Shown: positions 1-35,200 of the stretch, piece after piece
Position numbering within the stretch: position 1 is the first letter of the stretch
Layout of the letters: the number at the start of each line of letters is the position of its first letter
IMG/VR virus record: IMGVR_UViG_3300046757_000680
Span: 1 to 35,200 of that record
Strand: one strand, 5' to 3'
Source of the DNA: a virus
Length of the DNA stretch: 35,200 nt
Translations under genes and position numbers: made by a program
The notes under the pieces: generated by a model
Told to the model about the DNA's origin: nothing
Databases searched by the model: none
What the model saw: only the letters and a program-made list of their open reading frames with translations

Positions 1-376
1 TTGTAACATCTGACTCTGTAACTGTATAACTTGTTAGATACCCTGCTGTGCTATGATTACCCCAGCCAAATGCTGTGTTCCAATTTGCTTCATTAGTACC
101 ATCTGCATATCCTGCTGTGCTATGATTGCCCCAACCAAATGCTGTGTCCCAGTTTGTGCTATCTTCAATATTTGCTTTTGGAATTGAACTGTTAACGCCG
201 TCTACAAGTAAAGTACTATCGTCTCCAAATACACTACCTCTTAGGTCTTGTGGTACTATTGGGGATCCTGTATACAACTCTGTGAAGTTGTCGTTGATTT
301 TTTGAAAAGCTAAACGTAATGGATCTCCGTCGCCTTTGTTTGCACTTGTACCTGTATTAATTAGTTTTTGTGTCAT
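1..376 (-). CDS. Phage tail fibre-like protein, N-terminal part (cut by the window edge)
   Basis: The frame starts at an ATG at 376 and is still open at base 1, so 125 residues are visible. The start, MTQKLINTGTSANKGDGDPL, is followed by a region reading AFQKINDNFTELY. This resembles the start of the neighbouring 2926-residue fibre (SFRKVNENFQELY), so both belong to the phage fibre group with a GDGDxxRxxFxKxNxNFxELY N terminus. Two copies of a WxTAFGWGNHSTAGY unit follow, a repeat type common in phage tail fibres. The product is probably a trimeric distal tail or receptor-contact protein. The start overlaps the preceding small gene by 20 bases. Fibre identity is fairly secure; the exact role and full length cannot be known here. 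Confidence 0.8.
   Translation of the reverse strand, partial: MTQKLINTGTSANKGDGDPLRLAFQKINDNFTELYTGSPIVPQDLRGSVFGDDSTLLVDGVNSSIPKANIEDSTNWDTAFGWGNHSTAGYADGTNEANWNTAFGWGNHSTAGYLTSYTVTESDVT
42..159 (-). repeat. Tandem 69-base (23-codon) repeat in fibre gene
   Basis: The block at about 42-90 recurs at about 111-159, an offset of 69 bases, with only a few substitutions. It encodes two copies of NWNTAFGWGNHSTAGY or the near-identical NWDTAFGWGNHSTAGY. The spacing is exactly 23 codons. More copies may lie beyond the window edge. Confidence 0.85.
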
Positions 377-506
377 TATTTCTTGCTCCAACTTCGACTC
401 TTAGTTTACCAGCAGTAGCGAGCACACGCCTAGGCTGCGGGGATCTAGTATCAACAGCTGCCTTTACTCCGCTTTTTACTAGTTTATTAGTTTGTGTTTT
501 ATCCAT
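357..506 (-). CDS. Small basic hypothetical protein, 49 aa
   Basis: The frame starts at the ATG at 506, whose A is also the last base of the big fibre gene's stop (TAATG overlap), and ends with TAA at 357-359. The protein begins MDKTQTNKLVKSGVKAAVDT and continues with a basic SPQPRRVLATAGKLRVEVGARNN segment. There is no recognisable domain. The overlap on both sides (1 base with the fibre gene, 20 bases with the next) fits translational coupling in a fibre operon. It could be a short structural or chaperone-like peptide, but nothing in the sequence shows that. Confidence 0.6.
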   Translation of the reverse strand: MDKTQTNKLVKSGVKAAVDTRSPQPRRVLATAGKLRVEVGARNNDTKTN

Positions 507-3500
507 TAGTGTTTACCTACCACAACTTCAATAACGCCTTTGTCATTGTCTGTTTTATTTTCAAGTGCCTTACCAACAATTCTGCCCGGTGCTGCATTAT
601 TGTTAACAATAGCAAACCCTGGAATTGCACTTGTTACAAGCATATCACCTTTAGCAACTTTACCAATTACTTTACAAGGAACTCTACCTTGCATTGCAAC
701 TGGGCAAACAAATTCTGCTTCTTGGTGTGAGTTCATCAAGTATGCAGGATTAGTAGAAACAACACCTGCTACTCTATGATCGTTATGCGTGTCAGTCATT
801 GCAACTTCTTTGGACCCTCCAAATACAAGTACAGTACCTGGCTCATATCCTGCATCAGCTTCATAGTTTTCTGCCAAGTCAGCATAGTATGCTTCAGTAG
901 CTGTACCACGGAAGTATGTTGCATACACATTTGAATATTTTAGTGTAGATGTACCAATATTGTAAGTATCATCTAAGTCTGGCTTTGCTCCACTTGAATC
1001 AAAAATCATTGGAGCAACACTAGAACTTGTTCCACTGTTAGCAACAACTATACCAATCTGACCAGTTGTTGTTTTACCTGTGTTTGCACCAATTGCTATT
1101 CCTGTACTTGCTGAACCTTTTTCACCTGGTGCTTCAATAAAGCTACTGTACATCCAATCAACACCAAGTACTTTTTCACCATTAAAGTTAGAAGTACTTT
1201 GTAAGGAACTTTCAGTAATATTAGTGCCGCCAATACCTACACTACCTTTTATTAGCATATCAGGATATGTTGCAGTTGGTGTTCCTGCGCCTGAACCGCC
1301 TACTGCTGTAAAAATTAAACCCTGTGATGGTGTTTTAACATTTAGTGTTAGTGTGTCTAAACTTAATACTTCATAACTTGCATCACCGCCTAGTATTAAC
1401 GAGTTGGCTTGCAAACTACCACTTGCATCAGTTTTAGCAATACTATTAACCTCACCAGTTGAAGTTACGTTAGAAACACTGTATGCTCCTGCACCAGTTT
1501 TAATTAGTGCTTGACCAGGATCAGCAACTGCTGTTAGTTCAGCACCAAAGTCTGCGTCTACAAGTCCAGTACCTTCAACAACTACAGTATTAAATGAAAT
1601 TGCACTAACTGCACCTGTACCAGCATCATCTCGTCCTATTACACTGTCAGTATCAATTTGTTCAATGTCAGCTAGAGCAACTGCACCACCTTTGAGTGTT
1701 ACCCAACCATCTGTAACTTCAAATTTAGCATCATCAAATGCTGCACTACCTAAGTCTGCTTGGGCAATACCTGTTGCATTGACTCTTGTGCTTGCAGGAT
1801 TTAAATTTAATTTACTTTGTGCAATTTGTGCTGTGCCAGATACATCACTGTTAACAATACTTCCCGGAGTAATTTGTAAGTTGAATACTGTTTTACGATG
1901 AGTTGCAAAACCGTCATCTGATTGTCTAGATACAGACGCAGTAATATCACTTGCTGCATTCCAAACACCGTTAGCCCATTCATCTACTGGACCATCAATA
2001 ATTTGACCTTGCTTGCCACCGAGTGCTGTAATAACATCAGCTGCAGGCCCGCTTGCAGGTTTCCCATCACTAAATACTCCACTAGTTGGTGTATATATGA
2101 TTTCAACAATGTCACCTTCAATACCTACAATACCGTCTTTGTAATCTACAATAGAACCAGTTGCTCCTGATATTGATCCTGTAATTATATCTCCAATAGC
2201 AAAGCCGCCGCCTACAATAGACCCAGCACTTATGATAATTTTCTTATATCCTGTTGTAACTAAAACTTGTGCTTCTGCAATATCGTTGTGTTCGTTATCT
2301 CTTAAATCAGGAAGCGTGTCTGTATTACCGCCTACTGAATCAACGTATGCTTTTGTTGCTGCATCTGAAGCACTAGTTGGTAATGCTAAGTTAGTAATTG
2401 TGTTGTTTGCTGCGTTCAAATCGTCTGTCATTGGAACAGCACCGTTAGGAGCAAGTACACCTGGCCCTAATTTATTAGCTACAGGAGCACCTGTTACATC
2501 GTAACCTAAGCGTCTGTTTACATAACCACGTATTGCACTTTCTGTTGGTACAGTATCTGATGCATTATCAGTCATTGCTGTGTCTGTACTAAATTCAGTA
2601 ATAACAACACCACGTTTAAAGCCTAGTCCATCAACATCACTAAGTGCAAGTGATGCACTAAATGTAACTGTACCAGTACCTTGGTCTACACTAAAGAATC
2701 TACCAACTCTAAAGATACCGTTTTGGTCTGTACTTACATAGAACACACGACCTTTGCCTTTTTCAACAACTTCGTTAGCTTCTTTCTTTTCAGCTGGTTC
2801 ACCAAAAATAACATTTGGATAGTTACTTGCATTAAATCCGCCTGTACCAATATCAAGGAAGTCATGTCCTGTTGCACGACAAGTTGAAATATTAACTGTA
2901 ACTTGTCCAGTTGCACCATTTTTCAAACCACCTCTAAGTGTAACAAGTTCAGAGCCTAATACAACTGTACTATTAATCCCTGGTGCATTAGTTGGGTTAA
3001 TTGTTTCATAATCAACTAAGTCAACAATAGCATAATCATTTGATTCATTGGGCTCAACAACTGCATTGCCTTCAACGCCTCTGTAGTTAAACACATAATG
3101 CTTTTTACCATCCCACGTAAGGATTGGAGCTTCAGTTGTTAAACTGTCAACAGTCCAACCTGCAGGTCTATTTGCTGTAGCTGTTCTTTGGTTATTGTTA
3201 AGTCTAAAGATTTCATTTGCATCACAAGGTTTAACAGCAATTGTAGTATCGCCTGCTGTGTTACCTTTTGTAGTACCACCAGTTAGTGCTACGCCGCCGC
3301 TAGTAGTTACTCCAATAGCTTCTTGTGCTTTAGCACTATCAATTGTTAATCTTATAAAGTCAAAAGTGCTATCAAGACCTGCTTGTGAAGTGTTAGCAGG
3401 TAAATCTTCACCAATACTATCACTTGTTAAGAAACTAATACTTCTGTAAACAAAGTTTGGATTCTCATCAAATGTTAATGCTGTACTTGGACGAATTGTT

Positions 3501-6500
3501 AACACGTCTGGGCGAGCCAAGTCACTAATAATATGTGTTTGGTTTCTATAATAAATTACATTTGTGTTAAACGGTACAATTTCTAATAGTCCGTTTGCAC
3601 TAAATTGTGCATCCGATGTACTAAAGTTTAACTTGTATACTTGTCCGCTGTTTGCTGGCGTACTATCTTCAACTGCTATTGTACCAGTTACACTAAACGT
3701 TTCAATTACGCCTGTAACTGCTGTTACTGAGTCTACTGCAACTGTTGCATCGTTTGCAGGAGTAGCACCACCTAGTTCAGTACCAGGTACTACAAAAGTA
3801 TCACCTACTTCATAATTTGAAGTTGCTGCTAGTTGTGCTGCTGTTGCTGATACTTGATATCCGCCATTAACTGTTTTTGTAAGAGTAAAGTCAAATCCAG
3901 TAGCAGCAGGATCACTTACTGTTTGAATTGCATCGCCGTCAATGTCTGGATACTGTGCAACTACGTGTTGTACAACTTCAACGTTAGCAACTTCGTAACG
4001 TGCAAACGCAGGGCGAGCAGGATGATAAATGTTAACTTCTGATCTATTTGAAGGTACATCTTTTGAATCATAAACGTATACTGCTAGTTTTTCAACTGAG
4101 TTATCGTAGCCGTTTGAGTCAACTGATAGTGGAACACTATTTGCGCCTAACGCACCACTTACGCTTCCTGTAATTTGGTTTGTTGTATCAAATGCTGCTG
4201 TAATATCTGTTATATATACAACTTTATTTTGCGTAGTTACAGCAACTTTACCAGTTGCACCGCTTGCAGCCTGCGTTAGTGTTTCACCTTCTTGTACAGA
4301 TACATTTCCTGTTGTAAACAAAATTGCATCAACATCAAACGCTCGCATCGGTTGCGTCATATCTTCATACAATGAAATTGCATCTGGAATCTCGTTTGGA
4401 TCAGCACCTTCAGCAACTAGACCAAACTCACCATAACAACTTGATCCTGTTAGTGATCTAATCTCAGCACCATTCTTTGAATAGTAACTAGCATGACAGT
4501 AGTATGTAAACATACTAACCATCTCTGATAGCGCACCATTACTTGCAACCAAGCCGTAACCTAAATCGTTAACTTGTGTAAAGTCGTTACCTAGTATACT
4601 TCTATTACCAGCTGTTTGTAATGTAATAGGCAATGGCGCCGGAACACTTTGTACTGTTGCATTAACAATTAACTTTCTGTTGTTATTAATATCATCATGT
4701 GCGTCTCTTAGTTCTGCACTTACGCCTAATGTATCTACTGCTGGGAAAATTGTATCAGGAACAGCATTAAGGTTTGCATTTTCAGCAGTTAATTTAATAA
4801 TGTTAATCAAACTATTTGTAATAGCAGTTTCAGTTGCTGTTGCTGCGCTTCCAGAAGCGTCTTGAACTTCAGTGTTGCCTGTGGTAGGGGTTACTGTTGG
4901 TGTTGCAGTTACATCTGTAAGAACTGTTGCAACCACTGATGCTAAATGCACATATGCCGCTGCTGTTGCTGCTCGTTGTGCTACTGGAAGTTGTGCTACA
5001 GCACCATCTAAGTATGCACGAGCATTAGTTACTGTACCACTGTTACCACCATAAAGTATATCGTATGTTAGTGCATCAACAATGTATCTTACATCTCTAG
5101 CACACTTTGCACTGTCATATCCTGCCGGCGGCGTGTTAGCATTTACAAATGCAACAACTTCTGCACCTAAGAACGTTTTGTTATTTTGTAATCTTGTTGC
5201 AGCATCGTCAGCATTTGTAGTTGGAAGTACAGCCGGAGCAGGGAATGTTAATGCATCTGCAACTCCGTCACCTGGCTCACTTACACTGACTGTGCCATTT
5301 TGTATAATATCAACAACTTCGTCAAATCCTGCTGTAACTCTAGTTTCAGCTGTAACACTATCATCAACTTGTGCTAGTGCAAGTACTTGTCCTTTTGCAA
5401 ATGCAATTGCATTTGTTGTTTGGCTTTGTTGATTGCTTTGTACGTAATCACCTGTTGCTCTTTGATAAGCAAGACCGTTATATACACTATTATAGTTTGT
5501 ACCTAACGCTACATCTTTTGCAATACCATCTAAAATATATCCGGTGTCTCTAGCACACTTTACAGTATCAAATTCAAACGTTCCTACTGAGTCTAAGTCA
5601 ATGCCTGTTGCTAATGCACTTGTTACACCTGTGAAACCAACACCGCCGTTTGAGTTAGGATCTAATATTAGTTCTGCTGTACCATTTGCTTTATCGTAAT
5701 TAGTAACAGCGTTAACTTGGAAACGTCTACCATCTACATAAAATGCACTTGGTGTTTCAGGACGTCTTACAAATAACCCCTGTGGTTCTGCTTGTGATCC
5801 TAAACTTTGGATTGCTAATCTAAATGCACTTCCGTCAACTTTTTCTACGACTCGTACTGCTGAGTTACCAACAAACGCATCAACAAACAATCCGCCTCTA
5901 AATGCTTGTTTGTTTGCAGATGCTGAGAAACTTGAACCTGTTTGTACATATGGAGATTTAGTAAGTACTTGTCCTTCTGGATCAAGTACAAGCATAAAGC
6001 CACCGTGTCCTTGTACTGTCATGTTACGCAAAATTGTAGCATCGTTCATTAAGAACGCATCCATCTCTGTATTTCTTAATGGCGGATTGTAATCGTTATT
6101 GAATGCAAACTTAACTGTGTTAATTAAGTTTTGTAATACAGTATCCGGTCCATCAATTATTCTCCAGTTTGCTGAAATTTCAGCTGCGTCAAAGTTTGAG
6201 CTAGATGTATGTTCTTTAACAGGAGTGTAGTATGTTGTTACATTCAATCCAGTTGTAAATTTAATAACATTACCTAGTCGATATAGCGTTCCAGCTGACC
6301 ACTGTGCTGGTTCGCCTGAACCATTATATAAGTCTGCTGCATATTCTCTATCAGATACACCGCCTCCTGCTTCGTTGTAAAGTGTATCCGGATTTTGTCC
6401 TTGAATTAGCTTGCTTGCTATAGTATAGATATGTTGTATACCTGCAACCGTTTCATCTTCTGTTCCTACTTCAACAGCACCTGCATAGTATTCGCCTTGT

Positions 6501-9286
6501 GCTTCGAGTGAAAATTCATTACCACCATTGCGGAAATCTTTAACAAGTGCATCAACAATTAATCCTGCGTCTCTAAAACATTTTGTTCTTGAATATTGTG
6601 CTGTACCTACTAGTGCAGGATATGTAGTTTCAATATAATTTACAACTTGTTCTTGAATAAATTCTCTGTTGTCAACAAGTGTTAATGCATTAGTATTCCA
6701 GTTACCTACGTTTTCATAACCTTGTCCTGTATTTTTAAGTTTAGCTGGCTGTAGTAAATAGTGATTACCAAAGTAACCGTCTACACCGCCAGTAAGAGGA
6801 TTTACGTAAGGAATGCCATTTGGCACACTTGCAACTACAAATGAAATACTGCTTGCGCCGCCTGCTCCTAGTGCATCGTCTAATACAGTAATACGTTCAT
6901 TTTTCTGAAATTGATCGCCAGCATTTGTAATAGTAATACTATCAACAGCGCCGTCACTACCAATAACAATACTAAATTCAGCATCTTTACCTAGCTTGTC
7001 ACTAGTCCATGTGCTTACTGCATATGTGCCTGGTGTTCTAGATGCATCTGTCTGTGGATCAAACTCTACAGTTTCAATGCTAGTTTTACCTAGTACAAGT
7101 CCGTCAAACTCTGCATCTCTATAAAAGAATGTACTTGCCCAGCGTGACTGCGATACACGATTTTTTGGACGCACAATTACTCGTCTAAATTCGTCACCCT
7201 TAACACTTACGTTTTTAGGTACACGTATCGGATAGTCTTCTAAGTAGATACCTGATTCAACTCTAATTGAAATTTGTGTTTCTACTTGATAGTTTCCGTA
7301 TTCTAATTCTTCGCCAATTTCAAATTCAATTGGTTCTAAAAGCTGTAGTTCAATTTCATCTGTTTCTACTGTACTAACTGCTCTTGGTCCAGCTTCGTAT
7401 CTATAATCAATAATTCTAGCTTTAGCACCTGAACTTTTACCACGTACAACTTTACCTGGAATAATATCTGTATTTTCAGGATTAGCTTGATCAATAAATC
7501 CTAAGTTGCCATTACCTGCATTAATTTTATAAGTTGTTGATCCGTCAACAACTTGTGGCGCTTGGAACACTCCGTTATTAATGATGCCTGTGATAATATC
7601 CATTTTTGCACCAATAGTTTCATCTGCTGCTGAGTCTGGAATTATAGTAGCGTCAATAAATTGTGGAACACGAGATTGATATAATGTTGGTGGCGCTGTA
7701 TTTGTTAAAATATATTGCGTTACGAGAGTTTTGGCATATTCAAGTCCTGCTAATGTTTCTACACGTTGTACGCCAATTGCTTTTTGCGCACTAACATTTG
7801 AATAATAACGTATACCTGCCCAACGTGATAGATAGTTTGCGTTGTTTCCTAACAATGCATCTAAGCTAACACTATCTAAAATATATTCTACATCACGTTG
7901 ACAAATTTCTAAATCATATGTTCCTGCAAAATCAGGAAACGTTGTGTCTACATATGCTGTTACTTCTTTTGCAACAAATTCTTTGTTTGCAACAATAAGT
8001 TCTCTAGCAGCTTGTCTGCCTGCAATTTGTGAATTAATACCTGCTGTTACAATTTTTGATGTGCCGGAACCACTGCCGAATGTCATTGTTTGTTGATAAG
8101 GACCTGGCTCAGGAACTGCTGCAATAATTAATTCTTCTGCTTTCTGAGCTGCTGCATTAATTGTTCTAAATGCATATCCCGGCGAACGACCTTCTTTACC
8201 GTCTGGTGTAAATTCTTGTTGATCACTACCTGTTGTACTAACGTATAAATTAACTTCACTTACTGCGGCAACATTATCTACATAAAGTTTTGTAGCTGCC
8301 TGTAAATCATCTGGTCCGTTTGGTGTACCTTTACCTGCTACTTCACCTGGATGATCGAATAAATTAAGTGCGCCTTCCATTGTATCACCTTGTCGGCGTA
8401 CAACTGACTTACGTGGTAATGATTCGTTACTTAACCAGTTACCCTCTAATGAAGGATCGTATGCTGTATCAGTAATACTAAACGTACCAGTACCGCCACT
8501 TAATAATATTCTTCCTGTGCTGTTAATAGCATCGTCTTCAGTAGGATACAAACTAATAGTGTCTGAATTTACAACTCTAATAAAATAATCAGATCCGGTT
8601 ACTACACCAAATGGATCAGTACCAGTTGAATTAAATGTAAATTTAGCACCTGTAAATGCTTCAGTTAATCCGTGACTAGCAATAGTTAAGTTACCTTGCA
8701 GAATACCTGACGATGTTAATGTGTACTGACTAACTGTTGTTGGTTCGTCACCTACACGTATACCGCCACCTGCTACGCTTTTAGCTTGATAACTTCTGTC
8801 TGCATATGCCTTATTAATTACAAGTGCGCCAATGTCAAGGTCTGTACCGTGAACGTTATTAAAAAGTTCAATTGCAGCTTGGTCTACTGGTATATTAGCA
8901 ATTGGTTGTGAAGCAGCATTTAATGGAGCAAATAATGTTGGTAATGGATCATTAACTACTTTTGATACTAGTTGTTTAATAATTACTTTACCGTCAACTG
9001 AAAAATCAAAACCAATTGTGTCAGCGGAACCGTCGAGTGCGTTATCTGAAGCAAGTTGTATAAATTCAGTGCCACTGCCGTCTGACTTAACTAACGGAAC
9101 TTTATTTTCATTACCTTCATATGTGTTAGGAGTATCATTAAGATCAGTAAATGAAATTTGACCTCCAATACCAAATACAGCATATAGTTCTTGAAAGTTT
9201 TCATTTACTTTACGGAACGACTCTCTAATACTATCGCCGGTGCCGTCATTACCTTCAATACCGATATCTACATCTTGTCTTGCCAT
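506..9286 (-). CDS. Giant phage tail fibre / virion structural protein, 2926 aa
   Basis: This is a very long fibre-type protein. Residues 1-40 carry the conserved start with SFRKVNENFQELY. Residues about 298-340 contain a phage tail-fibre repeat (GDTMEGALNL ... AATKLYVDN), and a second copy (PMTDDLNAANNTITNLALP ... DAATKAYVDS) lies far downstream. Four copies of a module with the core CxRDxxYIxDxxxxD lie near residues 462, 903, 1244 and 1395. The last ~130 residues (DLAENYEADAGYEPGTVLVF onward, with VAGVVSTNPAYLMN) resemble the C-terminal domain often called Peptidase_G2 or intramolecular chaperone in phage fibres, which may self-cleave. The protein is rich in Thr, Ser, Gly, Ala and Asn, as expected for beta-rich trimers. 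It follows iscA by one base and is probably late-expressed and displayed on the tail. Confidence 0.85.
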   Translation of the reverse strand: MARQDVDIGIEGNDGTGDSIRESFRKVNENFQELYAVFGIGGQISFTDLNDTPNTYEGNENKVPLVKSDGSGTEFIQLASDNALDGSADTIGFDFSVDGKVIIKQLVSKVVNDPLPTLFAPLNAASQPIANIPVDQAAIELFNNVHGTDLDIGALVINKAYADRSYQAKSVAGGGIRVGDEPTTVSQYTLTSSGILQGNLTIASHGLTEAFTGAKFTFNSTGTDPFGVVTGSDYFIRVVNSDTISLYPTEDDAINSTGRILLSGGTGTFSITDTAYDPSLEGNWLSNESLPRKSVVRRQGDTMEGALNLFDHPGEVAGKGTPNGPDDLQAATKLYVDNVAAVSEVNLYVSTTGSDQQEFTPDGKEGRSPGYAFRTINAAAQKAEELIIAAVPEPGPYQQTMTFGSGSGTSKIVTAGINSQIAGRQAARELIVANKEFVAKEVTAYVDTTFPDFAGTYDLEICQRDVEYILDSVSLDALLGNNANYLSRWAGIRYYSNVSAQKAIGVQRVETLAGLEYAKTLVTQYILTNTAPPTLYQSRVPQFIDATIIPDSAADETIGAKMDIITGIINNGVFQAPQVVDGSTTYKINAGNGNLGFIDQANPENTDIIPGKVVRGKSSGAKARIIDYRYEAGPRAVSTVETDEIELQLLEPIEFEIGEELEYGNYQVETQISIRVESGIYLEDYPIRVPKNVSVKGDEFRRVIVRPKNRVSQSRWASTFFYRDAEFDGLVLGKTSIETVEFDPQTDASRTPGTYAVSTWTSDKLGKDAEFSIVIGSDGAVDSITITNAGDQFQKNERITVLDDALGAGGASSISFVVASVPNGIPYVNPLTGGVDGYFGNHYLLQPAKLKNTGQGYENVGNWNTNALTLVDNREFIQEQVVNYIETTYPALVGTAQYSRTKCFRDAGLIVDALVKDFRNGGNEFSLEAQGEYYAGAVEVGTEDETVAGIQHIYTIASKLIQGQNPDTLYNEAGGGVSDREYAADLYNGSGEPAQWSAGTLYRLGNVIKFTTGLNVTTYYTPVKEHTSSSNFDAAEISANWRIIDGPDTVLQNLINTVKFAFNNDYNPPLRNTEMDAFLMNDATILRNMTVQGHGGFMLVLDPEGQVLTKSPYVQTGSSFSASANKQAFRGGLFVDAFVGNSAVRVVEKVDGSAFRLAIQSLGSQAEPQGLFVRRPETPSAFYVDGRRFQVNAVTNYDKANGTAELILDPNSNGGVGFTGVTSALATGIDLDSVGTFEFDTVKCARDTGYILDGIAKDVALGTNYNSVYNGLAYQRATGDYVQSNQQSQTTNAIAFAKGQVLALAQVDDSVTAETRVTAGFDEVVDIIQNGTVSVSEPGDGVADALTFPAPAVLPTTNADDAATRLQNNKTFLGAEVVAFVNANTPPAGYDSAKCARDVRYIVDALTYDILYGGNSGTVTNARAYLDGAVAQLPVAQRAATAAAYVHLASVVATVLTDVTATPTVTPTTGNTEVQDASGSAATATETAITNSLINIIKLTAENANLNAVPDTIFPAVDTLGVSAELRDAHDDINNNRKLIVNATVQSVPAPLPITLQTAGNRSILGNDFTQVNDLGYGLVASNGALSEMVSMFTYYCHASYYSKNGAEIRSLTGSSCYGEFGLVAEGADPNEIPDAISLYEDMTQPMRAFDVDAILFTTGNVSVQEGETLTQAASGATGKVAVTTQNKVVYITDITAAFDTTNQITGSVSGALGANSVPLSVDSNGYDNSVEKLAVYVYDSKDVPSNRSEVNIYHPARPAFARYEVANVEVVQHVVAQYPDIDGDAIQTVSDPAATGFDFTLTKTVNGGYQVSATAAQLAATSNYEVGDTFVVPGTELGGATPANDATVAVDSVTAVTGVIETFSVTGTIAVEDSTPANSGQVYKLNFSTSDAQFSANGLLEIVPFNTNVIYYRNQTHIISDLARPDVLTIRPSTALTFDENPNFVYRSISFLTSDSIGEDLPANTSQAGLDSTFDFIRLTIDSAKAQEAIGVTTSGGVALTGGTTKGNTAGDTTIAVKPCDANEIFRLNNNQRTATANRPAGWTVDSLTTEAPILTWDGKKHYVFNYRGVEGNAVVEPNESNDYAIVDLVDYETINPTNAPGINSTVVLGSELVTLRGGLKNGATGQVTVNISTCRATGHDFLDIGTGGFNASNYPNVIFGEPAEKKEANEVVEKGKGRVFYVSTDQNGIFRVGRFFSVDQGTGTVTFSASLALSDVDGLGFKRGVVITEFSTDTAMTDNASDTVPTESAIRGYVNRRLGYDVTGAPVANKLGPGVLAPNGAVPMTDDLNAANNTITNLALPTSASDAATKAYVDSVGGNTDTLPDLRDNEHNDIAEAQVLVTTGYKKIIISAGSIVGGGFAIGDIITGSISGATGSIVDYKDGIVGIEGDIVEIIYTPTSGVFSDGKPASGPAADVITALGGKQGQIIDGPVDEWANGVWNAASDITASVSRQSDDGFATHRKTVFNLQITPGSIVNSDVSGTAQIAQSKLNLNPASTRVNATGIAQADLGSAAFDDAKFEVTDGWVTLKGGAVALADIEQIDTDSVIGRDDAGTGAVSAISFNTVVVEGTGLVDADFGAELTAVADPGQALIKTGAGAYSVSNVTSTGEVNSIAKTDASGSLQANSLILGGDASYEVLSLDTLTLNVKTPSQGLIFTAVGGSGAGTPTATYPDMLIKGSVGIGGTNITESSLQSTSNFNGEKVLGVDWMYSSFIEAPGEKGSASTGIAIGANTGKTTTGQIGIVVANSGTSSSVAPMIFDSSGAKPDLDDTYNIGTSTLKYSNVYATYFRGTATEAYYADLAENYEADAGYEPGTVLVFGGSKEVAMTDTHNDHRVAGVVSTNPAYLMNSHQEAEFVCPVAMQGRVPCKVIGKVAKGDMLVTSAIPGFAIVNNNAAPGRIVGKALENKTDNDKGVIEVVVGKH

Positions 9287-9287
9287 T

Positions 9288-9662
9288 TTATTTTAGCTCC
9301 AATATTTGTGTTTCATCAAACATCTTGTCAAAGTTTATACTAACGCCACAACCACATGCTGATTGTGCGTTAGGGTTATTAACTTCAAACATAGATCCAA
9401 TTATGTCTTTTTTATAATTAATTTCTGTACCAACTAAAAACATAGTGCTATGCACACCGATTACAAAGGTACAGTTGTTGTCTGTTTTTAGGACTTCGTC
9501 GCCCTCATTAAGTTCATCTGGGCTGTTCAGTGTACCCCATTCATACTCAAAGCCTGCACAACCGCCGCCTTTTACATTTAAAGTGATTGCATAGCACCCG
9601 TGTTCGTTACATAAAGTGTCTATTTGTTGTTTTGCTGAGTCTGTTAGTGTACATATTGCCAT
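9288..9662 (-). CDS. iscA: IscA/HesB-type Fe-S cluster assembly protein, 124 aa
   Basis: This is an A-type Fe-S carrier that would bind iron or a cluster and pass it to apoproteins in the host cytoplasm. Counted from the ATG at 9662, the family cysteines are C35 (KGGGCAGFEY) and C103/C105 (SACGCG), matching the C-x(n)-C-G-C pattern of IscA, SufA and ErpA. I prefer this ATG because AAAGGGA sits just upstream; a GTG five codons earlier is the alternative. The length fits the family (about 105-125). A GATAAATA late-type box lies 21 bases upstream. The gene ends one base before the giant fibre gene, so the two are probably co-transcribed late. A-type proteins are known in some marine phages; together with iscU at 27201 it makes a partial ISC set. 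Confidence 0.9.
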   Translation of the reverse strand: MAICTLTDSAKQQIDTLCNEHGCYAITLNVKGGGCAGFEYEWGTLNSPDELNEGDEVLKTDNNCTFVIGVHSTMFLVGTEINYKKDIIGSMFEVNNPNAQSACGCGVSINFDKMFDETQILELK

Positions 9663-9682
9663 AGATTTCCCTTTCACATCAA

Positions 9683-9690
9683 TATTTATC
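9683..9690 (-). promoter_or_regulatory. T4-type late promoter box (GATAAATA)
   Basis: The minus strand reads GATAAATA here, followed 20 bases later by the iscA start at 9662 with its AAAGGGA ribosome site. The box resembles the T4 late consensus TATAAATA and is at the expected distance. It would serve iscA and the giant fibre gene. Confidence 0.55.
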
Positions 9691-9723
9691 GTATTGTTTT
9701 ATAATCTTAATGTAAATATAGTT

Positions 9724-10011
9724 ATGTTCATAAGAGAATTTAAAAAGCAAAGCCGGCACGTTCGCAAAAGTAAAACAGGCAAGGAACACACCTATACACG
9801 CGAATATACTGTATGTGTGTTTAGATGTGACAACTGTGATGCAGAGTTTGAACGTGTAAGGGGCAGCATGGATCCTAAGCGTCTAAGCAACAACTATTTT
9901 CATGTGTGTAGCAACTGTGATGCTAAAGTATTTGCTCAAAAGAAAGGCGTAGAAAAGAAACAAGTTTGGAATATGAGTGCTTCTAGTTCTACGCCTATTG
10001 GTAAACTATAA
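9724..10011 (+). CDS. Small zinc-finger protein with two CxxC pairs, 95 aa
   Basis: This is one of only three plus-strand genes. It starts at the ATG at 9724 (MFIREFKKQSRHVRKSKTGK). Two CxxC knuckles, CDNCDAEFE and CSNCDAKVFA, are about 27 residues apart, giving a four-cysteine zinc ribbon; a basic N terminus precedes it. This suggests nucleic-acid or protein binding, but no family function is known to me. It converges on the cytochrome-monooxygenase gene with no bases between the two stops. TGTAAATATA lies only a few bases before the ATG, too close for a normal leader. The open frame extends upstream to 9616, but that part overlaps iscA antisense and is unlikely to be translated. Confidence 0.7.
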   Translation: MFIREFKKQSRHVRKSKTGKEHTYTREYTVCVFRCDNCDAEFERVRGSMDPKRLSNNYFHVCSNCDAKVFAQKKGVEKKQVWNMSASSSTPIGKL

Positions 10012-11253
10012 CTAGTCTACATTCTTCCAAGTAAATGCTCCAAAGAACATTTCATCTTCTGACATCTGTCCCCAAGGCACACTTCTACTAGGATCAGGAT
10101 TCATAGGATTGTCTGCTGAATTATCAAATGCTCCTTCCACATGAAGTATAGTTCCTTTAGGTATATACTTAGGTTCACGCCAAGTATAACTTAATTGCCA
10201 AGCATAATCATACTTGGGTATGTCAATTAGTTCTTCCCAGGTACCATCCTCGTAGTACGCTGTTGCTTTCATGCTCTTGCCACGGAAGTGCATGTGTGGT
10301 AAGAACGTGTGTAACATGATATCTTGTTTGACAACAATTTCTGCTTCTTGTACAAAGTTAGGATCGTATGGCGGAATATTCGTCCAAGTATTTGGGAATA
10401 TACAAGCACAATCGCCTGCCATTCTTTCTTCTGGTACTACACCTTCGTCATGGAAGTATAAACCAATACGAGCTTTGTCCGTTCTAGCAGTTCCATCTGG
10501 TGTATAGTGCAACTGTAAATTTACAATTGAACCTGCACGTAACAGTCCACCAGTGTTAGCATCGTAGTAGTCTGGTGTGCCGCCTGGAACATAAGCACTG
10601 ATTTGTGCATAGTCCATATTGCCTTGTCCTTCTCCACTTGTACCTAGCAAGTTCATATTGCGTTCACCGGGTATACTAACTGTGTTTAGCATATGATGCA
10701 TAACAGTAGGTTCACTGGGTAAAAATTCTGAACCACGTAACCAACGGTCCTCTGTAAGTCCTAGGTCAACACTAGTATAACGATACGGAATAGCATTTGG
10801 ACCAAGTGTGCCCACAGCAGGTATTTCCTGTGCTGGTACTTCTATTATCATATCAGGTTTGCCATTCACCCATTCACTTGTAGAATATTCTGTAAGAGTG
10901 AGCGGATCAACATCGCCGTCAACAGGTGCGCCTGCATCAATCCACGCTACAATAGTCTCCATTTCTATGTGACTCAGCGTTCTATGATTGATTATGTCCT
11001 CAGCATACTTAGGATTAATTTGTCCTGGAGGCATACGTTTTGTTTCAATAGCTTCTTTAATTGCAGGCGCAAATGCTTGTAACATTCTATAGTCAGTCAT
11101 TGCCCACGGTGCTATACCGTTTTCTCTGTGGCAAGCCTGACATTGCTCTACAAAGATAGGTGCTACATTTTCTGCATAGTCTATAGCAACATCGTCGTGT
11201 GCATACGCAACAGATGTTAATAAACTACTTACTAGCAATATTAATTTTTTCAT
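10012..11253 (-). CDS. Exported cytochrome c / PHM-like copper monooxygenase fusion, 413 aa
   Basis: This appears to be a periplasmic redox protein with two parts. A signal peptide (MKKLILLVSSLLTSVAYA) is followed by a class I cytochrome c domain at about 25-110 with haem motif C38-Q-A-C41-H42 and a likely distal ligand M74 (RMPPG). The rest resembles copper type II ascorbate-dependent monooxygenases (PHM and DBM family). It has H186-H187-M188, H249 in LQLHY, H320-M-H322 in LPHMHFRG, and M402 in SEDEMFFG, the pattern of the CuH and CuM sites. The family hydroxylates C-H bonds using electrons supplied one at a time; a fused cytochrome could supply them. The substrate is unknown. The gene overlaps its paralogue by 29 bases, and AAAGGA precedes the ATG. 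Haem attachment would need the host Ccm system. Confidence 0.75.
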   Translation of the reverse strand: MKKLILLVSSLLTSVAYAHDDVAIDYAENVAPIFVEQCQACHRENGIAPWAMTDYRMLQAFAPAIKEAIETKRMPPGQINPKYAEDIINHRTLSHIEMETIVAWIDAGAPVDGDVDPLTLTEYSTSEWVNGKPDMIIEVPAQEIPAVGTLGPNAIPYRYTSVDLGLTEDRWLRGSEFLPSEPTVMHHMLNTVSIPGERNMNLLGTSGEGQGNMDYAQISAYVPGGTPDYYDANTGGLLRAGSIVNLQLHYTPDGTARTDKARIGLYFHDEGVVPEERMAGDCACIFPNTWTNIPPYDPNFVQEAEIVVKQDIMLHTFLPHMHFRGKSMKATAYYEDGTWEELIDIPKYDYAWQLSYTWREPKYIPKGTILHVEGAFDNSADNPMNPDPSRSVPWGQMSEDEMFFGAFTWKNVD

Positions 11254-12508
11254 TCCTTTCTTCCTTTAGTTTGTTGTATCCTTCATCGTCTAAGTGTGTG
11301 ATAGCAAGCCACGCATGAGTCATTTCATCTCCTGTACGTGAACCTCCCATTACCCACATATCAGGGTCTGGATTGTTTGGGTTATTTTCTGTATTGTCAT
11401 ACCATTGCTTTAGAACAATAACTGCTCCAGCTGGTAAGAGTGGTGCAACGTCCGGGTCATACAAATGACTGTGATGCCATGTTGCACTCCAATTACTTAC
11501 TTGGCTAATCTGTTCTGTGCGTCCTGTCTCTGGATAGAATATTTCTAAACTTGCTGCGTTCATACGCAAGTGTCCATGTGGTTGAAAACTATCTAGTCTA
11601 ACTGGGTGATCAAAACTGTGGAAGCCTTGTGTCATGTAATAACCATGTGGTGGGATAACTATATCGTCCTGATCCCCTAAGCGATATAAACTTAAATCTT
11701 GTTTGTATTTCAGTTGTTCGCTTTCCTCTTCGGTGTATAACCAAAGACCAATCTCTACCACGTTGTCTTTTATAACTGATCCTGGTGCCATTGCTCCAAG
11801 TCCACCTGGAAACATGTGTATGTCCCAACGTACTTGCGAGTTTGCTGGTAGTGTACGACATACTCCTTCTGGAACAATCTCTCCCCACTTTCCCATAGCA
11901 TACTCCGTGAGCATTGCTTGACGTCCTCCGTCTATAACAATATTTGAGTTTGCATGGTGGACTACTGCTTTTGCTTCGCCACGCGGCTTAACTTGTACCG
12001 CTTTAATACAACGGTCTTCAGTTAGACCTGTAGGAACCAAATGTTTGTGCCACAAGTCATTACCATTTGCAGGGATATCTATTGCTACACTTGGAATGAT
12101 TAAATTAGGTTGTCCAAAGTCGCCTTCAAAGTTCCATGCTTCTGGATCAGGAAGGTTAGCTGGTTGTACTACTATATCTTGACTACCATATTGTGCTCCT
12201 GCGTTTACCCACTCAACAACTGTGTCTATTTCATCTTGCGATAACCGCCAGTCACCTTGTAGGTCTTGAATGCCAATACCGTGATCGTATGCATACGGAG
12301 GCATTTCTCTGTTTGCTACACGCATCTGTATTAATGGAGCCCAAGGTCTTACTTGCTCGTATGTTTCAAAGCTCATTGGCCCAATACCACCCGCACGATG
12401 ACATACTACACAGTTATCGTTAATGATAGCTGCTACTTCGTTGGTATATGTTTGTGCTGATAGTACAAGCGGGAATAAAGCCGCTAATGCTGCTGTAATG
12501 TATTTCAT
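11225..12508 (-). CDS. Exported cytochrome c / PHM-like copper monooxygenase fusion, paralogue, 427 aa
   Basis: This is the first gene of the pair. A signal peptide (MKYITAALAALFPLVLSA) precedes a cytochrome c domain with C33-V-V-C36-H37 and probable distal M69 (REMPPY). The C-terminal part keeps most copper-site residues of the PHM family: H184-H185 (the third position is Ala rather than Met), H231 in WDIHMF, H311-G-H313 in FQPHGHLRM, and M396 in TGDEM. Its overall design equals that of the downstream protein, but the sequences are well diverged, so the duplication is old or the two were acquired as a pair. They may form a heteromer or act in sequence. The start lies inside a striking nested hairpin (12490-12553). 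It may be late expressed, since TTAAATAT lies in the leader. The function remains unproven. Confidence 0.75.
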   Translation of the reverse strand: MKYITAALAALFPLVLSAQTYTNEVAAIINDNCVVCHRAGGIGPMSFETYEQVRPWAPLIQMRVANREMPPYAYDHGIGIQDLQGDWRLSQDEIDTVVEWVNAGAQYGSQDIVVQPANLPDPEAWNFEGDFGQPNLIIPSVAIDIPANGNDLWHKHLVPTGLTEDRCIKAVQVKPRGEAKAVVHHANSNIVIDGGRQAMLTEYAMGKWGEIVPEGVCRTLPANSQVRWDIHMFPGGLGAMAPGSVIKDNVVEIGLWLYTEEESEQLKYKQDLSLYRLGDQDDIVIPPHGYYMTQGFHSFDHPVRLDSFQPHGHLRMNAASLEIFYPETGRTEQISQVSNWSATWHHSHLYDPDVAPLLPAGAVIVLKQWYDNTENNPNNPDPDMWVMGGSRTGDEMTHAWLAITHLDDEGYNKLKEERNEKINIASK

Positions 12509-12553
12509 ATATAATTCTCCTGGAATTATTAATATTTAAACACATTACAGCAG
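12490..12553 (-). promoter_or_regulatory. Nested hairpin enclosing the ribosome site and start codon of the cytochrome-PHM operon
   Basis: ACATTACAGCAG at 12542-12553 is the exact reverse complement of CTGCTGTAATGT at 12490-12501, giving a 12-bp stem in the minus-strand mRNA between the leader and codons 3-7. Inside the loop, 12511-12517 and 12523-12529 form a 7-bp stem (ATAATTC/GAATTAT) whose five-base loop, CAGGA in the mRNA, holds part of the Shine-Dalgarno sequence. The start codon (12508-12506) lies in the outer loop. This is the layout of a translational operator or RNA switch; what it would sense is unknown. Confidence 0.55.
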
Positions 12554-12599
12554 TAACGCAACCTATTTTACGTGATTGTTACAATTTGTTGCATCTTGA

Positions 12600-12764
12600 T
12601 TATTCTGCTTTCCAAATTGTCCATGCTCCGTAAGCAATAGCACCGTATGCAACAATGCTTGCTAGTGGTTTAAAGATAAGAAACACAATTCCAGCACCAA
12701 TTAATACTGCACCGTCCATTGTTGTTCTTTCTTCTAGTCTTTTCTTTATCCAAGATTTAACCAT
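12600..12764 (-). CDS. Small membrane protein, 54 aa
   Basis: The protein starts MVKSWIKKRLEERTTMDGAV, with a basic amphipathic start, then a hydrophobic stretch around residues 19-50 (LIGAGIVFLIF, then ASIVAYGAIAYGAW). It is probably a single- or double-pass inner-membrane peptide. A good ribosome site (CAGGAGG) lies before the ATG and a CATAAATA box about 20 bases further up. Small ORFs of this type with a TMDGAVLIGAGIVF core are, as I recall, frequent in T4-like marine phages; the function is unknown. Confidence 0.7.
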   Translation of the reverse strand: MVKSWIKKRLEERTTMDGAVLIGAGIVFLIFKPLASIVAYGAIAYGAWTIWKAE

Positions 12765-12784
12765 TTTTGTATCCTCCTGACTAA

Positions 12785-12799
12785 TATTTATGTAAATAT
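12785..12799. promoter_or_regulatory. Divergent late-type promoter boxes
   Basis: On the minus strand 12792-12785 reads CATAAATA, about 20 bases before the membrane-peptide start at 12764. On the plus strand GTAAATAT begins at 12792, 23 bases before the ATG at 12823. The two boxes touch and could fire in opposite directions. The minus-strand box matches the T4 late consensus better than the plus-strand one. Confidence 0.4.
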
Positions 12800-12822
12800 A
12801 TGTTCCTTAAGGAGGAAAAAAT

Positions 12823-13119
12823 ATGTTTAAATGGTTAACAAACTTATTTGCTGGAAACACTCGAGCTACAGGTACTGAAAAAATTACAAAAGTAATTGAA
12901 CAGAATGTTGCTCAACCGGCAAAGAAAGTTGAAAAGACAGTTGAAAAGATCATCGACGTCGAAGTAAAAACTGTAAAAGCAACAAAGGCAAGTTTATCAA
13001 AACTTACCAAACAAGGCTTAGAAGATTTTGCTAAAGAAAATTACGGTGTTGATATTGACAAGCGTAAGAAAAAAGCTGACCTAGTAGCAGAAGTTATTAA
13101 ACTATCTAAGAAGGCTTAA
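12823..13119 (+). CDS. Lys-rich protein with C-terminal SAP/HeH-like helical domain, 98 aa
   Basis: A plus-strand gene with a very strong ribosome site (TAAGGAGG) before its ATG. The N terminus (MFKWLTNLFAGNTRA) is amphipathic. Residues about 25-55 form a Lys/Val/Glu-rich, probably helical stalk. The C-terminal ~40 residues (LSKLTKQGLEDFAKENYGVD, then DKRKKKADLVAEVIKL) have the helix-extension-helix look of SAP/HeH/Rho-N-like domains, which often bind nucleic acid. Similar proteins occur in T4-like marine phages. Its 3' end overlaps the convergent minus-strand gene by 14 bases. DNA binding is inference from the fold guess. Confidence 0.65.
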   Translation: MFKWLTNLFAGNTRATGTEKITKVIEQNVAQPAKKVEKTVEKIIDVEVKTVKATKASLSKLTKQGLEDFAKENYGVDIDKRKKKADLVAEVIKLSKKA

Positions 13120-13393
13120 TCATACTCTTTAATTGATCAATTGCAGTCTCACAGCGAGTCAGCTTACGCTCTAAAACAGTGATAGCTGCTCGCTGTTTTC
13201 TTGACTGTTCTTCCAAACTATTCACATATGTAAGTGTTGGTACTTCTTGTTGACTGCCATCTTCGCTCATCATGACAAACTTATCAACACCTTGTGCTTT
13301 TAGTCCGCCAGTTACTCTGTTGGGATTTTTATTAGATGATGATTGGGTCTGGGCTGGTTGCTTCCTGCCGTACATGTGATTCAAATAGCTCAT
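13106..13393 (-). CDS. Hypothetical T4-like phage protein with C-terminal coiled coil, 95 aa
   Basis: The chosen start is the ATG at 13393 (MSYLNHMYGRKQPAQTQSSS), because GGAGA precedes it and a perfect TATAAATA late box lies 17 bases further upstream; the frame is open further upstream but lies in uvsE there. The N-terminal half is polar and low-complexity. The C-terminal half (YVNSLEEQSRKQRAAITVLE, then RKLTRCETAIDQLKSMI) is a heptad-like helix, so it probably oligomerises. Such proteins are conserved in cyanophage-type myoviruses without a known role. It overlaps the 3' end of uvsE by 62 bases in another frame. Late expression suggests a virion or assembly role, as inference. Confidence 0.65.
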   Translation of the reverse strand: MSYLNHMYGRKQPAQTQSSSNKNPNRVTGGLKAQGVDKFVMMSEDGSQQEVPTLTYVNSLEEQSRKQRAAITVLERKLTRCETAIDQLKSMIKPS

Positions 13394-14426
13394 TATTGTT
13401 CTCCATATAGTATTTATATAGTGCAATACTTGCAAGATTCTTGCACTTGCTCTCGCACATAATATCTGCATAGTCTAAGAAGCTCAATGCCCAATCGTTA
13501 ACAAGTTGGTTAGGATAGTAGTCACTGTGCGCACGAAGTTTTGCTTTCTTGTAGCCTGCTTCAAGTAGTGCTGGCATATCAGGCATAGTATCGTGTGTAA
13601 AGTCTTGTGGTAACCATTCGTCTCTGCTGTAACTGTAATGTATCACAGGACGCACACCACGCCAGCTGTCAATTACGCGAGCAAATCTATCGTCGGTTGG
13701 TAATATATATTCAGCTTCGCGACACCAGTGGTGGTGTATGTCCAGTACGAGGGCGAGTTCGTCGGCAAGTTCAAGACTTGCGTCGAGTCCCCACTTGTTC
13801 TCGTCGTTCTCGATTGTGATGGTGTTTCTCGCTTCTGGCGATAACCGCTTGAGGGCGGCTTTGATACCGGCTGGACCTTTGCGGCCTGAGATGTGTACGT
13901 TACACTTGAAGTCTTGGAATTGTACGCCGTAGCCCATCCACCTGATGCAATCCACATGATATTCAAACTCCTCTATACTACGTTCTACTATTTCTTCACT
14001 ATCTGAAGCAAGGACTGTAAATTGGCCCGGGTGCATCGAGAGTCGAACATTGAGGGCTCTTGCCGTTTGTCCAACTTCTGCAAACGCTCTTTCCGCATAT
14101 GCCACCACGTCAGGCTTACGCCAAAAATAACTCCAATCAGGCTGGGTATAAACAGGAAGTACATCAGAACCCAATCGTACCATCCGAAGTTCAGGTGGAA
14201 GTGATCCCACATACTCAATCAACCTTTTGTATGACGCAATGTTATGGACCATGATGTCCCACAAGCGTTCTTCAGCAACATCACGTGTCTGCCTGTTAAG
14301 CCACTGTACTGTTGTGCTACGAGTATTTAGCGGGCGTTGTATTTCTTCTAAGATCTTTTTCTTCTGCGTTTGATCTGGATGCATGTATTTGCAAGCAAAA
14401 CCAATACGCTTTTGTGTACTGTTCAT
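13332..14426 (-). CDS. uvsE: UV damage endonuclease (UvsE/UVDE family), 364 aa
   Basis: This is a TIM-barrel, metal-dependent endonuclease that nicks DNA 5' to pyrimidine dimers and other lesions. Family marks seen are the N-terminal KRIGFACKYM, RLSMHPGQFTVLAS, the TIENDE metal-site strand, LDIHHHW, and RAHSDYYPN near the end. I prefer the ATG at 14426 (MNSTQKRIGF) over the one at 14459, because a perfect sigma-70 promoter at 14465-14493 would start RNA at about 14458 and homologues begin close to RIGF. Phage repair of light-damaged DNA suits a surface-ocean virus. The middle of the gene (about 13730-13900) is much richer in G+C than its surroundings, suggesting a different or mosaic origin. 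Confidence 0.88.
   Translation of the reverse strand: MNSTQKRIGFACKYMHPDQTQKKKILEEIQRPLNTRSTTVQWLNRQTRDVAEERLWDIMVHNIASYKRLIEYVGSLPPELRMVRLGSDVLPVYTQPDWSYFWRKPDVVAYAERAFAEVGQTARALNVRLSMHPGQFTVLASDSEEIVERSIEEFEYHVDCIRWMGYGVQFQDFKCNVHISGRKGPAGIKAALKRLSPEARNTITIENDENKWGLDASLELADELALVLDIHHHWCREAEYILPTDDRFARVIDSWRGVRPVIHYSYSRDEWLPQDFTHDTMPDMPALLEAGYKKAKLRAHSDYYPNQLVNDWALSFLDYADIMCESKCKNLASIALYKYYMENNNELFESHVRQEATSPDPIII
13411..13418 (-). promoter_or_regulatory. T4-type late promoter box (TATAAATA)
   Basis: The minus strand reads TATAAATA exactly, the T4 late consensus, inside the 3' part of uvsE and 17 bases before the ATG at 13393. It would drive the coiled-coil gene separately from the early uvsE promoter. 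Confidence 0.65.
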
Positions 14427-14464
14427 ATAGTCACCACATGTTGTAAATTTTAAGTCCATAGTTT

Positions 14465-14493
14465 ATTATAACACCTTTATTTCCAATTGTCAA
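14465..14493 (-). promoter_or_regulatory. Perfect sigma-70 promoter for uvsE (TTGACA-17-TATAAT)
   Basis: The minus strand has TTGACA at 14493-14488, a 17-base spacer, and TATAAT at 14470-14465. Both hexamers match consensus fully. The -35 box lies in the last codons of the glycosyltransferase gene. Transcription would start near 14458, which favours the ATG at 14426 for uvsE. Confidence 0.85.
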
Positions 14494-15184
14494 TCACCCA
14501 TTGGTCCTTACATCTGTGAGGATTAGGATCTCCATGAAATACTGCAATAGCTGTATTATCTTTAATAATAGGATCTCCGTTTACTGCAAAGTCTCTCTGA
14601 CCTCTTGGATTTGAATCAAAGTCAGGTTTGCCGCGCATTTCCCATTTATAACTTTGTATCCATTCGTCCGGCCAATATTCGAAGTCGTTTGTATCTTTTA
14701 AGTTTGCATAAATCCAATCTTGATCACCCGGATATCTGTGTGTTATTATATTATGTGATTTTATAAAATCATTGTATATACGAGGCATTGATCCCGATTC
14801 TAGTCTAAATATACTAGAATTCATTTTCTTAAAGTTTCTTACAACAAATCTATTAAAGTCACGTATAATACAAAAACGTCCTGGCTTATATGAAAAAAGT
14901 CTATCTATATTTCTAAATATAATCATATCTAGATCTAAAAACAATATAGTTCCTTTAAGATCTATGTTAGGATCAAATACAAAAGGTTTATACCACCAAC
15001 CCGTAACACCATTTGTTATAGGTAGATCCTTAATTACTACTTCAGGATTGATGCCTGTAGAATCTTCAGTCATGCAAACAAATTCAAACGGAACAGTTAA
15101 GTTATGCTTTACACCATTGTAAAGTTTATTAACATATTCCGCCGAGTATTTGTTGCCGTACTTTAGACAGACAACGTAATTCAT
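14477..15184 (-). CDS. GT-A fold glycosyltransferase-like protein, 235 aa
   Basis: This is probably a nucleotide-sugar-dependent transferase. From the ATG at 15184 the protein begins MNYVVCLKYGNKYSAEYVNK; a strand and then FLDLDMIIF follow, with the metal-binding D84-L-D86 motif typical of GT-A enzymes (GT8-like arrangement). A C-terminal AVFHGDPNPH resembles the His/Asp region of the same group. YKPFVFDP and IIRDFNRF are also typical. The start overlaps the stop of the QueD-like gene (TAATG). The target is unknown: virion protein, host surface or modified DNA. An in-frame extension upstream would run into the QueD gene and is rejected. Confidence 0.7.
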   Translation of the reverse strand: MNYVVCLKYGNKYSAEYVNKLYNGVKHNLTVPFEFVCMTEDSTGINPEVVIKDLPITNGVTGWWYKPFVFDPNIDLKGTILFLDLDMIIFRNIDRLFSYKPGRFCIIRDFNRFVVRNFKKMNSSIFRLESGSMPRIYNDFIKSHNIITHRYPGDQDWIYANLKDTNDFEYWPDEWIQSYKWEMRGKPDFDSNPRGQRDFAVNGDPIIKDNTAIAVFHGDPNPHRCKDQWVIDNWK

Positions 15185-15630
15185 TATGCTTCGTAAATCG
15201 CCGAGTTTGCTCCGTGTTCTGCACACTCTACTCGTACGCAATAACAACGATTATCTGTTTTTTCTCTAATGAGCTCGTCTGCAAAGTTAAATGCGTGTTC
15301 TGCAAACTTCTCTGCACCAACACCATCAAACACACGAATGTGTGCAAGATCCATTGCTTCAAGTTCACGCATCTTATCTAGATGTGGATCGTTTTTATCA
15401 ACTGCTACTTTATGATCAAAGTGATCTTCTAGCCAAGCCTTGAGTGGCTTTAGTCCGCCAAAGTCAACAGCCCAGTTTTTATTATCTAGTTCGTCACATC
15501 CAAATGTAAATGTAAATGCTAAACTGTAACCGTGTAACAAATGACAGTGTGAATGATCTGCGTTAGGTTGACGGAACACTGCTGATAATCCAATGTTGTG
15601 TCCGTAATGTTTTGTACTGTAATAAGCCAT
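15184..15630 (-). CDS. queD: QueD/PTPS family (6-carboxy-tetrahydropterin synthase-like) protein, 148 aa
   Basis: QueD converts dihydroneopterin triphosphate to 6-carboxytetrahydropterin on the way to queuosine and 7-deazaguanine bases. Seen here are a likely catalytic C29 (HSHCHLLHGY), NWAVDFGGLK, D72-H73 in FDHK, and E135 in VRVECAEHG, matching the family layout and length (about 120-150). Two of the three classical zinc ligands differ: the AAHRLP histidine is Phe19 (SAVFRQP) and the second His of HGH is Tyr35. Nearby H26 or H28 may replace them. No queC, queE, folE or transglycosylase is visible in this window, so the protein would have to work with host enzymes or with phage genes elsewhere. 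It directly follows the oxygenase gene and shares its operon. Confidence 0.8.
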   Translation of the reverse strand: MAYYSTKHYGHNIGLSAVFRQPNADHSHCHLLHGYSLAFTFTFGCDELDNKNWAVDFGGLKPLKAWLEDHFDHKVAVDKNDPHLDKMRELEAMDLAHIRVFDGVGAEKFAEHAFNFADELIREKTDNRCYCVRVECAEHGANSAIYEA

Positions 15631-16233
15631 CTATATCTCCTGTTGTTGATTATTTAATATAACTTGTGTAGGCAGTGTGTTAAAACTAATAACTATTCTG
15701 TTATCACTGCTGTTGTTTTCTCTAGTGTGATGCATTAAGTAACTGGGGAATAATATTAATCTACCAGTCACAGTATCTATTACTGCTTCTTTTGCAGTAA
15801 ATGGTGTGTCTAAAGCAGGTATATCTAATATTTTAAAATCGTTTAAAGGATTCTTCAAAACTAAAGGACATGTTTCTGCTTCTGCCGACACATATAATGC
15901 TCCGCTAATAGTACTAACTTTGTGTTGATGTTCTAATACTTTGCCATTAGGCGCCATAATATTAAACCAACTGCTGGTAATACTTAAATCTTGTAATCCG
16001 GTATTTTTTGCATATTCATTTACTGCTAGTGATAGCTGTTGTTTTATACTCAATAGTGCTTCTTGATCTAATAGATAAAGCTCGCCTTTAACAGTATCAT
16101 GACTACTTACGCCAGCAGATACTAATCCATGCTGTCCTGAAATATCTAAGGATTTAAAATATTCTTCATTGATATTTTTAGGTATATTAATACCATAAAT
16201 GCCAACTGGAGTAGGAAATAAGTTATGTATCAT
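15631..16233 (-). CDS. 2OG-Fe(II) oxygenase superfamily protein, 200 aa
   Basis: The protein starts MIHNLFPTPVGIYGINIPKN, a beginning shared with a phage and bacterial oxygenase family (TIGR02466-like, 2OG-FeII_Oxy_5). The double-stranded beta-helix signature follows: WFNIMAPNGKVLEHQHKVST with H102/H104, SGALYVS, LILFPSYLMHHTREN with H168/H169, and R179 in RIVISFN for 2-oxoglutarate binding. The enzyme would hydroxylate a protein, base or small molecule; the substrate is unknown. It abuts queD with no gap, and its end supplies AGGAGA as the queD ribosome site. The sigma-70 promoter immediately upstream leaves only six bases before the ATG, so the message may be leaderless. Confidence 0.75.
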   Translation of the reverse strand: MIHNLFPTPVGIYGINIPKNINEEYFKSLDISGQHGLVSAGVSSHDTVKGELYLLDQEALLSIKQQLSLAVNEYAKNTGLQDLSITSSWFNIMAPNGKVLEHQHKVSTISGALYVSAEAETCPLVLKNPLNDFKILDIPALDTPFTAKEAVIDTVTGRLILFPSYLMHHTRENNSSDNRIVISFNTLPTQVILNNQQQEI

Positions 16234-16239
16234 ACAGTA

Positions 16240-16268
16240 AGTATACTATAAACTATCTAGTTTGTCAA
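16240..16268 (-). promoter_or_regulatory. Sigma-70 promoter (TTGACA-17-TATACT)
   Basis: The minus strand has TTGACA at 16268-16263, a 17-base spacer and TATACT at 16245-16240. It overlaps the end of the upstream gene. The next ATG (16233) lies just six bases past the -10 box, about where RNA should start. Confidence 0.75.
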
Positions 16269-16824
16269 GAAAAACATTAGGCTTTTTCCACGACTTAGGT
16301 CGATTCCAGCCTTCTGGTTGATAGATAGTAAATTTTACTTTAGGATAGTATTCAAATACTTTAGCAATTTGGTATATCCAGTATCGAGGATCGATTGCAG
16401 TCTTTTCCGCCGCAATGTAGTTTTTAGTGCCTTTATAGATATTGTTTACTGTATGTGTTTGACTATACAAGTCAAAGCCTATTAGATTTACTTCGTCTTC
16501 TAGTGTTGCACCGAGCAATACTGCATACGGACCGCTTCCCCAGTTTTTTGGTTGATCAGTGCGTTCCATACCAACATAAGGAAGATTTGGCAAAGTTCTT
16601 ATATTTTTAGTGTTAGTGTATGAATCGTGTATTTCTGATCGTGTGTGTATTCTACTTTGCTGATTATAGTCTGCTTCTAATGCTTCTATAAGCATTCGCT
16701 TGTCTACACATACTAAATGATCTAAGTTGTAATCTCTATAAATTGCATTACAACCAATTTTTTTACCGGAGAGAGAATCGATATTAATCTTTGTTCTGCT
16801 CTCTCCGTTCCCGATTATGTTCAT
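16246..16824 (-). CDS. Hypothetical protein with N-terminal GNGES Rossmann-like motif, 192 aa
   Basis: The protein starts MNIIGNGESRTKINIDSLSG, with a glycine turn (IGNGES) like that of DUF115/MptE-like and some sugar-modifying phage proteins. GSGPYAVLLGATL and VNLIGFDLYSQTHTVNNIY in the middle look like further strands of an alpha/beta fold. I cannot name its reaction. The start overlaps the membrane-protein gene by 41 bases in another frame, and it sits upstream of the oxygenase, QueD and glycosyltransferase genes. A role in glycan or nucleotide-sugar handling is a guess from neighbours and motif only. Confidence 0.6.
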   Translation of the reverse strand: MNIIGNGESRTKINIDSLSGKKIGCNAIYRDYNLDHLVCVDKRMLIEALEADYNQQSRIHTRSEIHDSYTNTKNIRTLPNLPYVGMERTDQPKNWGSGPYAVLLGATLEDEVNLIGFDLYSQTHTVNNIYKGTKNYIAAEKTAIDPRYWIYQIAKVFEYYPKVKFTIYQPEGWNRPKSWKKPNVFLDKLDSL

Positions 16825-17116
16825 CTTCTAAATCTAATCTAATTGTCGATAAGTCTTTTTGTACAGTGTCAAGGCTAGTAGATGTGTTGCTCAACATAGT
16901 TGTTACTTGTGCTATAGTCCACATAACCCACCACCACCAAACTACTGAAATAGCAAAGATAATTGTTCCACCGCTAATTACTATAACAGAGTATATATCA
17001 TCTGTGCCAAATATTTTTATTAAAATGAGTGCTACGATACCTACAACGGGTAGTACAGAAGCTGCCCATGCCCATAGTTTAATTTGTTTTAATGATTTTT
17101 GATGAAAGTCTCTCAT
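16784..17116 (-). CDS. Two-pass membrane protein with C-terminal coiled coil, 110 aa
   Basis: The start chosen is the ATG at 17116 (MRDFHQKSLKQIKLWAWAAS) with AGGAG 11 bases upstream. Two hydrophobic segments (about 16-34, SVLPVVGIVALILIKIF, and about 43-70, VIVISGGTIIFAI followed by VVWWWWVMW) are joined by a short loop. A polar helix follows (LDTVQKDLSTIRLDLEDEHN). The Trp cluster is striking. There is no signature of a holin family that I recognise, but a small two-TM phage protein next to structural genes could be a membrane-active or envelope protein. The function is unknown. Confidence 0.6.
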   Translation of the reverse strand: MRDFHQKSLKQIKLWAWAASVLPVVGIVALILIKIFGTDDIYSVIVISGGTIIFAISVVWWWWVMWTIAQVTTMLSNTSTSLDTVQKDLSTIRLDLEDEHNRERREQNKD

Positions 17117-17149
17117 CAAGCAGTAACTCCTATGAAAGACGTAGTTGTA

Positions 17150-18019
17150 TTAGGCGATTTTACCAAATGGGCTCCATAAGCCTGGTGTTCCACTTTCTGT
17201 ACAAATCCACCCAACATATCCTCCACTGTTAGGTTTACTATTCCAAACCATATCGCCTTGTCGACAAGCGCCGTCTTTTGGAGCGTGTTCTGCATTAGCC
17301 ATCTTCTTCCCGTCAAATTTAACGCCGCCGTTTACTGACAGTGCGATATCGTTTTCAATGTTACTTACATTAATACCTAACTTACCATTAACTACAGTTA
17401 ATGATTTTTCATTACCTATTATTACATTACCGTTGTCTTTTACAACTATTCTACTACGGTTATCTGTTGTAATATGTAAATCTGTAGAAGTCCATGCACC
17501 TACTGAAATTTTTCCAGGTGCTGTATCGACGACAAATTCTCCGTCTAATGTAGCAACGCCTAATTTGCCGTTCGGAGCTTCTGTGCCAATACCAAGTGAC
17601 TCGCTTGAAGATGTATAGTAGATATAGTCGTCAATGACTAAATCACCTTGTGTACGCAGATTGCCAAGTGTACCAACTCTTGTTAGGTTACTGTTTCTAA
17701 CACTACTACCAAGTTCTGTTTTGCTTAGTAGTACGTTATTACCGATCATGAAAGATTTGCCTTCGTTAAGGTCAATACTTTCTGTACTCCAGAATCGATC
17801 TGGACTTGCCCTAAACATAAACTGTTTATTAGGACCTGCTCCAGTCCACGACAACCCTAACCCAGTAAGTGTACCATCTTCTTTTGCTACAAACTTTAGG
17901 TTGGCTAACGATTTAACAGTTGTATCTTCCGGGTTTAAAGCACCATGGACAGTATTATTAATAGCTGATCCTAGTGCTGAAATAGCTGAATCTAATTCAG
18001 AATTATTGTTATTAGGCAT
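17150..18019 (-). CDS. Phage fibre-like structural protein, 289 aa
   Basis: The protein starts MPNNNNSELDSAISALGSAI. The central part repeats short beta-rich units with GIG, GKLG and DNGNVIIGN turns, as in tail fibres and other elongated virion proteins. The C-terminal part (GDMVWNSKPNSGGYVGWICT, then GTPGLWSPFG) matches a tip sequence common at the ends of phage fibre proteins. The likely product is a short tail fibre, whisker or decoration protein. A GATAAATA late box lies 21 bases before its ATG, consistent with virion expression. It is followed by the two-pass membrane-protein gene after 33 bases. Confidence 0.7.
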   Translation of the reverse strand: MPNNNNSELDSAISALGSAINNTVHGALNPEDTTVKSLANLKFVAKEDGTLTGLGLSWTGAGPNKQFMFRASPDRFWSTESIDLNEGKSFMIGNNVLLSKTELGSSVRNSNLTRVGTLGNLRTQGDLVIDDYIYYTSSSESLGIGTEAPNGKLGVATLDGEFVVDTAPGKISVGAWTSTDLHITTDNRSRIVVKDNGNVIIGNEKSLTVVNGKLGINVSNIENDIALSVNGGVKFDGKKMANAEHAPKDGACRQGDMVWNSKPNSGGYVGWICTESGTPGLWSPFGKIA

Positions 18020-18040
18020 ATCTTTTCATCTCCGTTACAG

Positions 18041-18048
18041 TATTTATC
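18041..18048 (-). promoter_or_regulatory. T4-type late promoter box (GATAAATA)
   Basis: The minus strand reads GATAAATA, overlapping the stop region of the upstream 429-residue gene and 21 bases before the ATG at 18019. The GGAG ribosome site lies in between. Confidence 0.55.
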
Positions 18049-19336
18049 AAGAAACCTTTAGAAGTACTGTATCTAGATTACATCTGCCATTAAGTTTTGT
18101 GTCTGTAGTGTTGATGTCTTCTAAAAACTTACGTAATGCAACTTTGCCTGCACCTTTAAATTCTTTTAATTGTTCATCTGGTTTACGCAGAGTTTTTTGT
18201 ACACTAAGTTTTTCATCAAAGCCAATGATAGTTGTGCCTTTAACGCTTAGACCTGTTCCTTCTCGTCCTAGTCCTTTAGGATCAATACTGCTCGCAATGT
18301 ACCTGCCTAGCTTACGTGTTTTAACATTGAACACCCAAAGTTCGTTTGCACCTACAACGTCAATTGGATTGATACTTGCAAGTTTATATTTTTCATCTAT
18401 CTTAAGGAACTTCAACTTACTAATAACTTTGTCAGCACTACGCGGCTTAGCTTTGCGTGGCTTACGTGTTGCTTTAGCTTGATCAATTATAAAGTCTAGG
18501 GCAACCATTAGTTCGCTAATAGCTGTGCGTAGTTTTTTAATATCAGCTTTCTTAACATGTGCATAACCTTCTTTTAGTTGTTCCCACATGTCAGCGTCAT
18601 GCTCAGACATCTTGGCCAACTGTCCTTTAGTAGGCATACGATCAAGGTCATCATAATCTGCTAGTGTATCTTCATAGAACGACTTTAGTTTACGTGCATG
18701 TGCTTGTGTAACACCTTTTGAACCAAAGTGTCTCTTAAAGTCAAAACCTTTAGGATCAAAACTATTAGGATCTTCTATCCATCCTTCTAACCATATGTCA
18801 ATATCTTCAGACTGTTCAACAGCTTGATCACGTATGCGTTCTTGTATACTTGGTACGTATACATTTACCTTTTCTTTTTCTTCTTCCTCTTTTTCTGCAA
18901 CTTTATCTTTGCCAGCTTCAATATACTTTTCAATTGATTCTTTAAGGAAGTCTATGCTACACTTCAATTCACCCATTGTACCCGGAAGGGATAACCAATG
19001 ATCTGCTTCTGGTTTTGTTAGTCTAGGAGCACCCATCATATCCATACGTGCTACAATAGCGGCTGTAATACTTAATGCAGAATTAGGTGCTGCCTTAACA
19101 GCCTTAACATCTTCTTTAGAGTATTCTTCTTTGGTCATCCATTCAGCTACAAAAGCGTACAATTCTGCTGGCTTAAAATTTTCATAATACCAACTGTGTA
19201 CAAATCTGCGATATGCATGTATTTTAGCACCAGTCATCTTTTCTAGATCATCCCACTTAGGTTCGGCAAGTTTGCCGCCGCGCTTTAGTCTAGGTGCTGC
19301 TCTTGGTGCTTTCTTTTTAGTTTTTGGCATTGCCAT
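18047..19336 (-). CDS. Large hypothetical T4-like phage protein, 429 aa
   Basis: The protein has a basic start (MAMPKTKKKAPRAAPRLKRG), then a helical region (about 25-140) and a charged Lys/Glu linker near 145-160 (DKVAEKEEEEKEKVNVYVPS). A second helical domain follows at about 160-290, then a C-terminal beta-type domain (about 300-429; YKLASINPIDVVGANELWVF, KTRKLGRYIASSIDPKGLG). I know similar proteins only as unnamed or putative virion proteins of T4-like marine phages. Its own sigma-70 promoter (19362-19390) and the motif CATAAATT between promoter and ATG suggest it may be made early and late. The ribosome site is AGGAG. No enzyme motif is visible. Confidence 0.65.
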   Translation of the reverse strand: MAMPKTKKKAPRAAPRLKRGGKLAEPKWDDLEKMTGAKIHAYRRFVHSWYYENFKPAELYAFVAEWMTKEEYSKEDVKAVKAAPNSALSITAAIVARMDMMGAPRLTKPEADHWLSLPGTMGELKCSIDFLKESIEKYIEAGKDKVAEKEEEEKEKVNVYVPSIQERIRDQAVEQSEDIDIWLEGWIEDPNSFDPKGFDFKRHFGSKGVTQAHARKLKSFYEDTLADYDDLDRMPTKGQLAKMSEHDADMWEQLKEGYAHVKKADIKKLRTAISELMVALDFIIDQAKATRKPRKAKPRSADKVISKLKFLKIDEKYKLASINPIDVVGANELWVFNVKTRKLGRYIASSIDPKGLGREGTGLSVKGTTIIGFDEKLSVQKTLRKPDEQLKEFKGAGKVALRKFLEDINTTDTKLNGRCNLDTVLLKVS

Positions 19337-19361
19337 TTGGATTCTCCTAACAATTTATGCT

Positions 19362-19390
19362 AGTATATAGTCATCTTAAATAAAAGTCAA
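19362..19390 (-). promoter_or_regulatory. Sigma-70 promoter (TTGACT-17-TATACT)
   Basis: The minus strand has TTGACT at 19390-19385, a 17-base spacer and TATACT at 19367-19362. The ATG of the 429-residue gene follows at 19336 after an AGGAG site. Confidence 0.75.
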
Positions 19391-19396
19391 CTATTT

Positions 19397-19732
19397 TTAG
19401 CCTTCTTTCTCTAAGTCCCAAACACACTTGTTGTTTTTACGGTTAGGAGCATTTTGTCTTTTAACCCACAAGTGTCCATTCTTTTCTGCATCTTCAAATG
19501 TAAGTGCAGTAATAAAAAATGCACCAATTACAAGCAAATGCCCACCTACACTACCTATACCAAAGTAAATTGTATAGCCAGCCCAAATTGTAAATACAAC
19601 TGTCCACATCACACTTAGATAAAACATTAAAATAAACTGTGTGAATGCATTAGGTATATGACGTAATGGATTTAATTTAAGATTAAAAAAGAAATTGTAC
19701 AAATCATAAATCCAAAAACCTATCTTCTTCAT
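19397..19732 (-). CDS. Membrane protein, 111 aa
   Basis: The protein starts MKKIGFWIYDLYNFFFNLKL. Hydrophobic stretches at about 30-60 (TQFILMFYLSVMWTVVFTIW and the following residues) and 60-80 (GIGSVGGHLLVIGAFFITAL) indicate two or three membrane passes; the tail is basic and soluble (VKRQNAPNRKNNKCVWDLEK). There is no family match that I recognise. Its ATG overlaps the DNA ligase stop (ATGA), so it is the last gene of the phosphoesterase-SWIM-ligase operon, which starts at the promoter near 21830. Confidence 0.6.
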   Translation of the reverse strand: MKKIGFWIYDLYNFFFNLKLNPLRHIPNAFTQFILMFYLSVMWTVVFTIWAGYTIYFGIGSVGGHLLVIGAFFITALTFEDAEKNGHLWVKRQNAPNRKNNKCVWDLEKEG

Positions 19733-21039
19733 AATTTTTCTCCGGGCACAAAGCCTCTAAAAGTTTTAAAACGTGGAAAACGTAAACTGTATGTTCCGTC
19801 TTGATTTTGTGTAATAGCATCAGCTCTTACTTCTACAAGATTTCCCCTAACACTGTCGCGGTGATCCCAAAAATCATCACGATTAGCATCAGTGAAACCG
19901 CTACCGACATTAACAGCAATATGTCTGTCATCGTCGACTCCTTCGCAGACAAACGCTCCAAGGCGCCCTTCGTTGCGACCAGTACCTTCTTCAATGTCAG
20001 TTACCTCCAATGTTACTTCAATAAATGGTTTTGCTTTGAGCCAAGCATGTGTACGCTTACACTCATATGGCGCATCAATGTCCTTGATCATTACACCTTC
20101 GTAACCACCGTCTACAGCCGCTTTATTCAACGCTACAAAGCGTTCTTGGCCTTCTTGGGTGTCTAAGTCTACATCTTCCCAATCCAACGCTTGTACGTGC
20201 TGTAAGACGCTTGTGTGCTGTTCTACCCATGCCTTTGTAATTGCACTTCTAAAGCTCTGCGGCTTGTCCCACTCTCCTTTTTGGAAGCAACCTAGTGGAA
20301 TAGTATCAAACAAATGCAGTACAGCATCAGTTGTTTGCTTACCGTCTTTGCGATGTACTTGCTTCATAAGGTCTTGGAAGTTAGCACTCATTACTTCACC
20401 GTCTAATACGAGCGGATAAGGTACAGGATGATCTTTAATTACTGTTTCAATCTCTTCAATAATGTGTCCAAAGTTATGAAACTGTTTGCCGTTGCGACTA
20501 AACATTTCTACCTTGTCGCCACGTATGATTGTAATTACTCGCACACCGTCAAGTTTGATTTCAATCTGCTTCTTACCAACCATTTTCTTTTCATGTTTAG
20601 CACTGTCATGTGCAAGTGAACAAGTAAATACAGGTACAGTGCCAGGTGCTACTTTGTTAACAGTCTTTTCACTTACGCCACAACGCAAGTCTTTAATAAG
20701 AATGCGTCGGTAAAAACCATTCCACTGTTCAGTAGTGGCAACACTCATAGCTAACTCAATTGCATCACGAGCCGCATGTCCAGTAAGTTCACGATTTTGT
20801 AATTTAGTAGCAAGCTCAACAAAGTTGTCCCATGACAATCCTTGCCCTGTAAGTACATCTGAACGTTCTGGCACTTGCTTTACACCAAATGTAACAAGCG
20901 GATCTAATGCCATACGCATACCTTCAAAGAACTCTGGAAGTCCTTCGTCGTATGCTTGTTGTAACACTGCTTCTTTAGCTAGACGGCTGTTATCCGCTTC
21001 TAGTTGCTCAATTATATCTTGTGGTTGTGTTCTTACCAT
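19729..21039 (-). CDS. ATP-dependent DNA ligase, 436 aa
   Basis: This enzyme seals nicks in DNA in phage replication and repair. The nucleotidyltransferase motifs are in order: motif I with the AMP-accepting K162 (EIKLDGVRV), motif III (MFSRNGKQF), LVLDGEVMS, motif IV (YEGVMIKD) and motif V (HAWLKAKP). An oligonucleotide-binding fold follows (about 340-436; EVTDIEEGTGRNEGRLGAFV, then VGSGF). The N-terminal ~150 residues are helical, as in T4 and T7 type viral ligases. It lies downstream of a SWIM zinc-finger gene (7-base overlap) and a phosphoesterase, under a sigma-70 promoter, so early expression is likely. Confidence 0.93.
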   Translation of the reverse strand: MVRTQPQDIIEQLEADNSRLAKEAVLQQAYDEGLPEFFEGMRMALDPLVTFGVKQVPERSDVLTGQGLSWDNFVELATKLQNRELTGHAARDAIELAMSVATTEQWNGFYRRILIKDLRCGVSEKTVNKVAPGTVPVFTCSLAHDSAKHEKKMVGKKQIEIKLDGVRVITIIRGDKVEMFSRNGKQFHNFGHIIEEIETVIKDHPVPYPLVLDGEVMSANFQDLMKQVHRKDGKQTTDAVLHLFDTIPLGCFQKGEWDKPQSFRSAITKAWVEQHTSVLQHVQALDWEDVDLDTQEGQERFVALNKAAVDGGYEGVMIKDIDAPYECKRTHAWLKAKPFIEVTLEVTDIEEGTGRNEGRLGAFVCEGVDDDRHIAVNVGSGFTDANRDDFWDHRDSVRGNLVEVRADAITQNQDGTYSLRFPRFKTFRGFVPGEKL

Positions 21040-21257
21040 TCCATCGCCCCTTCTACTTTATTTAAAATTGCTTTTGAGTGCTTACAGGATCCTCTAAATG
21101 TAAATCCTGGACAATCACAATCAAACCCTTTGTCGTGTAATTCTACACTGTACTCGTTGCCCTTGCTACCTTCTACAGGCCAAACGAAGCCCACCATCCA
21201 ATGGTCCTTAGACTTAAAGGAGGTGGGCTTCAAGTACTTTGCTGTGTACTTGCTCAT
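21033..21257 (-). CDS. SWIM zinc-finger protein, 74 aa
   Basis: The protein starts MSKYTAKYLKPTSFKSKDHW. Its second half holds the SWIM pattern CxCx(n)CxH: FDCDCPGFTFRGSCKHSKAI. SWIM fingers bind DNA or proteins and occur in repair and recombination factors. The stand-alone 74-residue form next to DNA ligase suggests a replication or repair accessory. It overlaps the phosphoesterase stop by four bases and the ligase start by seven, so the three are translationally coupled. Confidence 0.8.
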   Translation of the reverse strand: MSKYTAKYLKPTSFKSKDHWMVGFVWPVEGSKGNEYSVELHDKGFDCDCPGFTFRGSCKHSKAILNKVEGAMEW

Positions 21258-21766
21258 ACTAATTCCTCAACGCTGATTGGCGTAAAGTTAATTTGTTCAA
21301 CACAAACACACTTGTAAGGACCTTCTGGTGAAGGATTACTGTGGATGTGTCCGTGTGCGTTCAACATTTGTCCATTCCATCTATGCTTTTCAGCAAGTGT
21401 ACTTGTATGCAACGGAGTATGTGTAAAGATTATACCAGGAACACTATCGATCCAAAGTTGTATATCTTTAAAGAACGGTGCAAGGTGCTTTACATTGTCG
21501 TGGTTTCCAAGAACAAGTCTTTTCTTACCAGGCAACTTAGCAAAGTTTGCTTCTAACCACTCAACCTTGTCCATACCAAAAAGAACATCACCGCAGTGGA
21601 TAACAGTATCGTTTGGACCAACTGTATCGTTCCAGTTGTCTAACATGCACTCGTTCATTTGCTCTACAGAGTCAAACGTTCTAGGCGGCTTGCCAGCGTA
21701 ATCCTTAAAGGTAAGGATTGCTTCGTGGTTAAAGTGTGTATCACTAATAACGAATATATCTGCCAT
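21254..21766 (-). CDS. Calcineurin-like metallophosphoesterase, 170 aa
   Basis: This is a two-metal phosphoesterase. The full set of family motifs is present: D9-T-H11 (ISDTHFNH), HCGDV, LGNHDN, FTHTPLH and AHGHIHS. The length fits small phage phosphoesterases. Substrates could be phosphoproteins, cyclic nucleotides or nucleic-acid ends; its place ahead of a SWIM protein and DNA ligase makes end processing attractive, as inference. It is the first gene after a sigma-70 promoter (21803-21830). Confidence 0.88.
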   Translation of the reverse strand: MADIFVISDTHFNHEAILTFKDYAGKPPRTFDSVEQMNECMLDNWNDTVGPNDTVIHCGDVLFGMDKVEWLEANFAKLPGKKRLVLGNHDNVKHLAPFFKDIQLWIDSVPGIIFTHTPLHTSTLAEKHRWNGQMLNAHGHIHSNPSPEGPYKCVCVEQINFTPISVEELV

Positions 21767-21802
21767 TGTGTGCCTCTGTGTATTTGCCTAATTAATATAA
21801 CT

Positions 21803-21830
21803 ATTATAGCATATACGCACAGAATGTCAA
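21803..21830 (-). promoter_or_regulatory. Perfect-hexamer sigma-70 promoter (TTGACA-16-TATAAT)
   Basis: The minus strand has TTGACA at 21830-21825, a 16-base spacer and TATAAT at 21808-21803. It lies in a true intergenic region and leads into the phosphoesterase-SWIM-ligase-membrane protein operon, leaving a leader of about 30 bases. Confidence 0.85.
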
Positions 21831-21870
21831 CCATTATGTGTGATGCTAAGTTATTGATTTGATTACAGAT

Positions 21871-23397
21871 TTAAAATTTGTTGATTTTTTTATCAATATA
21901 TTCATGAAGGAATGGGCCTGCAACTAGATTAACTTTGCCTCCCGACTGTGCTTTTGACTGCATCTTTTGTTCTTCTAGCTCTTGATTAGAAAGTTTTGAA
22001 TGTGCTATCATTTCTGCATTTCCCATCTGCCAGTTGTCTAGTGCTGTTTTGTGATATAATTCTGCAATAATTTTATCAGATATCTTTTGTGCTTCAAACC
22101 AGTTCATCGAATCGTGTTCCCAAATAAACTGCTTTTTACTATAGTTGCCTGCTGAAAATGACATCTCGTGATTTATCATTCCATCTACCCAATATGGTCT
22201 TTTTTCTTCAGGCATTTCTCTAAGTCCGTACTTAGTTAAATTTTTACTAAATGCACTTACGTTTGTATATTCTTCTTCGCCGTTACTTAGGTCTTGTACA
22301 TCTAACGGAAACACAACCAAGCCTTCTTCATTCCAATTCTCTAATAACCAATTTCTAGTTCGCTTCCAATTCTTTTTGTTATCATGCGGAAGACCTACAA
22401 TTAAACTTATTGTACCTCTATATAGTCCAGATTGGCTTGTAATACGTTTAGCATCTAATATTGTTTGTTGTACCCTAGCAGGATCCATACCTTTGCCGAT
22501 TGTTCTACCACTGGCTTGATTAAATGTTTCAATGCCGTAATACTGACCACCAAACTTCATACGTGCAAGCTCAGTTATCATTTCTGGTTTTGTTGCCATT
22601 AGATCAGCTCTAATAAATCCACTGTAAAATGTTTCAAAAGGAAGTTTTTCAACTACGTCTGCAAATTTTGATATTTTACCTAATCGGTCATTGAATGTTT
22701 CATCTGCAACATAGTATCTAGTAACTCCGAACTTGTCAAAGTTATGTTTCATTTCATTATCAAAACTTTCAGCAGTTCTTGATGTATCCTCTTTAACTCC
22801 AAGTATAGGAAAATTACAAAAGTCACATTTAAATTTACAACCTCTAGAGAATTCAATAGTTAACCATTCGTAGTCTTTTACATAATCTCTATCTTCCATT
22901 ATAATACTATAATCTTTGAGATTGTATGCAGGGTATCTATTAAGTGCTTTAATTACTTGCTTCTTGCCAAAGTGTGCTACGTCATATCCAATAGGAGAAC
23001 TAGAAAATCCAGCAAGATTTCTAACTACGTCTAGCATTGCTACTTCGCCATAACTGTCTACAAATATATCAATATTTGGATCATCAATGTGTACACTATT
23101 CTGTCCACCTAGCACTGTTGTAATATGAGGCCAACGTTTCTTTAACCAAGCAGTTAGGCGTTTCATCTCTTCTGGCCAATAACTAAAGAAAGGACTAAAC
23201 CCAAAAAATAATGTGTCCTTGGTTATACTTTGTCTTATAAATTGATGTAGTTTATCTAAGGGCAAGTGTGGTGTAAAATCTACAACCTCAATATCACAAT
23301 CGTGTTGTCTAAGATAAGTTGCAATACGATGGGCGCCACTACTACGTTGAATAGGGTTTACCCTAGATGAAAAAATTAAACCATGTGTTTTAGACAT
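21871..23397 (-). CDS. Radical SAM protein with N-terminal B12-binding-like domain, 508 aa
   Basis: From the ATG at 23397 (MSKTHGLIFSSRVNPIQRSS), residues about 1-150 look like the Rossmann/cobalamin-binding domain of B12-dependent radical SAM enzymes (VLGGQNSVHIDDPNIDIFVD, then GEVA). The 4Fe-4S motif CxxxCxxC follows at C187, C191 and C194 (SRGCKFKCDFC). The barrel contains RYYVADETFND and GQYYGIETFNQ, and the C terminus is unassigned. The reaction cannot be read from sequence; methyl transfer or another C-H modification is possible. It follows an oxygenase-like gene after one base. It needs a 4Fe-4S cluster, of interest given the phage iscU and iscA. I saw no cobalamin DxHxxG motif, so B12 use is uncertain. 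Confidence 0.8.
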   Translation of the reverse strand: MSKTHGLIFSSRVNPIQRSSGAHRIATYLRQHDCDIEVVDFTPHLPLDKLHQFIRQSITKDTLFFGFSPFFSYWPEEMKRLTAWLKKRWPHITTVLGGQNSVHIDDPNIDIFVDSYGEVAMLDVVRNLAGFSSSPIGYDVAHFGKKQVIKALNRYPAYNLKDYSIIMEDRDYVKDYEWLTIEFSRGCKFKCDFCNFPILGVKEDTSRTAESFDNEMKHNFDKFGVTRYYVADETFNDRLGKISKFADVVEKLPFETFYSGFIRADLMATKPEMITELARMKFGGQYYGIETFNQASGRTIGKGMDPARVQQTILDAKRITSQSGLYRGTISLIVGLPHDNKKNWKRTRNWLLENWNEEGLVVFPLDVQDLSNGEEEYTNVSAFSKNLTKYGLREMPEEKRPYWVDGMINHEMSFSAGNYSKKQFIWEHDSMNWFEAQKISDKIIAELYHKTALDNWQMGNAEMIAHSKLSNQELEEQKMQSKAQSGGKVNLVAGPFLHEYIDKKINKF

Positions 23398-23398
23398 A

Positions 23399-23989
23399 CT
23401 AATAAGCCCAAAGAGCAAACCTAACATCAGGCTGATTTGTTACCCCATGTATTTCACTAAAATTAAAATAATGCCAGCAGTCTTCTTCTAATATATGAGA
23501 CTCTGCTTCTTCAATCATTTGCATTGGGATACCTACACTATCGTTTACACCTATTTCTTGGTGTTGTTCTTTAAGTTTATACCATGTTGTTTTTACAGCT
23601 GGACCGCCAGTTTTTAGTATGTATAATAATCCTTCTTTACGGAACGCTGGTGGATCAATATGAGGAGCGGTATGTTTCCCACCTGATACTACCTGCATTG
23701 CAAACTGTCGGTGAGAAAGAGTTGGAACTGACTTATAGTATTCTTTTAACTTGTCTTCGTATCTTTTAGACATTTCATAAAATCCAACGCTGCCAGTTGT
23801 ATCATGATATGCCTTTTCATCCGGTTTTAGTGTTACACCGTATTTTTCAAGTTTATCTTGTATTTGTCCGTAATCGCCGAACTGGTGGGTCATGCTTTCT
23901 TTGTTAAACTTTTTAACAGCATGTTTAACAATTTTAAATTTTAAAGCTAATGGGATTCTAGGGAGTTCGCCTAGTTTTTGATAGTACAT
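23399..23989 (-). CDS. Probable Fe(II)-dependent oxygenase-like protein (double-stranded beta-helix), 196 aa
   Basis: The N-terminal half is helical and basic (MYYQKLGELPRIPLALKFKI). The second half has a likely HxD...H iron site: HTAPHIDPPAF (H110, D112) and FNFSEIHGVTN (H181), with R190 (DVRFAL) placed where 2OG oxygenases bind 2-oxoglutarate. EGLLYILKTGG between them fits the core strands. It may belong to the 2OG-Fe(II) or JmjC/cupin superfamily; I cannot choose. It lies between a fibre-like gene and the radical SAM gene. Confidence 0.6.
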   Translation of the reverse strand: MYYQKLGELPRIPLALKFKIVKHAVKKFNKESMTHQFGDYGQIQDKLEKYGVTLKPDEKAYHDTTGSVGFYEMSKRYEDKLKEYYKSVPTLSHRQFAMQVVSGGKHTAPHIDPPAFRKEGLLYILKTGGPAVKTTWYKLKEQHQEIGVNDSVGIPMQMIEEAESHILEEDCWHYFNFSEIHGVTNQPDVRFALWAY

Positions 23990-23992
23990 ATG

Positions 23993-24670
23993 TTACCACC
24001 CTTCAAATGATATTCTTTTCCAAATTTTATCTTCACCGTTATAGTTAGCAACGCAATGATAAAAGTAGTTGTCGTCTATACAGACATCTCCTTTTAAATC
24101 TTGTTTGTAACCAATTGGATCGTTTATCGTCCTGTGTTCTATATTTAGCGTAGTTGGAAGATAGGTCTTTTTACTATCGAAGCCTAACATCATTTCATTG
24201 TTGGCAGTAAAGCACAATACTTCTTCAGGAAAATCTTCGTTAGTGCCTACATGAATATTAAAACGATAATCATCATTACTGTCTGTAAATGACAACCATT
24301 TGTTTACTGCCACTTTGTTGCTGCTTAAATAATCACTATTTTTTAGTATGTCTGATTCAATAATTGATGTAGTTATCATTTCTTCAACATGCAGATGTAG
24401 CGATTCAACATTGCCTGTTGTTACACTGCCTGAAAACAACCCGTCTATTGCTTCTATTTTATTATTAACTTTTATATTTTCTGTTGTTAATTTTAAGGCT
24501 GCTTCGTCCCATGTAAGTTCTACACCAGTATGTGTAATTGCTTGACTGTCATCTTTATAAACTGCAAGAGATCCTTTGACTCCTTGATCAATTTGGTTAG
24601 TGCAATTAATATAAGTGTCGCCTTCTAACCGTGTTATTGTTATTGGAGGTACTCCAATCAGCTTATCCAT
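23993..24670 (-). CDS. Fibre-like structural protein, 225 aa
   Basis: The protein starts MDKLIGVPPITITRLEGDTY. The middle is beta-rich and polar (GLFSGSVTTGNVESLHLHVE). The end (DLKGDVCIDDNYFYHCVANY, then WKRISFEGW) resembles the C-terminal tip module of many marine phage fibre proteins, where GDxxxDxNYxYxC precedes WKR. It is likely a short tail fibre or a fibre-associated protein. It overlaps the oxygenase gene upstream by 8 bases, so the two are translated together, which makes the fibre a candidate substrate (inference). Confidence 0.6.
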   Translation of the reverse strand: MDKLIGVPPITITRLEGDTYINCTNQIDQGVKGSLAVYKDDSQAITHTGVELTWDEAALKLTTENIKVNNKIEAIDGLFSGSVTTGNVESLHLHVEEMITTSIIESDILKNSDYLSSNKVAVNKWLSFTDSNDDYRFNIHVGTNEDFPEEVLCFTANNEMMLGFDSKKTYLPTTLNIEHRTINDPIGYKQDLKGDVCIDDNYFYHCVANYNGEDKIWKRISFEGW

Positions 24671-25286
24671 AGTTTACATCCAAATTGTATACGTTACCTG
24701 CTACTGATATTCTACAACCATCTTCAGTAAAAGGATACACTGTATGAAATACATCAGAAGGAAAAATAAACATATCGCCTGTTTTAGGAACCATTTTAAT
24801 TTGTGAGTTATTATTCATAAACTCAATTACGCCACGTACTTGACTATGTTCTGTTTCATACTCGTTTCTAATATTGTCTGGAATATCTACATAAATTATA
24901 TAACTTAATTCAGCAGTGTGTATGTGCATAGGATTAAAATCGTTTGCATACGTGTAGTTTACCCACAGCGGACCTAGCTGTGCTGAAAGTAGTTTTGCAG
25001 ATTCATTAATTGAAGTTTTTCTATAATACTCTTTCATTTTACTTACAAGATAGTCCATTATATATTGACCATCCCACTCATCAAAACTTAATTCGTATTC
25101 ATGCTCCATTGTTGCTACTAGTCTTTTGTGTACATTCTTTTCTTCGCCTAGCAACCTAGATGCCTCTGCTGATTGCTTTAACAATTTTAAAACTTTGTCG
25201 TTAACTGACGTTACTAGTATGCTTGGACCAAATGGATGTATAACTTGATCTTGTACTTGTTCTGTTTTAAGAGGACGCTTCTGCAA
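24663..25286 (-). CDS. 2OG-Fe(II) oxygenase superfamily protein, 207 aa
   Basis: The protein begins MQKRPLKTEQVQDQVIHPFG. The beta-helix core contains NPMHIHTAELSYIIYVDIP with H121 and H123, then KTGDMFIFPSDVFHTVYPF with H181 and R192 (CRISVAG). This is the same pattern as the family to which the 15631-16233 protein belongs, though the two sequences are diverged. The N-terminal ~100 residues are helical and family-specific. The gene overlaps its upstream neighbour by 20 bases and the fibre-like gene by 8. The substrate is unknown. Confidence 0.72.
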   Translation of the reverse strand: MQKRPLKTEQVQDQVIHPFGPSILVTSVNDKVLKLLKQSAEASRLLGEEKNVHKRLVATMEHEYELSFDEWDGQYIMDYLVSKMKEYYRKTSINESAKLLSAQLGPLWVNYTYANDFNPMHIHTAELSYIIYVDIPDNIRNEYETEHSQVRGVIEFMNNNSQIKMVPKTGDMFIFPSDVFHTVYPFTEDGCRISVAGNVYNLDVNYG

Positions 25287-26208
25287 TTACTTGCTCCTTT
25301 TTTCTTGCCATTATAATTTCATGTATCTTTCTTGCAATCTTTCCTCTTGAAAATGCATCAATATGGAATTGGCTTAGTCCCCACTTATGACTAGCATCAA
25401 GAAAAACTCTATCATTTAATTCTACAATTGGCACTGGTGCTTTATAATGATGTCTAAACTTATTCATAATAATTTTGCACAGTCTTGAGGCATAATTATG
25501 ATCTGTAGGATCATGTGCGATCTTAGTTTGTTTGTAAAATAACAAGTCGTCGGGTCCTACATTCATTTTTACTACTCTACAACCGTCTGATATTGCAAGG
25601 TCACTAAAGTGTGTTTTAACCATAATAACTCTGTCTCCAAAGATTTCATAAATGTCTCTTGTAAAATCTTCCATAATATCAAATGAAAGTTCTAAAGATT
25701 CTTTAGTGTCAAACGGCAAATGCATTTCATCTTTTGACATATAATTATTGAATAGCCAATATAATGGATTTGTGTTTTTAAATATTTGCTGCATTGCAGG
25801 TAACGCTGTAAACACTTCACTGCCACATGCAATCTTTGTGTACAGTTCTGTACTCCAACTTATTACAAGGAAGTCTTCTGGACCTGCGTGTTTTTTATAA
25901 AAATCTAAATAAGGAAATTTTGCTACTTCTTGGTATACTAGCATGTTTTCAATTCTAGTTTGCTTATCACACTTTGCTAGTGTGTCGGCAACTCGCATTG
26001 CAATATTGTTTGGCTTTGTATACAATGATATTAAACTTGTTCCGTGGCCTGGAAATCGTTGATCTGCAAAATCAAGGCTTCCGGGAATTATAGTCATGTT
26101 GCGATGATTTTTTTGATTCATTACATTGAAGTCTCGATACAATAACGGATCGTTTAATGTATCGTCTAAATCACATGCTCCAAATAAAAATAGTTTTGAT
26201 TTATTCAT
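25267..26208 (-). CDS. SGNH-hydrolase-like protein, 313 aa
   Basis: From the ATG at 26208 the protein reads MNKSKLFLFGACDLDDTLND. A G-A-C-D in place of GDS, an internal FLVISWSTELYTK strand and a C-terminal FHIDAFSRGKIARKIHEII resemble the SGNH/GDSL fold, with a C-terminal Asp/His element (DASHKWG). The nucleophilic Ser is not obvious, so it may be a non-catalytic relative or a sugar or fibre-modifying protein. It is the first gene of the fibre/oxygenase/radical SAM block, and its start is divergent from the small plus-strand gene at 26266. An upstream in-frame extension would overlap that gene and has no ribosome site. Confidence 0.5.
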   Translation of the reverse strand: MNKSKLFLFGACDLDDTLNDPLLYRDFNVMNQKNHRNMTIIPGSLDFADQRFPGHGTSLISLYTKPNNIAMRVADTLAKCDKQTRIENMLVYQEVAKFPYLDFYKKHAGPEDFLVISWSTELYTKIACGSEVFTALPAMQQIFKNTNPLYWLFNNYMSKDEMHLPFDTKESLELSFDIMEDFTRDIYEIFGDRVIMVKTHFSDLAISDGCRVVKMNVGPDDLLFYKQTKIAHDPTDHNYASRLCKIIMNKFRHHYKAPVPIVELNDRVFLDASHKWGLSQFHIDAFSRGKIARKIHEIIMARKKEQVIAEASS

Positions 26209-26265
26209 TCTTTTTAATCCACTGTTATTATTAATTATGCTATATATTATATCAAGGAGCACGTA

Positions 26266-26433
26266 ATGGCTATAGACCCACAAATGAAACCGTTTATAAT
26301 GACTGTAATTAAAGCAGTTAGATTAGCAGATGCAGGAATGTTTCCAGTAAGAGAAGTTGAAGAAATTCGCAGATGGCTACAACAAAATGCTGAAGAATGC
26401 CTTATTGCTGATATGGAAGATACAGACGCTTAA
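26266..26433 (+). CDS. Small acidic hypothetical protein, 55 aa
   Basis: A plus-strand ATG with AAGGAG seven bases before it opens MAIDPQMKPFIMTVIKAVRL, continuing with a helical acidic segment (VREVEEIRRWLQQNAEECLI) and ending EDTDA. No domain is known to me. It runs toward the tRNA array, whose last gene ends only two bases past its stop. The good ribosome site and lack of any other use for the region support it. Confidence 0.6.
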   Translation: MAIDPQMKPFIMTVIKAVRLADAGMFPVREVEEIRRWLQQNAEECLIADMEDTDA

Positions 26434-26435
26434 AT

Positions 26436-26509
26436 TGGAGTGAGCGGAGAGAATCGAACTCTCATACACGGATTTGCAATCCGTTGCGTAACCATTCCGC
26501 CACGCTCAC
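26436..26509 (-). tRNA. tRNA-Cys (GCA)
   Basis: The minus strand folds into a cloverleaf with acceptor GTGAGCG/CGCTCAC, anticodon loop TTGCAAA on an ACGGA/TCCGT stem, and GTTCGAT in the T loop. The CCA end is encoded. It is the last tRNA of the array. Confidence 0.93.
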
Positions 26510-26513
26510 ATAA

Positions 26514-26603
26514 TGGCGGAGAGTGTGGGATTCGAACCCACGGAACACTTTCATGTTCGACGGTTTTCAAGACCGTTGCAATCGACCACTCTGCCAACTC
26601 TCC
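26514..26603 (-). tRNA. tRNA-Ser (TGA)
   Basis: The acceptor is GGAGAGT/ACTCTCC, the anticodon loop is CTTGAAA (TGA), and a long variable arm (GAACATGAAAGTGTTC), typical of serine tRNAs, precedes the T arm with GTTCGAAT. CCA is encoded. Confidence 0.94.
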
Positions 26604-26607
26604 TAAT

Positions 26608-26684
26608 TGGTCGGGGATGCAGGATTCGAACCTGCGACCTCTCGCTCCCAAAGCGAGCGCACTACCAAACTGTGCTAATCCCCG
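26608..26684 (-). tRNA. tRNA-Pro (TGG)
   Basis: The acceptor is CGGGGAT/ATCCCCG, the anticodon loop is TTTGGGA on a CTCGC/GCGAG stem, and the T arm is GCAGG-TTCGAAT-CCTGC. CCA is encoded. Confidence 0.94.
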
Positions 26685-26688
26685 TATG

Positions 26689-26764
26689 TGGTGGGCCCGG
26701 TAGGATTTGAACCTACGATCAATGCGTTATGAGCGCACTGCTTTAACCACTAAGCTACAAGCCC
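26689..26764 (-). tRNA. tRNA with CAT anticodon (Ile2 more likely than Met)
   Basis: The acceptor is GGGCTTG/CGGGCCC with wobble pairs, and the anticodon loop is CTCATAA (CAT). The D arm (AGTGGTTAAAGCAG) and TTGATCG after the anticodon stem look closer to bacterial tRNA-Ile2, in which TilS changes the C to lysidine so AUA is read, than to elongator tRNA-Met. AUA is common in this A+T-rich DNA. Sequence alone does not settle it. CCA is encoded. Confidence 0.85.
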
Positions 26765-26768
26765 TTAT

Positions 26769-26842
26769 TGGCAGGCGTGGACGGAGTCGAACCGCCGCTT
26801 TCGGTTTTGGAGACCGACGTGCTTCCATAACACTTCACACCC
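26769..26842 (-). tRNA. tRNA-Trp (CCA)
   Basis: The anticodon loop is CTCCAAA on a TCGGT/ACCGA stem, the acceptor is GGGTGTG/CACGCCT with a G-U first pair, and the T arm holds GTTCGACT. CCA is encoded. It is the first tRNA transcribed and starts within two bases of an upstream terminator T tract. Confidence 0.9.
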
Positions 26843-26843
26843 A

Positions 26844-26881
26844 TAAAAAAAGCCCCTAACATTATTATTGCTAGGGGCTTG
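26844..26881 (-). terminator. Rho-independent terminator before the tRNA array
   Basis: The minus strand carries a 9-bp stem, AAGCCCCTA/TAGGGGCTT, with an A/T-rich loop, followed by seven T residues. It lies immediately before tRNA-Trp, so it either ends the transcript from the promoter at 27008-27036 or attenuates expression of the tRNAs. Confidence 0.85.
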
Positions 26882-27001
26882 TCTAAAATAAACTTTTTTC
26901 AAAGTCGCGTTAAGACATACCCCTCCTTAATGGTGGGCACCAATTTATTATACATTGTTGTATCGTTCTTAACACGTTAGTATTCCTTTTTACTTTAGTA
27001 T
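26844..27001 (-). ncRNA. Candidate phage small RNA or attenuated leader
   Basis: A strong promoter (27008-27036) would start RNA near 27001 and the terminator ends it near 26844, giving about 155 nt. Inside are a perfect Shine-Dalgarno (AAGGAGG at 26928-26922) followed after three bases by ATG-TCT-TAA, a TGGT/ACCA mini-hairpin just before it, and a hairpin ACTTT-GAAA-AAAGT before the terminator. No ORF of useful length exists. It may be an independent sRNA or a leader controlling the tRNA array. Confidence 0.5.
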
Positions 27002-27007
27002 GTATAT

Positions 27008-27036
27008 ACTATACTACATTTATTTAACGTTGTCAA
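27008..27036 (-). promoter_or_regulatory. Sigma-70 promoter (TTGACA-17-TATAGT)
   Basis: The minus strand has TTGACA at 27036-27031, a 17-base spacer and TATAGT at 27013-27008. The -35 box lies in the last codons of the zinc-ribbon gene. It drives the ORF-less region and possibly the tRNAs. Confidence 0.8.
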
Positions 27037-27190
27037 CCGTTTTTTTAACATTTCCTTTAGAACCACAATGTGGACAATGAAACTGATACCTATCTATACA
27101 CAACTTGTCTTCCATAGTAGCATAGGTAAACCAGTTGTTGCATTGTTGACAAGTTAGATGCCAAATTATTTCTTTAACGGCTTTAAACAT
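27020..27190 (-). CDS. Small zinc-ribbon protein, 56 aa
   Basis: The frame opens MFKAVKEIIWHLTCQQCNNW and closes with TAA at 27020-27022. Two knuckles, CQQC and CPHC, lie about 22 residues apart (LTCQQCNNWFTYA and FHCPHCGSKG), giving a four-cysteine zinc ribbon. Its start lies 10 bases beyond the iscU stop. Such ribbons in phages may bind RNA polymerase, RNA or DNA; the role here is not shown. Its 3' end hosts the promoter of the small RNA candidate. Confidence 0.72.
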   Translation of the reverse strand: MFKAVKEIIWHLTCQQCNNWFTYATMEDKLCIDRYQFHCPHCGSKGNVKKTVDNVK

Positions 27191-27197
27191 TGTAATG

Positions 27198-27205
27198 TAT
27201 TTATG
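27198..27205 (-). promoter_or_regulatory. Possible late-type box (CATAAATA) at the iscU stop
   Basis: The minus strand reads CATAAATA across the iscU stop codon. It is only seven bases from the zinc-ribbon ATG, so a transcript from it would be nearly leaderless; it may be chance. Confidence 0.25.
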
Positions 27206-27584
27206 ACTTCGACTTGTCTTTGTAATCTTTTACGGCAGCTTTGATTGCGTCTTCAGCTAGTACTGAGCAATGTATTTTTACTGGAGGCAAAGCGAGTTCG
27301 TTTGCAAGTTCTGTATTTTTGATCTTAGTTGCATCCTCCAAGGACATCCCTTTAACCCACTCTGTGAGCAGACTAGAACTAGCAATAGCACTCCCGCACC
27401 CGTATGTTTTAAACTTTGCATCTTCAATAATACCATCGTCGTTTACTTTGATTTGTAGTCGCATAACATCGCCACATGCTGGAGCACCTACCATGCCTGT
27501 ACCTACACCGTCCGTGTCTGGATCCCACTTGCCTACATTTCTTGGGTTTTCATAATGATCAATTACTTTATCAGAATAAGCCAT
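27201..27584 (-). CDS. iscU: IscU Fe-S cluster scaffold protein, 127 aa
   Basis: IscU builds 2Fe-2S and 4Fe-4S clusters with sulfur from IscS and passes them on with HscA/HscB. All key residues are present at the same numbering as E. coli IscU: C37 and D39 (GAPACGDVM), C63 (YGCGSAIASSS), H105 and C106 (KIHCSVLAEDAI), and the HscA-binding LPPVK at 99-103. The length is full. The start MAYSDKVIDHYENPRNVGKW is the family start. It is coupled to the 49-residue gene upstream by TAATG and precedes a zinc-ribbon gene. Because scaffold and chaperone sites are intact, it could plug into the host ISC machine. The similarity is host-like, suggesting capture from a proteobacterium. Confidence 0.96.
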   Translation of the reverse strand: MAYSDKVIDHYENPRNVGKWDPDTDGVGTGMVGAPACGDVMRLQIKVNDDGIIEDAKFKTYGCGSAIASSSLLTEWVKGMSLEDATKIKNTELANELALPPVKIHCSVLAEDAIKAAVKDYKDKSKS

Positions 27585-27733
27585 TAGCTTTTACCAAATA
27601 GTGCTGCCGCTTCTGCTCTTTTCTTTTTCAAAACAATAGGTGAGTTTGGCTTGCGCTTTTCACGATACGAACCGTGTGAACTCATCTTTGCTCTTTTCCT
27701 AATTTTGCCACTAGTCTTTAGTGTTTTTGCCAT
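27584..27733 (-). CDS. Small basic protein, 49 aa
   Basis: The protein starts MAKTLKTSGKIRKRAKMSSH and is about a third Lys/Arg, ending with KKKRAEAAALFGKS. It ends in a TAATG overlap with iscU. A GAGGATGA ribosome region precedes the ATG. It could bind nucleic acid or be a ribosome- or capsid-associated peptide; no motif supports either. The GATAAATA box at 27784-27791 would make it the first gene of the iscU transcript. Confidence 0.6.
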   Translation of the reverse strand: MAKTLKTSGKIRKRAKMSSHGSYREKRKPNSPIVLKKKRAEAAALFGKS

Positions 27734-27783
27734 GAGATATCATCCTCTGTCAGTTGTCTATCTATGTATTGGAAATTCAATTA

Positions 27784-27791
27784 TATTTATC
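27784..27791 (-). promoter_or_regulatory. T4-type late promoter box (GATAAATA)
   Basis: The minus strand reads GATAAATA across the end of the DUF2970-like gene and about 50 bases before the ATG at 27733. It would express the basic peptide, iscU and the zinc ribbon late. Confidence 0.5.
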
Positions 27792-27969
27792 TTAGCACTA
27801 TTTGATCAACAAACAAAAAGAGTGTTAACATAAAGATTACTGTAGTCACAAGTCCTGCTGTTATAAAAATTACAAGATTTCCTGATTCAAAATCTCTGTC
27901 ACGATTTGCACTACTTTGTACACCAAGCATTGCTGCTAATACACTTTTTATTGTTTGCCAAATATTCAT
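27787..27969 (-). CDS. DUF2970 family membrane protein, 60 aa
   Basis: The protein reads MNIWQTIKSVLAAMLGVQSS, then NRDRDFESGN, then a single hydrophobic helix (LVIFITAGLVTTVIFMLTLF). The amphipathic start with LAAxxGVQSxxNRxRDF followed by one TM segment is the DUF2970 pattern known from proteobacterial chromosomes, where the function is unknown. Its ATG overlaps the protease stop (ATGA). A host-derived membrane peptide in a phage suggests acquisition from a Gram-negative host. Confidence 0.7.
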   Translation of the reverse strand: MNIWQTIKSVLAAMLGVQSSANRDRDFESGNLVIFITAGLVTTVIFMLTLFLFVDQIVLR

Positions 27970-30017
27970 TGTAAAATTGTCTCTCCATTGATGCCAGCAA
28001 CGTTGTAGCGAACACGATTAATTGCATACGCTTCGTCGAATCCTGATTGTCCTTTTTTGCGATGCCCTGCCGGCTGGTTGCCGCCTGAGCCATTAGGTGT
28101 TATTTGTTCACAAGTAAGTAAACTGTTGCTAAACAGTGTGCGGGATGAGTTGTAGGCCATTATAGAACCGTGTCCAGGACACACACCAGTAAACCCGTGT
28201 CCAAAGTCTGGGAAGACATATCCTGTGCCTTGGTTATAAGCATTGTCTGGTCCATGTGCTAGACCAACTGTGTGTCCTAGTTCATGAAGCAGATCTTTCC
28301 AGCCACAAATACCCCAAGGATGCAGAGGTTTACGGAAACTAGCATCAAAGCCAGCCCAACCGCATATTATACCGTTGCTTGTATTTTGCGGATATCCTCC
28401 TACTTGTAGGAATGCATCAGGAAGGTATTCTTCTTTAACAAATTTTGTGTCAATAAATCCTGTAAAGTAAGCGTATCTAATATCAACTAAGTCTAAGTTA
28501 ACATGTACTCCTGATCTTTGCAATAACTCATTCATAGCTTCAATAGTAGTCAAATCACGTTTATACTGCGGTGATTGTTTATCGGCAACATCGCAAATTG
28601 CAGGTTGTCTAGTATCATTAACTATCTTAGCACATTTAATATCAAACACAACTAACACTACTTCCCAATTAACTACGGTAGTATCATCGTCACCAAAGAA
28701 AATATAACCATCTTCTGGATAAGTGTTTTTTACATTATTATCCATACAGTCTGTCATTCCTGTTTGTAATGTTCCTGTTCTAGGGCAATCCGCTACTTTA
28801 GCAACAGATGGCTGTTCAATTGATTCAGCTGTGTCGCCACCGTGCATATGCTCGTTGTGTATTAATGAAAAAGAAAACCTTACACGATTAAGTGCATACG
28901 CTTCGTCACTTTGATACAGACTACCTGCGGCATCGCCCCATGCACCTGGAGGATATTCAAACTCTTCACATGAACTAAGTTCGTTAGTGTACATTGATCC
29001 AGTTGAATAACTCATTACACTTCCTTGAACTCCGCACACACCCTCACCCGCTTTGCCTGACCAGCCATGACCAAAACGTGGGAAGATAGAGCCCATACTG
29101 TATCTTTGTTCTTGAGGTGTGGCAGTCTCTAGTGTCCAGTCTGGAATGCCCCATATTCCGTGTCCAAGACCCATTGCATGTCCTACTTCGTGCTGTAGCG
29201 TCTTACCTAAGTTGAGTCCTACTGGTCTAGGTGCTCGCATTCCAGGATACACAGACCTTGCCATTAGCGCCTGTCCTCCTACAGCGCCTGACCCGCCCCA
29301 TCCATACACAATATCAGAAATTTCATTGAGGACTATGTTCCCTCCAAAACTGAATAAGTCATACCAAGTATCAGCAAAGTATACATCTGTAATTTTATAT
29401 TCAATATAAATCTTATTGCGAGCTAGTTTGTTGTTCCACTCTGTAACATTCTTTTCTATCTGCAATCTTACTTCGTGATCGTCTGGTACTCTATCACCGT
29501 CCTCAAACTCAGGATACATTGTGTTAGACCGTACAAAGCCTATTTCAATAGTTACTACTTCGTCCGTATCATACCATATCATGCCTGCAGACATACCTCC
29601 TGTTAGGTATCCAAAACAATCTACTTTGTATGCGGAACTAGGTTGAAGTTCGTGTTCACATTTATTATCTTCTACGATGTCAAAGTAATATTCTTTGTTA
29701 TCAACTATAAGTGTTCCACGTCCTAGTCTACCATCAGAACGAATATTAAGTCCAGTGTCTGTTAGTTTAACTCTACCTCTGTCTACTTTATAGGTGCCGT
29801 CCCACGGTCCTGTAATAGTAACTTCAACATCACTAAAGTAAGCACCAGTACCGTTTACAGTAACTTCTACTTCTTCAGGTGGAGGTGGGGGTGGGGGTGG
29901 AGGTGGGGATGTTGTTGTTGTTATAGGTGCAGTTGTATTTGCAGTATCAAATGTTCCAGTATTAGGACTGTCACATGCAACTAAGAATAATACAATACTA
30001 ATTAATAGATATTTCAT
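27966..30017 (-). CDS. Lipoprotein with two tandem metzincin-type zinc protease domains, 683 aa
   Basis: A lipoprotein signal (MKYLLISIVLFLVAC) with lipobox LVAC gives an acylated C15. A Thr-rich and then ten-proline linker (about 26-49) and a beta domain (50-140) follow. Domain 1 has HEVGHAMGLGH (H276, E277, H280, H286) and Met-turn M335 (SVMSYS). Domain 2 has HELGHTVGLAH (H578, E579, H582, H588) and M620 (SIMAYN). Both also share a FPxFGHG segment, a Cys-containing GS-M-Y stretch and a DEAYALNRVR/DEAYAINRVR end, so the second is an internal duplicate. Both keep the HExxHxxGxxH zinc site. It may be attached to host membranes or to the virion and cut surface peptides; I cannot assign a target. 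Confidence 0.8.
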   Translation of the reverse strand: MKYLLISIVLFLVACDSPNTGTFDTANTTAPITTTTSPPPPPPPPPPEEVEVTVNGTGAYFSDVEVTITGPWDGTYKVDRGRVKLTDTGLNIRSDGRLGRGTLIVDNKEYYFDIVEDNKCEHELQPSSAYKVDCFGYLTGGMSAGMIWYDTDEVVTIEIGFVRSNTMYPEFEDGDRVPDDHEVRLQIEKNVTEWNNKLARNKIYIEYKITDVYFADTWYDLFSFGGNIVLNEISDIVYGWGGSGAVGGQALMARSVYPGMRAPRPVGLNLGKTLQHEVGHAMGLGHGIWGIPDWTLETATPQEQRYSMGSIFPRFGHGWSGKAGEGVCGVQGSVMSYSTGSMYTNELSSCEEFEYPPGAWGDAAGSLYQSDEAYALNRVRFSFSLIHNEHMHGGDTAESIEQPSVAKVADCPRTGTLQTGMTDCMDNNVKNTYPEDGYIFFGDDDTTVVNWEVVLVVFDIKCAKIVNDTRQPAICDVADKQSPQYKRDLTTIEAMNELLQRSGVHVNLDLVDIRYAYFTGFIDTKFVKEEYLPDAFLQVGGYPQNTSNGIICGWAGFDASFRKPLHPWGICGWKDLLHELGHTVGLAHGPDNAYNQGTGYVFPDFGHGFTGVCPGHGSIMAYNSSRTLFSNSLLTCEQITPNGSGGNQPAGHRKKGQSGFDEAYAINRVRYNVAGINGETILQ

Positions 30018-30038
30018 ATATTTCCTTAAACGTCCAAA

Positions 30039-30060
30039 TAAATGCTGACATCAGCATTTA
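30039..30060 (-). promoter_or_regulatory. Perfect 10-bp inverted repeat upstream of the protease gene
   Basis: TAAATGCTGA and TCAGCATTTA flank a two-base centre, a perfect 22-base palindrome. It lies between the 56-residue gene (ends 30070) and the protease start (30017), 12 bases before its AAGGA site. As RNA it could form a hairpin; as DNA it could be an operator. Confidence 0.5.
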
Positions 30061-30069
30061 CCTACAAAT

Positions 30070-30240
30070 TTAAGGTAATTCTATTATTTCAATAATTGTA
30101 GTTTTAATTATATCTTCGTAGTGACCTTCATCAGTTTTTACAACAATGCGATCACTATCTTCGTTAACGTGAGTAAGAATCGTTCCAACTACGAACAATT
30201 CTTCTCCGGTTTGCCAATGCTTGTAATTTACTTTAACCAT
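30070..30240 (-). CDS. Hypothetical protein, 56 aa
   Basis: The frame opens MVKVNYKHWQTGEELFVVGT and continues VNEDSDRIVVKTDEGHYEDI, ending in an Ile-rich strand. The alternating pattern suggests a small beta-barrel (SH3/OB-like) domain. No family is recognised. It starts three bases after the 67-residue gene ends. Confidence 0.55.
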   Translation of the reverse strand: MVKVNYKHWQTGEELFVVGTILTHVNEDSDRIVVKTDEGHYEDIIKTTIIEIIELP

Positions 30241-30243
30241 ATA

Positions 30244-30447
30244 TTAAAAATATTTGTTTATCATTTCAAGACGATCGTGTGCCGCAGCCATTGCATCTAG
30301 TTCTTTTTGAATAGTTTCAATAATATCTGAATGTTCACCAATGCCTACAACTTTTTGCATATAAACTTCAATGTTAGTTTTGTGCAACTCTAACTCCGCC
30401 TCTGCGTGTTTGGTTGCTGCCGCTATCATCTGTTCTCTCAAGTCCAT
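30244..30447 (-). CDS. Hypothetical helical protein, 67 aa
   Basis: The protein starts MDLREQMIAAATKHAEAELE and is predicted almost entirely helical with heptad-like spacing (HSDIIETIQKELDAMAAAHD). It resembles small conserved proteins of T4-like marine phages with no known function. A GGAAAGGA ribosome site precedes the ATG. It lies 22 bases downstream of the tRNA-Thr gene. Confidence 0.6.
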   Translation of the reverse strand: MDLREQMIAAATKHAEAELELHKTNIEVYMQKVVGIGEHSDIIETIQKELDAMAAAHDRLEMINKYF

Positions 30448-30469
30448 AATCCTTTCCTTATGTTTGTTA

Positions 30470-30544
30470 TGGTGCCGATTGAGAGATTCGAACTCCCGAC
30501 CTACGGTTTACAAAACCGTTGCACTACCACTGTGCTAAATCGGC
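30470..30544 (-). tRNA. tRNA-Thr (TGT)
   Basis: The acceptor is GCCGATT/AATCGGC, the anticodon loop is TTTGTAA (TGT) on an ACGGT/ACCGT stem, and the T loop is GTTCGAAT. CCA is encoded. Its 5' end abuts the stop codon of the 25-residue zinc-knuckle gene, so it must be cut out of a shared transcript. Confidence 0.93.
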
Positions 30545-30622
30545 TTATCTTCTTACTTTACAATTAGGACACCAATCTCCGTGTCCTAATTCAGTTTTAC
30601 ATTCTGGGCATGTTTGTTGCAT
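30545..30622 (-). CDS. Tiny zinc-ribbon peptide, 25 aa
   Basis: The ORF opens MQQTCPECKTELGHGDWCPN and ends CKVRR, with CPEC and CPNC knuckles 10 residues apart, a complete four-cysteine zinc ribbon in 25 residues. Its ATG directly follows the TAG of the 74-residue gene, and its stop touches the tRNA-Thr gene. The clean CxxC...CxxC pattern and tight packing support it as real despite its size. Confidence 0.6.
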   Translation of the reverse strand: MQQTCPECKTELGHGDWCPNCKVRR

Positions 30623-30847
30623 CTAGTATTTAAATATATTTGCTAACAATGCCTTTGCTTCTGGATACTCTGTCATTTCTTGGATTTCATCTTCTAAAAA
30701 ATCTAGACGAGCTAGTTCGTTTTGAGTTGTAGTTTCACGTTCTTTATCTACAGCATTAAATAGTGCGTTTACAAAGTTGTTATCCCAACCAGGATATGAT
30801 TGTGTCCAACTGGTGCTATAGTTAATACCTTCAAACTTATCTGACAT
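30623..30847 (-). CDS. Hypothetical protein, 74 aa
   Basis: The protein begins MSDKFEGINYSTSWTQSYPG and has an acidic, helical second half (NELARLDFLEDEIQEMTEYP). A CTAGGAG ribosome site lies before the ATG. No domain is recognised. It follows the glycine-zipper gene after eight bases and is coupled to the zinc peptide. Confidence 0.6.
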   Translation of the reverse strand: MSDKFEGINYSTSWTQSYPGWDNNFVNALFNAVDKERETTTQNELARLDFLEDEIQEMTEYPEAKALLANIFKY

Positions 30848-30855
30848 AATAACTC

Positions 30856-31359
30856 CTAGTTTGCATTAATTGATATTGATACAGGAATACGGTCACCTAC
30901 ACTATATTGATTAAATGTATAGCTACGTCCTTGAACGCCGTTCCAATCGTACCAAATTGTATAGTTTCTTACTCGCTGTTGATCTTCATAAAACAATACA
31001 TCGCTACACTGACGTTGTGATTCGTAACCAATAATTTGACGTTGGTTAGCTCTTTTGTTAGCAATGTCAGCACCTACAATAGCACCTAACACAGTCATTG
31101 CATCTTTGCCACTGCCGCCGCCTACTTGGTTTCCAAGTGCGCCGCCAATTACTGCTCCTAACACAGTATCTCCTGTACTAGCTCGACCTTGTGTTGTTCC
31201 GTAAATAGGTACATCTTTTATAATACACTGTTGTCGAGACTGTGGTACTTGTACATTTTCCCAGTTAGTTTCAATTTTTGTAATTGTAGCTAGTTCAGCA
31301 GCCTGTGCTGTAGCTGTAAATGCCAATAAAACTGCTACTGTTGCTAATAAACGTTTCAT
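30856..31359 (-). CDS. Exported glycine-zipper protein (17 kDa surface antigen-like), 167 aa
   Basis: A signal peptide (MKRLLATVAVLLAFTATAQA) precedes a mature part. At about 60-105 is a glycine-zipper pair (GDTVLGAVIGGALGNQVGGG, then DAMTVLGAIVGADIA), typical of Rickettsia 17 kDa antigen and SlyB-like outer-membrane proteins; there is no lipobox Cys. A C-terminal beta-rich part with RNYTIWYDWNG and Cys residues follows. In a cell it would lie in the periplasm or outer membrane, perhaps affecting the envelope or entry of other phages; that is inference. It has its own sigma-70 promoter (31390-31418) and a GGAG ribosome site. Confidence 0.75.
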   Translation of the reverse strand: MKRLLATVAVLLAFTATAQAAELATITKIETNWENVQVPQSRQQCIIKDVPIYGTTQGRASTGDTVLGAVIGGALGNQVGGGSGKDAMTVLGAIVGADIANKRANQRQIIGYESQRQCSDVLFYEDQQRVRNYTIWYDWNGVQGRSYTFNQYSVGDRIPVSISINAN

Positions 31360-31389
31360 ATTCTACTCCGTAAAATTAAGTTATACTAT

Positions 31390-31418
31390 ATAGTAACACA
31401 ATTACACGGTTGTGTCAA
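31390..31418 (-). promoter_or_regulatory. Sigma-70 promoter (TTGACA-17-TACTAT)
   Basis: The minus strand has TTGACA at 31418-31413, a 17-base spacer and TACTAT at 31395-31390. The -35 box covers the last codons of the WYL_2-like gene. The leader before the glycine-zipper ATG is about 25 bases. Confidence 0.7.
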
Positions 31419-31770
31419 CTAAATTATACCAACTTTGCTGATATTCTTCTATAATATTTACACTATTAATACGATCGTAGCGGAAACTACGCCAACCTTT
31501 AGCATTTACGTCCCATACGCTTACAACAGCATCAGATATCTCACGAACTTTCTTTTGGCTCATTGTGTCCGTTTTAGTTGCTGGTGGTTTCATGTCTTCA
31601 CGTAATGTGCAAGTCATTATACGCTTGTCGCCGTTGAGCTTTGTAAAGTCAACTACTACTACGTTTTGATCCAGTAGGTTTTTTAGATCCGCTTTTGTCG
31701 GGATCCCCTTTAGACTTGCTACTGTCTCGCTTACTGAAGATTGCGTCCCAGTTGTCTCTGTATTTTGCAT
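31402..31770 (-). CDS. WYL_2/DUF2693-like SH3-barrel protein, 122 aa
   Basis: The core VVVVDFTKLNGDKRIMTCTL, then REDMKPP, then AVVSVWDVNAKGWRSFRYDR, matches a small phage family (WYL_2, formerly DUF2693) with an Sm/SH3-like barrel. The best ATG is 31770 (MQNTETTGTQSS), with AAAAGG upstream; a GTG at 31794 is possible. The first 40 codons overlap, in another frame, the gene at 31649-31822. WYL-type barrels can bind ligands or nucleic acid; the phage role is unknown. Confidence 0.68.
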   Translation of the reverse strand: MQNTETTGTQSSVSETVASLKGIPTKADLKNLLDQNVVVVDFTKLNGDKRIMTCTLREDMKPPATKTDTMSQKKVREISDAVVSVWDVNAKGWRSFRYDRINSVNIIEEYQQSWYNLVDTTV

Positions 31771-31822
31771 CGTCTGCGCCTTTTCTTCTACCACTGCCTT
31801 TTCCTCCGTGCCATTGGCTCAT
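31649..31822 (-). CDS. Small conserved SQWHGGKGS protein, 57 aa
   Basis: The protein opens MSQWHGGKGSGRRKGADDAK, then YRDNWDAIFSKR, then a Lys/Ser-rich tail ending KRSSS. I recall the M-S-x-W-H-G-G-K-G-S-x-x-R start with a following N/GWDxIF as a hallmark of a conserved small gene in many marine phages. It overlaps the upstream hydrolase by ATGA and the WYL_2-like gene by 122 bases in another frame. The function is unknown. Confidence 0.7.
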   Translation of the reverse strand: MSQWHGGKGSGRRKGADDAKYRDNWDAIFSKRDSSKSKGDPDKSGSKKPTGSKRSSS

Positions 31823-32520
31823 AGTCTTCTCTCAAAGTAAAATTCTAACGGCTCACTTGGTGTTACAAAGTCATCTCGCTCCATTGTAAATTTACCGCCA
31901 TTAACCCATTCATTAATTTTATGTGCAAAGATTAGATTGTTCTTATTGTTCATATGACAAGCTCTTAGCTCTTTGCGCTCACCAGGTTCCCATGTACTAG
32001 TTAATAACTTTCCGTTCTTGTCAATTTTATCTATACCATAATGTACAGTATCTATAAGGCTTATATCATACATACTGAAGCCATCCCCAGCCAAACTCAT
32101 ATCATGTGGGAAACAAGGTATGATTAAAAGATCATGTTGTTGCAATTGTGCTAACAATGCTATATGCGAATCCTGTTCTTGTTGATCGTTCCTAACATTA
32201 AAAAGATAGTTATGGGCTGAAGTTAAAATTTCTTTTGACCTTTGATCAATATCAAACGAGTTTAATGCTAAGTCAATTTGTTGTATTCCCGGCCAATGGG
32301 GTTGATTGAGTAAAGGAATATTCAATCTCCCCCAATTGGTTACGAACATAATATTTAAATCAAAATCGTTATGGTTATCTAAGAAGGTTCTGTAAGCATA
32401 CCAAAAGTTTGCACCCATATGTGCAAAATTAGTAACATCGTGATCTAATAAATTATACCATGCACTTTCTTCGCGCTCACGGGCATGTCCAAAACTATCT
32501 CCGTAGATTCCTATCTTCAT
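31819..32520 (-). CDS. SGNH/GDSL hydrolase-like protein, 233 aa
   Basis: From the ATG at 32520, MKIGIYGDSFGHAREREESA carries the block I GDS motif with nucleophile S10. Strand LNIMFVTNWGRLN and loop NLIFAHKINEWV near the end suit an SGNH fold; the usual DxxH motif is not clear, though H residues lie nearby (CHMNNKNN). Esterase or sugar deacetylase activity on cell-surface glycans is a common role of the fold. It overlaps the 54-residue membrane gene by four bases (ATGA). Confidence 0.65.
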   Translation of the reverse strand: MKIGIYGDSFGHAREREESAWYNLLDHDVTNFAHMGANFWYAYRTFLDNHNDFDLNIMFVTNWGRLNIPLLNQPHWPGIQQIDLALNSFDIDQRSKEILTSAHNYLFNVRNDQQEQDSHIALLAQLQQHDLLIIPCFPHDMSLAGDGFSMYDISLIDTVHYGIDKIDKNGKLLTSTWEPGERKELRACHMNNKNNLIFAHKINEWVNGGKFTMERDDFVTPSEPLEFYFERRL

Positions 32521-32681
32521 AGTTCTTCCCAGATTCCAATAAGTTCTGCAACAGCAAAGAACAATGCTAATAAAATTACTGAACCTGTACCGGCTGCTCC
32601 AATGCAACCGAGTAAACGTACTGCACTCTTAACTAAACTAAGATAAAAATGTTTTTTACTTGGATCTACTGGTTCAACCAT
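32517..32681 (-). CDS. Small membrane protein, 54 aa
   Basis: The frame opens [20 protein letters not shown] and carries a hydrophobic helix (CIGAAGTGSVILLALFFAVA) ending LIGIWEEL. It is coupled on both sides (8-base overlap upstream, ATGA downstream). It is probably a one-pass inner-membrane peptide; no family is recognised. Confidence 0.62.
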   Translation of the reverse strand: MVEPVDPSKKHFYLSLVKSAVRLLGCIGAAGTGSVILLALFFAVAELIGIWEEL

Positions 32682-32793
32682 CTTCAGGTAATCTCCCTAT
32701 TTCTTTAGTTTCTTTTGCACTATAATATAGTGTAATGCCTATACAAATAGGAGCAATCAACATTACACATCCTATTCCTAATATTGCAATCAT
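32674..32793 (-). CDS. Small membrane peptide, 39 aa
   Basis: The ORF opens [20 protein letters not shown], one membrane helix, and ends [13 protein letters not shown]. Its ATG overlaps the clpP stop (ATGA). The coupling on both sides and the clean hydrophobic pattern support it. Confidence 0.5.
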
Positions 32794-33407
32794 CGCTTGT
32801 CGACTACTTTGTCAGCAAGTCCGTTTTCTACAGCCTCTTGTGCAGTTAAGAATGTATCAAACTTCATTGTTTCAAACAGTTCTTCGTACGTTTTGCCTTT
32901 TGTGTTATGACGTACATATAATTCTGTTAAACGCTTGTTGATTTTTTGCGACTCTTCGTAGTGTCGTTTAGCATCTTCAAACTGAAGTTCTTGTACGTGT
33001 ACGCTGCCGCTTGTGCCAGGAGTACCTGAACTTACTCTGTGGATCATTGTACGTGACTCTGGCAACACTACACGCTTGCCTGCTGTACCTGCTTGTGCTA
33101 GGAACGAGCCCATTGAACATGCTTGACCCATTACAATTGTACGCACATCACATTTGATGTACTGCATAGTATCGTAGATAGCTAATCCTGCTGTTACAGC
33201 ACCGCCTGGACTGTTGATATATAAATTAATTTCTTTGTCTGGATTCTCAGACTCAAGGTACAGCATTTGTGATACAATAACATTTGCCATATTATCTTCA
33301 ACCGGACCGTTAAGCATAATAATGCGGTCCTTCATTAAGCGACTGTAAATATCCCAAGAGCGTTCGCCGCGAGCTTCTTGTTCAACTACCATTGGAATAA
33401 GTGGCAT
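32790..33407 (-). CDS. clpP: ClpP-like ATP-dependent protease proteolytic subunit, 205 aa
   Basis: ClpP forms a tetradecameric serine protease chamber. Family marks are [19 protein letters not shown], catalytic S98 (GQACSMGS), H123 (TMIHRVSSG) and a likely D184 ([20 protein letters not shown]). The distance from His to Asp is about 12 residues longer than in E. coli ClpP, in the handle region, as in divergent phage and plastid forms. It lacks a long propeptide. No Clp ATPase gene is in the window, so it may pair with host ClpX or ClpA, or act in virion maturation. Phage clpP is known from marine myoviruses. Confidence 0.92.
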
Positions 33408-33408
33408 G

Positions 33409-33633
33409 TTAGTATCTCCCTTTAATTGTTAGTTCTTTTGGACCAGCAGTGGTAAATTCCATTCCGTGTGCATTACCTACATAAACCCTGCCGTTCCATT
33501 TCATATGAATCTTATTGTTTGCAATAAATGCATTTAAGGATTCATTTACTCTAATATCGTCAACTTCTGCTTCTACCGCTTGGTCGTTGCGAGTATTAAC
33601 AATAGTAGCTGTCTTTTCAAATTGTTGTCTCAT
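33409..33633 (-). CDS. Hypothetical protein, 74 aa
   Basis: The protein begins [20 protein letters not shown] and continues with alternating beta-type segments ([20 protein letters not shown]), ending ELTIKGRY. It is a likely small beta domain. It overlaps the next gene upstream by four bases and ends one base before clpP, so it is in the clpP operon. No known family. Confidence 0.6.
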
Positions 33634-33875
33634 TTTTTTCCCATTAATCTAAGGTTAAGTACAAAGTTCTCAACTAACAGTTTAACAATAATTGCGCCAT
33701 CTGTCAAGTGATTTCTTTCCATTTCTAAAACATGTGCTGCCATCATTACATATGCTTCATCTTCTGTGATGTTCAAATCTCCCCAATCAATAGGGTCAAA
33801 CTCAGCACCTTCTTTAGCAAGCTCGACTAAAACTTTTACATCCGGGTTAGTGGGTTCAAACATATCATGTTTCAT
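33630..33875 (-). CDS. Hypothetical helical protein, 81 aa
   Basis: The protein starts MKHDMFEPTNPDVKVLVELA, with an acidic middle (EFDPIDWGDLNITEDEAYVM) and an amphipathic C-terminal helix (GAIIVKLLVENFVLNLRLMG). It overlaps both neighbours by 11 and 4 bases. The function is unknown. Confidence 0.6.
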   Translation of the reverse strand: MKHDMFEPTNPDVKVLVELAKEGAEFDPIDWGDLNITEDEAYVMMAAHVLEMERNHLTDGAIIVKLLVENFVLNLRLMGKK

Positions 33876-34272
33876 ATGGTGTGAATTGTCCGTCTTTAAT
33901 TTTAAATGTGCCGTCTAACCCTGTCGAACGTATATAGGCTCTTCCACCATCAATCATTTTACCATCAACAAAAATACAATCATGATGACTGCTAGAATAA
34001 AACCATTTGTTGTCTTTATCTTTGATCATACCAAATTCAAAGTCTTCTACCATGTCAGCATTTGTGATTAGCACTTGGTCATTATGCCAAAGTAAACCAA
34101 AATACCTATTACCAAATTCTGGGTGCGGAGTGCCTCTATAAAATATATCCGCTGGCTTATCGCTTACCTTTAGATCGGTAGTGCATACATAACGTACAGG
34201 TACACCGTCTTTTTCTGAATAGTGTTCTTCTAATGTATCTGTATCAAATATTTTTGGGTGTTTAATATCCAT
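33865..34272 (-). CDS. Hypothetical protein, 135 aa
   Basis: The protein starts MDIKHPKIFDTDTLEEHYSE. It is beta-rich with many aromatics (PEFGNRYFGLLWHNDQVLIT, NKWFYSSSHHDCIFVDGKMI). No catalytic motif is clear. Its ATG overlaps the stop of the 26-residue peptide (TGATG). It resembles hypothetical proteins of other marine phages in style only. Confidence 0.6.
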   Translation of the reverse strand: MDIKHPKIFDTDTLEEHYSEKDGVPVRYVCTTDLKVSDKPADIFYRGTPHPEFGNRYFGLLWHNDQVLITNADMVEDFEFGMIKDKDNKWFYSSSHHDCIFVDGKMIDGGRAYIRSTGLDGTFKIKDGQFTPYET

Positions 34273-34352
34273 CAGTTTTCCTTATCTATTAGAAACCAAA
34301 CGACTAATAATATACCACTGATTGTTATTCCAATTAATTCAGGTCCTGTCAT
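34272..34352 (-). CDS. Membrane micro-protein, 26 aa
   Basis: The ORF MTGPELIGITISGILLVVWF is followed by LIDKEN and a stop. It is a single membrane helix. The start overlaps the upstream gene by 14 bases and the stop overlaps the next ATG, fitting the local coupling pattern. Small size keeps confidence moderate. Confidence 0.45.
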   Translation of the reverse strand: MTGPELIGITISGILLVVWFLIDKEN

Positions 34353-34497
34353 TTGGTTTCATACCTTTTTTAGTAAAACTTTTTGCTCTACGAACAATTT
34401 CAGTTTCATTTAGTCTGCTATCACTAAGATAGCGTTTCCATTCTTTGAACAATTTTTTGCTATCATTCTTGTTCTTTTTCAGAGTCATCAGTTTCAT
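34339..34497 (-). CDS. Small basic protein, 52 aa
   Basis: The protein starts MKLMTLKKNKNDSKKLFKEW and continues KRYLSDSRLNETEIVRRAKS. It is helical and rich in Lys. A second ATG at 34488 is possible. It overlaps the membrane gene upstream by 35 bases in another frame. No domain is recognised; nucleic-acid binding is possible from charge only. Confidence 0.5.
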   Translation of the reverse strand: MKLMTLKKNKNDSKKLFKEWKRYLSDSRLNETEIVRRAKSFTKKGMKPNDRT

Positions 34498-34681
34498 TCC
34501 ATTTGAGTATTTCTAACTCGCCGTCGTCGCCACGCTTGTAGCGCAAGAAGCCGTTGTCAATAAGACTGTCAATTGTTGCTTCTGTTGCGTTTAAGAAATT
34601 TTGTCGTAGAAACAAATACCAAGTTGCTCCTGACCCTGCAACATATGCTGCCAACAACCACATTACGTTTTCTGTAAACAT
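34463..34681 (-). CDS. Small membrane protein, 72 aa
   Basis: The protein starts MFTENVMWLLAAYVAGSGAT, an N-terminal membrane anchor (about 6-26), and then has a soluble acidic part (ATIDSLIDNGFLRYKRGDDG, ending DDSEKEQE). The start overlaps the previous gene's stop (TAATG). It may face the cytoplasm as an anchored peptide; no family is recognised. Confidence 0.6.
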   Translation of the reverse strand: MFTENVMWLLAAYVAGSGATWYLFLRQNFLNATEATIDSLIDNGFLRYKRGDDGELEILKWNETDDSEKEQE

Positions 34682-34839
34682 TATGCTCTCTCCGCTCTAA
34701 AATTAGAATGTGCTAATCCACTGTACCTACTTGCTGATCCAAATTTCATAAACACTTGATTAATTGCATCATCTTCGTTAAGTGCTCTAACTAAATCTAT
34801 ATGCTTGTTACCTGCATATACATTAAAGTAATAAATCAT
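34681..34839 (-). CDS. Hypothetical phage protein, 52 aa
   Basis: The protein opens MIYYFNVYAGNKHIDLVRAL, then NEDDAINQVFMKFGSASRYS and GLAHSNFRAERA. An AINQVF/FGSASRYSGLA core of this type is, as I recall, conserved in small proteins of T4-like marine phages. It is coupled to both neighbours (ATGA at its start, TAATG at its stop). The role is unknown. Confidence 0.65.
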   Translation of the reverse strand: MIYYFNVYAGNKHIDLVRALNEDDAINQVFMKFGSASRYSGLAHSNFRAERA

Positions 34840-35024
34840 GCACCGTCATCCATCTCAAAGTGTCCCCAGTAGTTTTCTGGCTCTACTGTATCTTCATCCA
34901 TTTGACGGTGTACTTCATCCCATACAGCTACATTACTCAAACCATGTCTACGAATAAACACATCTCGGCTACTCCATGTGGCATCTTCTTGCATTTCTAC
35001 TACCCAATTTCCAATTTTGCTCAT
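34836..35024 (-). CDS. Hypothetical protein, 62 aa
   Basis: The protein starts MSKIGNWVVEMQEDATWSSR and reads through RHGLSNVAVWDEVHRQMDED to ENYWGHFEMDDGA. It is acidic and compact. Its start lies four bases after the stop of the partial gene upstream. No family is recognised, though WVxEMQEDA starts are common in marine phage small proteins. Confidence 0.6.
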   Translation of the reverse strand: MSKIGNWVVEMQEDATWSSRDVFIRRHGLSNVAVWDEVHRQMDEDTVEPENYWGHFEMDDGA

Positions 35025-35028
35025 TTGA

Positions 35029-35200
35029 TTATACCTTATATAGTTTTACATAGTTGAGTCGTGTTTCATTTGCATCAAACAAACGATTCTTAGTTTGAGA
35101 TTTAACCTTTGCTTTGATACGTTTCATATCGCCTACGTTGTGTTCAAACTTGTTCATAAAGCTGATCAAGTTGCCGTCTATAACTGCTGTGTAGTTATAG
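35029..35200 (-). CDS. Hypothetical protein, C-terminal part (cut by the window edge)
   Basis: An open frame enters at 35200 and ends with TAA at 35029-35031. The visible 57 residues include YNYTAVIDGNLISFMNKFEH and a basic helical stretch, KRIKAKVKSQTKNRLFDANE, ending YVKLYKV. No start is visible and no domain is recognised. Confidence 0.6.
   Translation of the reverse strand, partial: YNYTAVIDGNLISFMNKFEHNVGDMKRIKAKVKSQTKNRLFDANETRLNYVKLYKV

Follow-up and report, generated by a model that had tools for sequence, protein, structure and literature searches.

We describe a pair of phage genes, A and B, whose products each appear to fuse a cytochrome c to a copper domain resembling that of PHM and DBM. 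This assignment is supported by the predicted models, by the alignment of the ligand residues and by the viral context of the genes. Large marine phages carry one or two copies of this apparent enzyme. A and B are probably exported copper monooxygenases with a built-in cytochrome c donor, which T4-like phages of the sea would have acquired from a gammaproteobacterial periplasmic oxidation cluster. The pair was studied in a DNA stretch of 35,200 nucleotides (the window), which is an IMG/VR virus record.

Both open reading frames of the overlapping gene pair announced in an earlier note on this DNA are present, on the same strand (Table 1). They share 29 bases (11225-11253), with A upstream and B downstream; gene starts in the locus scripts were set at the first possible start codon, so that overlaps and protein lengths are approximate. 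BLASTP aligned A with B over their full length at 26% identity (E 4e-31). IscA/HesB-like genes similar to the downstream neighbour of B occurred in the loci of 26 of 116 contigs.

Table 1. Position of genes A and B, their presumed functional residues and the gene downstream of B in the window.
Feature	Position	Strand	Description
Gene A	11225-12508	-	427 aa; signal-like N-terminus, cytochrome c segment and copper type II monooxygenase (PHM-like) domain
Gene B	10012-11253	-	413 aa; paralog of A with identical domain set; lacks the N-terminal redoxin-like extension of bacterial-cluster relatives
Downstream neighbour of B	9288-9677	-	IscA/HesB-like Fe-S protein (PF01521); candidate system member at most
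A residues 33-37, CVVCH	12398-12412	-	haem attachment motif; invariant, 72/72 A rows
A residues 69-71, MPP	12296-12304	-	M69, presumed distal haem ligand; invariant, 72/72
A residues 131-411	11276-12118	-	PHM/DBH-like copper unit; VIA Z 19.7 DBH, 19.2 PHM
A H184/H185	11954-11959	-	PHM H107/H108 (CuH site), by profile alignment
A H231	11816-11818	-	PHM H172 (CuH site), by profile alignment
A H311-x-H313	11570-11578	-	PHM H242/H244 (CuM site), by profile alignment
A M396	11321-11323	-	PHM M314 (CuM site), by profile alignment
B residues 38-42, CQACH	11128-11142	-	haem attachment motif; invariant, 55/55 B rows
B H186/H187	10693-10698	-	aligned with A H184/H185
B H249	10507-10509	-	aligned with A H231
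B H320-x-H322	10288-10296	-	aligned with A H311/H313
B M402	10048-10050	-	aligned with A M396

Residue conservation was assessed, with the window included, in full-length rows: 72 for A, of which 69 are distinct, and 55 for B, of which 54 are distinct. The CxxCH motif, the methionine of the MPP motif (M69 in A, M74 in B), the HH pair, the single histidine, the HxH motif and the late methionine (M396 in A, M402 in B) were conserved at 100%. The residues listed in the earlier note were also correct in A and B, except that in B the histidine pair is H186/H187, with M185 on one side and M188 on the other. All B ligands fall in the same alignment columns as the six of A. A set of 120 bacterial rows was also compared; 102 of them are distinct, and two of the 120 are the chimeric contig L153, discussed below, and its copy L156. 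Each of these six ligands was present in 99-100% of that set, CxxCH in 93-95%, and the fraction of M69 was 1.00. Judging from the coding sequences, A and B are under strong purifying selection, with dN/dS near 0.1. Since the ratio lay between 0.064 and 0.116 in all 13 hand-picked pairs and the fold matches are strong, conservation of the ligands is more than chance.

A shallow profile alignment with PHM failed (probability 0.3% when led by B and 4.3% when led by A), and the register was obtained only with a deeper alignment including the 120 bacterial rows. In the deep alignment, residues 184-406 of A matched residues 107-324 of PHM (E 6.2e-5 as a single comparison, probability 64.7), and 6/6 copper ligands fell on H184, H185, H231, H311, H313 and M396. 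The sequence register therefore supports a correspondence between these residues and the two copper sites of PHM. In the profile alignment, A has Q309, H398, W400 and D229 at the positions of PHM R240, N316, Y318 and Q170, which we take to be substrate-binding residues of PHM (the first three peptide-binding). Because the peptide-binding residues are not kept, peptide amidation is unlikely and A and B are not classed as PHM proper.

Structure prediction followed by comparison with PHM and DBM bore out the PHM-like domain proposed in the earlier note. Both predicted models (A: pLDDT 79.9, pTM 0.77; B: pLDDT 72.2, pTM 0.62) adopt the two-domain beta-sandwich of the copper type II monooxygenase superfamily (PHM/DBM). 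The top Foldseek matches were PHM/DBH for both, with E values of 1.6e-11 for A and 4.1e-11 for B. The VIA Z scores of the A model were 19.7 with DBH and 19.2 with PHM, against 9.2 for the next unrelated fold; those of the B model were 17.0 with DBH and 15.9 with PHM, against 8.3. Searches of PDB chain sequences, by single sequence and by profile, returned no PHM match. The Pfam gathering score of Cu2_monoox_C was missed by B (18.3 bits for a cutoff of 23; A was unlisted) and that of Cytochrome_CBB3 by both proteins (18.6 bits for A and 14.6 for B, cutoff 27), and a PHROG search of the A and B domains gave no match at E 0.01. These low domain scores and the lack of a PHROG match explain why A and B look unannotated.

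A bacterial origin of the contig was rejected on the basis of the IMG/VR record and of the viral neighbour genes: related contigs carry phage head, tail and replication genes. The neighbours sampled in these contigs included major head, scaffold, tail tube and head protease proteins, NrdA/NrdB, a helicase, and SbcC-like and UvsX-like proteins. The search for the pair in viruses and bacteria that the earlier note had called for showed it to be widespread in viruses and related to genes of a bacterial cluster. Relatives of A were found in at least 244 IMG/VR stretches and relatives of B in at least 113, many of them next to T4-like genes for head, tail and replication; the scans detect a relative only through a short shared peptide pattern and retain no more than the 80 best, so that these figures are minimum values and the set is biased towards the queries. 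A was followed by B within 680 bases in 80 of 116 contigs, and the two overlapped in 54 of these 80. A was found without B, and B was never clearly seen without A. Placed in a virus genome among viral genes, and with relatives in cellular genomes as a possible source, A and B are candidate auxiliary metabolic genes.

Of 99 genomes sampled from one Gammaproteobacteria family, 79 matched the A model, and in 68 the match reached E < 1e-100. In the order, 24 of 293 sampled genomes matched; the six of these with E < 1e-100 all belong to the family sample as well. In the class, 5 of 274 sampled genomes matched, with a single genome, G002, at E < 1e-100. One bacterial A-type protein was 64-78% identical to viral A among the best 80 matches listed. 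The source of the phage genes is therefore likely to be this family, as far as sequence comparison indicates. Outside it, matches to the A4 profile were found in 58 of 59 genomes in the class of a Pirellulales MAG.

The bacterial cluster consists of B, a secreted partner protein P and one to five A genes. In 20 loci hand-chosen around strong A matches, four of which (L370, L373, L382 and L387) are cut by a contig end, P was present in 19 and adjoined A in 16, while B was present in 14 and adjoined P in 13. The clusters also contain a transporter and hydrolases and, in some cases, nearby alcohol-oxidising enzymes, either PQQ-type or GMC with a gluconate-2-dehydrogenase-3-like subunit; of the 20 loci, only 5 showed GMC genes. 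B-type proteins of these clusters are 566-638 aa long and carry an N-terminal extension, described as redoxin-like on weak evidence (AhpC-TSA, 18.9 bits for a cutoff of 26). Used as a query, bacterial B with its extension gave no viral pattern match, in a scan able to detect only near-identical peptides. A profile of P, built from six proteins that include the poorly aligned and probably unrelated L184:6127-6954, had 0 matches at E 1 among genes of at least 80 aa from 253 viral loci. Since P was not found there, the phage system may work differently from the bacterial one.

Two further candidates concerning the origin of the genes were set aside. L153, from a Pseudomonadales MAG, carries a phage-like B and an A fragment and was considered as a bacterial source of short B. 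Its GC content shifts from 0.50-0.64 over the first 5 kb to 0.38-0.45 beyond; we therefore read it as a chimeric contig and rejected it. The structure alignments A3 and A4 include an L153 row, and the strong A-model match of G001, one of the 68, is attributed to it. A return transfer of A from phage to bacterium was suggested by a quick tree, which put three bacterial rows inside the viral clade. A tree constrained to keep the 46 viral rows in one group could not be rejected (p-AU 0.70) and had the better likelihood; a return transfer is therefore not claimed. In the quick tree, the viral rows L195, L223 and L235 fall elsewhere and may be separate captures.

From the ancestry of the genes we infer that the phage host may belong to the same gammaproteobacterial family. 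Phage IscU does not discriminate here, with values of up to 83% for other members of the phylum and 78-84% for the family; IscU matches were obtained in 25 of 39 genomes of the family and 138 of 200 of the phylum.

Phage variants were counted over 138 distinct groups, in which loci sharing a 600-base stretch of A or B were pooled. A separate small cytochrome c gene was present in 18 groups, and the four such genes that were scanned all pass Pfam Cytochrom_C. A CopC copper protein is encoded beside a variant operon in 4 of the 138 groups. Some variants add a redoxin-like/cytochrome ORF, and a split form, redoxin-like/cytochrome plus PHM, is present in phages fetched with A. In the wider reading given below, some lineages would thereby add an extra cytochrome c, a redoxin-like/cytochrome module and a copper carrier.

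Several features bear on the timing of expression. In 33 of 112 groups, the 120 nt preceding A contained an exact TATAAATA box, versus 49 of 2240 mononucleotide shuffles. It was absent in the other 79 groups, and the window itself has no TATAAATA just upstream of A. In 25 of 130 groups, the gene for the major head protein lay upstream of A. A gene cluster with an endolysin-like member, relevant to the envelope reading below, was near A in 34 of 130; neighbour families are single-linkage clusters named, where a name is given, from one member, and one member of the latter was identified. The genetic context suggests that phage A and B are probably expressed late.

Altogether, A and B most likely constitute a late-expressed periplasmic monooxygenase auxiliary metabolic system, the substrate and benefit of which we infer. 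The signal peptide would direct both proteins to the periplasm, where the host cytochrome c maturation system would attach haem to CxxCH. Periplasmic or quinol-derived electrons would enter the fused haem, in some phages through the extra small cytochrome c, and pass to CuH (HH/H). By analogy with PHM/DBH chemistry, CuM (HxH/M) would activate O2, leading to hydroxylation of a C-H bond in a small organic molecule. In bacteria, the nearby PQQ-type or GMC alcohol-oxidising enzymes could process the product further. A would be the core enzyme and B an accessory, being seen only with A. In the infected cell, the phage proteins may sustain substrate oxidation and electron flow. We would give about even chances to a wider reading, in which a self-contained late periplasmic copper monooxygenase with a haem relay, found in many T4-like marine phages, was acquired from one gammaproteobacterial family and spread among phages, infection itself oxidising a marine organic compound.

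Four other functions were weighed against this monooxygenase system. The haem-copper enzymes could act mainly as an electron sink, shunting respiratory electrons to periplasmic O2 during infection with little or no specific substrate; the benefit would be to keep the respiratory chain from over-reduction. The cytochrome c fused in both proteins and the additional small cytochrome c of some phage groups fit such a shunt, but the CuM-type ligands required for PHM-like hydroxylation are invariant and the bacterial clusters resemble a catabolic unit, with their transporter, hydrolases and occasional alcohol-oxidising enzymes. The analysis of the bacterial gene neighbourhood thus leans towards hydroxylation rather than electron diversion, and we consider such a sink unlikely. 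Oxidation of some part of the infected cell's surface or envelope, blocking superinfection or aiding lysis, would agree with the signal-like N-termini, the boxes resembling late promoters that precede A in some groups and the endolysin-like neighbour. However, bacteria have this family in clusters that look metabolic and contain several copies of A, and many neighbours of A are merely late structural genes, making envelope modification somewhat less likely still. A role in copper or redox homeostasis, in which the proteins handle copper or sense O2 without monooxygenation, is improbable: CopC beside the variant operon points that way, but few groups have it and it more likely serves to supply copper, and the residues of both copper sites and the haem motif are kept under strong purifying selection. 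Finally, it is highly improbable that the two jelly-roll-like domains decorate the virion with relic metal sites, despite the position of the pair among structural genes and weak fold matches to viral capsid jelly rolls (Z about 7), since the N-termini are signal-like, the haem and copper ligands invariant, the PHM/DBH matches far above the capsid folds and the bacterial relatives in non-viral clusters.

The monooxygenase pair is conserved, frequent and apparently undescribed in marine phages, and suggests an oxidation step worth carrying for them. If confirmed, it would represent a haem-fused version of PHM/DBH copper chemistry in which enzyme and electron donor share one polypeptide. The pair further draws attention to a bacterial family whose copper monooxygenase cluster is multi-copy.

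The earlier note knew of no described phage system of this type. This agrees with the literature covered (titles and abstract openings of the papers listed, in a collection of mostly open-access journal articles), where we found no phage PHM-like or cytochrome c-PHM system. Auxiliary metabolic genes are a known concept for T4-like marine phages. A and B resemble these in the phage backbone and in being host-type metabolic genes among late genes; they differ in having no match at E 1e-3 in 50,697 catalogued phage records. The bacterial cytochrome c/PHM-like proteins of the Gammaproteobacteria family and of the class of the Pirellulales MAG, which to our knowledge are uncharacterised, share the domain order and the conserved ligands. 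In the bacterial clusters a longer B stands beside P, whereas in the window a shorter B overlaps A in tandem. The likeness to PHM and DBH/DBM lies in the fold (Z 15.9-19.7) and in all six copper ligands, which occur in the same order; A and B differ by their fused cytochrome c, their prokaryotic and viral origin and a sequence similarity at the detection limit. Finally, virus-borne pmoC and amoC, which encode single subunits of membrane copper monooxygenases, occur in aquatic phages as metabolic genes and thus provide a parallel for a phage copper monooxygenase gene. However, each encodes an unrelated membrane protein that is one subunit of a complex; the product of A or of B, by contrast, combines the residues for both copper sites with an electron donor.

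The earlier note had described an overlapping tandem pair of genes joining cytochrome c to a copper domain, and this arrangement was confirmed. In the window, a 35.2 kb record of IMG/VR viruses, the ORF coordinates of genes A and B give an overlap of 29 bases, and both genes, as read from the sequence, encode in the same order a signal-like peptide, a CxxCH segment, an MPP motif and an HH/H/HxH/late-Met domain. The two proteins are 26% identical across their whole length (E 4e-31) and thus form a tandem pair of paralogs. In Pfam, A and B stayed below every cutoff (for B: Cu2_monoox_C, 18.3 bits versus 23), with weak sub-cutoff cytochrome c matches in both. No NCBIfam cutoff was reached, PHROG gave no match at E 0.01, and neither protein was matched in 50,697 catalogued phage records.

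The proposed likeness to peptidylglycine alpha-hydroxylating monooxygenase (PHM) and dopamine beta-hydroxylase (DBH, or DBM) was borne out by structure prediction. AlphaFold2 models of A (pLDDT 79.9, pTM 0.77) and B (pLDDT 72.2, pTM 0.62) both had PHM and DBH as top PDB matches (E 1.6e-11 and 4.1e-11, respectively). With VIA-align, the A model scored Z 19.7 against DBH (rmsd 3.5, 262 aligned) and 19.2 against PHM, and the B model 17.0 (rmsd 3.4, 263 aligned) and 15.9. PHM and DBH were thus far ahead of the best unrelated fold, at Z 9.2 for A and 8.3 for B. Alignment of A 184-406 to PHM 107-324 (E 6.2e-5 for one comparison, probability 64.7) needed a deep profile, made of 54 rows of the structure-linked alignment A3 and 120 bacterial rows (102 distinct), and failed with a shallower one. 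It places all six PHM ligands on A residues, in agreement with the putative His and Met copper-site residues of the earlier note; B carries H186, H187, H249, H320, H322 and M402 at these columns. Every haem and copper residue was invariant among the full-length sequences, window counted (72 rows for A, of which 69 are distinct, and 55 for B, of which 54 are), and dN/dS was 0.064-0.116 in 13 hand-picked pairs.

Window coordinates of genes A and B and other genes, and A residues matched to PHM by residue-by-residue reading of the deep profile alignment
Feature	Position	Strand	Description
Gene A	11225-12508	-	427 aa, 5' of gene B
Gene B	10012-11253	-	413 aa, 3' of gene A
A H184			PHM H107
A H185			PHM H108
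A H231			PHM H172
A H311			PHM H242
A H313			PHM H244
A M396			PHM M314
IscA/HesB-like	9288-9677	-	PF01521; Fe-S assembly protein
2OG-Fe(II) oxygenase-like, two proteins	15631-16233 and 24663-25286	-	
Radical SAM protein	21871-23427	-	B12-binding match weak
tRNA cluster	26436-26842	-	five genes (Cys, Ser, Pro, Met, Trp)
IscU-like	27201-27584	-	PF01592; Fe-S assembly protein
Lipoprotein-like protein	27966-30017	-	683 aa; zinc-metallopeptidase motifs HEVGHAMGLGH and HELGHTVGLAH; Reprolysin/M10 matches weak
tRNA-Thr	30470-30544	-	apart from the five-tRNA cluster
ClpP-like protease by its look	32790-33407	-	top PHROG match named head maturation protease

Relatives of the pair are widespread in viruses, being encoded by at least 244 (A) and at least 113 (B) IMG/VR stretches. 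The best 80 of each scan gave 116 distinct contigs. On 80 of these, B lay at most 680 bases downstream of A: the genes overlapped in 54, were 0-200 bases apart in 12 and 201-678 in 14. A further 19 had A without B despite at least 3 kb downstream, 9 ended less than 3 kb past A and 8 were cut ahead of B. A widened set of 253 loci was pooled into 138 distinct groups, each with a common 600-base stretch of A or B: 67 had both genes, 46 had A with no B over at least 3 kb, 17 ended less than 3 kb past A and 8 were cut ahead of B. None clearly had B without A. As A had served to retrieve most loci, this point is judged more fairly from the B scan, where A was also present in 72 of the best 80 loci, the remaining 8 being cut at most 583 bases upstream of B. 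A is probably the core of the system and B an accessory.

The genomic contexts of these genes vary. Among 92 loci with at least 8 other genes, 77 were joined by common gene families and 15 fell into six other groups, one of which is the window's, with 8 loci. Its genes include UvdE, QueD-like, glycosyltransferase and DNA ligase genes and one for a 2926-aa protein; the latter has partial weak matches, covering at most 11% of it among the matches listed, to proteins of cyanophages, pelagiphages and other phages, some of which carry a tail-fibre annotation. A-bearing contigs of other sampled groups carry major head, scaffold, tail tube and head protease genes, together with helicase, NrdA/NrdB, thymidylate synthase and SbcC-like genes. 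We take these gene sets to be T4-like. A relative of the major head protein of locus L040 (phrog_138) lay upstream of A in 25/130 groups, at most 209 bases away in 22. An exact TATAAATA, the T4 late-promoter consensus, occurred at most 120 nt upstream of A in 33/112, versus 49/2240 mononucleotide shuffles; the window's own A has none within that distance.

Other genes were recorded in these regions. IscA-like genes occur in the loci of 26/116 contigs, and an IscU-like gene immediately follows A in locus L017. With a radical SAM protein and a pair of 2OG-Fe(II) oxygenase-like proteins within 35 kb, the window's gene set is oxygen- and metal-rich. At the A stop, at a median offset of -3 bases, 21/130 groups have genes of one cluster, a member of which encodes a 63-aa lipoprotein-like product (L075:3828-4019; no match in a PHROG scan).

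Genome searches showed that the cytochrome c-PHM fusion, a member of a bacterial protein family that to our knowledge is uncharacterised, is also widespread in bacteria, where A and B occur together in the same loci. A genome scan with B, using two peptide patterns only, matched a Gammaproteobacteria MAG (L154, genome G002), a Pirellulales MAG (L155, G003) and contig L153 (G001). L153 (JALRBG010000283.1), a public MAG contig, looks chimeric: its GC of 0.50-0.64 drops to 0.38-0.45 at about 5 kb, the point at which phage-like A and B sequence starts. In the family of G002, the A profile matched 79 of 99 sampled genomes (at more than ten sites in 76), with E < 1e-100 in 68, one (G001) via L153 as read. 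Matches fell to 24/293 in the order (six at E < 1e-100, all also in the family sample) and 5/274 in the class (G002 alone at E < 1e-100). One A-type protein from bacteria shares 64-78% identity with the 80 viral A proteins listed. Our guess is that the family is Pseudohongiellaceae or its sister HTCC2089, because passages of PMC8371827 call both little studied and HTCC2089 rich in oxygenase genes; those passages do not mention copper.

Twenty bacterial loci were picked around strong A hits, 4 being cut by a contig end. Usually B (566-638 aa, with an N-terminal extension) is divergent from a gene, P, followed by one to five A genes. P was present in 19/20 loci and adjoined A in 16; B was present in 14, adjoined P in 13 and was absent from 6; more than one A gene was found in 13. 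The P protein (about 310 aa; e.g. L181:6400-7338, L376:11921-12874) is secreted by its look, with the motif P.F.GW..N.DG in several, and three that were scanned had no Pfam match; it is an unnamed partner of the bacterial A/B system. Neighbouring genes fell into clusters, which take their names from a single member each; these included MFS (11/20), beta-lactamase-fold hydrolase (10/20), GMC oxidoreductase (5/20) and its gluconate-2-dehydrogenase-3-like subunit (5/20). Three scanned genes near A loci of G002 match PQQ dehydrogenases.

Viral B forms one clade of 28 rows (support 100), inside which L153 falls. For A, a single clade of 46 viral rows was not rejected (p-AU 0.70), and these may be one clade. 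Three viral rows were placed apart: L195, which encodes a major head protein, L223, which encodes a UvsX-like protein, and L235, whose one scanned gene matched a nucleotidyltransferase.

In 18/138 groups there was also a free-standing small cytochrome c of 95-128 aa, related to that of viral locus L264. CxxCH was present in 31/31 of these phage genes, and the four scanned (L264, L193, L028, L053) all passed the Pfam Cytochrom_C cutoff. In L264, B lies in two ORFs. The first combines redoxin-like and CxxCH parts and corresponds to residues 4-272 of one bacterial B (36%); the second corresponds to residues 274-566 of that protein (55%) and, in the window's B, to residues 116-412 (58%). The term redoxin-like comes from one sub-cutoff match of bacterial B (AhpC-TSA, 18.9 bits versus 26); a Pfam scan of the phage ORF gave no match. 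A CopC copper protein gene lies 3' of the split B, and CopC was found in 4/138 groups (L193, L262, L263, L264). Split long-form B and CopC in such loci thus indicate that some phages keep bacterial B in pieces with a copper carrier. B of the window's lineage is a shorter form than bacterial B.

In the mechanism that we find most likely, A and B would be exported by their signal peptides and loaded with haem by the host. Electrons would pass from the cytochrome c to CuH, and CuM would activate O2 and hydroxylate a C-H bond; the product may be oxidised further by alcohol-oxidising enzymes, and the gain to the phage would fall in late infection. That A and B act instead as an electron sink is unlikely, and that they modify the envelope slightly more so. 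A role in copper handling is very improbable, and a structural one we hardly credit.

Literature searches, with preprints and most subscription papers outside their reach, listed no paper that reports a PHM-like or cytochrome c-PHM system of phages in its title or in the opening of its abstract. As far as found, the abundance of these fusions in phages, the A/B pairing common to phages and bacteria, the variants that add a cytochrome and CopC, and the probable source family are apparently new. The PHM residues R240, N316 and Y318 are peptide-binding, and Q170 has been proposed to lie on the electron path; in A, Q170, R240, N316 and Y318 are replaced by D229, Q309, H398 and W400, respectively. 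By this alignment, A keeps the copper ligands of PHM but not its peptide pocket.

Follow-up and report, generated by a model that had tools for sequence, protein, structure and literature searches.

A phage lipoprotein with two predicted metzincin protease domains and a candidate role in the host envelope

Why should a phage encode an apparently membrane-anchored protein with two protease sites? The question is raised by a gene at 27966-30017 on the minus strand of the 35,200-nucleotide stretch of DNA analysed here (the window), which is part of IMG/VR virus record IMGVR_UViG_3300046757_000680. Its reading frame, which encodes 683 aa, is uninterrupted, and the layout given below was taken from the ORF, from Pfam and from motif positions; every feature lies on the minus strand. 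By inspection, the N-terminus reads MKYLLISIVLFLVAC-DS, a signal peptide (residues 1-15, 29973-30017) that closes with the Cys of the lipobox LVAC, at residue 15, and has Asp at the +2 position. A Thr/Pro linker follows (residues 16-47, 29877-29972), in which exactly ten consecutive prolines begin at residue 38. The lipobox and ten-proline linker that a sequence-only reading had reported are therefore both present, and the protein is apparently a lipoprotein, predicted to be lipidated and anchored in a membrane. In E. coli, a lipoprotein with Asp directly after the lipidated Cys stays on the periplasmic face of the inner membrane, and the window protein may be held there as well if its host follows that rule. 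By the E. coli rule, the Asp speaks against the cell-surface role suggested in the same reading. Just upstream of the start codon, at 30040-30059, is a perfect 9-bp inverted repeat, AAATGCTGA CA TCAGCATTT, possibly a terminator or an operator.

Beyond the linker, the AF2 model of the N-terminal half and alignments delimit a beta-rich domain (about residues 48-140, 29598-29876), and Pfam, the AF2 models and Foldseek delimit two metzincin domains (about residues 141-390, 28848-29597, and about residues 430-683, 27969-28730). The beta-rich domain precedes the first protease and has no counterpart before the second; it is also found in single-domain relatives. Each half carries the HExxHxxGxxH zinc site of the metzincin clan, HEVGHAMGLGH at residues 276-286 (29160-29192) and HELGHTVGLAH at residues 578-588 (28254-28286), and each zinc site is followed by a Met-turn, SVMSY at residues 333-337 (29007-29021) and SIMAY at residues 618-622 (28152-28166). 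FGHG also occurs once per half downstream of the zinc site (residues 315 and 605), as does DEAYAxNRVR, in which DEAYA begins at residues 371 and 661. Both active sites are therefore intact and the motifs follow a common order, as had been claimed, in halves that are well diverged: they share 28% identity (88 of 309 positions), with E values of 2e-21 by blastp and 6.6e-17 by phmmer. Because of that identity and the blastp value, we do not regard their homology as a product of chance. Three Pfam models shared with adamalysins, ADAM proteins and bacterial reprolysin-like proteins score above their gathering cut-offs (Reprolysin_5, 32.4 against 27; Reprolysin_3, 27.8 against 22.4; Reprolysin_4, 22.7 against 22).

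Predicted structures agree with this assignment. AF2 models of each half, built from family alignments, reached pTM values of 0.78 for the C-half and 0.73 for the N-half; mean pLDDT was moderate at 70-73, and low around the zinc and active-site loops of the C-half. With both models, each of moderate confidence, Foldseek matches at E <= 0.001 were metzincins exclusively. PDB entry 6o38 was the top match for both halves (E about 2e-7); ADAM proteins and adamalysins of snake venom ranked next. In BFVD no structure matched at E <= 0.001. As modelled, both halves adopt the metzincin alpha+beta fold, and we predict that both domains are zinc endopeptidases of the adamalysin/CpaA type.

Entry 6o38 is CpaA, a T2SS-secreted glycoprotease of Acinetobacter that is assigned to MEROPS family M72 (PMC7542363) and is also the best PDB profile match (E 3e-4). 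CpaA and the window protein have in common the zinc site, the Met-turn, export and beta domains before the protease. They differ in that CpaA, at about 15% identity, combines a single protease domain with four Ig-like repeats, comes with a chaperone, CpaB, and is neither phage-encoded nor a lipoprotein; the NCBIfam CpaA model scores 19.7 bits against a cut-off of 750. Beside the window protease lies a gene for a single-TM DUF2970 protein (27787-27969, minus strand; Pfam PF11174, E 3.7e-20). The start codon of that gene runs into the stop codon of the protease (ATGA), so its translation is probably coupled to that of the protease. The DUF2970 protein is a possible partner; its 60 aa are too few for a counterpart of the membrane chaperone CpaB. 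DUF2970 proteins are common in bacteria.

The double metzincin belongs to a family that occurs on at least 100 IMG/VR contigs (33, 29 and 102 in three overlapping alignment-based scans). The first single-domain homologue, L028, was reached through relatives of a neighboring phage gene, and alignments then gave the family; no relative came from scanning viral contigs directly with a single sequence, be it P0001 or the C-half. The sequence-only reading had made no mention of the beta-rich domain or of stand-alone relatives in other phages. Zinc site and Met-turn are kept, by profile, in 72 of 73 distinct family sequences, the exception being a truncated fragment of 116 aa, and the median NG86 dN/dS over 71 close pairs of relatives is 0.17; by this computation the relatives are under purifying selection. 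An export signal is visible by inspection in nearly all full-length members, and a lipobox-like motif in eight, the window protein included. Relatives carry one to three Cys-containing N-terminal repeats of about 43 aa each. The window protein alone, among 66 distinct members, has two protease domains.

We describe the family as exported metzincins from tailed phages that are marine and uncultured, "marine" following from related contigs and gene content, not from a sample record. Metzincins as a protease type, and phage-borne metzincins, were already known; what is new is the occurrence of such a family in uncultured marine phages, the coupling of its gene to that of endolysin in one group, and the fusion of two domains, and the literature searched held no description of such a phage family. 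Tblastn with four members against 50,697 phage records found no match, and a PHROGs search matched phrog_18894 alone, whose function is not annotated. Of 398 Pseudomonadota genomes searched by profile, just 4 gave a match below 1e-8, so that the family appears to be remote from bacterial relatives in the genomes sampled. Among the matches listed for another genome scan was a Hahella contig (L088) with secreted reprolysin-like proteins, which share HE.GH..GL.H, GHG, the Met-turn and a C-terminal NxVR with the family; their similarity is remote (E about 2e-15 by profile).

The two domains had been described as duplicated. The halves are indeed homologous, but the N-half groups as sister (support 100/99; 46-48% identity) with a separately encoded metzincin lipoprotein of another phage contig (L061:1058-2494), which has the same lipobox-plus-linker layout as the N-half and a single protease domain. 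A simple, recent tandem duplication within the gene was rejected, the topology with the two halves as exclusive sisters having a p-AU of 0.001. Contig L061 carries two separate metzincin genes, the second lying upstream of the first. A clade of both halves with L061b (p 0.37), a clade of both halves with both L061 metzincins (p 0.29; 0.287) and the pairing of the C-half with L061a (p 0.236) were not rejected; branches are long, and placement of the C-half is unsure. Given the sister relationship of the N-half, the rejection of the exclusive pair and the two separate genes of L061, the window gene is best read, from these sequences, as a fusion of two paralogues, by then already diverged. The halves may also stem from a duplication that predates the split from L061. 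Between the two L061 genes, at 723-1103 on the plus strand, is a small lipoprotein of 126 aa with an HEIIH motif, which weakly matches phrog_27783, again of unannotated function.

What the protease might do is suggested chiefly by the gene order of its relatives. In L043, L044, L048/L155 and L164 the metzincin gene comes straight after an endolysin gene, its start sharing one base with the end of the latter. Contig L044 also encodes, upstream of the metzincin, an Rz-like spanin lipoprotein (phrog_812, 9e-12), and in L041, L099 and L166 a lipoprotein gene comes next after it on the opposite strand, the one in L041 with a weak spanin match (phrog_1804, E 0.003). The window protease has no adjoining lysis gene: its neighbors are DUF2970 and, about 400 bases downstream, a NifU/IscU-like scaffold gene (27201-27584, minus strand). 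The same kind of gene precedes the endolysin and metzincin in L044 and L164. Since a lysozyme profile matched 2 of 33 family contigs and the phrog_812 spanin profile 3 of 26, adjacency to endolysin or spanin is not general; a lysozyme fragment in L043 was missed by the profile and is visible in the gene list. In contigs that we take to be T4-like the metzincin sits before ribonucleotide reductase or by nuclease genes, and in those that we take to be T7-like it mostly follows ribonucleotide reductase. The link to lysis is thus real in one phage group and not general, and as the contigs of that group are related, it perhaps reflects one evolutionary event.

The sequence-only reading had offered alteration of the envelope, blocking of other phages and release of peptides as roles, and the gene order of the relatives points to lysis more than to the latter two. 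Because of the endolysin adjacency with its one-base overlap in one group and the spanin-like lipoprotein in L044, we favor accessory lysis, tentatively and at a little under even chances: an exported, envelope-acting double endopeptidase that would cleave host envelope proteins and help lysis. Made by the phage and exported through Sec during infection, the protein would be lipid-anchored in the host envelope on its flexible Pro-rich tether, facing the periplasm or the exterior, and would there cut host envelope proteins, so that the weakened envelope would fail more readily once endolysin and spanin act. Fusion of two diverged domains could give a broader substrate range or two coupled cuts.

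By analogy, a precedent may be seen in Listeria, where a secreted, phage-associated metzincin, its gene following holin-lysin in prophages, enhances phage-mediated lysis and the release of virions, and where the Mtz-Tim pair indicates that such a protease can raise sensitivity to holin-lysin (PMC8235301). The likeness is that of a secreted metzincin of phage origin; the Listeria protein has a Gram-positive host, a single domain and a TIMP-like lipoprotein partner (PMC8235301), and no Tim- or TIMP-like gene was identified beside the window metzincin.

The main rival to accessory lysis is receptor removal, so regarded because CpaA, the nearest structural relative, removes CD55 and other O-glycoproteins from the surface of cells (PMC7542363). 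An anchored protease that trimmed outer-membrane or glycosylated surface proteins would stop further phage adsorption and keep progeny off debris. The family's export, the frequent lipoprotein character and Pro-rich tether of its members, and the many members that are not beside lysis genes all suit such shedding. We nevertheless consider it unlikely, given the endolysin adjacency in one group and the Asp at +2, which by the E. coli rule predicts that the protein would stay in the inner membrane, away from the surface. To our knowledge, moreover, the lipoproteins that act in exclusion are small binders, not enzymes.

The ribonucleotide reductase genes that adjoin many family members speak for another alternative, in which an auxiliary protease digests extracellular or periplasmic proteins for phage synthesis or loosens the matrix around the cell. 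The best NCBIfam match, Mep72, is a biofilm-associated metzincin (PMC4334185), at a score far below its cut-off (29.3 bits against 645), and the window has other exported or metabolic genes; a lipid anchor and the late-lysis gene order of one group fit such a role less well, and no peptide-uptake genes were noticed near the window protease. We judge this nutritional or environmental role improbable. More improbable still is that the protease processes exported or virion proteins of the phage, or rides in the virion as an entry enzyme. In favor of this reading, the window encodes other exported proteins, two of them cytochrome-like and one a glycine-zipper protein, but the export signal would carry the protease away from the cytoplasm, the site of virion assembly, and the Cys-rich repeats of the relatives occur in no other ORF of the phage loci examined.

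To return to accessory lysis, accounts of how phages lyse Gram-negative cells usually stop at holin, endolysin and spanin. A protease family of marine phages that is exported, conserved in its catalytic site and in places directly coupled to the endolysin gene suggests that envelope proteins may also be cut during infection. That the family at large provides an extra lysis step beside endolysin and spanin, with the window fusion as an envelope protease bearing two active sites on one lipid tether, is a doubtful extension of the idea; the family does offer candidates for envelope remodeling by phage-made enzymes, and the window protein is the two-active-site fusion among them.

The remainder of the window bears out the phage origin that had been supposed for the gene. 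Besides belonging to a virus record, it encodes a protein like T4 gp9/10 (its match just below the cut-off), a phage DNA ligase, tRNA genes and a ClpP whose best matches are in PA5oct-like Pseudomonas phages. Another contig, of 83 kb (L002, IMGVR_UViG_3300048066_000291), encodes a protein 100% identical to that of window 18047-19336 and probably represents the same virus; the contig seems to stop short of the protease gene. At 10012-12508, minus strand, neighboring genes encode a pair of paralogues that are exported, bear CxxCH haem motifs and weakly match cytochrome c, one of them also with a weak match to a Cu2_monoox_C domain. The first of the two had no match in phage records, and such a pair of exported haem-motif proteins is unusual in a phage. 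Also on the minus strand are a UvdE-type UV endonuclease gene (13332-14459) and two 2OG-Fe(II) oxygenase-family genes (15631-16233 and 24663-25286).
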